Positions 1 to 64,000 of a DNA stretch of 64,000 nucleotides are shown one piece after another. This DNA is from Ferrovum sp. JA12 (lineage in GTDB: Bacteria; Pseudomonadota; Gammaproteobacteria; Burkholderiales; Ferrovaceae), in NCBI RefSeq assembly GCF_001431705.1, contig NZ_LJWX01000002.1, positions 835,352 through 899,351 on the forward strand. The letters run 5' to 3'. Numbering within the stretch: the first letter of the stretch is position 1; every line of letters starts with the position of its first letter. A program made the translations under genes and the position numbers. The notes beneath the pieces were generated by a model. It was not told where the DNA came from and did no database searches. It worked only from the letters and a program-made list of their open reading frames with translations.

Positions 1-228
1 TTATTAAAACTTAGCACTCTGGTTTATCAATCAGGGGCTATGGATTATGTGTCTCTCCAAGTAGTTCAGAGAGATGTATTTAACTCACAAGATGCAGAGG
101 CCAAATCAAGATTCGATCAATTGAGGTCAGTGGTGAGTTTGTATAAAGCCATTGGGGGTAGCGAACAAGATTCTAACCCTTGTGACAATCATCACCCTAT
201 TAACATCGTGACTAAACAGCTAAAATGA
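1..228 (+). CDS. TolC/NodT-type outer membrane factor, C-terminal end (partial)
   Basis: This is the 3' end of a gene that enters from outside the window. The open frame runs from base 1 to TGA at 226-228. The 75 visible residues resemble the last helical repeat of TolC/OprM-type outer membrane factors: YQSGAMDYVSLQVVQRD, then an SxDAEAKSR helix and LYKAIGG near the end. Such proteins form the outer membrane exit duct of type I secretion. Its stop overlaps the start of the ABC transporter gene (ATGA), so the two are probably translationally coupled. Together with the next two genes this makes a complete tripartite exporter. Only the tail is visible, so the subfamily is uncertain. Confidence 0.8.
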   Translation, partial: LLKLSTLVYQSGAMDYVSLQVVQRDVFNSQDAEAKSRFDQLRSVVSLYKAIGGSEQDSNPCDNHHPINIVTKQLK

Positions 229-3200
229 CAAAAAAAATAATTAAAAAAGTAGGTGAAAGCTTACTAGACAGTCTATCACCTCTCAGAGAAGACCTGCATT
301 GGATAATTTTATCGAGCTTTGTGATATCACTTCTCGCTCTAGCTACACCATTGATAATGCTTCAAGTGTATGACCGAATTCTTGCTAAGGGTTCCATTGA
401 AACATTAAAAGTCATTATGGGTGGGACAATACTAGCTGTATTCTTTGAATCACTTGTAAAAATCATTCGCTCCCATTTATCCTCATGGATTGCTGCTCGC
501 TTCGAGTATCGTGCCATGAATGAAATCGCATCGCGTCTCTTAGCTTTACAGCTACATGAATTTGAAACTGCTGGAGCGGGCTATCACAATGAACATTTCA
601 AAGCAATTCAATCCTTGAAGTCCTATTATTCTGGTCAGACCTTTCAAAATCTAATGGATATTCCATTCACTTTAATCTACATGCTAGTCATGGTATTAAT
701 TAATCCATTAATAGGGATTGTTGTCTGCCTAGGATATGTCATTTTTTTCATTACTATTTGGAAGAGCAATCGCCACTATGAAGATATTATTAAACAAAAA
801 AATCAAATTGATTTACGCCGGACTAACTTTTTAGTTGAGACATTAGGAAACATTCATACCTTAAAGTCAATGGGTATGGAAACGCTCATGTTACGTCGTT
901 ACGAAAAGCTTCAGGAAACCAGTGCTAAAAGTATGCAACAAGTCTCTTTTGCCATGGATATAGCACTTAATATCGGCACTGTTTTTTCACCTATGATAAG
1001 TATGCTCGTTGTTACATTAGGAGCGTATTTTGTTATCAAAGGAGAAATGACTACGGGTGATCTTGCTGCTTGTCTCCTACTGAGTGGTCGATCCATTTCA
1101 CCTATACAAAAATTAGGAAGTATATGGACGAGACAGAAACAAGAAAATATCATGCAGGATGATTTAAATAATGTCTTAAAAAATTCACCTCTACCCAATG
1201 AAAACGAATACATAAAACCGGAATTTGACACGGGTGTTATTGCATTAAGGAATATTACATACACATTCCCCAAAGCAAAGCTTCCAATTTTCAAAGATAT
1301 ATCCTTAGAAATAAAACAAGGAGAAGCCATATGTATCCATGGTGTTACAGGAAGCGGAAGAACAACACTTTTGCAAATATTAGCAGGTTTAGTCAAACCA
1401 TCTCATGGTGAAGTAGTTTTTAATAACTTACCCTTGGATAAAATCGGTTCCACAAATTTAAAAAAAATCTTAAGTTATTTACCGCAAAGAACAAACTTAT
1501 TTGAAGGGACTTTAATTGAAAATATAAGTCTTTTTGATGAGAAAAAAATTACTCAAGCACTTGAACAATCCAAAATTCTTAAAATTAGCGATTTTGTTGC
1601 TAAATTACCTAAGGGATGGGACTCTCCTGTGGGCGACGGTGCTGTGGAGAGTATGCCCCCAGGTTATCGTCAAAGAATCTCGTTAGTAAAGGGACTAACC
1701 TACGACCCTCACATTATTTTGTTTGATGATGCGACATCTTCAATAGATTTAGAGGGTGAGAAACTAATAATCGACTATCTGTACTCAGTTAAAAATGTAA
1801 AAACCTTAGTTATCGTTACTCAACGCCCCTCTATACAAAATATTGCAGATACACACTACACGCTGATTAATGGAGAGCTCTTGCCAGGAATAATTGAGCA
1901 ACCAAACGTTCGTGCCCCCCTTATTCCGGCGAAAAATAACGTTTCTGACATAACACACCAAAGTATTTTTGTTGACGACTGGAAACGAATAGACCTATCG
2001 GTAAAGTCTGTTTTTAAACAATCTAACGAATTGTCCTCTTGTTTACCAGAGTTGCTTAAGGCCTTAGGTTGGCGGATATCCCCAAGAGATTTGGTTGAGG
2101 CTCTTCCTTATTTCCAAGAATCCTTAGAACTTCCAGCTTTTGAAAATACAATTGTACAGTTGGGATTTATGCCACATAAAATTGATTGTGGTATTCATGA
2201 TATTGATCAACGATTAACTCCTTGTCTGTTTACATCTGACACAGAAAGCTTTGTGGTGTACGAAGTCACAAACAATTATATTAAAATCAAAAGGAGCATT
2301 AACACAGATTTTGAATTCCTCACTAACGATTCAGATATTAGTGGAACTGTCTTTTTCTTCACAAAAAACAAAACACAACAAAACAAAAATTTTGTTTCCT
2401 GGGTAAAGACTTCAACACTTCGATTTAGGTCATTGGTGGCTTATTCTGGCATCTCTTCTATTTTATCGGGAATTATATTGATATTAAGCTCTCTGTTTAT
2501 GATGGGTGTATACAACAATATTATTCCATCGGGATCAACCACTATACTATTTCACTTAGCAATTGGTGTTGGTATGGCAATAATTCTATCTACAATTTTA
2601 ATTATCCATCGTGGCAAAATGCTCTCTTATATTGCTGCAAGAATAGAATTCTTATTTGGAACGGCTATAGTCAAGCATATTTTTAGCTTACCACCCATAT
2701 TAAGTGAGCGCTCATCTGTGGGTGCACAATTAGCTAGAATCAGCGGCTTTGAAGCAATCCGCGATCTTTTTACGGGACCGCTTGCCAGTACAATTTTAGA
2801 GTTACCTGCCACAATTGTAGTGACTGTTGCGCTAGGCTTAATCAACCACTATGCCCTATTGGTGCTAACAATTACAGTTTTATTGTATTTCTTCCTCTAT
2901 TGGGTATTAGAACCAATAAGCACAAAGCTAGTGATTGAAAATGGTCTTGCCTCTACAAAAAGAAATCAATTTACTATTGAAATGATAACAAAAATGAGAG
3001 CTATCAGAGAGTCAGGTGGAGATTTGATATGGTTAAAACGTTTTAAAGAAATTTCCTCAGAAGCCACAATGTCAGCCTATAAAACTGAAAAACTGTCTGC
3101 TACTTTAGTGGGAGTGTCTTATTTTATTATGATGGCTTCGGGACTTGGCATCATTACAATCACAGTCCCAATGACGTTAAATAAAACCTTAGGTCCTGGT

Positions 3201-4079
3201 GTGTTAGTCGCATCTATGTTTTTTATGTGGAGAATTCTCTCACCATTACAAATTTTCTTTACAAATATGCCAAGAATTGATCGGATCAAAACAGCGAGCC
3301 GACAGCTTGAGGCTCTAATGAATATACAAAGTGAGCGATTTGAAACCAGTACCTCTCCAATTCAAAGAGGTTTGAACGCTCAAATTCATTTTTCTAGAGT
3401 GTCATTTCGTTATTCACTTACTGTAGACCCAGCATTGATTGGTGCGGATTTCACCATCAATCCTGGAGAGGTTATTGCTATTACAGGAGCAAATGGCGGA
3501 GGAAAATCCACCATCCTTAAATTATTACTTGGAATGTATCAACCACAGGCAGGATCAATTTTAATTGATGGAGTAGATATAAGACAATTAGATCCTCTGG
3601 AATTAAGACGACTATTTGGCTACGCGCCGCAAGAAACACAGTTTTTTAGAGCCACAATAATACAAAATTTAAGACTAGCAAAACCTGAGGCAACAATTGA
3701 AGAAATAAGACAAGTATTAGAATGGGCTGGAGCATTGGAGCAAATCAATAAATTACCCAATGGACTAGACTATAGAATCGGTGACAATGCATCTGAACAA
3801 CTCCCTGCAAGCTTAAGACAAAAACTAGTCTTGGCAAGAGCCTATATTACCGATGCCCCTATAATGCTTTTTGATGAGCCAAGTGCTGGACTTGATGATA
3901 TTGGAGATAAAAAATTTATTGAAATGATAAATTATTTTAAAGGTAAAAAAACCGTCTTATTTATTACACACAGACCAAGTCATATGCGACTTGCAGATAC
4001 CTTAATTATCATGCAGCAAGGCTATATTCGAGCTGCAGGCTCACCGGAAAAGTTATTAAAAATAAAACCAGCAGCCTAA
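225..4079 (+). CDS. Type I secretion ABC transporter, two half-transporters in one chain
   Basis: Inner membrane ATPase/permease of a type I secretion system, 1284 residues, about twice the usual length. Visible order: membrane domain 1 (about 1-300), nucleotide-binding domain 1 (about 330-560), a C39-peptidase-like segment (about 590-695) without an obvious catalytic cysteine motif, membrane domain 2 (about 715-1000), nucleotide-binding domain 2 (about 1035-1284). NBD1 looks catalytically weak: its Walker A has Arg379 in place of Lys, Walker B has Asp502 where the catalytic Glu belongs, and the H-loop has Gln533 instead of His. NBD2 keeps Lys1094, Asp1217-Glu1218 and His1249. Neither half has a normal LSGGQ signature (MPPGYRQ and LPASLRQ). 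It likely exports the adhesin encoded at 9226-12219, which carries a type I C-terminal signal. A fusion of two genes is inferred from the domain order; the frame is open throughout. Confidence 0.9.
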   Translation: MTKKIIKKVGESLLDSLSPLREDLHWIILSSFVISLLALATPLIMLQVYDRILAKGSIETLKVIMGGTILAVFFESLVKIIRSHLSSWIAARFEYRAMNEIASRLLALQLHEFETAGAGYHNEHFKAIQSLKSYYSGQTFQNLMDIPFTLIYMLVMVLINPLIGIVVCLGYVIFFITIWKSNRHYEDIIKQKNQIDLRRTNFLVETLGNIHTLKSMGMETLMLRRYEKLQETSAKSMQQVSFAMDIALNIGTVFSPMISMLVVTLGAYFVIKGEMTTGDLAACLLLSGRSISPIQKLGSIWTRQKQENIMQDDLNNVLKNSPLPNENEYIKPEFDTGVIALRNITYTFPKAKLPIFKDISLEIKQGEAICIHGVTGSGRTTLLQILAGLVKPSHGEVVFNNLPLDKIGSTNLKKILSYLPQRTNLFEGTLIENISLFDEKKITQALEQSKILKISDFVAKLPKGWDSPVGDGAVESMPPGYRQRISLVKGLTYDPHIILFDDATSSIDLEGEKLIIDYLYSVKNVKTLVIVTQRPSIQNIADTHYTLINGELLPGIIEQPNVRAPLIPAKNNVSDITHQSIFVDDWKRIDLSVKSVFKQSNELSSCLPELLKALGWRISPRDLVEALPYFQESLELPAFENTIVQLGFMPHKIDCGIHDIDQRLTPCLFTSDTESFVVYEVTNNYIKIKRSINTDFEFLTNDSDISGTVFFFTKNKTQQNKNFVSWVKTSTLRFRSLVAYSGISSILSGIILILSSLFMMGVYNNIIPSGSTTILFHLAIGVGMAIILSTILIIHRGKMLSYIAARIEFLFGTAIVKHIFSLPPILSERSSVGAQLARISGFEAIRDLFTGPLASTILELPATIVVTVALGLINHYALLVLTITVLLYFFLYWVLEPISTKLVIENGLASTKRNQFTIEMITKMRAIRESGGDLIWLKRFKEISSEATMSAYKTEKLSATLVGVSYFIMMASGLGIITITVPMTLNKTLGPGVLVASMFFMWRILSPLQIFFTNMPRIDRIKTASRQLEALMNIQSERFETSTSPIQRGLNAQIHFSRVSFRYSLTVDPALIGADFTINPGEVIAITGANGGGKSTILKLLLGMYQPQAGSILIDGVDIRQLDPLELRRLFGYAPQETQFFRATIIQNLRLAKPEATIEEIRQVLEWAGALEQINKLPNGLDYRIGDNASEQLPASLRQKLVLARAYITDAPIMLFDEPSAGLDDIGDKKFIEMINYFKGKKTVLFITHRPSHMRLADTLIIMQQGYIRAAGSPEKLLKIKPAA

Positions 4080-4083
4080 TATC

Positions 4084-5082
4084 ATGAAAAAAAATATAAA
4101 AAAAACATTGTTCGGTAATAATTCAGATAATTATTTAGCAAAAACTATTTTACTAGAAGAAGCCATATCTCCTCTTTACTTAAAAGGTACAGTTTTTTTT
4201 ATTGCTATTGTTCTATTTGCTTTTATAATTTGGTCAATTTTTGCAAGATTGGACGTGGTGGCAAAAGCAACCGGGAAAATAGTACCCAGTGACTCAGTTC
4301 AAATTATTCAGCATCAAGATGGTGGGCGTATAAAAAAAATATTTGTGGATGAAGGAAGTCGTGTAAAAAAAGGAGATATGTTAATCCAAATTGATGATAC
4401 AGAAGCCAAATCAGATTTGCAGTCATTAATGGCAAAGAGTAACAAACTAAAAAGTGAAGTGGATTATCTGACCGAATTAGCGAAAATCAGGTCAGATCTA
4501 GCGAAACAAAAGCTAGTACCTAAAACAAGTTCATTAGATGCAGAGAAATCCTTAGCTCAAACGGAAGGGGACTATGAAAGTACTGTCTTTGAAATCAATA
4601 AATTAAAAGATCGATTATCAAGAACGGAAATCACATCTCCAGCTAATGGAATTGTCCAAGATTTAAAATATCGAACTATCGGTGGGATTATTCCACCAGG
4701 CGCTACGGTAATGAACGTAGTTCCTTCCAATGATGAAATTCGGGCAGAGTTACATGTTTCAACAAATGATATTGGCCATATCAAAGTAGGACAAAATGTT
4801 AGATTGAAATTAGATACTTACGATTTTATGCGTTATGGAGTAATTAATGGAAAAATATCAATCGTGTCTGCTTACAGCAGCATGGATGATAAAACAAATT
4901 TACCCTATTTCCTTTGTTACACCACTGTCCCTAAAAGGTTTCTAGGTAAAAATGGGAAAGATCTACCTGTTCAGCCTGGTATGACCTTACAAGCTGATAT
5001 AGTTACGGATAATCAATCTATTTTGGAGTATATCTTAAGACCACTATATATTGCTTTTAAAGAAGGTATGAAAGAACGATAA
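4084..5082 (+). CDS. HlyD-family type I secretion adaptor, short form
   Basis: Periplasmic adaptor linking the ABC transporter to the outer membrane duct. It has a cytoplasmic N-terminus, one membrane helix at about residues 35-54, then the lipoyl/barrel-sandwich halves (GKIVPSDSVQIIQHQDGG at the start of the first, EITSPANGIVQDL in the second) and a C-terminal PGMTLQADI segment typical of HlyD/LapC. At 332 residues it is shorter than the usual 390-480, and most of the loss appears to be in the coiled-coil hairpin between the two lipoyl halves (about 115-180). It begins 4 bases after the transporter gene and ends 4 bases before the regulator gene, so it lies in the same operon. Confidence 0.9.
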   Translation: MKKNIKKTLFGNNSDNYLAKTILLEEAISPLYLKGTVFFIAIVLFAFIIWSIFARLDVVAKATGKIVPSDSVQIIQHQDGGRIKKIFVDEGSRVKKGDMLIQIDDTEAKSDLQSLMAKSNKLKSEVDYLTELAKIRSDLAKQKLVPKTSSLDAEKSLAQTEGDYESTVFEINKLKDRLSRTEITSPANGIVQDLKYRTIGGIIPPGATVMNVVPSNDEIRAELHVSTNDIGHIKVGQNVRLKLDTYDFMRYGVINGKISIVSAYSSMDDKTNLPYFLCYTTVPKRFLGKNGKDLPVQPGMTLQADIVTDNQSILEYILRPLYIAFKEGMKER

Positions 5083-5086
5083 TACT

Positions 5087-6655
5087 ATGGTGAAGCTTTC
5101 TAAAAGACAAAATCAAATACTATCATTATTAGAGGAAGGAAAATCTAATAATGATATAAGCCATTTACTTAAAGTAACAGAAGGAACAGTTAAACAACAT
5201 TTATATCAACTTTATAAAAAACTAGAGGTAAAAAATAGAACCCAAGCATTATTAAAATTTCAAAAAATCAAAAAAAACAACGTTCAACTGCCCAGTTCCA
5301 TAAGTAAAAAGAACACCCCAAAAACAAATCAAAAGTACATATGGAAGCTCATATCGACTCTATCCATTATTCCATCAATAGACCAATCTAAAAATAATAC
5401 AGCAGTAATCCTAGACTTTAATCAACAAATGAATTTGTTAAAAAATGAAATGGAAATTATTTGCAATATTCTAGATGGAAAGTTATTTATTATTCCTGGT
5501 ATTGGAATAATACTGTTATTTGGTTTCCCAGAGTCTCACGCAGATGATTGCCACCGATCTGTCATTGCCGCAAAATATATTCTAGAGTGGGTGAGGAATA
5601 ACTTAACTATTTCTATAAAATGTGGGATTGCTACACTTCCAGAAATTTATCAACTTGATTCAAATATTGTATTTAAAGCAGAGTCGTTTGAATTGGCTTC
5701 TAAACTTGGAAAATTATCAAAAGAATTTTGTGTACTTGTTAATGAAATTACTTTTCAATTTACAAAATCACTTTTTTATTATTCAGAACCCAATAAAACT
5801 GAAGACGATAAAAGCACTGTTTATAGAATTTTGACAAATGAAATGCCAAAGTATGAAAATCATTGCTATTTTAATAATGTAATCGAATTAATTGATATTA
5901 TAAAAAAACATAAATTACTAGTCTTAAAAATAATTAATTCAGATTTCACTGAAATGGTATTAATACAAGACTTGCTACACAATAAAATGCTTACGGATAA
6001 CTTATTAAGTATTAGAGTTTCCCTATCTAATTTAAAAGATGAGGAAAACTTTTATCAAAATATACTTGGGCAAATGATATTGAATAAAAATTTAGTGCAA
6101 ATTAATTTGTATGCAAATTTTTTAAAAAATAAAAAATTAACTACCTTTGAAAAACTAAAAAAAATAATCAAAGAAATCAGTGACAAACAAAAATTAACAT
6201 TTAATCTAGTTGGGTTTAACTCTGAGTTTGAGTTAAACAATATCATTAAATTATTCGATACAAATGATAACAATAGGAATATCTGCATCATCACTTCAGA
6301 AATCAAAAAATCAATAAATAATAAAATAAAAATTAAATTTATACCATTTACAAATAAAGAACAAAACGAAAGCGCTATAAAAACAATGTTTATTACCAAA
6401 TATCAATACAATAAACATGTTAGTCATTACCATAATGAATTATCCACTATACTCTACAACCTAAATTCAAAATCGTTGGAAATATTAAGTAGACTGGCGG
6501 ACAATAAAGTGATTTATTTACAGAATATTACAGATTCTATAAATGAGTTATTAAACACAAATCTTGTTATGATTAAAGAAAAAAAATTAGTTCTAAAGAA
6601 TAATAAATATAAAGAGGTATTAAAAGAAATTATTTTCAATCCGAAAATACCGTAA
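5087..6655 (+). CDS. LuxR-type HTH protein with degenerate nucleotide-cyclase-like domain
   Basis: Residues 1-60 form a LuxR/FixJ-type DNA-binding helix-turn-helix (LSKRQNQILSLLEEGKSN, then VTEGTVKQHLYQLYKKL). It is unusual to find it at the N-terminus. Residues about 100-245 resemble the class III adenylate/guanylate cyclase homology domain as found in multidomain regulators (GIILLFGFPESHADD, then an R-x-x-x-A-A helix). I do not see the metal-binding aspartates of active cyclases, so this part is probably a sensor or structural domain. The last 270 residues match nothing I recognise. The gene is strongly AT-rich. Lying between the adaptor and glycosyltransferase genes, it may regulate this adhesin locus; that is inference from position. 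Confidence 0.65.
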   Translation: MVKLSKRQNQILSLLEEGKSNNDISHLLKVTEGTVKQHLYQLYKKLEVKNRTQALLKFQKIKKNNVQLPSSISKKNTPKTNQKYIWKLISTLSIIPSIDQSKNNTAVILDFNQQMNLLKNEMEIICNILDGKLFIIPGIGIILLFGFPESHADDCHRSVIAAKYILEWVRNNLTISIKCGIATLPEIYQLDSNIVFKAESFELASKLGKLSKEFCVLVNEITFQFTKSLFYYSEPNKTEDDKSTVYRILTNEMPKYENHCYFNNVIELIDIIKKHKLLVLKIINSDFTEMVLIQDLLHNKMLTDNLLSIRVSLSNLKDEENFYQNILGQMILNKNLVQINLYANFLKNKKLTTFEKLKKIIKEISDKQKLTFNLVGFNSEFELNNIIKLFDTNDNNRNICIITSEIKKSINNKIKIKFIPFTNKEQNESAIKTMFITKYQYNKHVSHYHNELSTILYNLNSKSLEILSRLADNKVIYLQNITDSINELLNTNLVMIKEKKLVLKNNKYKEVLKEIIFNPKIP

Positions 6656-6660
6656 ATCAG

Positions 6661-8496
6661 ATGTTTAAGTTTAATTTAACTCAATTTGAAAGAGATTGCC
6701 TTGATAAGCAGGGGCAAGCATATAAGGATTTGATTGCTTTGTTAGACCATATGAATACTCACAGTGGTGATTTACCTCATATGGAGTTTTTTAATTTACC
6801 ACCGCGACTCAATGTTGAAAAGAGAGTCAATTATTTACTAAACCGCATAATTACTTCTGTCTCTTTTTTATTTACTTCAACTGATAGCCAAATAGAGCCT
6901 TATTTAGTAGTTCAATTATTTACTCATCAGCGTTGGTTGGCGTTAATTTTTGGTGTTAGTGTATTAAAAAATGCAGATCATTTAATTAATCTTTTTCTTA
7001 TAAAAAACACACCACAACAGATAGAATTTAAAAAAAATAAAATTATTTTAATACTTCTATTATATTTTCCTGACTCTCAATTTAATATTCCTATAGATCA
7101 AATATGGCTTATAAATAAAGAAATAACTCTTTGTTGGTGTTTTGCGATATTAAGTAACAGACATTTAATTACAGAAGAAGCTTGTACAAAAAGAGAGAAA
7201 ATATTAGAGTTTCTTGCAAAAATATCTATGGAAGATATAAAAATAAACGTCAAACTAATCCCTGAGGGGATACTTCATGATGTATATATGCATTGTAGTT
7301 ATGCATTCACTCCATTAAAACATGAAGTAAAAAAACTGATTAACAAAATTATACAAACTTATTTACAATATAATAACATCTCCGGTACCACACCAGTACC
7401 ATTAAAGAAACCACACAAAATACTAGTAGTAGTTGAATGGTTTACTTCCGCACACTCTATATATCGAACTCATTCTAAAAGTTTAGAAGGCCTAAAAGAT
7501 CATTTTGAAGTAATTGGTGCTGGCTTTTCTAATAAGATAGATAAAGTGACAATTCAGTCTTTTAATAAATTTATATCAATACCTAAACTATCTTTAGCAA
7601 AACAAGTTCAATTTATAAAAGAGATAATAAAACAAGAACAAATTTCAATCCTTTATATGCCTAGTATCGGAATGTCTCCATTAACAATTTGGTTATCTAA
7701 TACTCGTAGTTGTATTTATCAAATAATTGCATTAGGTCATCCCGCTACCACTTTCTCTGAATATATTGACTATGTAGTTGTGGAAGAAGATTTTATAGGA
7801 AATCCAAACTTGTTTTCAGAAAAAATCCTTCAGTTAAAAAGTAACGGGATGCCATATAGATACCCTTCACATACTAATGATTATTTATCCAATACTAATT
7901 CTTTTAAAAAATCCTCCGAAGTAGCAATTGCTGTATGTTCAACTAGTATGAAATTAAATTATGTTTTTTTAAGTACACTTAATAAAATCAGTAGACACTC
8001 GAAAAAGAAAATTCATTTTAATTTTTTAATTGGTAATGCTCGTAACTTAACTCATAATTACATTGAAAGTAGTATCAAATCAATAATTGAATCTGATTGC
8101 ACCGTTTATTCATCTAGACTTTATGATAATTATTTACAATGCCTAAATGATAACAATATTTTCCTCAATCCTTTTCCGTTTGGAAATACTAATGGAATTA
8201 TCGACTGTGTAATTGTAAATAAAATAGGTATATGTAAAACTGGTGATGAAGTACATGAACACATCGATGAAGGTTTATTTACAAGACTTGGATATCCCAA
8301 ATGGACTGTATGTAAAACCATAGATGAGTACATTAAATCTGCAATCAAATTAATTGATATTTATTCTGATTTTGATACCAATTATCATGAAGAGGTTAAA
8401 ACAAAACTTAAGGATAAGGTAATTAATGGTGATGTAAAAAATTTAGCATATTTATTTATGAGCTTAATTAACTCAAAAAATGATTCAAACAAGTAA
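6661..8496 (+). CDS. HMW1C-type cytoplasmic N-glycosyltransferase (GT41)
   Basis: Predicted soluble enzyme that adds a hexose (glucose from UDP-Glc in characterised relatives) to Asn in N-X-S/T sequons. Both halves of HMW1C are present. The all-alpha domain has HQRWLALIFG near residue 95 and HDVYMHCSY near 203. The GT41 domain begins near residue 251 (VVVEWFTSAHSIYRTHS) and continues with YMPSIGM, ALGHPATT (about 357), TSMKLN (the Lys that contacts UDP in A. pleuropneumoniae NGT), NPFPFGNTNGIID (503-515) and KTGDEVHEHIDEGLF (526-540). The length of 611 is close to the 620-650 of known enzymes. It sits 5 bases after the regulator gene and overlaps the next gene by 17 bases. The sequon-rich adhesin at 9226-12219 is the obvious substrate. 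Known relatives serve two-partner or trimeric autotransporter adhesins, so the type I setting is the unusual part. Confidence 0.93.
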   Translation: MFKFNLTQFERDCLDKQGQAYKDLIALLDHMNTHSGDLPHMEFFNLPPRLNVEKRVNYLLNRIITSVSFLFTSTDSQIEPYLVVQLFTHQRWLALIFGVSVLKNADHLINLFLIKNTPQQIEFKKNKIILILLLYFPDSQFNIPIDQIWLINKEITLCWCFAILSNRHLITEEACTKREKILEFLAKISMEDIKINVKLIPEGILHDVYMHCSYAFTPLKHEVKKLINKIIQTYLQYNNISGTTPVPLKKPHKILVVVEWFTSAHSIYRTHSKSLEGLKDHFEVIGAGFSNKIDKVTIQSFNKFISIPKLSLAKQVQFIKEIIKQEQISILYMPSIGMSPLTIWLSNTRSCIYQIIALGHPATTFSEYIDYVVVEEDFIGNPNLFSEKILQLKSNGMPYRYPSHTNDYLSNTNSFKKSSEVAIAVCSTSMKLNYVFLSTLNKISRHSKKKIHFNFLIGNARNLTHNYIESSIKSIIESDCTVYSSRLYDNYLQCLNDNNIFLNPFPFGNTNGIIDCVIVNKIGICKTGDEVHEHIDEGLFTRLGYPKWTVCKTIDEYIKSAIKLIDIYSDFDTNYHEEVKTKLKDKVINGDVKNLAYLFMSLINSKNDSNK

Positions 8497-9220
8497 TAAA
8501 CTTCTTATCTTTATTCTTTGTATATACTCACTTTTTACTTTCTGTTGTAAAGCGGAAAACGTAAAAACATTAACCATTAAAGGTACTATTGATGAAAAGA
8601 TGTATAAGAAATTATTACTTTTAGATTTAAATAATACGCTCTCCACTTACCCTGCCGGACTAATTGTATTAATTAATAGCCCAGGTGGAGATGTATACTC
8701 CGCAATGAAGATCGGAAAATTGCTTAGATCAAAAAATGCTCAAGTTTTTGTTACAAATAGATGTGATAGCGCTTGTATTCTTGTTTTTGCTGGAGGAGTA
8801 ATTCGTGACGCACAAGAACTAAGCCTTGGCATTCATCGATTTACAATTAACATTAATAATAATAAAAAAGAACTGGCTGCTAATCTTTCCGTACTCTCTT
8901 CCCATTACAGCATAATCACAGCCAACAAAATTAAAAATTATTTAGACATAATGGGTGTTAATAAAAGCTTATTTTACGAAATGGAGAAAACTCCTTCCGA
9001 GAGTATAGATAAACTATCTAGAGAAAGAGCAAAAAAATTTAATCTAATCGGCTATGATCCCCACTATATAACTAGTAAATCAACAAGTATTAAAAATCAA
9101 AAAAATATTAATGTTGAACATTATTTATTTAAATTAAACTTCATTGCATCTGAATGTATTAATAGTAAAGTGACTAATAATACATTTCTTAGATGCTACT
9201 CCACACTTTTAGAAAAGTAA
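8480..9220 (+). CDS. Exported ClpP/SppA-like serine peptidase
   Basis: 246 residues starting with a Sec-type signal peptide (hydrophobic 8-22, probable cleavage after CKA at 25). The rest has the ClpP/crotonase fold signature: INSPGGDVYSA (65-75) for the oxyanion strand, Ser97 in RCDSACILVFAGG as candidate nucleophile, His119 in LGIHR as candidate base, and a late RAKKFNLIGYD segment where the family carries its acid. It therefore looks like an active periplasmic peptidase. A lipobox is not convincing. The start overlaps the end of the glycosyltransferase gene by 17 bases, so they are cotranscribed. It may process or quality-control the secreted adhesin or another component of the locus; no substrate is shown by the sequence. 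Confidence 0.75.
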   Translation: MIQTSNKLLIFILCIYSLFTFCCKAENVKTLTIKGTIDEKMYKKLLLLDLNNTLSTYPAGLIVLINSPGGDVYSAMKIGKLLRSKNAQVFVTNRCDSACILVFAGGVIRDAQELSLGIHRFTININNNKKELAANLSVLSSHYSIITANKIKNYLDIMGVNKSLFYEMEKTPSESIDKLSRERAKKFNLIGYDPHYITSKSTSIKNQKNINVEHYLFKLNFIASECINSKVTNNTFLRCYSTLLEK

Positions 9221-9225
9221 AACTT

Positions 9226-12219
9226 TCAACTATCTCCATGTTTATTTACATGCTGCAACATAACGTCATGCGAATTTATGGCAGAACTTGATTCATAATG
9301 TATGGTGTGATTGACCGTGTCATAGTAAAAGTTCGCATTATTGTTATGAGATCCGGCAGTGCTGTTATCGACAGAAATATTGGCCACTTCCACCCATCCA
9401 TTTTGACCACCAGATCCGGATGTATCAACAGAAACATTAAAATAATTACTGCCATGATCGGTAGCAGACGTAATATCTATCCAATTGGTGAGATTAGTAC
9501 TATTAATTTGGTTGTTTCCAAAAATTTCTGACAATGAAAGCTGGTCTTGATGATTATTGGAAGAAAAGTTAGTAATAGAGACCAAGTCGTGAACAGATAA
9601 ATCAAATATATTAACTCCTTGATGGTCATGAGCTAAATTAACATCAGACTTTCCTTGTCCATCAGTACTTGTATAGTTTGTAAAGTCAAATATTGAATTA
9701 GAATCTGCAGCGTTGATTGTTACATTTCCAGAATCAACATTAAACGTTTGTGATAAGTTATTAAATGAATGAGTTGTTTCATTTAAAATAGTATTCCCGG
9801 AAGTAAAATTAAACACTTCAGAATCATTATTTAAATTATCAGTAATATTTAAATTAACAGTTTGTTGGTTATTATTGCTATCAGATAAATTATAATGTTG
9901 AACACCGTCACCTACGTTAAGATTAACAGTTGTATCCCCAGAGTTATCAAGGTTGAATGTATTATTGCCAGTACCAACAGAAATATTTTCATTAAGCGAT
10001 CCAGATGTATTTAGATTGAATATATCTGAGCCATTACCTGTATTTATATTGACATTACCAGATGAAGAATCATTCACATTATATGTGTCTGATCCATTAC
10101 CTGCCTGAATATTGATATCTCCAGCCTGATTATCTGTAGTGACGTTAAACAAGTCATTTCCATCACCGGTAATAATATTTACATTACCAGACCCAGAATC
10201 TTTCAGATTAAATGTGTCTGATCCATTACCAGCCTGAATATTGATATCACCAGCTTGGTTATCTGTAGTGACGTTAAACGAGTCATTTCCATCACCAGTA
10301 GTGATATTTGCATTACCAGATGAAGAGTCATTCACATTGTATGTGTCTGATCCATTACCTGCTTGAATATTGATATCACCAGCCTGGTTATCCGTAGTGA
10401 CATTAAACGAGTCATTTCCATCACCAGTAGTGATATTTGCATTACCAGCTGAAGAATCATTCACATTGTATGTGTCTGATCCATTACCTGCTTGAATATT
10501 GATATCACCAGCCTGGTTATCCGTAGTGACATTAAACGAGTCATTTCCATCACCAGTAGTGATATTTGCATTACCAGCTGAAGAATCATTCACATTATAT
10601 GTGTCTGATCCATCACCTGCTTGAATATTGATATCACCACCCTGATTATTCATAGAAACGTTAAACGAATCGTTTCCAGAGCCAGTATTAATATTCAAAT
10701 AACCATTATTGGAAATATTCACATTAAAAGAATCTGAACCATTACCCAAATCAATTGTATTGCTATTATAGTTATTTTCTGTAACCGATAAGTTATAACT
10801 ACCATTACTTCCATCGCCGTAATCTGAATTAGTGATTTTCTTAGAAATATAATCTTGATTGTCATTGTCCGGCGACACATTCATCGTCAACGTCTGCGTC
10901 GACGTATTGCCATGACTGTCCTGAACGGTATAGGTAAACGTATCGTTCACCGTGGTGTTGTGCTGCACTCCCTCCATCGCACTTTCGTTCACACTGTAGC
11001 TGTAGCTGCCATTCGCATTCAGCGTCAACGTGCCATAACTGCCCGTCAGCGTCTCGGCCGTGCCAGAGCCCGTCACCACACTCAACGTCTCGCCGCTCTC
11101 CGTCGTGGCCAAATTGATCGTCCCGCTGACCGCACCGCCTCCATCCTGCGCATGCGTCGTCGTCGCCACCGCCGTAAAGCCCGTCGTGTCATTGTCCGGC
11201 GACACATTCATCGTCAACGTCTGCGTCGACGTATTGCCATGACTGTCCTGAACGGTATAGGTAAACGTATCGTTCACCGTGGTGTTGTGCTGCACTCCCT
11301 CCATCGCACTTTCGTTCACACTGTAGCTGTAGCTGCCATTCGCATTCAGCGTCAACGTGCCATAACTGCCCGTCAGCGTCTCGGCCGTGCCAGAGCCCGT
11401 CACCACACTCAACGTCTCGCCGCTCGTCGTGGCCAAATTGATCGTCCCGCTGGCCGCACCGCCTCCATCCTGCGCATGCGTATGATCCGCTTTGCCTATA
11501 AATCCAGAAGTAAAATTGACCGCAATATTTGAAGTAGTTAATCCTGTAGTGCTTGTGGAACCGAAAGCGTTGGTATTGAAAGTAGATGAAGTAGGTGAAG
11601 TAATTATTGATGAAACGGTATTAATGCTAGATGGTACATTAGATGAATTCGTGGATGAAACATTACCAGATGAACTAGGGGAACCTTGCGATTCAACAGT
11701 TGTTTGAGTAGCAATATTTACGGTAATACTTTTTGACGAACCTGTGCCCACATGAGGCGGCGTAACACCAGAGGCCAATCTCTCTGTAGAATGGACATGA
11801 TCAGTAGTATGTATGCCTGGTGAATTGTTCAGTAAATTAGCTTGAAAATTCGCATTTGAAAAAGCCGGGTTGTTATTTCCTGAACCATCATTGACATTAA
11901 AGTTTAATTGTAGCTTTGTATTTTGAGTATCAGTATTTTGAGCTGAGTTATTTTGTGCCAACTCTGTATTTTTAAATGCAGCCTGTACCGTGGATTTTAA
12001 TACCGTATTTTCACTTGGTTGATTGACAACACTGGGATTATCCGGCGTAACCCTTACCGTCTCAGCTGACTCATGTAATGTGCCTTGGGTAGTACTCGTT
12101 GCACTAACTGGATTGGTCGGTAGCGTTTGTTGTAAGGAGGTTAATTGATCCAGATGCAAAGCATCTGAATTAATTTGCGATGCGCCTTCGTTGGAATCTA
12201 TACTGGTGACGTCAGCCAT
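9226..12219 (-). CDS. Sequon-rich RTX/VCBS adhesin, type I secretion substrate
   Basis: Predicted 997-residue surface or extracellular adhesin. Layout: Ser/Thr/Asn-rich disordered head (1-243), two nearly identical VCBS repeats (about 244-454), RTX-like repeats with a 43-residue period (about 507-724), further degenerate repeats, and a C-terminal type I secretion target domain (about 840-985, including DQLSLSEIFG, then FNVSVDTSGSGGQNGW). Repeat motifs such as GNGSDTY and GDGNDSF fit the calcium-binding G-x-G-x-D-x-aromatic pattern. I count about 60 N-X-S/T sequons and see no cysteine; lysine is scarce. A ribosome site AGGAA lies 6 bases before the start. The gene converges on the peptidase gene with 5 bases between them. 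No LapA-type retention module or di-alanine cleavage site is visible. Export by the adjacent type I system and glycosylation by the adjacent HMW1C-like enzyme are inferred. Confidence 0.88.
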   Translation of the reverse strand: MADVTSIDSNEGASQINSDALHLDQLTSLQQTLPTNPVSATSTTQGTLHESAETVRVTPDNPSVVNQPSENTVLKSTVQAAFKNTELAQNNSAQNTDTQNTKLQLNFNVNDGSGNNNPAFSNANFQANLLNNSPGIHTTDHVHSTERLASGVTPPHVGTGSSKSITVNIATQTTVESQGSPSSSGNVSSTNSSNVPSSINTVSSIITSPTSSTFNTNAFGSTSTTGLTTSNIAVNFTSGFIGKADHTHAQDGGGAASGTINLATTSGETLSVVTGSGTAETLTGSYGTLTLNANGSYSYSVNESAMEGVQHNTTVNDTFTYTVQDSHGNTSTQTLTMNVSPDNDTTGFTAVATTTHAQDGGGAVSGTINLATTESGETLSVVTGSGTAETLTGSYGTLTLNANGSYSYSVNESAMEGVQHNTTVNDTFTYTVQDSHGNTSTQTLTMNVSPDNDNQDYISKKITNSDYGDGSNGSYNLSVTENNYNSNTIDLGNGSDSFNVNISNNGYLNINTGSGNDSFNVSMNNQGGDINIQAGDGSDTYNVNDSSAGNANITTGDGNDSFNVTTDNQAGDINIQAGNGSDTYNVNDSSAGNANITTGDGNDSFNVTTDNQAGDINIQAGNGSDTYNVNDSSSGNANITTGDGNDSFNVTTDNQAGDINIQAGNGSDTFNLKDSGSGNVNIITGDGNDLFNVTTDNQAGDINIQAGNGSDTYNVNDSSSGNVNINTGNGSDIFNLNTSGSLNENISVGTGNNTFNLDNSGDTTVNLNVGDGVQHYNLSDSNNNQQTVNLNITDNLNNDSEVFNFTSGNTILNETTHSFNNLSQTFNVDSGNVTINAADSNSIFDFTNYTSTDGQGKSDVNLAHDHQGVNIFDLSVHDLVSITNFSSNNHQDQLSLSEIFGNNQINSTNLTNWIDITSATDHGSNYFNVSVDTSGSGGQNGWVEVANISVDNSTAGSHNNNANFYYDTVNHTIHYESSSAINSHDVMLQHVNKHGDS
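10050..10700 (-). repeat. 129-bp in-frame tandem repeat in the adhesin gene
   Basis: About five copies of a 129-base unit, each encoding 43 residues. A conserved gatatc anchor occurs at 10114, 10243, 10372, 10501 and 10630, exactly 129 bases apart. The central copies are almost identical; the outer ones diverge. Each full unit holds two RTX-like half-repeats and up to five N-X-S/T sequons. Arrays like this can gain or lose units by slippage, changing adhesin length. Confidence 0.9.
10863..11490 (-). repeat. Duplicated GC-rich VCBS-repeat DNA in the adhesin gene
   Basis: Two tandem copies of about 327 bases, nearly identical in DNA, encoding VCBS domains that each end in MNVSPDND. One copy carries an extra codon (ATTESGE versus ATTSGE). 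Base composition differs sharply from the flanks: the 60 bases at 11041-11100 are 70% G+C by hand count, while those at 10741-10800 are 25%. The borders lie near 10860 and 11490. Confidence 0.9.
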
Positions 12220-12340
12220 ACAATTTCCTAAAATTTAAGATTATTTAAGTTTAATTGTAAGACTAAGAAAGATAGAACAAAATTTAAATAAAAAAACTAT
12301 AACTTTTGTACTGGTTTTCACATTTTACATAGTAAGTTTA

Positions 12341-13675
12341 TTACCACTCGTAATTTAAACCTGCAGAATATTCCTGTTGACTGAAATCGGAATACGTATA
12401 AGTAGAATTATTAACAAATTTAGAAATAGAACCTATAAGGCTTAAAGACTTATCTAATTTTAAACGTAAATGAAAATCTACTGTTAAAAATCTGTCTTGT
12501 AAGGGATTATTAGTGGACAAAGTAGATGGTTGACTTGCCCAATAGTTACTCTTAAAGTATCCGAGTATCATTTTAGTGGATAAATTACTGGTCCATAATG
12601 AATTTATGCCAAATCTGCCACCAATAATATCCCTAGACAAGTCATTTTGTGTACGAATATTATTTTGCTGTGCGCCAACTAATTCCATATCAAGTTTTAC
12701 CCCATAATGTCCCCCAACCCACTGTTGAGCGCCAACAGTAAATGTTGTCATGTTTGAGTCATAAATTGGAGAAAATAAATTGTTATATCTAAGTAGAGAA
12801 TAAGTAAGATTAGAACTCAACGTCGTATTACGGTTTAGATTTTTATCCCATTGCGCCTTAATACTGTATACAGATCTTAAATCACCACCGTTGAGCCCAT
12901 CCTCCTCAAGATGAGTAATAACAGTATAGTTATTATCGTTCTTAGAATATTCAAGACCAAAACCGGTAGATGTAGTACGCTGATCAAAGGATGAAAGTAA
13001 AGAATATTTACGATAATCTCCACCAACATCCACAAGATAGCGCAATGATGATACAAGCTGACCTGAAACAGAATACCCTAAATCAGTTTGTGAAAAACTA
13101 GATTGCTGACCATAATTAGTTTTTAAATAAAAAGGATCTAAAATCTGGTAATACCAAGATGTTTGGGTTAGAAGAGAACTTGAGACCACGTTACTATTTA
13201 AACCGATAGTAAAATTGGCATAACCACTTTTTACAGTTTTCTCCAGGGGGTCGTTTTGTCTTATTGCATCCAAATAACTATAAACTGATTTTTTTATATC
13301 TGCTGGTAAATTATTTTTATTAAGTACAATATTAAAGTTAGATTTTGCACTTTCATAATCACCAAATAAAAAGTAAGCTCTAGCTAATTCAAGTCTTGCA
13401 GAAACGTTGTCAGGTTCAATAGAAATCAAACGTTCAAGATTAGTAATACCTATTGCTGCATGTCCACTATCAATAGCGGCAATAGAATAATAATAATCGA
13501 AACGAGAATTTCCGCTTAATTGTGGATAGCGCAAACCCAAATCAAAGGCTTCACTAAAACGTTTTTGTGCAATGAGAGATTGTAAATTTTCAATGGGATC
13601 CGCAAACACCCAATTGGAAAAAGATAAAAAAAACAGTCCTACTAAAAGAAGGGAGAATTGAGAATAACGATACAT
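12341..13675 (-). CDS. TPR plus outer-membrane beta-barrel protein, SLAM/DUF560-like
   Basis: 444 residues. A signal peptide (SLLLVGLFFLSFSNWVFA) is followed by a periplasmic TPR domain (about 30-145, including GITNLERLISIEPDN and RLELARAYFLFGDYESA). From about 160 onward come alternating amphipathic strands, ending in a terminal aromatic residue (GLNYEW), as expected of a beta-barrel. TPR plus barrel is the layout of the surface lipoprotein assembly modifier (SLAM, DUF560) family, which moves or assembles proteins at the outer membrane surface. The gene lies 121 bases upstream of the adhesin gene on the same strand, so it may help surface display or anchoring of the adhesin. Family membership is judged by eye. 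Confidence 0.7.
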   Translation of the reverse strand: MYRYSQFSLLLVGLFFLSFSNWVFADPIENLQSLIAQKRFSEAFDLGLRYPQLSGNSRFDYYYSIAAIDSGHAAIGITNLERLISIEPDNVSARLELARAYFLFGDYESAKSNFNIVLNKNNLPADIKKSVYSYLDAIRQNDPLEKTVKSGYANFTIGLNSNVVSSSLLTQTSWYYQILDPFYLKTNYGQQSSFSQTDLGYSVSGQLVSSLRYLVDVGGDYRKYSLLSSFDQRTTSTGFGLEYSKNDNNYTVITHLEEDGLNGGDLRSVYSIKAQWDKNLNRNTTLSSNLTYSLLRYNNLFSPIYDSNMTTFTVGAQQWVGGHYGVKLDMELVGAQQNNIRTQNDLSRDIIGGRFGINSLWTSNLSTKMILGYFKSNYWASQPSTLSTNNPLQDRFLTVDFHLRLKLDKSLSLIGSISKFVNNSTYTYSDFSQQEYSAGLNYEW

Positions 13676-13795
13676 GTTTAATAAAGAATTAATTTTTTAG
13701 ACGTTAGAAAATATAAACATAGTAAGTTATCTATGCCACCACCTATCAGTCTCCTAACTTCCTCTCATTAACTCCTCTATATGATCAATAAAAAA

Positions 13796-16042
13796 CTACT
13801 TAAAGTCTTCAGCTGGTCTTGGTAAAGAAAATAAAAATCCTTGAAAACATCCTACACCATAACTTTTTAATATCTCATATTGCTTTTCATCCTCTACTCC
13901 CTCGGCAACTATACGAACAGAGAGCTCTTCTGCAAGCGCTACAATCAATTTAACAATGGTTTGTGACTTGGAACTGCTAACAATATTATTAATAAACGAT
14001 TTATCAATTTTTATCTCATCAAAGTCAATTTCAGAAATAACAGATAAAGAAGAATATCCAATTCCAAAGTCGTCTAATGAAAGCATATAACCGAAAGATT
14101 TTAAAATTTTAAAAATCTTTTTAAAACACTCAAAATTCTCCATCATAATGGTTTCTGTTATTTCAAGTGTAATCAACGAAGCAGAAATTTGGTATTTTTT
14201 TAACAAATCATGTAAATGACTTACTAAATTTGGATCATTAAATTGCTTAACACTTAGATTTAATGATACAGGAACATTGTACATAGGGTTTGGATGTTTA
14301 TTCCAAAGTGACAACTGATAAAATACCTGATCGAATAACCAATATCCAATAGATAAAATTAAACCACAATCCTCGGCAATCGTGATGAAGTGATCAGGAG
14401 AAATTACTCCCTTAGTCGGATGATCCCACCTGATTAAGGCTTCACAACCTACATTTTGATTATTAGGACCATGTTGTACCTGATAATAAATCTTTAGTTG
14501 ATTAGGGATAGCAAATTTTAATTCATTTTCAATTAGTAAATTATTAATTGCAATTTGTTGTAATTCATGTTGATAAAAATTTAATCGATTTAACCCTTCT
14601 TTTTTTGAATGAATTTGTGCAGCTTCCCCGAAGCCAAGCAGTTGCATAAAATCAAAATTATCTTTGCCATTAAATAGTATTGCACCAATAGAAATACTGA
14701 TACGAAACCTATTTTCCTTTAATTCAAATGGAATATTCAATATTGAATTGATTTGTTCTGATAATTCAATAGTGTTTGCTAATGCTCGATTTTTATCTTT
14801 AGATATATCAATTTGCAGCACACTAAAGGAATCGGCGCCAATACGTGCAACATTGTCGAGATTTTTCAATAAGTCCAGTAATCTATTTCTTAGTTCGAAT
14901 AAAATGTCATCTGCAGTTGCGCTACCAAATTTATCATTTATAAGATGAAAGTTATCAATATCAAAAATAATTAATGCGGAATATTTGTCACTAATTTTGC
15001 TATTCTCATAGACAAGACGCAATCTTTCCAGTAAGAACTTTCTGTTAGGTAGATTTGTTAGTGAGTCATAAAAGAATAAATGATTAGAGATCTCAATATT
15101 TTTTTTATTATCTGTCACGTCTCTAACGAATACGCAAATTTCATCACTCGCAAAAAACTGATCTTTTTCTAAATAACTAAATGAAATCAGCAAATACCTA
15201 TCAATTTTGTCATCGTAAAAATCAACAATTAAATTTTTTTCTTTATTATTAAGTTGTTCATAATAAATCTTAAAGCGTAAAGCATAATCAATATATGACG
15301 TAGCTGAACCCAAGTGTTCTTCACAAAATTTCACTAGAGATATATTGTGTTCAACTAATTGATAGTCTATAACGTTAACTGTCCATATGGGATCAACCGC
15401 GTTATTAATAATATGTTTGAAATAATCATCTTTATGATTGGATATTTCTTTAATAACACCTTTGTTTTCAATTAGGTGACTAATTTTGGCTAAGCTTTTG
15501 AAACAACTAACATATAGCTCCACATACAAACTTAAATAAAATGCTTTATTTTCTAAAGTTTTTTGTGCTCTTTGAAAGGCATCATCAGGCTCTTTTTTTA
15601 ACTCTAAATTCTTTGCAATAACAGCTAAAAATCGGTCTTTTTCTAAAATATGAAAAGATAACCACTTCACCAAAAAAGGAATGATTTCATTGTAGATGTA
15701 TTTACTTGTAATAAATCCGGTTTCTAAGGTGGCTAATTTTTCCTTATATTGGCTCACTTTCCCAAACAACAGATTATGTTCATGATGATGCTCATCAATT
15801 AATTCTTTATTTATATTCTTTTGAGCCCAAACCTTTTCTTCCGTTATAAAGTGATAATTACAGTATTCATACAAGTTATCCAATAAACCTAGCAAAGATT
15901 CTGTATCATCCACATCATCAAATGTTAGTTCATAAACAAATTCATTTATTAATTCAAAGAGTTTTCGATGCTGGATATCTATAACTGGAATATCCAACAA
16001 AAACATATTATTCCAGGGCAATATCTTTATTGTTTTTTTCAT
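13796..16042 (-). CDS. Hemerythrin-GGDEF-EAL c-di-GMP phosphodiesterase
   Basis: 748 residues, probably cytoplasmic. Residues 1-145 form a bacteriohemerythrin domain with a full set of di-iron ligands: His25, His64, Glu68, His85, His89, His131, Asp136. It should bind O2 or sense redox state. A PAS-like stretch (about 205-310) follows, then a GGDEF domain whose active motif is broken (GADSF in place of GGDEF), so it should not make c-di-GMP. The C-terminal EAL domain looks active: EALIRW, NLSVKQF, LEITETI, LDDFGIGYSSL, KIDKSFI, AEGVED and CFQGF are present. It is therefore likely an oxygen-responsive phosphodiesterase. Its gene follows the adhesin/barrel pair and is divergent from the diguanylate cyclase gene. 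Confidence 0.9.
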   Translation of the reverse strand: MKKTIKILPWNNMFLLDIPVIDIQHRKLFELINEFVYELTFDDVDDTESLLGLLDNLYEYCNYHFITEEKVWAQKNINKELIDEHHHEHNLLFGKVSQYKEKLATLETGFITSKYIYNEIIPFLVKWLSFHILEKDRFLAVIAKNLELKKEPDDAFQRAQKTLENKAFYLSLYVELYVSCFKSLAKISHLIENKGVIKEISNHKDDYFKHIINNAVDPIWTVNVIDYQLVEHNISLVKFCEEHLGSATSYIDYALRFKIYYEQLNNKEKNLIVDFYDDKIDRYLLISFSYLEKDQFFASDEICVFVRDVTDNKKNIEISNHLFFYDSLTNLPNRKFLLERLRLVYENSKISDKYSALIIFDIDNFHLINDKFGSATADDILFELRNRLLDLLKNLDNVARIGADSFSVLQIDISKDKNRALANTIELSEQINSILNIPFELKENRFRISISIGAILFNGKDNFDFMQLLGFGEAAQIHSKKEGLNRLNFYQHELQQIAINNLLIENELKFAIPNQLKIYYQVQHGPNNQNVGCEALIRWDHPTKGVISPDHFITIAEDCGLILSIGYWLFDQVFYQLSLWNKHPNPMYNVPVSLNLSVKQFNDPNLVSHLHDLLKKYQISASLITLEITETIMMENFECFKKIFKILKSFGYMLSLDDFGIGYSSLSVISEIDFDEIKIDKSFINNIVSSSKSQTIVKLIVALAEELSVRIVAEGVEDEKQYEILKSYGVGCFQGFLFSLPRPAEDFK

Positions 16043-16224
16043 ATATTTATAAAATCTTTATGACAGGACTCCGAATTAAAAAATATGACCTTTTATAGCC
16101 TTAATAACTTTCACAGAACCTAAAACAAGAAATAGTTTTTCGTTATAAAATACATACTCTAATCGCTAGGAATATTTCTTTCAGCTTAGCCAGGGGCAAT
16201 TTTATAATTTTTCGTAATTTACTT

Positions 16225-17421
16225 ATGAATACAGTTTTCTTTATTTTTTTAGTGTTTGGCGTTATGGATGTCTTTTTTTCCATTATACTTTATTTATACC
16301 TACACGATAGCCTTCAAAGCAATCCCCCTCTTTTGAATGTAGCCAACTCCAAAATTACAGGAGGATTAGCCTTATTAACGCTAACCCTACGACATTTTTT
16401 TCTTAACCATGTTTCATCAATTTACGAATATGACTTTTTTCTTATATTGTCAAACTCTTTTCTATTTATGGCCACTCTATTGGCTGTCAATGCATTCAAA
16501 TCCATTATAAATAAACCGTCTATTATTATTTATTCACACACAATTACCTTCCTAACAGCTTTTTCTTTTTGGTCGCTAGTGTTTATTCTGAACATCAAGC
16601 CTGGACTACGTGTCGTTATCTTCAGTTTATTTCTACTCATTATGACAATGATTGTCTCTTATGATTTAGTTACATATAAAAATACCAAGTCTTATTTATT
16701 AAATTTTTTTAAATTAACGTTTTTTTTTAATGGTATTTTCTCAGTGTTAAAGTTGATAAAAGGACTTAATAATCCCAACTATTCCATATTAGAGGACTCA
16801 AATAAGGTAGATTTACTCTTTCTCGTATTATTTTTGATATGGAATATTATTATTTATTTTGGTTTTGTATTATTTTCAAAAGCCATTACAGATGTAAAAT
16901 TAATCACACAAGCCAATACCGACTACTTAACAGGTTTATTAAATAGACAAGCATTTTTTAATGTTGCCGAAAAAGTTTTCTCTTTACAAACTCGAAAAAA
17001 AAGTTCTCTCTCACTCTTATATATTGATATTGATTTTTTTAAAAATATCAATGATTCTTACGGTCATACGACCGGTGACAATGCTCTGATAGTCTTTGCT
17101 AACTTACTGACACAGACTATGCGTAAATCTGATTTTATAACACGCTTAGGTGGCGAAGAGTTTGCCGTCTTAATGTTTGACACTCCACCGGAAATGGCCT
17201 TAGTTGTTGCTGAACGTTTTCGAAAAGATCTGGAATCGTTAAACTTTAATGATAAAAACAATAACTCCATAAAAATGACTGCTAGCATTGGTGTTTACGG
17301 GGAAAAACAGACTCAACATTCTGCGCTCGAATACTTTTTGGAACGAGCTGACAGTGCTCTTATGGAAGCGAAAAGAAAGGGCAGAAACAGAGTAATAAAT
17401 TATGATTTATTACTCGTTTAA
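16225..17421 (+). CDS. Membrane-bound diguanylate cyclase
   Basis: 398 residues that make c-di-GMP from two GTP. The N-terminal half (about 1-225) has several hydrophobic membrane helices and no sensor domain I recognise. The GGDEF domain (about 232-395) has an intact active motif GGEEF at 309-313, the DIDFFKNINDSYGH metal/substrate region, and an RxxD product-inhibition site (Arg300-Asp303) five residues upstream of GGEEF. It should be active and feedback-inhibited. The 182 bases between it and the divergent phosphodiesterase gene presumably hold both promoters; I could not pick convincing -35/-10 pairs there. Confidence 0.92.
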   Translation: MNTVFFIFLVFGVMDVFFSIILYLYLHDSLQSNPPLLNVANSKITGGLALLTLTLRHFFLNHVSSIYEYDFFLILSNSFLFMATLLAVNAFKSIINKPSIIIYSHTITFLTAFSFWSLVFILNIKPGLRVVIFSLFLLIMTMIVSYDLVTYKNTKSYLLNFFKLTFFFNGIFSVLKLIKGLNNPNYSILEDSNKVDLLFLVLFLIWNIIIYFGFVLFSKAITDVKLITQANTDYLTGLLNRQAFFNVAEKVFSLQTRKKSSLSLLYIDIDFFKNINDSYGHTTGDNALIVFANLLTQTMRKSDFITRLGGEEFAVLMFDTPPEMALVVAERFRKDLESLNFNDKNNNSIKMTASIGVYGEKQTQHSALEYFLERADSALMEAKRKGRNRVINYDLLLV

Positions 17422-17458
17422 CTTATTAAACTGATGGCGACTATTCACCATCCCTTAT

Positions 17459-18115
17459 TTAAAACTTACCCATTACACCCGGATAAATCACCTCTTGCAA
17501 TTTTCCTGTGTCAACATCATAAATAAAACCACGCACGTTAATTTTATCGGCTCCTTTTGTTGGTAACCACGGATGATTTAATATCATTGACATGCTTTTG
17601 CGAACATCCCACTCAAGTCTTTCAATCTGTTTGTCGGTAACAGGAGCATCCAATGGTTCTACTTGGCCTCTAAAAGCATGAAACGCCGCAGGAGAGTGGC
17701 TTGCACAGCCACAGGGAACAAACTCACGACCAGTGGCCGATTTTAAAACCTCTATAGCAGTTGAATCACCCTCCAAACCCATTCTAAGCAGCTCATCGTT
17801 AAAAGATAACATCCCACACCGAGTATGATGAATAACCATTACATCCTGAGTATCTAATAGATGATGAGAAATAATTAAACAACGGATCACATCATCTGTG
17901 ACAGTTCCACCTGCATTTCGTATGATATGTGCATCACCGGTTTGTAGACCCAGTATGTCTTCAACATCCATTCTGGCATCCATGCAGGCTATCACCGCAG
18001 TCTTTTTTGCAGGTTTAATAGGCTGAGGCCCGGGGTAGGCTGAATTATGGAGTGCTTTACCTTGAGCGTAATGTTCGTTGTTGTTAACTAGTGTATAAAA
18101 AATATCATTATCCAT
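17459..18115 (-). CDS. Beta-carbonic anhydrase
   Basis: Interconverts CO2 and bicarbonate; zinc enzyme of the cytoplasm. The ligand motifs C-M-D-A-R and H-T-R-C give the Cys, Asp/Arg dyad, His and Cys of beta-class enzymes, and the [10 protein letters not shown] stretch is typical. A longer frame begins at 18139, but AAGGAA lies 7 bases before the ATG at 18115, so I chose that start (218 residues). The gene converges with the diguanylate cyclase gene, and a weak GATGG/CCATC inverted repeat lies in the 37 bases between them. Confidence 0.92.
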
Positions 18116-18188
18116 AGTATTTCCTTGGTTATAATTCAAAAAAGACTATGGCAATAATTATTAATTAGAGTTCATATTTACTCATTAA

Positions 18189-20463
<2,275 letters not shown>

Positions 20464-20467
<4 letters not shown>

Positions 20468-20664
20468 CGATTAATTTGTAAAATTACAATTCCTAAAATC
20501 ATTGCTATCACCCCTACCCAACGAACTTGCACGTCGGAGAGTTGTGTTAATTTTAACAAGGTATTTCGCCACTGTCGTGGTGCAATTACAGGCATTATAC
20601 CTTCAAGTATCAACAGCATACCAATTGCTACAATAATAGTGCCTCTCAAATTATTTACCCCCAA
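20464..20664 (-). CDS. DUF2065 small membrane protein
   Basis: 66 residues with two hydrophobic helices (about 8-25 and 46-63) and a short polar loop containing APRQWRNTLLKLTQ, matching the DUF2065/YjeT family of small inner membrane proteins. Its function is not established. The family regularly sits between hflC and hisZ or purA, as here: it overlaps hflC by 14 bases and hisZ by 4, so it is translationally coupled to both. A role with the HflKC/FtsH membrane complex is suggested only by position. Confidence 0.85.
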
Positions 20665-21535
20665 GAGATCCAGGAGGGGGTTTGAGATACTTAAAAAATG
20701 GGGAATTAGGATCTAAAACCAGTATATCTGATTTATTATTTAGTCCTTCCTGATATGTCTGTAGACTCCGATAGAACGCATAAAATTCAGGATTACGTTT
20801 ATAGGCCTCAGCATAGATTGCGGCCGCCTTGGCATCTCCCTTACCTTTAATCTCTTGAGCTTGCCTAAAAGCGTCAGCTAAGATTACTTCTCTTTCACGG
20901 TTAGCATCAGCCCGGATTTTCTCAGCTTCACCAGCTCCCGTTGATCTCAGTTCATTGGCTACACGTTTACGCTCTGCCTGCATACGCCGGTAAACAGAAT
21001 CACTGACCTCAGGCGTCAATTCAACACGTCGAATCCTTACATCCAAGACCCTAATTCCAATTTCTTTAGCATCCTGATCGGTACGAGCACGCATATTAGC
21101 CATAATTGATTCACGCTCACCCGAGACTGCTTCATGAACAGTTCTCTTCGCAAATTCTGCTCTTAACTCATCGTTAACCGTTTGTGCCAACCGTATTTCC
21201 GCTCTTTTTGAATCACCGCCTACGCTGACATAATATTGTTTGACATCAGTGATTTGCCACTTAACAAAATAATCAACCAATAGTGGTTTTTTCTCAGAAG
21301 TGATAAATCTCTGAGGTTCATTGTTATCTAAAGTCTGAATCCGAGTATCAAACAAACGAACATTTTCGATAAAAGGCATCTTTAGGTATAACCCGGGTTG
21401 GGTGTCCACTGCAACGATTTTACCTAGTTCAAAAACCAAGGCGTTTTGTGTTTGCGAAATGACAAATACACCCATAGAACCAATAATCAAAAGCAATACT
21501 AAAGTCGCTACATAAATACTTAAATTTTTCATCAT
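20651..21535 (-). CDS. hflC: FtsH modulator HflC (SPFH protein)
   Basis: 294 residues: an N-terminal signal anchor (about 5-25), then a periplasmic SPFH/band-7 domain (VFELGKIVAVDTQPGLYLK; DVRIRRVELTPEVSDSVY) and an Ala/Glu-rich coiled helix (EAEKIRADANREREVILAD). With HflK it forms the large membrane cage around the FtsH protease and restrains its attack on membrane substrates. It starts 4 bases before the hflK stop, so the two are translated together. Confidence 0.97.
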   Translation of the reverse strand: MMKNLSIYVATLVLLLIIGSMGVFVISQTQNALVFELGKIVAVDTQPGLYLKMPFIENVRLFDTRIQTLDNNEPQRFITSEKKPLLVDYFVKWQITDVKQYYVSVGGDSKRAEIRLAQTVNDELRAEFAKRTVHEAVSGERESIMANMRARTDQDAKEIGIRVLDVRIRRVELTPEVSDSVYRRMQAERKRVANELRSTGAGEAEKIRADANREREVILADAFRQAQEIKGKGDAKAAAIYAEAYKRNPEFYAFYRSLQTYQEGLNNKSDILVLDPNSPFFKYLKPPPGSLGGK

Positions 21536-22782
21536 CTGCCCTCACGCTCACGCTCTTTCAGAGCATCTCGAGAACGATCACTATCCGTCCCCTGTTGCTC
21601 CATTGAGGAATTATTGTTAAGGGTAGAACTCGGCGATGTATGTTGATCCCTGGTTGGTGGTTCAATAATATTATTGGCCTGTTCGTTTTTGTTGCCATTG
21701 TCAGGCGTAACGGTATTGTTTTGATTCATCAACTTTCCCAGGGGGAGGTATAAGAGATTTGAGCCATTTTTCCCCTCAGCAACAACTTTTGAGGTATTAC
21801 TCAATACCTGCTGCATCATGTCCTGATAGAGTCTTTGACGAGTCACTTCAGGGGCTTTGTTGTATTCCACAAGAATTTGCTTAAATCGACTGGCATCACC
21901 GACAGCCCTTGCCTCCACTTTTTGCTCATAAGCTTTTGCCTCTTCAATCAAAGCTGACGCCGTACCCTTCGCACGAGGGACCACGTCATTGGCGTAAGCT
22001 TGCCCTTCATTATTTTGTCTTTCGCGGTCTTGTCCCGCTTTTACCGCATCATCAAAAGCTGCTTGAACTTGCTCAGGGGGCTGAGCGTTTTGCATATTAA
22101 CCTTATTGATTAAAATACCTGTCTTATAGCGATCTAGAATTTTTTGCATGAGATGTTGAGCTTCATCTGCAATCTGTGAGCGACCTTCATATAGAACAAA
22201 ATCCATCTTATGACGGCCCACTACCTCTCTAATAGCAGTCTCTGCAACCTGCATTACCGTGGTATCAGGATCTTTGTTAGTAAATAAGAAATCAATAGGA
22301 TCTTTGATGGTGTATTGGATGGCATATTGGTTATCAATAATATTTTCATCATCAGTTAACATCAATGATTCATGTAACACTTTCGCTTTAATAGTATTCC
22401 TATAACCCAATTCAACCGTACGAACCTGAGACACATTAACAGGACTTCCTGAAGCTTGTGCTTCAACGGGATAAGGAAAATGCCAATGTGGGCCAGGACC
22501 CGTGACTTCTTGAAATTTGCCAAAACGGAGTATCACTCCAACGCGACCTGCATCAATAATGTAAAAGCCAGACACTAACCAAAAAAATATAATAGAACCT
22601 AGCGCTAGTAGAACAAAGTTTTTGCCACTAGGCAGGCCAACTGGTTGGTTGAAGTGATTATCATTGGGTGAAGAGCTATTTTTAGAGTTTTTAAATTTTC
22701 TCAAAAAATTTCGCCATACTTCATCTAAATCGGGAGGACCGTCTTTAAGCTGTACGATCCAACTTGGTATCTTGATTGCCAT
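21532..22782 (-). CDS. hflK: FtsH modulator HflK (SPFH protein)
   Basis: 416 residues. A short cytoplasmic start containing GPPDLDEVWRNF is typical of HflK. One membrane helix lies at about 55-75, followed by the SPFH domain (GRVGVILRFGKFQEVTGPG) and a coiled helix. The C-terminal tail is polar and low in complexity. It partners HflC in the FtsH-regulating complex. The start lies 38 bases inside the end of hflX, a long overlap, but the conserved N-terminus supports it. Confidence 0.96.
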   Translation of the reverse strand: MAIKIPSWIVQLKDGPPDLDEVWRNFLRKFKNSKNSSSPNDNHFNQPVGLPSGKNFVLLALGSIIFFWLVSGFYIIDAGRVGVILRFGKFQEVTGPGPHWHFPYPVEAQASGSPVNVSQVRTVELGYRNTIKAKVLHESLMLTDDENIIDNQYAIQYTIKDPIDFLFTNKDPDTTVMQVAETAIREVVGRHKMDFVLYEGRSQIADEAQHLMQKILDRYKTGILINKVNMQNAQPPEQVQAAFDDAVKAGQDRERQNNEGQAYANDVVPRAKGTASALIEEAKAYEQKVEARAVGDASRFKQILVEYNKAPEVTRQRLYQDMMQQVLSNTSKVVAEGKNGSNLLYLPLGKLMNQNNTVTPDNGNKNEQANNIIEPPTRDQHTSPSSTLNNNSSMEQQGTDSDRSRDALKEREREGR

Positions 22783-24010
22783 AATTAAGTATTAAATCTT
22801 TGTCCAAAGTTATAGAAGTATCTTCTTTTTGCATTAAATCATTGATACGTTCGACAAAGGCTTGTCGGATAAATTCCATACCTTGGCCGTTCATAGCACT
22901 TAGATGTACTTCTTCGATTGTACCATAGGGATCTCGGATTAATCCTGCTTGCCAATCCACCAGTTGATCTATCTTGTTTAATACTAATACTTGAGGAATA
23001 TGATCTGCACCAATATCTTTTAATACTTGATTAACAGATTCTTGATGAAGGTCACGATTCTTATCCGCGGCGTCAACCACGTGTAACAACAGGTCAGACT
23101 CTATGGTTTCATCTAAGGTCGCCTTAAACGCAGCCACCAAGGTATGAGGAAGATGCTGAATAAAACCCACGGTGTCTGACAGAACCATTTGCCCGATCCC
23201 ATCAATATAAACTCGCCTTGTAGTCGTATCTAGGGTTGCAAACAATTGATCAGCCACATAGGCTTTTGCATGAGTTAATCGATTAAACAAGGTAGATTTT
23301 CCGGCATTGGTATAACCCACAAACGACACTCGCAATAAACCGGCACGGCTTCTTGATTGACGCTGCACTCTGTGACTCTTTCTTACTTTATCGAGACGGT
23401 CTTTAAGTAATTTCACACGCTTACTCAGCAAACGTCGATCTGTCTCTAGCTGTGTTTCTCCAGGCCCTCTTAAACCAATCCCACCCTTTTGTCTCTCCAA
23501 GTGAGTCCATCCTCTAACAAGACGTGTAGACAAACGCTCTAGTTGAGCTAACTCAACTTGCAACTGTCCTTCATGACTGCGTGCACGTTGAGCGAAAATA
23601 TCCAATATCAAACCTGTCCGATCAATAACGCGCGCTTTAAGTGCATGCGCCAAATTACGCTCTTGAATTGGCGTGATCTCGTGATCAAAGACCACCAACC
23701 CTGCCTCATGGTGCCTTAATTTTTGTCGAATTTCCTCAATCTTTCCACTGCCAATAAAAGTTGCAGGATCAGGCTTGGGACGTTTACCAGTTATCAATTC
23801 ATCAACGTGTAGTCCAGCAGTCTGTGACAGAAGAGTAAGTTCTTGAGGATTATTTTTACTGCGTTCACTATCTATCTGTATATGCACTAAGAGCGCGTGA
23901 TCCAATCGACCAAGATACACATCCTCTTGCTCTAAAGAACCACTTTCTTGCGCTAAGTGCGTATTAGAAGATTTACGACCACGACCAACTAGCGGACCAT
24001 TGTCCGACAT
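22745..24010 (-). CDS. hflX: Ribosome-associated GTPase HflX
   Basis: 421 residues. The N-terminal HflX domain carries the Gly-rich GIGLRGPGETQLETDRR stretch, and the GTPase domain follows with G1 GYTNAGKSTLF, G3 DTVGF and G4 NKID. HflX binds 50S subunits and splits or rescues stalled ribosomes, notably under stress. The gene sits 6 bases after hfq, the usual hfq-hflX-hflK-hflC order. Confidence 0.97.
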   Translation of the reverse strand: MSDNGPLVGRGRKSSNTHLAQESGSLEQEDVYLGRLDHALLVHIQIDSERSKNNPQELTLLSQTAGLHVDELITGKRPKPDPATFIGSGKIEEIRQKLRHHEAGLVVFDHEITPIQERNLAHALKARVIDRTGLILDIFAQRARSHEGQLQVELAQLERLSTRLVRGWTHLERQKGGIGLRGPGETQLETDRRLLSKRVKLLKDRLDKVRKSHRVQRQSRSRAGLLRVSFVGYTNAGKSTLFNRLTHAKAYVADQLFATLDTTTRRVYIDGIGQMVLSDTVGFIQHLPHTLVAAFKATLDETIESDLLLHVVDAADKNRDLHQESVNQVLKDIGADHIPQVLVLNKIDQLVDWQAGLIRDPYGTIEEVHLSAMNGQGMEFIRQAFVERINDLMQKEDTSITLDKDLILNYGNQDTKLDRTA

Positions 24011-24016
24011 CAGATG

Positions 24017-24256
24017 TTAGTCCTCGTTAGAATGCTCTGTAGGCATTGTGATGGATCTAGCGGGTACAACTGTGGAAATCGCATGTTTGTAAACCATTTG
24101 AGTAGTGGTATTTTTCAATAAAACAACATACTGATCAAATGACTCAACTTGTCCTTGAAGCTTAATACCATTCACTAAATAAATGGATACAGGTATATGT
24201 TCTTTTCTTAAAGCGTTTAAAAACGGGTCCTGTAAAAGTTGCCCTTTAGTACTCAT
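24017..24256 (-). CDS. hfq: RNA chaperone Hfq
   Basis: 79 residues forming the hexameric Sm-like ring that pairs small RNAs with mRNAs. The Sm1 motif ([19 protein letters not shown]) and Sm2 motif ([10 protein letters not shown]) are intact, and the distal/proximal face residues Q8, F11 and the KH pair fit the family. A longer frame begins at 24307, but GGGAG lies 8 bases before the ATG at 24256 and conserved Hfq proteins begin MSxKGQ, so I chose that start. The C-terminal tail is short, as in many betaproteobacteria. Confidence 0.97.
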
Positions 24257-24373
24257 TTCGTGATCTCCCGAAAATCGATTGGTTTTTTTATCTCTCTCAC
24301 CTTTCAATAATGTACTTGATTTTCTGACTTTTTACTACTAATCTAAAAAATTATTCGAGAAAATAATCGTAAA

Positions 24374-25789
24374 TCAAAACTTTCCAAATAATTTTCGGCC
24401 GCGCCTTCTTTTCTTTCTTAAACGATTTTCCTCAGACTCGGTGAGAGGTTTGGGTTTGCGGTCAGCAAAGGGATTGTGTCCCTGCCTAAATTCAACCCTT
24501 AGGGGTGTCCCCTTGAGGTCAAAAGCCCGCTGAAAAGTATTTTCCAAATATCTTTTATAAGAGTCAGCAATGTGATTCACAGCACTGCCATGAATAATCA
24601 CAATGGGTGGATTTTGTCCACCTTGGTGCGCATATCGTAACTTGGGTCTAAAAGGACCCGCCTTGGCGGGCTGATGCTGAGTCACTGCATCGTGAAGTAC
24701 ACGGGTAAGTTTAGGGGTTGAAAGTTTCACCATGGCCGCCGCATAGGCTTTATCAATAGAGGGCAAAAGGCCATTTACACCGCTCCCTTTCAATGCTGAA
24801 ATAAAGTGGTACTGGGCAAAGTCCAAGAAAAATAATTTCCTAGCCACTTCGTTTTTTACTTTATCTTTTTGGTAATTATCTAAGCCGTCCCATTTATTAA
24901 CAGCCACCACAACTGCCCTGCCAGTACTCACTACATAGCCTGCAATATGCGCATCTTGTTCTGAGATATCTTGCTGAGCATCCAGTGTCATGACAACCAC
25001 ATTAGCGCTTTCCACAGCCTGCATAGTTTTTATTACTGAAAACTTTTCTATGGCCTCAAATACCTTACCTCGACGCCTTAAACCTGCGGTATCAATCAAT
25101 AAGTATTTTCTTCCTTGCCGTTCAAATTCAACTTCAATAGTGTCTCGAGTCGTGCCTGGCTGATCAAAGGCAATCACTCTCTCTTCTCCGAGTAGTTGAT
25201 TGATTAAGGTTGACTTGCCCACATTTGGACGACCCACAATGGCAATTCTGGGAATACTATGATCAATGTCTAACTCTTCAACCAATTCAGGTTCACCAGA
25301 CAAACCATCAAATACCTGCTCTAACAAATCATGAATCCCCTCTCCATGAGCCGAAGAAATAGCCCAAGGGTGTCCCATGCCTAGCTCATAAAACTCGGCA
25401 GTAGCCATATCAACTGGCATACCCTCTAGTTTATTGACGGCAAGGGTGACATGCTTACCTCTTAAGCGTAATTCTTCAGCGACTCTTCTGTCACCAGGGG
25501 TTACTCCATTACGCCCATCGGTAAGAAAGATAATACGGTCAGCCTCATCCATGGCCTGCAAAGTCTGCTTCGCCATTTCTAATAAGATACCATCCTTGGC
25601 CACAGGCTCAAAGCCACCTGTATCTACAACAAAATATTGATAATCTTCAAATTTTGCTCGCCCATAATGACGATCTCGCGTCAGTCCAGGTAGGTCTGCA
25701 ACGAGGGCATCCCGTGTTTTAGTTAATCGGTTAAATAACGTTGATTTACCAACGTTGGGTCGACCAACGATTACAATCGTTGGAATCAT
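24374..25789 (-). CDS. der: Ribosome biogenesis GTPase Der (EngA)
   Basis: About 471 residues with two tandem GTPase domains (G1 motifs [14 protein letters not shown] near the start and [14 protein letters not shown] near residue 185) and a C-terminal KH-like domain with a basic tail ending [13 protein letters not shown]. Der is essential for 50S subunit maturation. ATG codons occur at 25798 and 25789. The AAAGGA site is well spaced (8 bases) for 25789 and too close to 25798, so I chose 25789. bamB ends 18 bases upstream, in the same direction. Confidence 0.97.
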
Positions 25790-25807
25790 AGAATTCATCC
25801 TTTGCTT

Positions 25808-26956
25808 TTATTTGCTTTCAGCAGTTATAACGTAAACGTGACCCGCTTGGGTTTGCAGGAAAAAAGTATTGCTATTAATGGCGACAGGTTGCATGGTAAT
25901 CGCTGACCCATCGGTATCCAATCTTGAGATCTCAGTGCCATCAACAAGACTAAAAATATGGACAACCCCTTTAATATCACCCGCTACAATATAGTCAGAG
26001 CTTGCCACAGGCGATGATAAAAAACGATCTTTAAGGGTTTCATTTTTCCAATCTAAAACACCGCTGGAACGATAATAGGCATAGAGAATTCCCTTTTCAT
26101 CCACTGCATAAACTTTATTAGTGGATGCGGTGATCGGTCCCACAGCACTCAAATCATGAGACCAAATAATATTTCCTCTTGGCAAATCAAGACAGGCAAC
26201 CTTCCCTTGGTAACTGGCTGCGCAGACATCTGCCTCACCCAGACTAGGATGCCCCAACACATCATTCATTCGTTCCAGTTCAGTGGCGCCTCTTGGAATA
26301 GAAACAGCAGCCTCCCAACCAATATTTCCTGAGTTAACGTCTATAGCAAGTAAATGCCCGCCTGGAACGCCCACGAAGGCTGCTCCACGGGTTACCGTCA
26401 TACCGGTAGCATTACGAAGTACAAGAGAGGGCATATTTCTAGCAAGCAGCCACTTTTGTGAACCATCCTCGGAGGAGAGTCCATAGATGTGGCCTTCTTC
26501 AGTGGTCACCACCACTATGTCATTAGAGGATTGCGGCGCAGAAGACATTTCACTACCCAAACTTACATGCCATTGAAGTTTCCCTTGAAGATCATAGGCA
26601 TATAAGATACCTTTATTATCCGCAACAAAAATATCACCAGCGCCATAACCAATACCACTTGTTAAACGAACATCCGTATCAATTTTCCAATTTTCGTTAC
26701 CATTTTCAATTTTATAGGCAACTATTTTGCCTCGGTTGGTGGCCACATAAATCATGTCCTCGGTTACCACGGGCTCCAGCAAAGGATTTTTACTAGAGCC
26801 AGGGTGATCAGACCACTTGATTGTGAAGTTTTGTTTCGCTTTAAGAGGTTTTAATTTTGACACAATAATAGAGCTTGAACTGCATGCAGACAAAACACCA
26901 ATCAAGCCAAGCAAAAACCACGTTTTGAGAGGATTGATTAACCATTTTTTTTTCAT
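25808..26956 (-). CDS. bamB: Outer membrane assembly lipoprotein BamB
   Basis: 382 residues. A lipoprotein signal with lipobox LSAC (Cys25) precedes a PQQ-like eight-bladed beta-propeller with repeated blades (VYATNRGKIVAYKIENGNENW; VPGGHLLAIDVNSGNIGWE; AYYRSSGVLDWK). BamB is a periplasmic partner of BamA in folding outer membrane proteins. Its start shares one base with the yfgM stop (TAATG). Confidence 0.96.
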   Translation of the reverse strand: MKKKWLINPLKTWFLLGLIGVLSACSSSSIIVSKLKPLKAKQNFTIKWSDHPGSSKNPLLEPVVTEDMIYVATNRGKIVAYKIENGNENWKIDTDVRLTSGIGYGAGDIFVADNKGILYAYDLQGKLQWHVSLGSEMSSAPQSSNDIVVVTTEEGHIYGLSSEDGSQKWLLARNMPSLVLRNATGMTVTRGAAFVGVPGGHLLAIDVNSGNIGWEAAVSIPRGATELERMNDVLGHPSLGEADVCAASYQGKVACLDLPRGNIIWSHDLSAVGPITASTNKVYAVDEKGILYAYYRSSGVLDWKNETLKDRFLSSPVASSDYIVAGDIKGVVHIFSLVDGTEISRLDTDGSAITMQPVAINSNTFFLQTQAGHVYVITAESK

Positions 26957-27594
26957 TATGAGCCACTCCCACCCAACGCATCAAGCTTCACTTGATCCAA
27001 TTGTTTAAATAAACTGTTTTTACTTCCCTGCTGATTCACCACTTGCTGATAACTCAAACGGGCCTCATTGGTTTTTCCCATAACAGTGTAGATATCCCCT
27101 TTTAAATCCATGGTGGCGGCAAACATCGCAGAGTCTTTATTTTGATTCAGTAAATCCAAGGCTTGGTTGAATTTTTTTTCATCGGCTAAAATACCCGCAT
27201 GTCGTAGCCTAGCCAAATCCAATAACATAGCTTCATGGGTGTGCGCCTCCACCCAAGTGAGTTCGCTGATCGCCTCATTAAGATGTCCATTTTTATGACT
27301 TAAATAGGCACACAGAAAAGCAGATCGACTGGCCAGAGGATTGGAGGAGAAAGTTTCCTGTAACAGTTTGGCTTCTTGTAATAACTGTTTTTCATCCTGT
27401 TGACGGAAAGCATTTTGAACCACATTAAACATTGTTCCCGCCTTCTCATTTTGAGTTCTTTGGTAATAACTGTAGGCTTGAAATAGCATGTAACCGATTA
27501 CCACCAGACCCATTCCTAATATGACGTATTTTCCATAGAGTTTCCACCAGGCTTTAATGTCCTCTATCTGCTCTTGTTCTTGATGATCGTACAT
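26956..27594 (-). CDS. yfgM: YfgM-family membrane TPR protein
   Basis: 212 residues: a short cytoplasmic start, one membrane helix (about 23-41, YVILGMGLVVIGYMLFQ) and a periplasmic TPR-like domain. YfgM joins the SecYEG translocon and periplasmic chaperones and helps hand over outer membrane proteins, which fits its coupling to bamB. It begins 2 bases after hisS. Confidence 0.93.
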   Translation of the reverse strand: MYDHQEQEQIEDIKAWWKLYGKYVILGMGLVVIGYMLFQAYSYYQRTQNEKAGTMFNVVQNAFRQQDEKQLLQEAKLLQETFSSNPLASRSAFLCAYLSHKNGHLNEAISELTWVEAHTHEAMLLDLARLRHAGILADEKKFNQALDLLNQNKDSAMFAATMDLKGDIYTVMGKTNEARLSYQQVVNQQGSKNSLFKQLDQVKLDALGGSGS

Positions 27595-27596
27595 AT

Positions 27597-28865
27597 TTAT
27601 TTCTCGTTAAAAAAGTCAATTAATTGAGACTGCGATAATAGTTGCTGCGCTCCTTGTCCGCGAAGCGGTTTAAGCGCAAATTGGCCACTAGACAATTCAT
27701 TTTCACCAATAATCAAAGCAAAATGAGCTTGTGACTGATCTGCCCGCTTCATCTGATTCTTAAATCCGCCTTCCCCAGAATACACTAATACACGAATCTG
27801 ATAGTCTCTTAATGTCTCTGCGATTTTAAAAGCTGCCTCAAGTGTTCCTGTCCCTTGATGAATAATATAAACCTGTGGTTCCGTGGGGATACTTACTAAA
27901 TTACCTTCCTCTTCGATAAGTACCAACAAACGCTCAATACCCATGGCAAAACCACAGGCTGGAGTTGGTTTACCGCCCAACTGCTCAACCAATCTATCAT
28001 AACGCCCACCGCCACAAATAGTACTTTGTGCACCAAGCAGGGTGGTCGTCCATTCAAAAACTGTTGCATTGTAGTAATCTAATCCCCGTACCAGCCTAGG
28101 ATTAATGATATAGCTAATTCCTGCCGAATCTAATAGCTCTCGTAAACGTGTGAAATGATTGCGCGAATACTCATCTAACACATCCAATAATTTGGGAGCC
28201 TCTTGTATTAATTCGAGAAGATCAGGGTTTTTACTGTCTAAAATTCTTAAGGGATTAGTATGTAAGCGTCGTTTCGAATCCTCATCTAAGACTTCGTGAT
28301 GCTGACTAAAATAATCGATTAATTGAGCGCGATAGGCATGCCTTGTCTCAAGACTCCCTATGCTATTTATTTCCAAATTCACATGTGTTAACCCTAAGCG
28401 TTGCCACAAGCGATGAGTCATGATGATCAGTTCAGCATCTGTATCAGGACCTGTAAATCCCAAGGCCTCCACTCCACACTGATGAAACTGACGATAACGG
28501 CCTTTTTGGGGGCGCTCATGACGAAACATAGGTCCTAGATACCATAGCTTTTGCGCACCGTTATAAAGAAGATTATGTTCAATGACTGAGCGCACACAGG
28601 AGGCCGTGCCCTCGGGGCGAAGTGTTAAACTATCGTGATTAAGACGATCTTCGAAACTATACATTTCTTTTTCAACAATATCGGTCACTTCCCCAATAGA
28701 TCGCACAAAAAGAGCTGTATCCTCCACAATTGGAGTACGTATTTCAAGGTAGCCATACTCTACCAACCATTGTCTTAGTTCTTTTTCCAAGGCTGCCCAC
28801 AAACCGGAATTTTGTGGGAGGATATCATTCATTCCTCTAATACCTTGAAGCTTCTGTTGCCCCAT
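27597..28865 (-). CDS. hisS: Histidine-tRNA ligase
   Basis: 422 residues, class II synthetase. [10 protein letters not shown] at the start, motif 2 ([16 protein letters not shown]), the histidine-binding motifs [13 protein letters not shown] and GGGRYD, motif 3 GFAMGIERL and a C-terminal anticodon-binding domain are all visible. It charges tRNA-His. The gene sits 18 bases after ispG, as in many beta- and gammaproteobacteria. Confidence 0.98.
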
Positions 28866-28883
28866 AACCCTACGACCCTTTAA

Positions 28884-30104
28884 TTATTGATACTTTTTTT
28901 GGATATATTCGATAACAATGGATTTAAACTCTTCGGCAATAAAATCCCCTTTCAAGGTGACGGTTTTTTCACCATCCACATAAACAGGGGCCACGGGCCG
29001 CTCACCTGAACCTGGCAGACTAATTCCAATGTTAGCAAGCTTGCTCTCGCCAGGACCGTTCACCACACAACCCATTACTGCCACGTGAAGGGTTTCAACA
29101 CCCTTATATTGTGTACGCCACAATGGCATGGAATCCCTTAAAAAAGACTGAATATCCTCAGCAAGCTCTTGAAAATAAGTACTAGTTGTTCTGCCGCAAC
29201 CAGGACAGGCTGTCACCATGGGGGTAAAAGCTCGTAGTCCCATTGTTTGCAGTAACTCTTGCGCGACTCTCACCTCCCGCGTTCTGTCACCATTGGGTTC
29301 AGGCGTTAGAGAAACTCGAATAGTGTCACCAATCCCTTCCTGCAGTAAAATCCCCATCGCAACACTGGAAGCTACAATACCTTTACTGCCCATCCCAGCT
29401 TCCGTCAACCCCAAATGAAGCGGATAATCACACTGCTTAGCCAAATCTCGATAAACGTGAATCAAATCTTGAACACCGCTCACCTTACAAGAGAGGATAA
29501 TTTTATCCTCCGCCAAACCCAATTGAAGAGCTGTTTTTGCGCTCTCAAGGGCTGATGCAATTAAGGCTTTCCTTGTTAACTCCTCGATGGGTAATGGGTT
29601 AACACTTTTAGCATTATCATCCATAAAACGTGCCAACATTTCTTGATCTAAACTACCCCAATTCACTCCGATACGAATAGGCTTGTCATACTGAATAGCC
29701 AAGGCAATTAGCGTAGCAAACTGCTCATCTTTTTTTGATCCACGCCCTACATTGCCAGGGTTAATACGATATTTATCAAGAGCTTTTGCGCACTCAGGAA
29801 ACTCTGTTAATAACTTATGACCATTAAAATGAAAATCTCCAACAATGGGAACAGAACAGGCTGACTGGCGTAAAGCTTGAACAATGACAGGAACACTCCG
29901 TGCAGCCTCAGCGCTATTAACTGTTATTCTGACAATTTCCGAACCTGTCTGGACAAGAGCCAAGATTTGTTCAATTGTGCGATCAATGTCAGCGGTATCA
30001 GTATTAGTCATAGATTGCACAACAATGGGGGCATCTCCCCCCACCCTCACTTCTCCCACCTTTACCTCACGAGAGGCTCTTCGTTTAATAAGCGTATTCA
30101 TCAT
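28884..30104 (-). CDS. ispG: 4-hydroxy-3-methylbut-2-enyl-diphosphate synthase
   Basis: 406 residues. Iron-sulfur enzyme of the MEP pathway to isoprenoids that turns MEcPP into HMBPP. The N-terminal TIM-barrel start ([14 protein letters not shown]) and the cluster cysteines ([20 protein letters not shown]) are present. The start overlaps the rodZ stop by 4 bases. The window also holds ispD and ispF of the same pathway near 51 kb. Confidence 0.98.
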
Positions 30105-30784
30105 TGATTAGTTTTATGATTGCTAACAGCCTCACCAGGCGAAGAATTGGTTTTCTCATTAGTGTTAGCTAAAGGTAATGGGTTGGATTGTGTCGGCTCG
30201 GCAAGGGGCGCAGTATTAATATCCACAGGCTTCACTAAGTCTTGAGTTGCTTCATGATTTTGCGGTGTCAAGCTAACCGTGGGAGGAGTTTGGATAGCGG
30301 AATTGTTATAACTTTCCTTTTTTTCAGCGGTATGTAGACCTGAAAGATGCAAGTAGTTTCTTTGAAACCATAAGATTAACGATAACAAAACAAGCAACAA
30401 TATACCGATTAACACAGCTTTGAATCCAAATCGGTTGGAAGGACTCTTTGCCATAGAAAAACGAACACTTTTAGGTTGAACAGCTACTTCTTGTTTAGTA
30501 AAAGACTGAATTTTAGCGGCGGGCAAAACTCTCTCAAGCTCTAAAATCAATGGTTGTTCGTCAACGGATAGAAACTTAGCATAGGAGCGTAACATGGCAC
30601 GAACAAGATAGGGACTTAACAGTTCATCAAACTTATCCTGCTCAAGATAAGTTAACTGTTTTATTGAAAACTTAAGTTTTCCACTGACTTGCTCAATGGA
30701 TAAATCTTTTTGGATTCGCATTTGCTCCAACTGCTGACCTAAACTTAAAATTAAAGTAGATTGGTTATTTACATTGTCAGTCAT
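30101..30784 (-). CDS. rodZ: Cytoskeleton protein RodZ
   Basis: 227 residues. An N-terminal Cro/HTH domain (about 14-80, [20 protein letters not shown]) is followed by a basic linker, a single membrane helix (about 122-140) and a Pro/Thr/Asn-rich periplasmic tail. RodZ anchors MreB filaments and sets rod shape. The tail lacks an obvious folded C-terminal domain, so this is a short form. It follows rlmN by 2 bases. Confidence 0.9.
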
Positions 30785-30786
30785 CT

Positions 30787-31863
30787 TTACATCCCTGAAA
30801 ATTTTTCATGGCGTCGGCTTTTATCTATCACCTTACCTGCTAACTGACCACAGGCGGCGTCTATATCATCACCTCTCGTTTTTCGAACCGTCACAATAAA
30901 ACCATGCTCAATGAGCTGGCTTTTAAACCGGCGAATTCTCTCACCCGTTGAAGCCTCATATCCACTGTCTGGAAAAGGATTAAAGGGTATCAGATTAAAC
31001 TTACATGGAATATCTTTAACTAATCCAATCAATTGTCTCGCATGCTCATCGGAATCATTAACATCCCTGAGCATGACATATTCAAATGTAATAAAGTCTC
31101 TAGGACCTGCCGACACATAAGACTGACAGGCTTGCATGAGTTGTTTTAATGGATATTTTTGATTAATAGGTACTAAAATATCCCGCAATTCATCATTGGG
31201 AGCATGAAGAGATACCGCCAAAGCAACAGGCATCTGTTCTTGCAAACGCATTAAGGCCGGAATCACTCCAGAGGTTGACAAAGTTACTCGTCTTCTTGAT
31301 AAGCCGTATGCATGGTCGTCTAATAATAGGGACAAGGTATTGACCACTGCATCATAGTTCAACAAGGGTTCCCCCATACCCATTAACACCACATTACTAA
31401 TCACTCGTTCTCCCTTTGGGTTTTTTCCTAAGGCTTTGTAAGCCCACCAAATTTGACCGATAATTTCTGCAGTGGTTAGATTACGATTAAAACCTTGTCG
31501 TCCCGTAGAGCAAAACGTACAAGCGAGGGCGCAACCCACTTGCGATGAAACACACAATGTCCCTCTGTCATCCTCCGGGATGAATACTGTTTCAATAGCA
31601 TTTCCAGGTGTTAGTTGTAACAACCATTTCTTTGTCCCATCTAATGAGACTTGTTCTGACAGCAACGTTGGGACAGAAATGCTGGCTATTTCAGAGAGTT
31701 TTTCTCTTAATTGCTTGGCCACATCTGTCATTATAGAGAAATCAGATACACCCATTTGATGTATCCACTTCATCACTTGCTTGGCACGAAAAGGCTTCTC
31801 CCCGAGTTTATCAAAAAACCCAGTCAGCTCGTCTCGTGTTAATCCAAGCAAATTGATGGTCAT
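30787..31863 (-). CDS. rlmN: Dual-specificity RNA methyltransferase RlmN
   Basis: 358 residues, radical SAM enzyme that puts a C2 methyl on A2503 of 23S rRNA and A37 of some tRNAs. The CxxxCxxC cluster motif ([14 protein letters not shown]), the [13 protein letters not shown]-binding stretch and the C-terminal catalytic cysteine (DIDAACGQL) are present. It lies between ndk and rodZ in the common proteobacterial order. Confidence 0.98.
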
Positions 31864-31873
31864 TATTTTACTC

Positions 31874-32299
31874 TTAGCGAGTGTAAACGTTCAAAGCTGG
31901 GAAAAAATAAGCAATTTCAACCGCTGCCGTCTCAGGGGCGTCAGAACCATGTACAGCGTTTGCATCAATACTGTCAGCAAAGTCGGCACGAATTGTTCCA
32001 GTAGCGGCTTTTTTAGGATCTGTGGCGCCCATTAAATCACGGTTTTTTAAAATCGCCCCTTCCCCCTCAAGTACCTGAATCATCACTGGTCCGGAAATCA
32101 TAAAAGAGACTAAATCTTTAAAAAATGGACGTTCTTGATGAACCGCATAGAATCCCTCAGCCTCTGCTTGAGACAAGTGGGTCATACGGGCTGCAACAAT
32201 TTTAAGTCCAGCTTGTTCAAAACGAGTGTAAATTTGCCCAATCACATTTTTCTCAACTGCATCGGGTTTAATAATCGATAGGGTACGCTCAATAGCCAT
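31874..32299 (-). CDS. ndk: Nucleoside diphosphate kinase
   Basis: 141 residues. Balances NTP and dNTP pools by phosphate transfer through an active-site histidine, visible in [10 protein letters not shown]. The [12 protein letters not shown] start and the ANLSQ-like [14 protein letters not shown] helix are typical. rlmN follows 10 bases downstream on the same strand. Confidence 0.98.
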
Positions 32300-32329
32300 G
32301 ACAACACTCCAAAATTAAAGTAAAAAACA

Positions 32330-33709
32330 CTAGATTTTAACATGCGAGCCCCCTCCCTGACCATGACTTATATTAAAACGCCATGCCAACTCAACACCCC
32401 ACTCATCTGGAGATGCTTGGTGCTCTACACTAACCCCTATACCTGGAATAGCAACTATTCCTTGTTGGTTCATAATGAATGGCCAATAATCCCTGGCCCA
32501 CAAAGGGATATCAAGCTCCTGAAAAATTTTTTTTATGGCTTTATGAGGACGATGAGGGTGAATTTTAATGGATTCTCCCCCACGTCGCCTTGATACTACC
32601 ACTCCATGATTTAAGGACTCTACGTTGATTCCAGCGCCAAAAACTGGACTGCTAGTCAAGATTCCGACCCCTGGAATATCAATCTCTTCCATTGGCCATT
32701 GACGCAGTTCAAATGAAACCCAAGCTTCAAGGTTGGCAATCACATACCAATATCCTCTGTCACTCACTAGGGAAATATTAGCAAAACTCAGACGAGGATG
32801 TTTGTCAGGTTGTGCGAGTAGTACCTGTTGCCACCAATTAAGCCATTGACTCTGTTGAGGCACAGGTAAACCTTGCTTAGCCAACCAGTAACGAATTAAG
32901 TTTGCTGCCCGCTCTTCACCCAGAGAGATCACTTTTTCCGCCACCAAACTATTTTCATGGGCGCAAAAAAGTACATCAATTTGTGCTAAATCATTTAATA
33001 GTTTTTGGGCTTTTACAAAATGTGAGCGAGTACGTTCAGCAACGTCAAGCCAATGAGGAAACTTCTGCTCAATAACAGGTGTTAAAATTTGACGAATATA
33101 ATTACGCTGGTAATAAACGTTTTGGTTTGACGGATCTTCAATCCACTTTAACTGATAACGATTCGCTAACTCAAGAATTTCAGCGCGTGATACCTGTAAA
33201 AAAGGTCTTAGTAATTGCACCGCTGACCCCGCAAGCAAGCGCTGCTCTGGCATGGCTGAAAGGCCAGGTAAACCAGCACCTCTAAAGAATTGTGTTAACA
33301 GTGTTTCGGCTTGATCGTTAGCATGATGAGCTAAAAGTAAAAAGTCTGTTGGAGTATTTTTAAAAATATTATAGCGCGCTGTACGTGCTGCATTCTCAAG
33401 GCCCAACCCTGCATTTAAATCACACTCCACTCTTTCAATAGAGAGCGGAATACTCCAGTCTTGACATATGGAAGTCACAAACTCTTCCATAGATTTGTTG
33501 ATGGGTTGCAATTGATGGTTAATGTGTAAGGCATGCAAAGAGAGGGGTAAAAGATCGGCAAGTTTCCAGCAGACATATAACAACACTACAGAATCTAATC
33601 CACCGCTTACTGCCACGGTAATATGAAACTGTTGATCAGATATATATTTTTTTAAAATCTGACCAACTGTATCAATTAAATTAACTGCGGGTTTCCTTGA
33701 ACTTGCCAT
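32330..33709 (-). CDS. tilS: tRNA(Ile)-lysidine synthetase
   Basis: 459 residues. Modifies C34 of the AUA-reading tRNA-Ile to lysidine. The N-type ATP pyrophosphatase loop ([13 protein letters not shown]), the [18 protein letters not shown] motif and the C-terminal TilS domain ([19 protein letters not shown]) are present. The chosen start overlaps the end of accA by 29 bases; a later start is possible but would cut into conserved sequence. Confidence 0.96.
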
Positions 33710-34646
33710 AACTCATTAGTCTTTCATAACGACGGGCAAGAAGCTCTTCAACTGACAGATCAATAACAGATTTTAATGCTTCTTGTAACGCGCGTCGAAG
33801 AGTTTGTGCCATAACCGGAATATCCCGATGAGCGCCCCCTAGGGGTTCACTAACAATTTTATCAATCAACCCTAAACTTTTAAGACGAGGTGCAGTAATA
33901 TTTAAGGCTTCGGCCGCATCACTGGTTTTGTCACCTGTTTTCCATAAAATAGCAGCGCAACCCTCTGGCGATATCACAGAATATACCGAGTATTGCAACA
34001 TGAGTGTCGTATCTCCTACAGCAATAGCCAGAGCACCGCCTGACCCTCCCTCACCAATAATAGTAGAGATAATAGGGGTTCTTAAGGCAGCCATCTCGTA
34101 TAAATTTCTACCAATAGCCTCAGACTGACCTCTTTCTTCTGCTCCAATTCCAGGATAAGCACCTGGCGTATCGATAAAGGTCATAATCGGCATGTTAAAC
34201 TTCTCAGCCAATCGCATTAATCGTAATGCTTTACGATACCCCTCGGGACGGGCTTGCCCAAAATTCCGATAAATTCTATCTTTGGTGTCACGTCCCTTTT
34301 GGTGACCAATAATCATAACTGGTTTTTCTTGGAATCGAGCAATCCCCCCTACAATAGCAGGATCATCAGCGAAACTTCTATCACCGTGTAACTCTTCAAA
34401 ATCTGTGAAAATATGTTCAATGTAGTCAAGTGTGTAGGGACGCTGACTGTGTCGTGCCACTTGGGCTATCTGCCAAGCACTTAAGTTAGCATAGATTTCT
34501 TTAGTCAGTGTTTGACTCTTTTTTTGTAGACGCTCAATCTCTTGAGAAATATCAACAGCAGAGTCTTCTTGAACAAAACGAAGATCTTCAATCTTGGCTT
34601 CTAATTCACCGATGGGTTGCTCGAATTCTAAAAAAACAGTTTTCAT
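33681..34646 (-). CDS. accA: Acetyl-CoA carboxylase carboxyltransferase subunit alpha
   Basis: 321 residues. Half of the carboxyltransferase that makes malonyl-CoA for fatty acid synthesis; AccD must be encoded elsewhere. The N-terminal coiled region and the crotonase-fold core ([50 protein letters not shown]) are intact. It heads the long directon toward purA, so its promoter should lie in the 97 bases shared with the divergent adenosyltransferase gene. Confidence 0.98.
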
Positions 34647-34743
34647 ACAGTAATAAGCTTAATTATGGCAAGATTAGCGAACAAAACATTATTATAACGG
34701 TCTGTGACTAACAAGGCTAATAAACATTTCAAGAGACACCATC

Positions 34744-35304
34744 ATGGGTAACAGACTCACTCGCTTATACACTAAAACTGGAGACGCAGGGACAACGGGG
34801 CTTGGTGATGGAAGCCGGGTTGATAAAGACCATTTTCGTGTTGAAGTCATGGGGGATATTGATGAATTAAATAGTATTTTAGGTATCCTATTGTCCTATC
34901 CCATTGACCAGAATATTCAAAACGAATTAACTCAAATACAGCATGACTTATTCGACCTTGGTGCCGAAATGTGTATTCCAGGTCACTTGGTCATTACAGA
35001 AAAGCGTGTTGCAGAGCTTGAAGAGCGTCTTGATTCCTATAATGCCAATCTGAGTGCACTAAAAGAATTTATTCTACCGGGAGGAAACCAAGCGGCGGCT
35101 ATCTGTCACCATGCCAGAACCGTATGCAGACGAGCCGAGCGTCGTATAGTCTCTTTAAGTCATCACGAAATGATTTCTGCTTACGCTATGCAATACATTA
35201 ATCGTCTATCCGATTATTTATTTGTCATAGCCAGGGAAATTAACCGGCTGTCAAATACGCCAGACGTACTCTGGCGTAGCCTTAAAACTAAAGATAAGCC
35301 ATAA
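34744..35304 (+). CDS. Cob(I)alamin adenosyltransferase, PduO type
   Basis: 186 residues. Adds the adenosyl group of ATP to reduced cobalamin to make coenzyme B12. The PduO N-terminal signature is clear: RLYTKTGDAGTTGLGDGSRV, VMGDIDELNSILG and RTVCRRAERR. The organism therefore probably uses adenosylcobalamin, although no B12-dependent enzyme is in view. The gene stands alone on the plus strand and overlaps the 3' end of the convergent DUF4337 gene by 17 bases. Confidence 0.95.
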   Translation: MGNRLTRLYTKTGDAGTTGLGDGSRVDKDHFRVEVMGDIDELNSILGILLSYPIDQNIQNELTQIQHDLFDLGAEMCIPGHLVITEKRVAELEERLDSYNANLSALKEFILPGGNQAAAICHHARTVCRRAERRIVSLSHHEMISAYAMQYINRLSDYLFVIAREINRLSNTPDVLWRSLKTKDKP

Positions 35305-35851
35305 AGGCTAAGGTAATTCCTATGACAGCACCTATACCTGTAGGTATAAGTAGCCATTTACGATTAGTAAGAACTGTTACAGAAGCTAAGGCAATAGCAA
35401 TTTGTAAAAAAGTCATAGCTCTTGCTAAGTAATGGTGAGGGTGAAAAGCCTTTTCTGCTAATTTATTTTCTTCCTCAGATCTTGACTCAAAGGACTCAGC
35501 TTTTTCTTTGATTAGTGCTTTTTCTTTTTCATAACGAATTGCTTCATTTTGATATTTGATTTTACTGGCTCCAGAAGCAAAATCTTGTGCAATAGAGACT
35601 AAATTCCCCTTCATACTCTTAGCCTGATAATAACTCCACTGATCGCTAGCATGTGCTTTTAACAGTACAGCTTCATTTTTATGAAAAAGTGCTTCATTTT
35701 GCGCAGTGCTACCAAGATAACTGACTACTGCCCCAACGGAGGCCAGAATCGCCGTGAATACAGCAACCTGTTGCGCTAAGGGAATGCCGTGACCAGCTTG
35801 GTGCTCTAATTCATGTTCATGAGAACCGTGAACGTGAAACTCATCTTCCAT
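35288..35851 (-). CDS. DUF4337 family membrane protein
   Basis: 187 residues with a His/Glu-rich start, one hydrophobic helix near 25-45 (QVAVFTAILASVGAVVSYLG), a long charged helical region and two membrane helices at the C-terminus (about 142-160 and 166-186). This pattern matches DUF4337, which has no established function. It follows aroG by 21 bases in the same direction. Confidence 0.75.
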   Translation of the reverse strand: MEDEFHVHGSHEHELEHQAGHGIPLAQQVAVFTAILASVGAVVSYLGSTAQNEALFHKNEAVLLKAHASDQWSYYQAKSMKGNLVSIAQDFASGASKIKYQNEAIRYEKEKALIKEKAESFESRSEEENKLAEKAFHPHHYLARAMTFLQIAIALASVTVLTNRKWLLIPTGIGAVIGITLAFMAYL

Positions 35852-35872
35852 TTAGTACTCTCCCTGATACTT

Positions 35873-36946
35873 TTATCTATTATTTTGACGACGTAGACGG
35901 ATACTTAAGGCCAGGTGATCTAATATTGTTTCCGTGTCAGCAAATGACACACATGCATCGGTTATACTTTGCCCATATGTCAAAGATTTCCCCGATTCAA
36001 GATCTTGTCTACCCCCAACAATGTGACTCTCAATCATTACCCCCATTATGCGCTTTTCACCTTGTATGATTTGATTCGCCACATTCTCAGACACTATTAA
36101 TTGTTTTTGCGGATCTTTTTGACTATTAGCATGGCTAAAATCGATCATCACTTTTGCAGATAAGCCAGCTTTTACAAGCTCTGCATTGGCCATCTCAATA
36201 CTTTCAGCATCATAGTTAGTAGATTTCCCGCCACGGAGAATAACATGACAATCTTCATTACCATTGGTGGCGACAATGGCAGAGTGTCCAGCTTTTGTTA
36301 CTGACAAAAAGTGGTGGGGTTGCTGAGCGGCACGAATAGCATCAATAGCAATTTTTAGGTTGCCGTCTGTTCCATTTTTAAAACCCACTGGACACGACAA
36401 TCCTGAAGCCAACTCTCGATGAACCTGACTTTCAGTGGTGCGCGCACCGATAGCCCCCCAACTGATTAAATCCGCAAAATACTGGGGTGTAATCAAATCT
36501 AAAAATTCCGTTCCCGCCGGCATACCCATTTCGTTTATTTCAAGCAATAATCCGCGTGCAAGCTTTAAGCCTTCATTGATTTGAAACGTACCATCTAAAT
36601 ATGGATCGTTAATTAGCCCTTTCCAACCCACAGTGGTTCTGGGTTTCTCAAAATACACACGCATGACAATTAATAACTCGCTGGCATACTTCTCTTTTAA
36701 AGGCTTTAACATCGACGCATATTCCATGGCAGCTACTGGATCATGAATGGAACATGGACCTACAATCACTAGTAAGCGATCGTCATCGTTTTGTAAAATA
36801 TGATGAATTTGTTGGCGTGTTGAAGAAACTACGGTAGATGCGTTCTCAGAAATTGGGAATTCACGTAACAAATGTGCTGGAGGTGAAAGCTCTTTAATTT
36901 CACGAATTCTCAAGTCATCAGTCTTAAAAAGGTGATCAGTATTCAT
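35873..36946 (-). CDS. aroG: DAHP synthase (3-deoxy-7-phosphoheptulonate synthase)
   Basis: 357 residues. First step of the shikimate pathway, joining PEP and erythrose 4-phosphate. It belongs to the short class I type of AroF/AroG/AroH: VGPCSIHDP, MRVYFEKPRTTVGWKG, GARTTESQVHRELASG, IDFSHANSQKD. Which aromatic amino acid inhibits it cannot be read safely; the symbol refers to the family. It lies 53 bases after tldD. Confidence 0.95.
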   Translation of the reverse strand: MNTDHLFKTDDLRIREIKELSPPAHLLREFPISENASTVVSSTRQQIHHILQNDDDRLLVIVGPCSIHDPVAAMEYASMLKPLKEKYASELLIVMRVYFEKPRTTVGWKGLINDPYLDGTFQINEGLKLARGLLLEINEMGMPAGTEFLDLITPQYFADLISWGAIGARTTESQVHRELASGLSCPVGFKNGTDGNLKIAIDAIRAAQQPHHFLSVTKAGHSAIVATNGNEDCHVILRGGKSTNYDAESIEMANAELVKAGLSAKVMIDFSHANSQKDPQKQLIVSENVANQIIQGEKRIMGVMIESHIVGGRQDLESGKSLTYGQSITDACVSFADTETILDHLALSIRLRRQNNR

Positions 36947-36999
36947 TTGGTTCTATAAACCTATATTAAAATTTTAAATTAAAGCAATATTCTAGCAGA

Positions 37000-38439
37000 C
37001 TAAATTGTCCCACCCACCGTCAAACCATCTATCCTTAAAGTAGGTTGGCCGACTCCCACAGGAACACTTTGCCCCTCCTTGCCACACACTCCCACACCAG
37101 GGTCAAGGGTCATATCATTACCAATCATAGAAACCTTAGTTAATACATCCGGGCCGTTACCAATGAGTGTTGCCCCTTTAACCGGATAAGTTAATTTTCC
37201 ATTCTCTATCATCCAAGCTTCCGCTGCAGAAAACACGAATTTCCCGCTGGTAATATCAACCTGCCCCCCGCCAAAATTAACCGCATAAATGCCTTTTTCA
37301 ACGGAAGCTATGATGTCCTGAGCTGGCGTATTACCATTTAACATATAAGTATTGGTCATACGCGGCATGGGTAAATGTGCAAAGGACTCGCGTCGCGCAT
37401 TACCAGTTACTGGCATATCCATTAATCGTGCGTTAAGGCTATCCTGTAAATAGCCTTTCAAAATCCCATTTTCAATCAGCACCGTTGCTTGGGTCGGATT
37501 ACCCTCATCATCGCAATTGAGCGAACCGCGACGATTAGCGATGGTTCCATCATCTAATACTGTTACACCAGGAGAGGCTACCCGCTGACCAATTCGTCCT
37601 GAAAAAGCAGAGGAACCCTTACGATTAAAGTCTCCCTCCAGCCCGTGACCAATTGCCTCATGCAATAAAATCCCAGGCCAGCCTGGTCCTAATACGACGG
37701 GCATTAAACCTGCAGGAGCTGGCTTTGCGTCTAAATTGGTCAAAGCTTGATGCACCGCTTTTTTAGCATAGTCTTCCAGAATTTCGTCGGTAAAATACTC
37801 ATAGCCAAAACGACCACCTCCTCCACCTGAACCCTGTTCACGTAGTCCATTTTGTTCTGCAATAACTTGAAGAGAAAGACGAACTAGAGGCCTAATATCC
37901 GTTGCCATATGTCCGTCACTGCGAGCCACTAAAACCACCTCATATTGAGCGGCCAGTGAGGCCATGACTTGCGTTATTCGCGGATCTAATGATTTGGCAA
38001 TTTTTTCAATTTTCTCTAACAAAAGGACTTTTTTGTCATCGGCTAGAGTTAATAAAGGATCAAAACTTGGGTATAACTGCCTCGATAAAGAACTGTAGGT
38101 CAGTTTTGAGACACTGCTGTCACGACCACTGTGAGCGATTGAGCGCGTAGCCTTAGCAATCTCTTGCAGACTAGATAATTGAATGTCATCAGAGTAGGCA
38201 AAAGCAGTTCTCTCACCGCTCACCGCTCTCACGCCAACACCTTGTTCAATATGAAAAGACCCTGATTTCACCTGACCTTCTTCTAAACTCCAACCTTCAG
38301 CTCTACTGTACTGAAAATACAAATCTGCGTAATCTACTTGATGAGTCAATATTGAACCCAGAACTTGCTCCAGCTGGCCAATACCTAGACCATAAGGTTC
38401 GAGAAGTATAGATTGTGCGCTTTTAAAAGTTGCATTCAT
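37000..38439 (-). CDS. tldD: Metalloprotease TldD
   Basis: About 479 residues. Larger subunit of the TldD/TldE (PmbA) zinc protease, which degrades unfolded peptides and matures some peptide natural products. The zinc motif HEAIGH followed by [10 protein letters not shown] is intact. ATG codons lie at 38445 and 38439; AAGGA is 8 bases from the second, so I chose it. The partner pmbA is not in the window. The order yhdP-nitrilase-tldD is widely conserved. Confidence 0.96.
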
Positions 38440-38450
38440 GACCATAATCC

Positions 38451-39341
38451 TTATTTCTTTACTGTTTGTGCTTGTATACTGAGCGTCCGATGTTGGAGTG
38501 CAGGCAAACTTGTTCTCAATTCATTAATGTGAATAGGGTTAACTCCAGCAATAACCACACCAGAGCCCCTTTGAAGACGATCTAATACTACCCCCCAAGG
38601 ATCTACGATCATACTTGAACCATGTGTTTCTCGGCCATTCATATGATACCCCCCTTGCGCTGGAGCGATAACATAACTCAGATTTTCAATAGCTCTTGCT
38701 CTGATTAGGGTCTCCCAGTGAGCTTTACCAGTGGTTTCAGTAAAAGCAGAGGGAACAAAAATTAAATCACAATCACCCATGGCTCTATAGAGTTCAGGAA
38801 AACGCAAATCATAGCAAATGGATAAACCTATTTTTCCAAAGGGACTATCTAGAGTTACCACCTGATGACCAGGCTCGATAGTTTTAGATTCATCGTATTT
38901 CTCTGCGCCACGCTGAAAATCAAATAAATGAATCTTATCGTAACGGGCCACACATTGTCCCTTGTGATCATAAACAAGGCAACTATTACGAATTTTATTA
39001 CCTTGGTCACTTTTTAAAGGAATGGATCCACCAATAATCCAAACTCCAAGGCGTTTTGCTGAACGTGATAAGAAATCTTGAATAGGACCGGCGCCAAATG
39101 ACTCCGCTACTTTCACTTTATCCATCTCTTTCATGCCCATAATGGCAAAATATTCAGGTAACCCAATAATGGCTGCACCTTGGTTAGCCGCCATTTTCAT
39201 TAAACGACCCGCCTCTAGTAAATTGGCATCAACGTGCGGGCCAGAGGCCATTTGAATGGCAGCAGCCCGAAAGTTACCAGGCAATAATTTCGCTTTACCA
39301 AATCCAGAATCCTTCTGCTTAGTTATTACTTTAGTCATCAT
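38451..39341 (-). CDS. Nitrilase-superfamily amidohydrolase (Nit type)
   Basis: 296 residues. Carbon-nitrogen hydrolase with the Glu-Lys-Cys triad visible in [18 protein letters not shown] and [13 protein letters not shown]. The family branch next to yhdP and tldD resembles NitB/YbeM-type enzymes; some relatives remove deaminated glutathione as metabolite repair, but I cannot assign the substrate with certainty. Spacing to yhdP and tldD is 5 and 11 bases, so it is one operon. Confidence 0.9.
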
Positions 39342-39346
39342 TTCTC

Positions 39347-42300
39347 TTAATTAACCGCCTTTTCCGTTGCATCAAAATTTGTGTCCACAGTATCCACTTG
39401 AGGGTTATCCCAGCTACCATAGATACGGTACTCATAAGACAATACCTTGTCTAATGGGTTACGTAAAATTTTCTGCACTAGATAGGCCGCTGCCCCCACA
39501 ACAGGCCCACCAATGAGCGCTCCAGCTAGAGATACATCACCTCCCACTGCCGGATCAACTTTCACTTTCAAATCAGAGGTTTCCTGCGTGAAATCAATCA
39601 AACCTTTCAACTTAACACGCGCCGCAGGACCTGACATGACAAAATCAGGGGTATTTAGCACCCCTTCTTTAATAATAAATTCACCTTTAACTGTATCAAA
39701 AGCAAAACCCTGAGAAAAAATATCATGAAAATCAAGGGTTATTCTTCTAGGTAAACTTTGTAGACTAAATAAACCAATAATTCGTCCAGCACCACCAGGA
39801 TCTACTTTTGAAAACTGTCCATCATGTAAATCTACATTCATCGTACCCGATGCATAATCAAAATCATAATCCTTGGGTCCACCTGACCATGATAAATTCG
39901 CATTAATGATTCCATCTCCACGAGCCATCAGGTTGTTATAGCCCATCGCTTTTAATAAATTACCGTAATTTTTTGCATCAATGGCTAACTTAATTTCGGT
40001 TTTGGTTTGCTCTCCCCCACTACCCAACCATTGACCAGTCCCTTGTATTTCTCCACCCTCAGTATTGGCAAAGAAACGGCTTATATGCCAAGCGTTTTCT
40101 TGCCTTTGTGCAGCAAACTCAACATGAGATAACTTCTTTTTTCCAAACTGACAATGCTCAGCAATAAGGTCAATGTCAGGCATTTCCTTTAAATCATCAA
40201 GGTTAGCCAGGTTAGATGGAAGAACTTTCTTAGTGGTTTTAGGCCCAGGGCTATTATCTTTTTCCTGTTGTGAAATAGTGTCTGGAATAACTAACTGAGA
40301 AAAATTAGCTTTAATAAATCCTTGGTTTTCTTTATCCCAGTTAATGGATCCATTGACTTGCACTCCTTGAATACTCACGGACCATTGATGTTTGAGCCAG
40401 CTTGCTTGTAACCGATGCTTAAGCCAAGTTCTCTTCCGCCAGACAACATTATTAACTGTCACATCAATATTATTAACACTACCGAACATATTATTTGTCG
40501 CAGCGACTTTCTTTTTTTGATTTTCGTTAATGGGGGATTGCCATTGATTTGCATGACTATCCCAAAAACTCGTCAAATCATCAATATTACTATTTTCTAA
40601 TTGTCCCATTACAGAGAAACCAGGCCCTACCTGACCCAAATAAGGTCCTCCTAAATTGACGACTCCGCGCGTTGCGTTGAAGCTTCCATCTGATTGAGAC
40701 TCGTATATAATTTTCGTACCAAACCAAGAATCCACATTTAAACTCATTTGAGTTTTTCCGCTTTCTAAAGGTTCTATGATTAAAGTAACAGGTAACGATT
40801 GAGTGGAAGTTTTTTGATATTCTCCCGGTCCATCAATACTGACTCCTTTCAAGTTACTGGTAAAAACAATTGTGGTAACAGTGTCTCTTTTTTCAAAACG
40901 TCCGTGCCAAGCGAAAGTACCCCGGCACAGTGAATTGATTTTATTTAAACCCAAACGAGACAGCGAAGGAATATCACTGTGCCCAGACATATCAGCAATA
41001 ATCAGGTTAGAGAGAGAACCTTTTACTGTCATAAAAACAGGTTTTTTTAACACCAAAGCAGCTAAAGAAAAGCTTATATCATCATATTTCTTACTCAATA
41101 AGATATGACCATTCCAGTTAACGGAGCTATCAAGGGATGCCCATAGGGGGTTAGGGAATAAAACATTTAAGCTCTTCATGGAGGTATTACCTAACAAAGC
41201 TAAATCTATTAATCCATCAGAACGTGTGGAGAGATGAATGCCGACTGGTTCACCCACTAAAAGCGCCGTGCTGTCTAATAGAATATCAGTCTTATTTTTA
41301 TTAAACTTAAATAGTGCTGTCCAGTTAGACTGGCCCGATACCTTTTTTAACAGTGAGTTACCATACACTCCGTAGAGTTGGCTTGCGTCAGCCACTCCTT
41401 GTGCTTTTAAAACCGTATTCTTGTTACTATCAGTTGAAAATATAAGACTCGCCTCTCCACCCAAAATAGAAGCTGTTAAACGGTCTGAGTCCAAACCTGA
41501 TTCAGTAAAACGCAAATGTCCATTTAACGCATTAACAGGAGGAATACTTTTATTACCATCATCCAATGTTGCATCAATGAACTGAAAATCCCCCCTTAAT
41601 GTGGTATCAACAGAATGTATTAAAGGTATTTGTAACTTTAAAGACAACTCCCCAAGACCAGAACCCACCAGTGAATCTGCGACATGGTTAATGTAACCAC
41701 TCACTGGACTATTCTTAATAAAATTTAGCGCTTCCTTGACTGATGTATGGATACTCCCGTCCACAAATAACACTTCATTACCATGAACGAGGTCGGGAAT
41801 CGAAATCATTACGTTGTTTATCTGATTGTTTAAAATAGTCCCTGCCTTAGCTTTAAACCCCAACGCCGCCTCTTTTATGTAGAAATCTCCAGCTACATGA
41901 TCAATTATCGGCCACTTGTTATTAAAATTTACTTGTGCATCAAATACTGTTGCGTTCACTGTAAACTTTCCAATTTGATCAGTGGCAAATGGAAACTGTT
42001 GTAAATCTCCATCAAGATTAAAATTCACTTCTTTTGTAAAACCCTTAACCAATCCAGTTTTCAGCCAATCTCTGGTATCTTTATTGACCGTTAAGGGCAT
42101 ATAGCGCCAGATAGCGTTTAGATTCGCTCTTTGTAATTTGCCATGTAAGTGAGTCTGTTTAGGAGTAGTTGCATTAAACTCCATGGATCCTGAAAAGTCA
42201 CCGGACAGATCAGCATTAGACACATTAATGTTGTTAATACTTAGAATCACTTGATCAGCATTATGTAACCAATTGATATCAACAGTATATTGATCTATAT

Positions 42301-43666
42301 AATTGGGATAGGGGAATATTTGAGGATAATTTAAGGTTAAAGAGGATCCCTGTCCTTTAACAGCTCCCCCATCATTTCGCAAATCTATATGTCCAGTAAA
42401 ATCATGTATGGCGGGAAACGATTGGTATGGATTAAGGCCAAACCGGTCTAAATCTAAGCTAGCCTGATACTGCTGAGGGACAGTCAAATCTCCTTGCCAT
42501 GAAATATTGATATGATTGACGTCTCCTTGCATGCCCAACTTATACCAAAAATGTCTTTGACTCTCTGTCATAGGAAGCTGATCTATATTATTGTGGATGT
42601 CATTGATGACCAACTCTTTGGCAGTAAAACGATTAAAACTATTATTAATGAGTAGTGTAAGGTTCAATGGGTGCGATATTTTAATAGAACTGTTACCACG
42701 CACTGCCAGTTCTCTAACAGTTAAGTCAAAACCCTTTTCTAACTGATTAAAGCTTAAGTGCCCTTGTAATTGATCTACATCGAAATCATGAAGTGCTTGA
42801 TCAAATCGACCTTTAAGATTGTATAAATCAATATCAGTATCAATACCTATCTGAAAATGTTCACGGAGAGAGAATACTGCATTAAACGAACCATATCCTT
42901 TTTTTAAAGGATGTAGCGATGCAAACCAAGGCGTCAGAGAAGTCAGATTAAAATGATGGGTTGACCATTTTAACTGCCCATGCCAAGCACTAAGGTTACT
43001 GGATTGATTGCCATACAGTGCGCCCTCAATGCTCATCGCCTCGCCAAAATAAGGATCGGGTAAGACTGTTCCTTTAATCCAATGTTGACTTAAAGAGTTT
43101 TTTAATTCGACATGAATCTCTCGAAAAAGATAAGTCGGTTGCGCTGTCATCTTATCTCTAAAAACGAGTTTTTTCACCGTTAGATTGCAATGCCCCTGTT
43201 CGATTAACCAATGTAAAAAGGGATTTTTTTCACTGTTAGATTTAGAAATAGGTAAAGTAGATAAATACCATTGCCCTTGCTTATCTCGATCCACATCCAC
43301 TTCATCAACCACAATTTTCAAACGACTAAAGTCTAAGCGTGCTTTAAATAAATTTAGTAAGGACAACCTGGCTTCAAGGGAGGGAACACTAAGAATGGGT
43401 TGATGTTGCTCATTCAGGACAACTATACCTTTAAGAAGTACCCCTGGTTGAAACGCCCACGGGGCATGCTCAATAGACCCAATAGAAATATCAAGACCCG
43501 TAGTATGTTGAAATAACTCTATTAATTGCGGACGATAGCGATCGGGGTCTCTTAGCGCAAAAGCCTGTAAGGCAAACCAGATCAGCGAGAGGAGCACCAT
43601 CCCCACCAGGCTGAATCGAAGTAACTGTTTTGGCAAAGCGCAGAGATTTTTTTTCAATGCTTTCAT
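39347..43666 (-). CDS. yhdP: YhdP family AsmA-like envelope protein
   Basis: 1439 residues, N-terminal membrane anchor (about 14-38), then a very long periplasmic region of beta-rich repeats and a C-terminal DUF3971/AsmA-2 part (GRIIGLFSLQSLPRRITLDF). YhdP, TamB and YdbH are bridge-like proteins thought to carry phospholipids to the outer membrane. Full length compared with family members (about 1270-1450). It is first in the yhdP-nitrilase-tldD-aroG-DUF4337 run and is divergent from ilvE. Confidence 0.94.
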   Translation of the reverse strand: MKALKKNLCALPKQLLRFSLVGMVLLSLIWFALQAFALRDPDRYRPQLIELFQHTTGLDISIGSIEHAPWAFQPGVLLKGIVVLNEQHQPILSVPSLEARLSLLNLFKARLDFSRLKIVVDEVDVDRDKQGQWYLSTLPISKSNSEKNPFLHWLIEQGHCNLTVKKLVFRDKMTAQPTYLFREIHVELKNSLSQHWIKGTVLPDPYFGEAMSIEGALYGNQSSNLSAWHGQLKWSTHHFNLTSLTPWFASLHPLKKGYGSFNAVFSLREHFQIGIDTDIDLYNLKGRFDQALHDFDVDQLQGHLSFNQLEKGFDLTVRELAVRGNSSIKISHPLNLTLLINNSFNRFTAKELVINDIHNNIDQLPMTESQRHFWYKLGMQGDVNHINISWQGDLTVPQQYQASLDLDRFGLNPYQSFPAIHDFTGHIDLRNDGGAVKGQGSSLTLNYPQIFPYPNYIDQYTVDINWLHNADQVILSINNINVSNADLSGDFSGSMEFNATTPKQTHLHGKLQRANLNAIWRYMPLTVNKDTRDWLKTGLVKGFTKEVNFNLDGDLQQFPFATDQIGKFTVNATVFDAQVNFNNKWPIIDHVAGDFYIKEAALGFKAKAGTILNNQINNVMISIPDLVHGNEVLFVDGSIHTSVKEALNFIKNSPVSGYINHVADSLVGSGLGELSLKLQIPLIHSVDTTLRGDFQFIDATLDDGNKSIPPVNALNGHLRFTESGLDSDRLTASILGGEASLIFSTDSNKNTVLKAQGVADASQLYGVYGNSLLKKVSGQSNWTALFKFNKNKTDILLDSTALLVGEPVGIHLSTRSDGLIDLALLGNTSMKSLNVLFPNPLWASLDSSVNWNGHILLSKKYDDISFSLAALVLKKPVFMTVKGSLSNLIIADMSGHSDIPSLSRLGLNKINSLCRGTFAWHGRFEKRDTVTTIVFTSNLKGVSIDGPGEYQKTSTQSLPVTLIIEPLESGKTQMSLNVDSWFGTKIIYESQSDGSFNATRGVVNLGGPYLGQVGPGFSVMGQLENSNIDDLTSFWDSHANQWQSPINENQKKKVAATNNMFGSVNNIDVTVNNVVWRKRTWLKHRLQASWLKHQWSVSIQGVQVNGSINWDKENQGFIKANFSQLVIPDTISQQEKDNSPGPKTTKKVLPSNLANLDDLKEMPDIDLIAEHCQFGKKKLSHVEFAAQRQENAWHISRFFANTEGGEIQGTGQWLGSGGEQTKTEIKLAIDAKNYGNLLKAMGYNNLMARGDGIINANLSWSGGPKDYDFDYASGTMNVDLHDGQFSKVDPGGAGRIIGLFSLQSLPRRITLDFHDIFSQGFAFDTVKGEFIIKEGVLNTPDFVMSGPAARVKLKGLIDFTQETSDLKVKVDPAVGGDVSLAGALIGGPVVGAAAYLVQKILRNPLDKVLSYEYRIYGSWDNPQVDTVDTNFDATEKAVN

Positions 43667-43783
43667 AAGTTATTAATTATAACGGTTTTATTGTACCTGA
43701 GGCGGGCCAGATATTTAATAAGGTGTGGCTAGGAGAAAGTGGCAAGATCCGTTAAAATGGATATTTTGTATGTGGAGTGCTTT

Positions 43784-44710
43784 ATGTCAATGTCCGACCG
43801 TGATGGTTTGATCTGGTTAGATGGTCAAATGATACCTTGGCGTTCAGCCAATACCCATGTTTTAACTCATTCACTACATTATGGTTTGGCTGTGTTTGAG
43901 GGAGTGAGGGCTTATAACACCAGTACTGGACCCGCTGTTTTCCGATTGCAAGAACATACTGAACGACTATTCCGTTCCGCCCATATTCTTCAGATACCGA
44001 TGCCTTTTTCCATAAATGAAGTGATAGAAGCACAACTGAATACTGTTCGTGAAAACTCATTAAAGGAATGCTATATTCGTCCTCTAGTATTTCTCGGTTC
44101 TGAAAAAATGGGCGTATCTCCAAGAGGAGCTAAAACCCATATTACTATTGCAGCTTGGCCTTGGGGCGCTTATCTTGGTGATGAAGCTATTGAAAAAGGA
44201 ATTCGTGTTAAAACTTCCTCATACACGAGACATCATCCTAATGTGACTATGTGTAAAGCCAAAGCATCTGGTAACTACATGAATTCTATTTTAGCTAACA
44301 ATGAAGCTATCACAGACGGTTATGATGAAGCACTACTGCTCGATGTGGAAGGGTTTGTGGCCGAAGGGTCTGGAGAAAACATCTTTATTGTAAAAAAAGG
44401 AATCATCTATACCCCAGATTTGTCCAGCGCGTTAGAAGGTATTACTCGCGACACCATCATGTCCTTAGCTCAAGAAATGAATCTCAAGGTCATCGAGAGA
44501 CGAATCTCGCGAGACGAATTATATAGTGCAGATGAAGCTTTTTTTACCGGGACAGCCGCTGAGGTCACCCCCATTAGAGAAGTTGATAATCGTGTGATTG
44601 GTCAAGGGATGAGAGGGGCCATCACCCAAGCGCTTCAAAGTAAATATTTTGAAGTGGTGACAGGTCAAAGCGCCAGTCATCAACATTGGTTAAGCTATGT
44701 TGGAGAATAA
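43784..44710 (+). CDS. ilvE: Branched-chain amino acid aminotransferase
   Basis: About 308 residues. PLP enzyme for the last step of Leu, Ile and Val synthesis (fold type IV). The substrate motif THSLHYGLAVFEGVRAY, the PLP lysine in MCKAKASGNYMNSILA, EGSGENIF and the FFTGTAAEVTPI end are intact. The open frame extends upstream to 43739, but the family begins MSMxDRDG and TGGAG lies 7 bases before the ATG at 43784, which I chose. Confidence 0.96.
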   Translation: MSMSDRDGLIWLDGQMIPWRSANTHVLTHSLHYGLAVFEGVRAYNTSTGPAVFRLQEHTERLFRSAHILQIPMPFSINEVIEAQLNTVRENSLKECYIRPLVFLGSEKMGVSPRGAKTHITIAAWPWGAYLGDEAIEKGIRVKTSSYTRHHPNVTMCKAKASGNYMNSILANNEAITDGYDEALLLDVEGFVAEGSGENIFIVKKGIIYTPDLSSALEGITRDTIMSLAQEMNLKVIERRISRDELYSADEAFFTGTAAEVTPIREVDNRVIGQGMRGAITQALQSKYFEVVTGQSASHQHWLSYVGE

Positions 44711-44713
44711 AAC

Positions 44714-44917
44714 ATGTCTCAGGGAAAAGCATTAGATCAACAAGTTGTTGTGGTCAGTGAAAAAGACTTACCTCTGCATTGCCCTCAACCTGCGGTGGCC
44801 ATCTGGAACACTCATCCACGGGTATTTTTAGATATCACTAAAACAGGTCATGCTCAATGCCCTTACTGTGGTACTAAGTATGAATGGCAAGGCCCGCTCC
44901 CGCAAGCACAACATTGA
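44714..44917 (+). CDS. Zinc-finger CHCC domain protein
   Basis: 67 residues of the zf-CHCC family (related to NDUFS6). Candidate zinc ligands are the Cys in LPLHCPQP, the His in NTHPRV or TGHAQ, and the pair in CPYCGTKYEW. Small proteins of this family follow ilvE and precede waaF in many betaproteobacteria. The role is not established. It begins 3 bases after ilvE and overlaps the assigned waaF start by 34 bases. Confidence 0.88.
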   Translation: MSQGKALDQQVVVVSEKDLPLHCPQPAVAIWNTHPRVFLDITKTGHAQCPYCGTKYEWQGPLPQAQH

Positions 44918-45918
44918 AAAGAATATTAATCATTGGGGCATCTTGGGTTGGTGATGCGGTACTCAGCCAACCCCTTTTGAGACATTTAAAATCCTCAATG
45001 GATTGTACTATTGATGTGCTTGCTCCCTCGTGGACACGGGGAGTCCTTGAGCGTATGGCTGAAGTTGACAATATTATTGATAGCCCGTTAATTCATCAAC
45101 AACTTAACCTGAAGGGTATTTGGCTCTGCGCTAAAGTATTAAAAAATCATTATGATCGTGCAATACTACTACCCAACTCCTTAAAGTCAGCATTGATTCC
45201 CTGGTTAGCCTCCATTCCTGAGCGCATCGGCTACCAAAAAGAGGTGCGTGGTATTTTATTAACCCATGATCTTAAATTAGATAAGCAACGCTATCCTTTT
45301 ATGGTGGAAAGGTTCCTTGCTTTGTCTGAAATACCTTTTATTTTTAATGAGTCGCTCTATCCAAAAATTGAGCCCAATTTATCCCAACAACAAGAACTCA
45401 TTAGAGAACTCAAGTTATCGCTTAACGTACCAGCTGTCGTGTTGTGTCCTGGGGCCGAGTATGGTCCTGCTAAACGCTGGCCTATGGAACATTTCCGTCA
45501 ATTAGCCCACATGTTAATCGCAGAAAACAAACAAATTTGGCTAATGGGATCTAACAAAGATACCGACATAGCACAACATATCCTGCAACAAATTGACGGC
45601 CCGATAATTAATTTATGTGGAAAAACCACCTTAGCAGAAGCGGTGGATTTAATGGCGCTAGCCCAGGCAGTGGTCACCAATGATTCGGGTCTGATGCATA
45701 TTGCTGCCGCTTTACATCGCCCTTTGGTAGCCCTTTTTGGTTCCTCAAGCCCTCAATTCACTCCACCACTTTACGCAAAAGCACGAGTTATCACTCGCCA
45801 TCTCCCCTGCAGTCCCTGTTTTCAAAGAGAATGCGCGTTGGGGCACTTGCACTGTTTAACTGACATAACCCCCAAACAAGTTATTGAAGAGCTCCAACTC
45901 CTTGACGCAGGTATTTAA
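44884..45918 (+). CDS. waaF: ADP-heptose:LPS heptosyltransferase II
   Basis: About 344 residues, GT9 glycosyltransferase that adds the second heptose to the LPS inner core. Family marks: ILIIGASWVGDAVLSQPLL at the start, LCPGAEYGPAKRWP, NDSGLMHIAAAL and PCFQRECALGH. The start is uncertain: ATG 44884 has no clear ribosome site, and a TTG at 44914, just before the first conserved residues, is an alternative. The 3' end overlaps the convergent nucleotidyltransferase gene by 38 bases. Confidence 0.94.
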   Translation: MARPAPASTTLKRILIIGASWVGDAVLSQPLLRHLKSSMDCTIDVLAPSWTRGVLERMAEVDNIIDSPLIHQQLNLKGIWLCAKVLKNHYDRAILLPNSLKSALIPWLASIPERIGYQKEVRGILLTHDLKLDKQRYPFMVERFLALSEIPFIFNESLYPKIEPNLSQQQELIRELKLSLNVPAVVLCPGAEYGPAKRWPMEHFRQLAHMLIAENKQIWLMGSNKDTDIAQHILQQIDGPIINLCGKTTLAEAVDLMALAQAVVTNDSGLMHIAAALHRPLVALFGSSSPQFTPPLYAKARVITRHLPCSPCFQRECALGHLHCLTDITPKQVIEELQLLDAGI

Positions 45919-46480
45919 GCCAGTGTTCTGGCTCATCAATATCAAAGACAACTCCCTCATCCTCCACCTCAAGCCAATTGACCGCTTCAGGATTATTTTC
46001 AAGTATCTCTCTTAATCCATAATCACCGTTAAGAGCCATGATTGATGACAGATAGGCCCGACTAAAACCAACCGGATTTCCTCTTTTACCCCGGTATCTC
46101 GGGACCACCAAAGGTTTTCCTTGCTGCAAACAATTCATTAATTGTTCAACGGTTGTAGGCTGAATGCATGGCATATCAGCCAAAGCCACTAACCATGATG
46201 CATGGTTCTTAGTATTCTCAACCAACACTTTTAATGAATAAGAAAAAGAGGGAGAGTCCTTTAATACGGTGACCTGATACCCCAGCCTACATAAGGGCTC
46301 AATAAGGGCTAATTGACGAGAAGTGATAGCCGCCCATTTATACTCCAGATGGGCATACAGCTCAGCCACTCGAATGGCCAAATATTGCCCTGTTTCATCT
46401 TTAAGGAGGAGTTTATTTTCTCCAAAACGCCGACTTGAACCTGCGGCCAACAACAACAGACCGTGTCTTTTTCCTTCCAT
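45881..46480 (-). CDS. mocA: MobA-like/molybdenum cofactor cytidylyltransferase
   Basis: 199 residues of the MobA-like NTP transferase fold: LLLAAGSSRRFGENKLLL for nucleotide binding, ALADMPCIQP for metal, RGNPVGFSRAYL, and the GDYGLREIL ending typical of MocA/YgfJ. It likely activates molybdopterin with CTP for xanthine-dehydrogenase-type enzymes. Its start shares one base with the xdhC-like stop. No molybdoenzyme is in view. The symbol is tentative. Confidence 0.8.
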   Translation of the reverse strand: MEGKRHGLLLLAAGSSRRFGENKLLLKDETGQYLAIRVAELYAHLEYKWAAITSRQLALIEPLCRLGYQVTVLKDSPSFSYSLKVLVENTKNHASWLVALADMPCIQPTTVEQLMNCLQQGKPLVVPRYRGKRGNPVGFSRAYLSSIMALNGDYGLREILENNPEAVNWLEVEDEGVVFDIDEPEHWLKYLRQGVGALQ

Positions 46481-47427
46481 TAACTCAGAATTCCGTTTTT
46501 AATAGCCGTTATCTGAGCCAAAATAGCGAGCGCAATCTCAGGGGGTGTTTTACTTCCAATTGATAGTCCAATTGGACCTTTTAATTTAGCCAGTTGCTCT
46601 GTGCTCAGTGCAAAACTCTCAAGTCTCATCTTACGAGCCTCTTGGGTTTTACGTGAACCCACCGCACCCACATAAAAGGCTGGCGAAGTGAGGGCCTCTA
46701 ATAGCGCTAAATCATCCTGTTTTAAATCATGGGTCAATGCTACGATGGCAGTGTTCATATCTGGTAATTGGGCTTTGATAAAATCATCTGGCATTAATTG
46801 ACTCACTGTCAGGTGTTGTAGGGGCCAACTACGTCTAATTTCCTCACGCGGATCGCAAACAGTTATGTGGAAGTCTAAGGCTTCAGCCATTTGTGCCAAA
46901 TACAATCCTATCTGATTTGCACCGATAATTAGTAGCCGGTAACGCGGACCAAAGGTGACTTCTAACAGGGGTGCTTCAACCTTCACCTTAGGATGAGGAG
47001 TTAAATCAATCAGACTAAGCGTGACCTCACCGGTATTCGTATTTAAGCGTCGCAGTACCTTGTTTTTTTTCTCAATATGCACACATAACTTTTCGATGAG
47101 GCTATGTGGTCCTAAGGGTTCTATAAGGATTTCTATACTGCCACCACAAGGCAGTAAATATCTTAAGGCTTGATTTTGGTCAACACCATAACTCATGTAC
47201 TGTGGTAACTGAGGAGGGTACTGTTTAATATAATCAGTCAACTGATCCTCAACGCATCCACCTGACACTGAACCCACTAATTCCCCCTGATCTGTCACGG
47301 CCAGAAGGGCGCCAGCTGAGCGGGGAGCAGAGCCTACTGTTTTAACTAACGTAATTAAAAAACATCGGCGATTTTCTTGCATCCACCGTCGCAATGTGTC
47401 TAATACCAATAAATCTGCACTGTCCAT
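46480..47427 (-). CDS. xdhC: XdhC/CoxI family protein
   Basis: 315 residues. The N-terminal XdhC_CoxI domain has VGSAPRSAGALLAV and GSVSGGCVEDQL; the C-terminal half is a Rossmann domain (LLIIGANQIGLYLAQMAEAL; AVGSRKTQEARKMRL). Such proteins insert or sulfurate the molybdenum cofactor in xanthine dehydrogenase-like enzymes. It sits between alr and the MocA-like gene (13-base gap, 1-base overlap). Confidence 0.85.
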   Translation of the reverse strand: MDSADLLVLDTLRRWMQENRRCFLITLVKTVGSAPRSAGALLAVTDQGELVGSVSGGCVEDQLTDYIKQYPPQLPQYMSYGVDQNQALRYLLPCGGSIEILIEPLGPHSLIEKLCVHIEKKNKVLRRLNTNTGEVTLSLIDLTPHPKVKVEAPLLEVTFGPRYRLLIIGANQIGLYLAQMAEALDFHITVCDPREEIRRSWPLQHLTVSQLMPDDFIKAQLPDMNTAIVALTHDLKQDDLALLEALTSPAFYVGAVGSRKTQEARKMRLESFALSTEQLAKLKGPIGLSIGSKTPPEIALAILAQITAIKNGILS

Positions 47428-47440
47428 TTTAATGCCTTAA

Positions 47441-48502
47441 CTAATCATAGTATCTACTGGGTCTATGAGTATGGCACAGTAATTCGTAGGCAAGAGTCCC
47501 GCCATGGCGCGCTACGTCAGCAACACTCACTCTCTCACCCCATAGTTCCACTGTTGACCCCACCTGAACATGATGGTGATGCGTCACATCCACAGTAATC
47601 ATATCCATGGAAACCCGACCAATCAGGGGCACTATTTCACCGTTGATCCACACTGGGGCATTATGCATGGCCGTTCTAGGATAGCCATCCGCGTAGCCAC
47701 AGGCAATGGTAGCCACACGGGTGGGTTTATCCGCAGTAAACAAGCTACCATAACCTACCGCTTCCCCCTTCTCAATCCAACGTAAAGCAATCACCTCTGA
47801 GGTAAAACTCATGGCAGGCTTCAGCCCCACCTGTTCAGCCACACGACCTAAGGGATCTACGCCATAGAGCATTAAACCTGGGCGTGCCCAATGTCCTCGC
47901 AATTGAGGATGAAGCATGATAGCAGCGGAATTGGCCACGCTACTCGATACTTTAAAATGTTGCATAACCCGTTCAAAACGTTGCATTGGTAACTCCACCA
48001 TGCCTAGATTAAGACTATCTGCATTGGCAAAATGGGTCATCAGAACCTCAACTATTGGGACGGGATGATTGGGTTTATATGAACACAATTGAATCGTTTC
48101 AAACTCATTAAAGCCCAAACGATGCATCCCTGTATCCAACTTTAACCAGATAGGTTTTTGTGAATTCACCGCTGACCACCACTGCCATTGATCAATATGA
48201 TGGATAACGGGTGTTAATTGATAGCGATTATACTCAAACACTTCCTGCTCTGAAAAAGGGCCTTCTAGTAAAACAATGGGTTGAGTAATACCTTCCTCCC
48301 TCAAGATGATGGCTTCCTCAAGGCACGCCACTGCAAATCCCTCCACATGGGGGGCAAGAGCTGCAGCAACTTGTCTATCTCCATGTCCATAAGCGTTAGC
48401 CTTCACCACCGCCAATATTTTTCCTCCATGCATTTTTCTGGCCACATGGGTGTTGTGAATAATATTATTTAAATGTACGGTGATCCGTGCAGGACGTGTC
48501 AT
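47441..48502 (-). CDS. alr: Alanine racemase
   Basis: 353 residues. Supplies D-alanine for peptidoglycan. The PLP lysine motif VVKANAYGHGD, the HRLGF substrate motif, the GYADGYPR stretch and the late RVSMDMITVD are intact. It heads a minus-strand group with xdhC and mocA and is divergent from the YheT-like gene. Confidence 0.97.
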   Translation of the reverse strand: MTRPARITVHLNNIIHNTHVARKMHGGKILAVVKANAYGHGDRQVAAALAPHVEGFAVACLEEAIILREEGITQPIVLLEGPFSEQEVFEYNRYQLTPVIHHIDQWQWWSAVNSQKPIWLKLDTGMHRLGFNEFETIQLCSYKPNHPVPIVEVLMTHFANADSLNLGMVELPMQRFERVMQHFKVSSSVANSAAIMLHPQLRGHWARPGLMLYGVDPLGRVAEQVGLKPAMSFTSEVIALRWIEKGEAVGYGSLFTADKPTRVATIACGYADGYPRTAMHNAPVWINGEIVPLIGRVSMDMITVDVTHHHHVQVGSTVELWGERVSVADVARHGGTLAYELLCHTHRPSRYYD

Positions 48503-48572
48503 AATTTAGGGGTAATTTTCTCAAATACTAAATGGTTATCATCTTAAACGTCTTTTTAGTTTGCCGCCAATA

Positions 48573-49541
48573 ATGTCTTTAATTTCTTCTAAGACCTACT
48601 CCCCCCCCAAATGGTTGTTCAATCAACATCTCCATACAATATATGGAGCACGTTACGTACCCTGCCCAACCATCCCGTGGGTACGTAAAACCCTCAGTAC
48701 GCCTGATCAGGATTTCTTAGATCTGGATGTGGCAGAGTGTACTCCGGCCAAAGCTGTTTTATTACTGATTCACGGTTTAGAGGGTAATAGTCAATCTCGT
48801 TACATCAGGAGCCTCGCACATCAGGCCATCCATCATCAATTTATCGTGGTAGCCCCGAACCTTAGAGGGTGCAGTGATAGAATAAATTTGGCTCCTCGTA
48901 TGTATCATGCCGGTGATAGTCACGAGCTTAACTGGCTCATCCCCCAATTAAGAGCGTTATATCCGCATCTTCCCTTGCACCTAGTGGGCTTCTCACTGGG
49001 AGCCAACATATTACTCAAGTGGTTAGCTGAGGAACCTAATTTTTCCTATGTCAACAGCGCTGTCGCCATTGCTCCTCCCCTTAACCTAGAGGTTGTGGCT
49101 AATACGCTAAATAAGGGATTTAACCGTTTTTATACTGGTCATTTTTTAAGTACTCTCAAACCTAAGGCACAATTAAAGGCTAACCAGTTTCCTGGATTAT
49201 TTGATATTGATAAAGTGCTCAAAGCACGCAACATGTTCGAATTTGACGAGTTTTGTATGGCGCCATTGCATGGCTTTAAGAATGCTTTAGATTACTGGCA
49301 ACAATCTAGTTCTGGAACACGACTCAAACAAATACAACTACCCACGTTAATCATTATGAGTGAGGATGATCCCTTTATCCCCAAGTATTTGATACCCAGC
49401 CGTGATAAATTATCTTTTTCCACGCAATTAGTAGTCACCTCGCAAGGCGGACATGTGGGATTTGTAAACGGTTCTTTTCCTGGATCTTTATGCTGGATCC
49501 CCGATACAATATTGTCTTTTATTCAAAACCTTAAAATTTAA
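48573..49541 (+). CDS. YheT-like alpha/beta hydrolase
   Basis: About 322 residues of the YheT/ABHD1-3 group: NQHLHTIYGARY near the start, LLIHGLEGNSQSRYIRSLA, the nucleophile elbow GFSLGANILLKWL, and the acid/His region (MSEDDPFIP; SQGGHVGFVNG). Probable serine esterase or lipase of unknown substrate. A frame with a TTG start at 48561 exists, but ATG 48573 seems likelier; neither has a clear ribosome site. Confidence 0.88.
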   Translation: MSLISSKTYSPPKWLFNQHLHTIYGARYVPCPTIPWVRKTLSTPDQDFLDLDVAECTPAKAVLLLIHGLEGNSQSRYIRSLAHQAIHHQFIVVAPNLRGCSDRINLAPRMYHAGDSHELNWLIPQLRALYPHLPLHLVGFSLGANILLKWLAEEPNFSYVNSAVAIAPPLNLEVVANTLNKGFNRFYTGHFLSTLKPKAQLKANQFPGLFDIDKVLKARNMFEFDEFCMAPLHGFKNALDYWQQSSSGTRLKQIQLPTLIIMSEDDPFIPKYLIPSRDKLSFSTQLVVTSQGGHVGFVNGSFPGSLCWIPDTILSFIQNLKI

Positions 49542-49565
49542 ATTTGATACACATAGGAAATCACC

Positions 49566-50939
49566 ATGACTGTGGCAAGAGAAATTTTTAAAGCCTACGA
49601 TATTCGTGGCATCGTTGATAAACAATTGACAGAACAGTCCGTCTTATTAATTGGCAGAGCCATTGGTAGTGAAGCCAAAAGTAAAGGCTTAGAGGAAATT
49701 GTTATCGGGCGAGATGGCAGGCTCTCAGGCCCCATGTTAAGTGCAGCACTAGCTCAAGGTCTCAGAGAGAGCGGCTTAAATGTCATTGATGTCGGAATGG
49801 TCGCAACCCCCATGCTTTACTTTGCCTCTTACCAATGGACGCAATTTACTGGCGTCATGGTGACGGGCTCTCATAATCCTCCCGAATATAACGGCTTTAA
49901 AATTGTCTTGGGGGGCGAAACTCTATCTGGAGAAGCCATCCAAGCTCTACGTTTACGGATTGAAAATAACCAATTTACAGAGGGTCACGGTAGCTATCGT
50001 GAGGCAAACATCGATCAACTCTATAGAGATACCATTACCAAAGATGTTCATTTACATAAACCGTTAAAAATTGTGGTGGATTGCGGGAGTGGTATCCCAG
50101 GACGTTTTGCACCAGATCTCTACCGCCAGTTAGGGTGTGAAGTGATTGAGCTCTTTTGTGAAGTAGATGGTCATTTCCCTCATCACCACCCCGATCCCTC
50201 TCAACCGGAAAATCTAGAGGATTTAGTGGCCTGCGTGAAGCGAGAACAAGCTGATCTGGGACTTGCTTTTGATGGCGATGGCGATCGCTTGGGCGTTGTT
50301 ACTGCCCTAGGTGAAATTATTTATCCAGATAGACAGTTAATGCTCTTTGCCCAAGATGTTTTATCAAGAAACCCTGGTGCAACCATTCTGTTTGATGTGA
50401 AATGCACTCGTCATTTGTTTTCATGGATTAGACGCTTTAACGGGGAGCCTTTAATCTGGAAAACAGGGCATTCCTTAATAAAAGCCAAAATGAAAGAGAC
50501 CCATGCACTGTTGGCGGGAGAAATGAGTGGTCATGTTTTCTTCAAAGAACGTTGGTTTGGTTTTGACGATGGTTTATATGCCGGAGCTCGTCTGTTAGAA
50601 ATATTAAGTGCTACCGACAACCCCACCGCCACGCTCGAAGCTCTACCCAACAGTATTTGCACCCCTGAATTACAGATCAAGCTCGAGGAAGGAGAAAATA
50701 AAACGCTGATTAGCGCCCTGCAAGAGTTCGGAAAATTTGAACTGGCTGAAGACATCCTGACCCTAGATGGGGTACGAGTGGAGTACAAGGATGGATTTGG
50801 TTTAGCTCGGTCAAGCAATACAACGCCCGTTGTTGTCTTGCGCTTTGAAGCCGATAATAATGTGGCGCTTGATCGAATTAAAGAAGACTTTAGGACCAAT
50901 ATTCTTAAAATATTTCCTGGGGCAAACTTACCCTACTGA
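49566..50939 (+). CDS. algC: Phosphomannomutase/phosphoglucomutase
   Basis: 457 residues. Alpha-D-phosphohexomutase: active serine in VTGSHNPPEYNGFK, metal loop DGDGDR, sugar-binding GEMSGHVFFKERW and a C-terminal phosphate domain. It interconverts mannose and glucose 6- and 1-phosphates, feeding GDP-mannose and UDP-glucose. UDP-glucose is the donor used by characterised HMW1C enzymes, but a direct link to the locus at 1-12 kb is only inference. It begins 24 bases after the hydrolase gene. Confidence 0.95.
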   Translation: MTVAREIFKAYDIRGIVDKQLTEQSVLLIGRAIGSEAKSKGLEEIVIGRDGRLSGPMLSAALAQGLRESGLNVIDVGMVATPMLYFASYQWTQFTGVMVTGSHNPPEYNGFKIVLGGETLSGEAIQALRLRIENNQFTEGHGSYREANIDQLYRDTITKDVHLHKPLKIVVDCGSGIPGRFAPDLYRQLGCEVIELFCEVDGHFPHHHPDPSQPENLEDLVACVKREQADLGLAFDGDGDRLGVVTALGEIIYPDRQLMLFAQDVLSRNPGATILFDVKCTRHLFSWIRRFNGEPLIWKTGHSLIKAKMKETHALLAGEMSGHVFFKERWFGFDDGLYAGARLLEILSATDNPTATLEALPNSICTPELQIKLEEGENKTLISALQEFGKFELAEDILTLDGVRVEYKDGFGLARSSNTTPVVVLRFEADNNVALDRIKEDFRTNILKIFPGANLPY

Positions 50940-50943
50940 GAGT

Positions 50944-51429
50944 TTAAGCCGTTTGCTGGCACAGGCAAATAGCCTGTGCCGCAATCCCCTCTCCGCGTCC
51001 GGTGAAACCAAGTTTTTCTGTGGTAGTGGCCTTGATATTAATATTCTCTCTGACGATAACGAGGTCTGCGGCAAGGTTATCGATCATATCTTCAATATAA
51101 GGCATCATTTTAGGTGCTTGAGCGATAATAGTAATATCTACATTCACCACACTCCAGCCCTTTTCTTTTATCATAGACACCACATGACGCAATAATTTGC
51201 GGCTATCTATACCTTCATAGCGTTCATCAGAATCCGGAAAATGACGTCCAATATCCCCTAAAGATACGGCCCCTAATAAAGCATCTGATAGGGCATGACA
51301 TAACACATCCGCATCCGAGTGCCCCATTAAACCCAAATGATAAGGAATGGTTACACCGCCGATGATCAGCGGGCGATTTTCTGCCAAGGCATGGACGTCA
51401 AAGCCCTGACCTACTCTTAAATTACTCAT
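50944..51429 (-). CDS. ispF: 2-C-methyl-D-erythritol 2,4-cyclodiphosphate synthase
   Basis: 161 residues, trimeric zinc enzyme of the MEP pathway. [19 protein letters not shown] holds the Asp/His zinc ligands, and [18 protein letters not shown] and [18 protein letters not shown] are intact. The start overlaps the ispD end by 8 bases, the usual ispDF arrangement. It converges on algC with a 4-base gap. Confidence 0.98.
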
Positions 51430-52120
51430 AACGCTCCTGCCGCCTTAATATATACTCTGCCAACGCAAGATCCTCTGGATAAGTAATTTTAATATTACTC
51501 TTACTACCAAGAACTAATTTGGGACATAATCCTAATCGTTCTACAGCAGAGGCTTCATCTGTCATGGTGTCTTGCGCCATAGATAACGCTTGATTAAGCA
51601 ACCCATAACGAAACATTTGCGGGGTTTGGGCTGCCCATAAATATTGTCTATCGCGGGTGGCTATCACACGCCCTTCTTGATCACTTTCTTTCACTGTATC
51701 ACTGATCGGAAGAGCTAAAATTCCACCCACTGGATCAGCGTTAAGTTCTTTGAATAAACCTTCAATGTGTGTCAACTCAAGACATGGCCTTGCGGCATCG
51801 TGAACTAATATCCAATCTTCTTTTCTTATACGGTTAGATAAATAGCGAAGTCCGTTTAATACAGTGTGCGCTCTAGTATCGCCCCCTTCATGAAGTATAC
51901 TAATACGCTGATGACGAAACTTAATTTGATTCTCATATAAAACGTGAGAGGGTGATAAAATAACCACAATGTGTTTAATCTCTGAACAGGAGAGCAAAGC
52001 TTGAAGGGTATAATCCAATACCGTGCGATGTCCGATTGTTATAAATTGCTTAGGCAATTGAGAACCAACTCGGGCACCCACTCCAGCAGCAGGCACAATT
52101 GCGTAATGTGATCCGGTCAT
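51422..52120 (-). CDS. ispD: 2-C-methyl-D-erythritol 4-phosphate cytidylyltransferase
   Basis: 232 residues. Couples MEP to CTP. The CTP loop [18 protein letters not shown], the [10 protein letters not shown] motif and [17 protein letters not shown] are intact. Divergent from mltF with only 28 bases between the starts, so one or both promoters must lie inside coding sequence. Confidence 0.98.
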
Positions 52121-52148
52121 TTTCCGCGCTCATATCAATATTGCCCAT

Positions 52149-54948
<2,800 letters not shown>

Positions 54949-55560
54949 TTAAAATTTCGCATCACGTCTTTCAATGAACGCCTGCGCCAAAGTACCACTG
55001 TCTACATATTCTAATTCGCCCCCCACGGGAACCCCTCTTGCAATACGCGAAATCTTCAAGTCGAAGGGTTTTAATATTTCACAAATTGCATGGGAAGTAG
55101 CTTCACCCTCTACGGTGAAATTAGTAGCAATAATGACCTCTTTAATTAATCCGTCTGCCATACGTTTGATGAGGCGGGGCAATCCAATTTCGGTTGGACC
55201 TAGGCCGTCTAATGGGGAAATTTTTCCCATCAACACAAAGTACATACCCTTAAAAGCCAGGGTGTGCTCCATCATTAAAAGATCTGCTGGAGACTCCACA
55301 ATACATACAAGACTTGGGTCTCGGCTAGGTGACAAGCACAAGTCACATACTGGAGCTTCAGTAAAATTATTGCATTGTTCACAATGCGTTATATTCGCAA
55401 GCGCCTCAGCCAACACCTTTGACAGCTTACCTGCCCCCACACGATCATGTTGCAATAAATGAAAAGCCATACGTTGCGCAGACTTGGGTCCCACACCGGG
55501 AAGACAACGAAGAGCACCAACCAACTCATCGATCAACGTGCTTTTTCGTTTCTCAATCAT
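54949..55560 (-). CDS. recR: Recombination mediator RecR
   Basis: 203 residues. Works with RecFO to load RecA at gaps. The helix-hairpin-helix [20 protein letters not shown], the four-cysteine zinc finger ([16 protein letters not shown]), the Toprim domain ([15 protein letters not shown]) and the Walker B-like C-terminus are present. It follows ybaB by one base, the standard dnaX-ybaB-recR operon. Confidence 0.98.
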
Positions 55561-55561
55561 A

Positions 55562-55885
55562 TTAAAAGGGTAATTTCAACCCAGGTGGCATGCCCATTCC
55601 TGACGTGAAACCTGACATACGTTGTTGAGTAGTATGCTCAGCTTGGCGGTGAGCATCTTTAAAAGCCGCCACAATCAAATCCTCAAGCATATCCTTGTCA
55701 TCCATGACACTAGAATCAATACTAATACGCTTTACATCATGGTCACAGGTCATGGTAATTTTAACCATGCCGGAACCTGCCTGACCATTGACTTCAGTTT
55801 GCGCTAATTCCTCTTGCGCTTTTTTCATATTCTCTTGCATTTGCTGAGCTTGTTTCATTAAGCCTGCTAAACCACCTTTCATCAT
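55562..55885 (-). CDS. ybaB: YbaB/EbfC nucleoid-associated protein
   Basis: 107 residues. The [25 protein letters not shown] start and the [17 protein letters not shown] core match the YbaB/EbfC family of small DNA-binding dimers. It sits between dnaX (10 bases) and recR (1 base). Two adjacent ATG codons open the frame; I kept the first. Confidence 0.96.
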
Positions 55886-55895
55886 AATGAACCTC

Positions 55896-57485
55896 TTATT
55901 GTTTATCTTTAACTGGTTTAATACTCGATTCTATCAATTTCCCACCGTATTCATCTAGTATTGAACGCACTACGGGATCACGCTCCAGAGCAAGCTTGGC
56001 TGCCACAAGCGCTTCGTGGTCTTTTTTGTCTTCAATTTGCGCTGGGGTTAATCCATCATCTTTAACAAGATCAATAACCAACTTAATATCCATAACAAGA
56101 ATGGATTCTAAGGCGCTTTGCAGACGATCTTGATAAGGCATGAATATTTTTTGAGAGGGATCGATAGTTAAATGTAACTGTCCTGCTTGAAAATCTTTTA
56201 GTTGGCAATGCCTCGCTAATTCGTAAGCCATTCCTGAACCTGATAACAGATTGACTAATTCAGCCCAATTACTGAGGCTAGGAGGTGTATGACCCACTTT
56301 AATCTTTTGCGGTTTTACCGTCTCTGAGTCAGGCTCATTATTCAACTGTTTTTTTTTAAAATCAGACTTCTCACTAAGAGAGAGATCCACCGATTCATTC
56401 TCTTTTTGAACAAAGGCAAGCATACGTAGCAGCGTCATTCTAAAGCCAGATAATTCATCGGGTGCCAAATATAAATCTTGCCTAGCTTGTATCACTATCT
56501 GATAAAACAAATGTAATGTTTTAGCGTCCCAATGTGAGGTCAATGGAAGCAAGGCTTCATTGAGTCCAAGAACCTCTTTAGCCTCATGCGTGGCTTTAAG
56601 TAATGTGATGTCGTGAATTAATCGTGCCAAGTCGTCAAGTGCTTGTATAAAAGACAATGACCTATCTGCCATGGATTGGGCGATAGTTGCTAACGTCAAG
56701 GCATCAGTATCTTTTAAAGCATTGAGTATCTGATAGAGATAATCTTCAGAGATAACGCCCAACATATCAGCAACCTGAGCCTCGTTAACTGAAGATGCAC
56801 CATAGGCAATCGCTTGGTCTAATAAACTTAAACTATCCCTCATGGAGCCTTGTGCAGCACGCCCGATTAGGGTTAACGCATTCTCTTCATAAGGAACTGA
56901 CTCGAGCTGTAGAACATGGGCCAAATGAGAGGCAATTTGATCAGGTCTCATTTGCTTTAAATTAAACTGCAAACAACGGGATAGAACAGTAATGGGGACT
57001 TTTTGTGGATCGGTGGTGGCCAGTATAAACTTAACGTGTTCAGGAGGTTCCTCTAGGGTCTTTAACATAGAGTTAAAGGCTGACCGTGACAACATATGAA
57101 CTTCATCGATAATGTAAACTTTATAACGCGCTGCCACGGGCATATATTGCGCATTATCAAGTAACTCACGCATTTCCTCTACACGTGTATTGGTGGCAGC
57201 ATCCACTTCAATTAAATCAGGGTTTCTCCCCCGATCAATCGACAAACAAGAATCACAGACACCACAGGGTTGTGAAGTTAATCCTATTTGACAGTTAAAA
57301 CACTTAGCAAGGATACGAGCTAGAGTAGTTTTTCCAACACCACGAGTACCCGTAAAAAGGTAGGCATGGTGGATCCGTCCACTTTCAATTGCGTTGCTTA
57401 AAGCTCTAACAACATGTTCTTGCCCCACTAATTGCGAAAAATATTTGGGTCGCCATTTTCTAGCAAGGGCCATTGAAGGAGCCAT
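55896..57485 (-). CDS. dnaX: DNA polymerase III subunit tau (and probable gamma)
   Basis: About 529 residues from ATG 57485. Clamp-loader ATPase: [19 protein letters not shown], Walker [12 protein letters not shown], four zinc cysteines (CFNC and CGVCDSC), Walker B IIDEVHML, sensor 1 ATTDPQKVP, domain III to about 370, then a linker and a C-terminal tau region. A run of nine A (coding strand; 56349-56357) encodes Lys377-379 in the linker. Reading slipped by -1 stops after three codons and by +1 after two, so a gamma-like product of about 380 residues is likely. The frame extends to a TTG at 57515, but the conserved start fits 57485 or 57473. Confidence 0.96.
56349..56357 (-). promoter_or_regulatory. 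A9 slippery run in dnaX (probable tau/gamma switch)
   Basis: Nine consecutive A in the coding strand spanning three Lys codons at the end of domain III. The -1 frame then reads ACA GTT GAA TAA and the +1 frame reads AAC AGT TGA, so either slip terminates at once. Homopolymer A9 runs in Thermus dnaX act by transcriptional slippage. I see no strong upstream Shine-Dalgarno element of the E. coli kind. Confidence 0.6.
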
Positions 57486-57499
57486 AGATTTATTTATAT

Positions 57500-57516
57500 A
57501 TTGGTTTAAAACCAAT
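57500..57516. repeat. Perfect inverted repeat at the pagL/dnaX junction
   Basis: Eight-base arms ATTGGTTT and AAACCAAT around one base. It covers the pagL stop codon and lies 15 bases ahead of the chosen dnaX start. It could be an operator or a small RNA hairpin; nothing more can be said. Confidence 0.5.
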
Positions 57517-58060
57517 GCCCTACACGTAACTGAAAAAAGTTAATCCCTGGGTTGGGATTTTGTATGCCCGCATTAGAGAGATGTTGAAAACGAAACATAA
57601 CATCCCAATCGTGTTGTTGTCCCAAGCTTACCCCTGCTCCCACATGATCACCAAACTGAAAATTAGTGCTCATTTGTCTGCTAGTGTCAACATTATGATT
57701 CGTTATATAGTGAGCGCCTATCCCTAATTCAAAAAAAGGTACTACGTTTGAACTTGACTGGGTTGGGCTTATACGCCAAACGGGGGTAATACTATAATCG
57801 TTCACTTCATGATTACCACCAGAGCTGTTATGTGGGTTCCATTTTCCTACGGAAAAATCCCAGTAGCCACCGAGGGACCAGGAATGGTTAGTGAACCACC
57901 TCTTATCCCAGGAGTGATCAATACTAAGGCGGGCCATATCGGTTTGATTACCTTCCCCAACCTCAACACCCACCCCATCACGACTAGCCAAAGCACTATT
58001 ACAGCTAATGATTAAGGGTAACCCCAACAAGCCTACCAAAGTATATGTTTTTGTAATCAT
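57506..58060 (-). CDS. pagL: PagL-like lipid A 3-O-deacylase
   Basis: 184 residues. Signal peptide (cleavage near ALA at 26), then an eight-strand outer membrane barrel with aromatic C-terminus (RVGHWF). The PagL signature HLSNAG gives the candidate catalytic pair His160 and Ser162. By eye alignment the position of the third residue, Glu in P. aeruginosa (14 after the His), is Asn174 here. If active it removes the 3-O acyl chain of lipid A. The stop lies within a 17-base inverted repeat (57500-57516) just ahead of dnaX. Confidence 0.85.
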   Translation of the reverse strand: MITKTYTLVGLLGLPLIISCNSALASRDGVGVEVGEGNQTDMARLSIDHSWDKRWFTNHSWSLGGYWDFSVGKWNPHNSSGGNHEVNDYSITPVWRISPTQSSSNVVPFFELGIGAHYITNHNVDTSRQMSTNFQFGDHVGAGVSLGQQHDWDVMFRFQHLSNAGIQNPNPGINFFQLRVGHWF

Positions 58061-58091
58061 AACGACATCGATGACGAAATTAAAAAATGGG

Positions 58092-58189
58092 TGGCGAGCC
58101 TAACCCCCGGCACTTGTACGATGTGGCTGTGGCTGCTTCTTTCCAGACCTGACCCGATTCACCACTGTACAATGCGGGGAGACCCGCCG
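58092..58189 (-). ncRNA. ffs: Signal recognition particle 4.5S RNA
   Basis: The minus strand carries the SRP domain IV core GGTCAGGTCTGGAAAGAAG followed by CAGCC, with the GGAA-type tetraloop and symmetric internal loop that bind Ffh. The ends pair: GGCGGGTC with a GGCTCGCC-like 3' strand, and CCCCG with CGGGG. The length is about 98 bases, the small bacterial type. With Ffh it targets membrane proteins to FtsY and SecYEG. Location just upstream of the dnaX cluster is common in betaproteobacteria. The ends are approximate. Confidence 0.93.
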
Positions 58190-58200
58190 TTGAACTTTGC

Positions 58201-58206
58201 ATCATA
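58201..58206 (-). promoter_or_regulatory. Probable -10 box of the 4.5S RNA promoter
   Basis: TATGAT on the minus strand, 11 bases before the first bases of the RNA stem. A matching -35 box is not clear. Confidence 0.45.
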
Positions 58207-58233
58207 CCCTAAACCACCCTTTTTTGGGATAGA

Positions 58234-59601
58234 TTAGTTCAGAGAAACAATAAAATCACATCCTGTTTTTTCTTTGACTTGCTCAAGGCTCACCCCAGGC
58301 ATCAGTTCTATTAAGGATAAACCTTGTCCAGGTACCACTTCAAAAACGCATAAATCAGTAATAATCATATTGACCACCGCCTGTCCAGTAATGGGTAGGA
58401 TGCATTGATGTAATATTTTAGGTTCACCTGTTTTAGCGGTATGTTCCATCAGTACAATGACTCTCTTAACACCAGAAACTAAGTCCATAGCCCCGCCTGG
58501 TCCCTTAACCATTTTCCCTGGCACCATCCAATTGGCTAAATCTCCCTTTTCAGAAACCTCTAAACCACCTAAGATGGATAAATCAATATGTCCACCACGA
58601 ATCATGGCAAAGGAATCTGCACTAGAGAAAAAACTTGAGCCTGGGAGAGTGGTAATTGTCTGTTTTCCTGCATTAATCAAATCCGCATCAATAGTTTCTT
58701 CTGTTGGGAAAGGCCCAATACCCAATAAGCCATTTTCCGACTGTAATGTCACGTTGATTCCCTGCGGAATATAATTAGCGACCAAGGTAGGAATACCAAT
58801 TCCAAGATTCACGTAATAGCCATCCCGTAGTTCCTTAGCAGCACGCATAGCGAGTTTCTCTCTTACTCCCATTGCGGTGTTCTCCGACTTTTCAGATGGA
58901 GGAATGTACAGGGTACGAAACTCAATTCTTTTTTGGTACTGAGCGCCTTCAATTATGCGATCCACATAAATACCTGGCGTATGAATTTCGTCTGGATCAA
59001 GGGAACCCACTGGCACCAATTCCTCCACTTCAGCAATGGTGACTTTTCCGCAAGTGGCGATCATTGGATTAAAGTTTCTCGCCGTTTTGCGATAAACTAA
59101 ATTACCGGCTGCATCCCCTTTCCATGCCTTAATAATAGATACGTCAGCTACAATACTTTCCTCTAACACATAAGACTTACCATTAAACTCACGGGTATCT
59201 TTGCTTTCTGTTAAAGCAGTGCCAAATCCAGTTCTGGTATAAAAACCTGGAATACCAGCACCCCCCGCTCTAAGTTTCTCTGCCAAGGTTCCTTGTGGGG
59301 TCAGTTGTAACTCTAACTCCCCTGCTAACACCTGCCTCTCAAATTCTTTATTTTCTCCAACATAGGACGCAATCACTTTCTTAACTTGTCTTGTTTTTAA
59401 TAAGAGTCCCATACCAAAATCATCAACACCAGCATTATTGCCGACAATAGTGAGGTCTTTAACACCACTCGCAACAAGTGCGGAGATTAGATTCTCTGGA
59501 ATGCCACATAGACCAAAACCTCCCGCTGCAATAGTGATTCCGTCGTTCAGTAAGCCATTTAGGGCACTTTGCGCATCTTTAAAAACTTTATTTGTTGACA
59601 T
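58234..59601 (-). CDS. Single-chain 3-oxoacid CoA-transferase (A+B fusion)
   Basis: 455 residues. Moves CoA from succinyl-CoA to acetoacetate, the activating step in use of PHB-derived or external ketone bodies. The A half (about 1-225; [37 protein letters not shown]) and the B half (about 245-455; [17 protein letters not shown], catalytic Glu in [29 protein letters not shown]) are joined by a short linker, as in mitochondrial SCOT. Most bacteria split them into scoA and scoB. It lies 19 bases after bdhA, which makes its substrate acetoacetate. Confidence 0.93.
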
Positions 59602-59620
59602 AAGTCTATCTCTCTAAAAA

Positions 59621-60403
59621 TTATTGAGCTGTCCAGCCACCATCTATCGATAAGCTACTACCACGAATACTCTGAGCGGCGTCGGAACATAGAAACACTA
59701 TTGTTTTACCGATTTGCTGGGGTGTCACAAACTCCCCTGAGGGTTGTTTTTCTGATAATAATCGACTCTTTGCCAGCTCTTCTGTTATTCCTTCTTTTTC
59801 TACAATATCATCAATTTGTTTTTGAACTAAGGGGGTTAATACCCAGCCTGGACAAATGGCATTACAGGTCACTCCAGTCTTAGCCGCCTCTAAAGCAACG
59901 GTTTTAGTTAAACCAATCAAACCGTGTTTGGCTGCCACATAAGCCGACTTATTCGCTGAAGCCACCAAACCATGGGCTGACGCAATATTAATAATTCTTC
60001 CCCAACCTGTTTGATACATATGCGGAAGTGCTGCCTGGATGGTGTGAAAGGATGAGGAAAGATTGATGGCAATGACAGCATCCCATTTGTCTTGCGCGAA
60101 GGACTCAACCGGTGAGACATGCTGAATCCCAGCATTATTAACTAAAATATCGAGAGACCCTAATTGTTCTATGGTCATCTTCACCATCTCGTGAATTTGA
60201 CTGGGTTGTTTCATATCTGCCGCACTGTACTTTACCGTCACACCAAATTGTGTCGTCATAGATTGTTTTATTTGCTCGATTTCTTGACTGTCACCAAAAC
60301 CATTTAACACTATGTGAGCACCAGAACGAGCGAGTTCAGTGGCCACACCAAGACCTATGCCACTTGTTGAACCTGTGATTAAAGCTACTTTGCCTCGCAA
60401 CAT
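59621..60403 (-). CDS. bdhA: 3-hydroxybutyrate dehydrogenase
   Basis: 260 residues, short-chain dehydrogenase. NAD loop TGSTSGIGLGVA, NNAGIQHVSPVE, catalytic Ser in ASAHGLVASANKSAY and the YVAAKHG Tyr-Lys pair are intact, and the QHV and late motifs fit D-3-hydroxybutyrate dehydrogenases. It oxidises 3-hydroxybutyrate from PHB breakdown to acetoacetate for the CoA-transferase that follows it. It lies 28 bases after ribA. Confidence 0.94.
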   Translation of the reverse strand: MLRGKVALITGSTSGIGLGVATELARSGAHIVLNGFGDSQEIEQIKQSMTTQFGVTVKYSAADMKQPSQIHEMVKMTIEQLGSLDILVNNAGIQHVSPVESFAQDKWDAVIAINLSSSFHTIQAALPHMYQTGWGRIINIASAHGLVASANKSAYVAAKHGLIGLTKTVALEAAKTGVTCNAICPGWVLTPLVQKQIDDIVEKEGITEELAKSRLLSEKQPSGEFVTPQQIGKTIVFLCSDAAQSIRGSSLSIDGGWTAQ

Positions 60404-60431
60404 ATACTCCTCCTTTGCTGTAAAACAAACA

Positions 60432-61055
60432 CTATTTTTTAGGATCTGTCCTATTGGATTCCATCTCTAACAGATGCCCCATGCGATCTCGCTTAGTCTG
60501 CAAATATCTTTTTGTAATAGGATGAATTTTAGTTTGTAATGAGACTCGATGACGAATCACTATAGTAGAATTCTCTAAGCTAGCTAGTTTCTCTGGGTTA
60601 TTAGTCAACAAATCTATTTCTTTCACTTGCAATGCTTGCAAAATCGCCACCGCCGCGTCATAGTTTCTGGCGTCAACGGGGAGACCTAAAGACAGATTTG
60701 CATCGACTGTATCCATCCCTTGATCCTGCAAACTGTAAGCAGCTAATTTTTGTTTTAAACCAATACCGCGTCCCTCATGACCTCTGAGATAGATAATGAC
60801 GCCTTTTTCAAGCTCAACGATTTTTTCCATAGCATGCTCAAGCTGCTGACCGCAATCACATCGCAACGAATGAAAAACGTCTCCTGTCAAACATTCAGAG
60901 TGTATTCTAACCATGACCACTCCTTCAGACACATCGCCCATAATAAGAACCACATGTTCTTGCCCAGCAAACTCATAGGTTCGAGCACGAAATTGTCCAT
61001 AACGTGTTGGTAAATGTACCCAAGGAGGAGTTAATGTATGCTCTTCGTACTTCAT
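60432..61055 (-). CDS. ribA: GTP cyclohydrolase II
   Basis: 207 residues. First step of riboflavin synthesis. Zinc cysteines in CLTGDVFHSLRCDCG, RGHEGRGIGL and the YDAAVAILQALQV region are intact. It lacks a RibB domain, so this is the monofunctional form. It is the first gene of a run ending in the CoA-transferase. I see no FMN riboswitch in the 91 bases between it and folA. Confidence 0.97.
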   Translation of the reverse strand: MKYEEHTLTPPWVHLPTRYGQFRARTYEFAGQEHVVLIMGDVSEGVVMVRIHSECLTGDVFHSLRCDCGQQLEHAMEKIVELEKGVIIYLRGHEGRGIGLKQKLAAYSLQDQGMDTVDANLSLGLPVDARNYDAAVAILQALQVKEIDLLTNNPEKLASLENSTIVIRHRVSLQTKIHPITKRYLQTKRDRMGHLLEMESNRTDPKK

Positions 61056-61146
61056 TAATAGGCTAATTAATCGATAAAATTTACATGATACCAGAGCAAT
61101 TGTTGTATGCTTAATAAGTTTTTAATTATTATTCAAGCGATGACTG

Positions 61147-61644
61147 ATGAAAGATAAACCTACGTTAGCCATGATCGTTGCCATGTCAGAAAATCGTGTT
61201 ATTGGAAAAAATAACACGTTGCCATGGCATTTGCCCGCTGATTTGGCTTTTTTTAAAAAAACCACTTTAGGCCACCCTGTTATCATGGGTCGAAAAACAT
61301 ATCTTTCTATTGGAAGATTGTTACCCGGTAGGCGTAATTTAATTCTAAGCCACGATACAACCTATCACGTAGCAAATGCAGAGGTTTATTCATCAGTTAA
61401 AGAGGCCATCGACAGTTGTCAGTTGGCCGAAAAAATATTTATCATCGGTGGGGCAGAATTATTTAACAACACATTAAACATCACGGATGATTTGTACCTC
61501 ACTCTCATTCATGCCCAGATTGATGGAGATACTTATTTCCCTGAAATTAACCCACAACAATGGCAAGTGAAATCAATCACTAAGCATGCTAAAGATGAAA
61601 AAAATCAATACGCCCTAAGTTTCATTCACTACCATCGCTGTTAA
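61147..61644 (+). CDS. folA: Dihydrofolate reductase
   Basis: 165 residues. NADPH-dependent reduction of dihydrofolate. AMSENRVIGKNNTLPWHLPADL with the catalytic acid in the helix, GRKTYLSIGRLLPGRRN and IIGGAELF are typical. The ATG at 61147 has only a weak ribosome site. No thyA is adjacent. It converges on phaM with 2 bases between. Confidence 0.96.
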   Translation: MKDKPTLAMIVAMSENRVIGKNNTLPWHLPADLAFFKKTTLGHPVIMGRKTYLSIGRLLPGRRNLILSHDTTYHVANAEVYSSVKEAIDSCQLAEKIFIIGGAELFNNTLNITDDLYLTLIHAQIDGDTYFPEINPQQWQVKSITKHAKDEKNQYALSFIHYHRC

Positions 61645-61646
61645 TG

Positions 61647-62042
61647 CTATTTTTTTGTTTTGTCAGTTTTACTGGTGGGATTATCAGATGGTTGCCCGTT
61701 GACACCTTGCATCATAGTCCAAGGCCATAGAGCTGGATTCATCATTGGATTATTGTGTTGAGCGTCAGTATCTTTTGTTTTAGCATCGGTTTTTTTTGTC
61801 ACATCAGCCACAGAAGACATTATGGTTTTCTGATACTCAAGAGTCTTAATTGTTAAATCAATCATCCCTACGTTTGCATTTAACCAGTGCTTAACAGTGG
61901 TCAGTTCATTAATCTTTTTCTCCAATTCCTTTGGGTCAAGCCCTGCGCTTAATAAGCCTTGCATAGGAAAGGCCATGGGGTTAACCATTTTTTGAAACAT
62001 GTCAAACATATCAGCCGAAGGATTGGGTATGGAATCAGACAT
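61647..62042 (-). CDS. phaM: PhaM-like PHB granule regulatory protein
   Basis: 131 residues. The N-terminal part MFDMFQKMVNP and the helix LDPKELEKKINELTTVKHWL followed by MTLEYQ-like MIDLTIKTLEYQKT match PhaM, which activates PHB synthase and links granules to the nucleoid in Ralstonia. The Lys/Asp-rich tail (TSKTDKTKK) may bind DNA, though it is shorter than the PAKKA-type tails of Ralstonia. It follows phaZ by 2 bases. Confidence 0.82.
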   Translation of the reverse strand: MSDSIPNPSADMFDMFQKMVNPMAFPMQGLLSAGLDPKELEKKINELTTVKHWLNANVGMIDLTIKTLEYQKTIMSSVADVTKKTDAKTKDTDAQHNNPMMNPALWPWTMMQGVNGQPSDNPTSKTDKTKK

Positions 62043-62044
62043 AA

Positions 62045-63265
62045 TTAAGCCTCTTGTTCAATAAAGGATTTAATAGTTGGGTAAATCATTTCTCTAAAAC
62101 GACGACCACTAAAGATCCCATAGTGACCCACGTCCTTAGCCACTAAATACTGCCTATGTTGCTCGGGAATACTGCCACACAACTCGTGGGCTGCCATGGT
62201 TTGTCCATTGCCAGAGATATCATCTAACTCCCCTTCCACCGTCAATAAGGCAGTTTTAGTGATTGCATCGGGGCGGACCAACTCGCCGCATGAGGTTAAT
62301 GTTCCCTCAGCCAGTGCATGGCGATGAAAAACACGATCTAATGTTTCAAGATAATACTCAGCAGGTAAATCCATCACCGCATTATATTCATCATAAAAGT
62401 TACGGTGGACGTTAGCGTTTTCCCCGTCACCTCGCACTAACTGATAAAAAAACTCTTGATGGGAATTAATATGTCTGCCAGGATTCATGGCCACAAAACC
62501 AGCATGTTGCAGAAAACCAGGATATACCTGGCGTAAGTACCCCGGGTATTTCACTGGAACACGATAAATAACTCGACTTTCAAACCATGACAAAGGATGC
62601 GATTTAGCAAAATTATTGACTGTTGTCGGATTTTTACGGGTATCAATGGGGCCACCCATCATCACCATTGACTTAGGTACCAAAGGTTCTTGATGGGCTG
62701 ACATCAGTGAGACCGCAACTAGTACAGGAACAGTTGGTTGGCAGACGGACACGATATGTGTATCAGAACCAATAAAACGAATAATTTCTTGAATATATCT
62801 AACATAATCATCAAAGCCAAAAGGTCCATGAGACAAAGGCACCAGTTTAGCATCTACCCAATCGGTGACCCATACCTCAAAGTCTTTCACAAAGGTACGC
62901 ACTGTGTCGCGTAGCAATGTAGCGTAATGGCCTGATAAGGGCGCTACAATTAATACTTTAGGTTGCGCAGTATTCATGCCAACCTTCGTAAAACGTTTTA
63001 AGTGACAGAACGGAAAATCTAACACTGTCTCTTCGACAACAGTATAAAGTTGACCAGATACCTCCACATGGTCAATACCAAATACAGGTTTTTCATACCG
63101 TTGGGTAGTTCTGAGAAACACCTCAGAACTGGCAGAGATAATTCGTCCTGCAGGAGTATAGCTTAAAGGACTAAAGGGGCTACCATAAAGGTGGGCTGCT
63201 GTTTCAGCCCAAGCACGAAGTGATGAGACGGAGGTATGTTGTAATTCATGCAACTCATAAAGCAT
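62045..63265 (-). CDS. phaZ: Intracellular PHB depolymerase
   Basis: 406 residues of the PhaZa1 family, which degrades native PHB in the granule. The nucleophile is Cys175 in SVCQPTVPV, as in the Ralstonia enzyme where Cys replaces the lipase serine. The acid region EGELDDISGNGQT and the His in DVGHYGIFSG complete the triad. GGGAG lies 6 bases before the start. It is cotranscribed with phaM. No PHB synthase gene is in the window. Confidence 0.95.
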   Translation of the reverse strand: MLYELHELQHTSVSSLRAWAETAAHLYGSPFSPLSYTPAGRIISASSEVFLRTTQRYEKPVFGIDHVEVSGQLYTVVEETVLDFPFCHLKRFTKVGMNTAQPKVLIVAPLSGHYATLLRDTVRTFVKDFEVWVTDWVDAKLVPLSHGPFGFDDYVRYIQEIIRFIGSDTHIVSVCQPTVPVLVAVSLMSAHQEPLVPKSMVMMGGPIDTRKNPTTVNNFAKSHPLSWFESRVIYRVPVKYPGYLRQVYPGFLQHAGFVAMNPGRHINSHQEFFYQLVRGDGENANVHRNFYDEYNAVMDLPAEYYLETLDRVFHRHALAEGTLTSCGELVRPDAITKTALLTVEGELDDISGNGQTMAAHELCGSIPEQHRQYLVAKDVGHYGIFSGRRFREMIYPTIKSFIEQEA

Positions 63266-63316
63266 AGATGTCTCCCTATGTAGTAAATCGCTTAGTTCAG
63301 CTAGAGTAACACTTAA

Positions 63317-63345
63317 AAGATAAAATATTGTAACAATCAGGTAAA
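63317..63345 (-). promoter_or_regulatory. Candidate phaZ promoter
   Basis: On the minus strand TTTACC and TATCTT are 17 bases apart in the 117-base gap before phaZ, each matching the consensus at four of six positions. An 11-base palindrome ATTGTAACAAT (63327-63337) lies between the boxes and could be an operator. Confidence 0.35.
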
Positions 63346-63382
63346 CTTCTCACATAAATAAATTTATGACTCATTATAAACC

Positions 63383-64000
63383 ATGCAAAAATATTCTTTA
63401 TTCCCTCCCATTGACCCCTATCAGAAAGGACGCTTAACTGTAGGGGATATCCATGAAATCTATTGGGAACAATCTGGTCACCCTCAAGGAATTCCTGTGG
63501 TTTTCCTGCATGGGGGACCGGGCGCTGGTGCCGGCCCCATGCATCGCCAATTTTTTGATCCAACGGTTTATCGAATCATCATTTTTGACCAACGCGGGGC
63601 AGGTCGTTCGACCCCACTTGGTGAAACGCGAGACAATACAACCCCCTTGTTAATTGAGGATATGGAACAATTAAGGCGTTTATTAGGGATCAATCAATGG
63701 CTTATATTTGGGGGATCTTGGGGAAGTACTTTAGCTTTAGCTTATGCCCAAAGTCATCCTGACCGGTGTCTGGGATTGATTTTAAGAGGTATTTTCCTGT
63801 GCAGAAAAAGCGAGATTGATTGGTTTCTCTATGGCATTAAAACCTTTTTTCCTGAAGCATGGGGGGAGTTAACCGCCTTGATTCCAGAGCATGAGAGGGG
63901 TAACTTGCTAGAGGCTTACCATCGCCGTCTACAGGATGCTGATCCCAAAATACACTTAACAGCCGCCCGCAAATGGAGCGCATTTGAAGGGGCTTGTTCC
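63383..64000 (+). CDS. pip: Proline iminopeptidase (partial, cut by window end)
   Basis: The first 206 residues of a peptidase that removes N-terminal proline. Oxyanion motif FLHGGPGAGAGP, FDQRGAGRSTP, nucleophile Ser112 in GGSWGSTLALAYAQ and the start of the cap domain are visible; the acid and His lie beyond base 64000. The gene is divergent from phaZ. Confidence 0.95.
   Translation, partial: MQKYSLFPPIDPYQKGRLTVGDIHEIYWEQSGHPQGIPVVFLHGGPGAGAGPMHRQFFDPTVYRIIIFDQRGAGRSTPLGETRDNTTPLLIEDMEQLRRLLGINQWLIFGGSWGSTLALAYAQSHPDRCLGLILRGIFLCRKSEIDWFLYGIKTFFPEAWGELTALIPEHERGNLLEAYHRRLQDADPKIHLTAARKWSAFEGACS

Follow-up and report, generated by a model that had tools for sequence, protein, structure and literature searches.

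Results

Organization of the locus

The window, i.e. the whole stretch of 64,000 nucleotides of the Ferrovum sp. JA12 genome (G000) analysed here, begins within the gene for a TolC-type outer membrane channel, which overlaps the start of an ABC gene by 4 nt. The features are as follows; limits of the ATPase domains (NBD1, NBD2) and of the C39-like domain are approximate.

1..228, + strand: C-terminal end of the TolC-type channel gene (whole gene 529 aa, L025:13991-15580; PF02321 OEP 129.3 bits, cut-off 22)
225..4079, + strand: fused two-half type I secretion ABC exporter, single unbroken ORF of 1284 aa
303..1085, + strand: membrane domain 1 (PF00664) of half 1, which lacks a C39-like domain
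1212..1892, + strand: NBD1, degenerate
2010..2429, + strand: C39-like domain (aa ~596-735)
2439..3227, + strand: membrane domain 2 (PF00664) of half 2
3372..4076, + strand: NBD2
4084..5082, + strand: HlyD-type adaptor, 332 aa (TIGR01843 279.5 bits, cut-off 208.65)
5087..6655, + strand: LuxR-type HTH regulator, 522 aa (GerE)
6661..8496, + strand: HMW1C-like N-glucosyltransferase (PF18071 67.6 bits, PF18254 68 bits; NF049992 512.4 bits, below the cut-off of 1000)
8480..9220, + strand: ClpP-like protein (PF00574 21.2 bits, cut-off 20.2) with an N-terminal hydrophobic stretch seen by eye
9226..12219, - strand: candidate cargo, 997-aa adhesin-like protein (VCBS TIGR01965 54 bits, above the cut-off of 15.5)

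The sequence-only reading had described two membrane and two ATPase domains in one frame with a C39-like segment between them, and the two PF00664 matches and the two stretches of ABC_tran in the 1284-aa chain bear this out. Structure prediction from the single sequence without relatives gave a mean pLDDT of 33.6 for the C39-like segment and of 35.0 for chain residues 85-1284, both too low to be informative.

The HlyD-type adaptor and the TolC-type channel, both scoring above their cut-offs, place the locus among type I secretion systems (T1SS). Genome-wide, a single T1SS adaptor exceeded the cut-off, and PF00664 matched in four places: two in this ORF, one in MsbA (773 bits, cut-off 602) and one in another ORF, for which no NCBIfam match was found at E 1e-120. 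The locus appears to be the sole T1SS of the genome. In an alignment of four proteins, the adaptor lacks ~120 aa relative to its counterparts next to the fused genes in G013 and G008, with the gaps in mid-protein, presumably in the coiled-coil hairpin.

The operon, i.e. the genes for TolC, the fused ABC protein, HlyD, the LuxR regulator, the N-glucosyltransferase and the ClpP-like protein, converges on the adhesin-like gene, and the gene order is identical in the same-genus genome G001. The adhesin-like protein has 61 N-x-S/T sequons, 12 GxGxD turns, VCBS repeats and 0 Cys, and scores 78.8 bits against the Bap/LapF model NF045619, below the cut-off of 180. Based on its position and repeats, it is likely the cargo; its matches included no model of a C-terminal T1SS signal, and Peptidase_C93 (PF06035), indicative of LapG-type release, is absent from the genome. 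Of the 49 loci, G000 and G001 alone showed an association with an N-glucosyltransferase, and from this gene association we infer that the cargo may be N-glucosylated. A regulator profile built from the window and G001 proteins matched an ORF in 19 of 25 fused versus none of 24 split loci.

The fused gene and hlyD also occur on three Azospirillum plasmid records, next to the gene for an Ig-like protein of ~5,190-5,520 aa (annotated span); Cadherin_4 and RTX repeats were detected within the 3135 aa scanned of one of these proteins. The half-1 His of the Azospirillum fused gene is replaced while K, E and H of half 2 are retained. The large ORFs adjoining the pair in G575 and G214 had no Pfam match.

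The C39-like domain is probably not a peptidase

The NCBIfam LssB model aligns to half 2 starting at profile position 2. Moreover, when a ten-segment profile of the C39-like domain was compared with eight other T1SS ABC ORFs, it matched their N-domains (hhalign probability 96.6, E 6.8e-10). Pfam Peptidase_C39 matched weakly in three of the ten members (best E 0.012) and had no match in the window's own segment; a PDB sequence search gave no credible match. The column expected for the catalytic His, which was chosen on the basis of the C39 motif, holds Ser in the window, and His is absent there in all 49 half-2 rows. Because of this Ser, the domain is probably not a peptidase; homology to T1SS ABC N-domains together with the missing His is the pattern of a non-peptidase C39-like domain (CLD).

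The two ATP sites are unequal and neither is canonical

The ATP-site residues were read from an alignment and a motif table (all + strand).

1359-1361: R379 in NBD1 Walker A HGVTGSGRT
1653-1667: NBD1 signature MPPGY (aa 477-481)
1728-1730: D502 in NBD1 Walker B ILFDD
1821-1823: Q533 in NBD1 H-loop VTQRPS
3504-3506: K1094, the intact Lys of NBD2 Walker A GANGGGKST
3801-3815: altered NBD2 signature LPASL (aa 1193-1197)
3876-3878: E1218, the intact Glu of NBD2
3969-3971: H1249, the intact His of NBD2

Thus, the replacements of Lys, Glu and His by Arg379, Asp502 and Gln533 in NBD1, their retention in NBD2 and the lack of LSGGQ in both domains are all as the earlier reading had them. Site 1, which combines R379, D502 and Q533 of NBD1 with LPASL of NBD2, has the make-up of a degenerate NBS1. 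Site 2 contains K1094, E1218 and H1249, yet the signature that NBD1 lends to it is MPPGY. Neither nucleotide site is therefore canonical, and of the proposal of an asymmetric pump with one working site, the asymmetry is supported, the residues being the same in G001 and His loss being biased to half 1, while a single working site does not follow, because the signature lent to site 2 is non-canonical too. Between G000 and G001, both NBDs are conserved with low non-synonymous change, NBD1 changing ~2x faster than NBD2 (pN 0.200 versus 0.098, with synonymous sites near saturation).

We surveyed 49 half-1/half-2 pairs, i.e. 98 halves from 25 fused and 24 split loci. LSGGQ was found in none of the 98 halves. 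The half-1 signature is non-canonical in all 49 rows, with Ser replaced by Pro in 44 pairs; its second Gly, a residue that contacts ATP through its backbone, is retained in 47. NBD2 retains K in 48/49, E in 46/49 and H in 45/49 pairs. The switch His is lost from half 1 in 34/49 and from half 2 in 4/49 pairs, corresponding to at least seven changes on the tree in half 1 versus three in half 2. By contrast, all 39 T1SS-like ABC ORFs used for comparison have LSGG, Lys, Glu and His. This set comprises 39 of 43 matches, leaving out two from the G035 pair and two non-T1SS ORFs of the window's own genome; nine were family-checked, of which eight were over a T1SS cut-off and L010 was under. Two loci with adjacent ABC genes contributed three of the 39 (L017 twice, L024), for which 'standalone' would be a misleading label.

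Within the survey, the triple K-to-R, E-to-D and H-to-Q change is limited to the window's genus. Lys, Glu and His are intact in both NBDs of fused G008 and G013 (same family) and G214 and G330 (same order), while fused G305 lacks His in both NBDs; judging from these rows, the K/E/H losses are not tied to the double-length architecture as such. NBD2 of G575 also lacks His, and in G764, a distant split pair, the asymmetry is reversed with half 2 more degenerate. The sequence-only reading had held that relatives with two separate symmetric genes and intact motifs would speak against it: separate genes exist in numbers, but LSGGQ is intact in none of those in this clade. Outside the clade, PrtD-type two-gene tandems with intact motifs occur in G056 (both ORFs) and G032 (the one ORF tested).

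The halves are old paralogues

In trees, half 1 and half 2 form two clean clades separate from LssB-like, PrtD-like and HlyB-like ORFs. Mean identity is 41% within each half versus 25% between halves, half-1 and half-2 distances are correlated (r 0.97, 1176 non-independent pairs), and each half is nearer its counterpart in distant genomes than its own partner. The phylogeny of each half, which had been suggested as a check, thus points to two old paralogues, found elsewhere as adjacent genes; in 17 of 24 split loci, counted from mechanically called ORFs, the two ABC genes overlap by 4 nt.

That the chain is an assembly or sequencing join of two genes is next to impossible. Nothing in the window was found in its favour, and in G450 and G581 the two genes do share a reading frame, separated by a stop; however, G001 has an uninterrupted 1287-aa orthologue with 74% identity and identical R/D/Q substitutions, and fused frames recur in other genera, in about two dozen other genomes and the three Azospirillum plasmid records. 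It is highly improbable that a single half-transporter gene was recently duplicated in place and that its first copy then decayed: TIGR03375 is the best NCBIfam model for both halves (358 and 403.5 bits), as such an origin would have it, but the clades and cross-genome distances argue against it, and no tree groups the window's half 1 and half 2 as sisters. An ancient duplication predating the tandem pair may have occurred and is compatible with the trees, in which the deep branch order is open.

Among the fused rows, 24 of 25 group together (support 93; the fork is open), while fused G575 sits apart beside long-branched G035; a single fusion origin was not rejected (p-AU 0.21). By plain identity, the window is no nearer to fused than to split rows. 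The window's fusion may be separate from the other fusions, because besides G001 the nearest rows, at <=36% identity, are split pairs.

Descent of half 1 from PrtD was considered and appears less likely. Over the whole chain, PrtD exceeds its cut-off only because the scores of two stretches are added up; on its own, half 1 has LssB as its best match, and PrtD-like, LssB-like, half-1 and half-2 rows form four separate groups in the tree. Among PDB sequences, half 1 best matches 5l22 'ABC transporter (HlyB subfamily)' (E 2.2e-61), which we take to be a PrtD and which counts towards such descent. A scan for named relatives returned solely a Massilimicrobiota ABC locus (25% identity), which was left out.

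Discussion

Architecture, conservation, paralogy, motif bias and gene order come directly from the analysis. The explanation that accounts best for them jointly, and which we hold to be reasonably probable, is that unlike paralogues were fused into a T1SS motor for adhesin export with a poor site 1 and a hydrolysing site 2. In this explanation, ORF 225-4079 would be the inner-membrane motor of the T1SS. It would have formed by fusion of two neighbouring ABC paralogues, only the second of which (half 2) carries a C39-like domain, and the single polypeptide would be a complete exporter in which unlike halves are locked in a 1:1 ratio. Together with the HlyD-type and TolC-type products of the adjoining genes, it would export the adhesin-like protein encoded nearby. 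For the window's genus, we infer that site 2, made up of Walker A/B and the H-loop of NBD2 and the signature of NBD1, would hydrolyse ATP despite MPPGY, while site 1, made up of the corresponding elements of NBD1 and the signature of NBD2, probably binds ATP but hydrolyses it little or not at all. Because the halves are unequal and an ATP-contact motif kept by ordinary pumps of this type is altered across the relatives, a large surface adhesin is probably exported through an unusual form of a known cycle.

Alternatively, both nucleotide sites could be catalytically poor, with slow turnover or with a site completed by cargo or partner, and their inequality would be secondary. The complete loss of LSGGQ in the survey fits this, as do G008, G013, G214 and G330, which have similarly odd signatures despite complete K/E/H sets; however, the near-universal second Gly of the half-1 signature and the well-kept K, E and H of NBD2 weigh against it, and we regard it as rather unlikely. 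Beyond the fused motor with a hydrolysing site 2, a wider proposal is tentative and on balance doubtful: that tandem or fused T1SS exporters for giant adhesins make up a widespread, as yet unnamed clade which has dropped LSGGQ in both NBDs, with an LPxG-type signature in half 1, the signature serine being dispensable at either site, and that the window's genus has added a dead site 1 and N-glucosylation of the cargo coupled to export.

Among the protein-secretion exporters of the clade, some have equal and others unequal K/E/H sets, and both split and fused forms exist, so what site inequality and the signature serine contribute to the transport of very long proteins could be examined by direct comparison. 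The Azospirillum plasmid copies, annotated merely as 'ATP-binding cassette domain-containing protein', provide named organisms for study. All four halves tested, from two pairs, scored under the family cut-off, so model-based annotation would tend to overlook the clade.

Among the entries listed by searches of the open-licence literature, none describes fused or LSGGQ-less T1SS exporters. LssB/LapB-type exporters (TIGR03375) provide the best model for both window halves, half 2 aligning, its C39-like domain included, to positions 2-690 of 696, and share the HlyD and TolC partners. Unlike them, the window has its halves in one chain and no C39-like domain in half 1; of LSGGQ, Lys, Glu and His, NBD1 lacks all four and NBD2 lacks LSGGQ; and each half falls short of the cut-off of 693.1, which only the two-stretch sum of 752.2 exceeds.

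According to the parts of the sources cited here, the four-component MARTX T1SS (RtxB, RtxE, RtxD and TolC) likewise needs two different ABC proteins, suggested to form a heterodimer, for a very large protein (PMC3034196, PMC4316617); compared by description, its ABC genes flank the adaptor gene, whereas in the present loci they lie next to each other or are fused, and precede it. Similarly, the NHLP bacteriocin exporter pair (TIGR03796/TIGR03797) is described as having two ABC proteins per locus, one with a C39 domain (PMC6959600), but the whole window chain scores 411.4 and 384.7 bits against cut-offs of 853.3 and 709.4. The Pseudoalteromonas BapP locus is another described two-ABC locus.

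The degenerate site is NBS1 in TAP, CFTR, Pdr5 and ABCG5/G8, and such exporters are known to show K-to-R and E-to-D replacements, changes in the H-loop and an altered signature in NBD2; in the cited part of this review, which covers mainly eukaryotic pumps, all of these occur in one protein only in a Pdr5-like case and with other letters (PMC7756269). Window site 1 fits this pattern; the window protein differs in being a bacterial protein-secretion pump in which the NBD1 signature for the other site is also altered.

Architecture of the fused exporter

An uninterrupted ORF at 225-4079 encodes 1284 aa, in which a domain scan detected two membrane domains (PF00664) as well as two ABC_tran stretches. 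As the sequence-only reading had claimed, NBD1 carries R379, D502 and Q533 where NBD2 retains K1094, E1218 and H1249 (alignment and motif table), and LSGGQ is present in neither, the signatures being MPPGY in NBD1 and LPASL in NBD2. The C39-like segment reported between the halves was likewise confirmed by homology to the C39-like domain at the N-terminus of other T1SS ABC proteins; in the column that we placed ourselves as that of the C39 catalytic His, His is absent from all 49 half-2 rows compared.

Operon and candidate cargo

The fused gene is part of the following gene cluster:

TolC-type channel gene; the fused ABC gene begins within its 3' end
225-4079, fused ABC exporter gene
4084-5082, HlyD-type adaptor, 332 aa, after a gap of 4 nt
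5087-6655, LuxR-type (LuxR-HTH) regulator, after a gap of 4 nt
6661-8496, + strand, HMW1C-like N-glucosyltransferase, after a gap of 5 nt
ClpP-like gene, downstream, overlapping the end of the N-glucosyltransferase gene
9226-12219, - strand, convergent with the operon, adhesin-like protein of 997 aa with VCBS repeats

The gene order of operon and adhesin is also present in G001, a same-genus genome with an orthologous fused chain. At a distance of ~3 kb, the channel gene is preceded by a gene for a CHASE-PAS-GGDEF-EAL protein, with a DDE transposase gene in between, directly upstream of the operon (L025:12766-13869, in the own-genome stretch with the operon start). Because the genome has one T1SS adaptor above cut-off, and PF00664 elsewhere in two places, an MsbA and an ORF with the signature LSGGE (which no NCBIfam model matched at E 1e-120), the fused ABC system appears to be its sole T1SS.

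The adaptor is without ~120 aa of the middle region found in those of G013 and G008, two other genomes with fused chains; the G001 adaptor is equally short. At nine fused loci (L114, L118, L121, L122, L123, L124, L125, L127 and L129), HlyD-type adaptor genes flank the fused gene on both sides, perhaps providing a mixed adaptor ring that matches the unequal pump. LuxR-HTH regulators are found near the ABC genes in 19/25 fused vs 0/24 split loci (e.g. L064:12725-14398, L118:8661-10595 and L066:5954-7651); the domain scan detected an AAA_16 ATPase domain in the regulators of three scanned relatives and not in that of the window.

The neighbouring 997-aa protein is the obvious candidate cargo. It contains 12 GxGxD turns, and its gene five copies of a 129-nt repeat (91%). 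It has 61 N-x-S/T sequons vs a mean of 42 (SD 5) in same-letter shuffles, of which 0/1000 reach 61. Its density is 6.1 sequons per 100 aa, and no other non-overlapping window ORF of at least 150 aa exceeds 2.03; ten of the 61 begin inside or adjoining GxGxD turns. The 301 aa of the G001 adhesin present on its contig are likewise sequon-rich by eye. On three Azospirillum plasmids, the fused gene and hlyD adjoin genes for Ig-like proteins ~5,190-5,520 aa long, a cadherin/Big_9 repeat protein follows the split pair of G035, and ORFs of 1000 to 2700 aa adjoin the pair in several other loci; a Pfam scan of three such ORFs gave no family in G575 or G214 and weak ones only in G330.

HMW1C-like enzymes are usually associated with type V secretion; here, one adjoins a sequon-rich adhesin-like protein within a type I secretion operon. 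Among the 49 loci, N-glucosyltransferase profile matches are confined to the own genome and G001, so glycosylation before export would be a trait of the window's genus at most.

Distribution and origin of the fusion

Genome counts are lower bounds, at most two candidates being scored per genome at strict thresholds: near full-length single-frame matches occur in 4 of 61 genomes, the own included (own genome G000, plus G001, G013 and G008), and a profile built from these four proteins found fused frames in 6 of 399 genomes from the order and 20 of 398 from the phylum (own included; in the phylum, uninterrupted frames spanning both halves), while 10 of 369 genomes in the class sample match, the own (fused) and nine with unfused matches. 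G002 and G003, of the window's genus, gave no match in the profile search at E 1e-90. Of 72,556 plasmid records, four, all Azospirillum, gave matches at E 1e-100 that cover at least 80% of the fused protein of G457; three of the four were read.

The locus set, our own choice and not a random draw, comprises 25 fused loci and 24 split into two adjacent ABC genes, i.e. the own genome, 35/52 other phylum matches, 5/9 other class matches and eight from the 61-genome and order searches; from G450, only the split copy was entered. Rows of the same half, be it half 1 or half 2, share 41% identity on average, vs 25% between halves. The phylogeny of each half that had been proposed (20 pairs and 21 others) places half 1 and half 2 in separate clades, apart from LssB-like, PrtD-like, HlyB-like and MsbA-like ORFs. 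Distances among half-1 rows track those among half-2 rows (r 0.97), and the two genes overlap by 4 nt in 17/24 split loci (mechanically called ORFs). The plain reading is that two unlike halves, their genes coupled in translation, were ancestral and that the genes would have fused later.

In the tree, 24 of 25 fused rows form one group (support 93, open fork), and a single origin of fusion was not rejected (p-AU 0.21). Outside G001, the rows closest to the window reach at most 36% identity and the nearest are split pairs, so an independent fusion in its lineage is possible. In the split pairs of G450 (L115:7276-11223) and G581 (L133:6131-10222), a stop separates two ABC genes that share one frame; these pairs are one step from fusion.

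Motif loss across the clade

The 98 halves of the 49 pairs were compared with 39 other T1SS-like ABC ORFs from the same searches (39/43 matches, leaving out two ORFs of the G035 pair, already in the 49, and two own-genome ORFs); in an NCBIfam check on nine of these, eight were above the PrtD, HlyB or LssB cut-off and L010 was below. LSGG is present in 39/39 comparison ORFs, with Q as the fifth residue in 38, as are the Walker A Lys, catalytic Glu and switch His; by contrast, LSGGQ is present in 0/98 halves. In half 1, Pro replaces the signature Ser in 44/49 rows, and 47/49 retain the second Gly; half 2 has P, S, A or N at the Ser position and retains the second Gly in 28/49. The switch His is lost in 34/49 half-1 vs 4/49 half-2 rows, with at least seven changes on the tree in half 1 and three in half 2 (gains and losses together), the catalytic Glu in 7/49 vs 3/49, and the Walker A Lys in 4/49 vs 1/49.

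The NBD1 combination R, D, Q was found only in the own genome and G001 among the 49 loci, and K, E and H are all present in both NBDs of the fused relatives G008, G013, G214 and G330. In the fused chains of G305 and G575, NBD2 as well as NBD1 has lost the switch His, and both halves of the distant split pairs G035, G463 and G764 carry changes at catalytic residues, half 2 being the more altered in G764; these patterns count against a simple story. PrtD-type tandems keep LSGG (both ORFs in G056, the one tested ORF in G032); thus, tandem arrangement by itself is unlinked to motif loss.

Proposed ATP cycle and comparison with known systems

As described in PMC7756269, each ATP site combines the Walker A/B, Q-loop and H-loop of one NBD with the signature of the other. 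In the window protein, site 1 carries changes at R379, D502 and Q533 and in the NBD2 signature LPASL, and retains the Q-loop Gln. The same review states that in full-length human ABC proteins it is invariably NBS1 that is degenerate: the NBD2 signature is altered, E is often replaced by D, the H-loop is sometimes changed, and ABCG5/G8 has K to R. Site 1 fits this pattern in K to R, E to D, the H-loop change and the NBD2 signature, so it would be expected to bind ATP with slow or no hydrolysis. Site 2 keeps K1094, E1218 and H1249 and receives MPPGY, with the second Gly present and Ser absent; ATP would probably be hydrolysed here despite this signature. The earlier proposal of an asymmetric pump with one working site is supported in part: site 1 is altered and the NBD2 residues are intact, but site 2 also has a non-canonical signature. 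Between G000 and G001, NBD2 shows 85% identity and pN 0.098; since NBD1 retains 69% identity and pN 0.200 with synonymous sites near saturation, its divergence is unlike that of a domain in decay.

We found no description of this exporter clade in the open-licence literature searched. A heterodimeric T1SS exporter, RtxB and RtxE, is suggested for MARTX export (PMC3034196, PMC4316617); that system shares two unlike ABC proteins with the present clade. NHLP-type bacteriocin loci have ABC pairs with one C39-bearing member (PMC6959600). The clade departs from known degenerate-NBS1 exporters in its site 2 signature.
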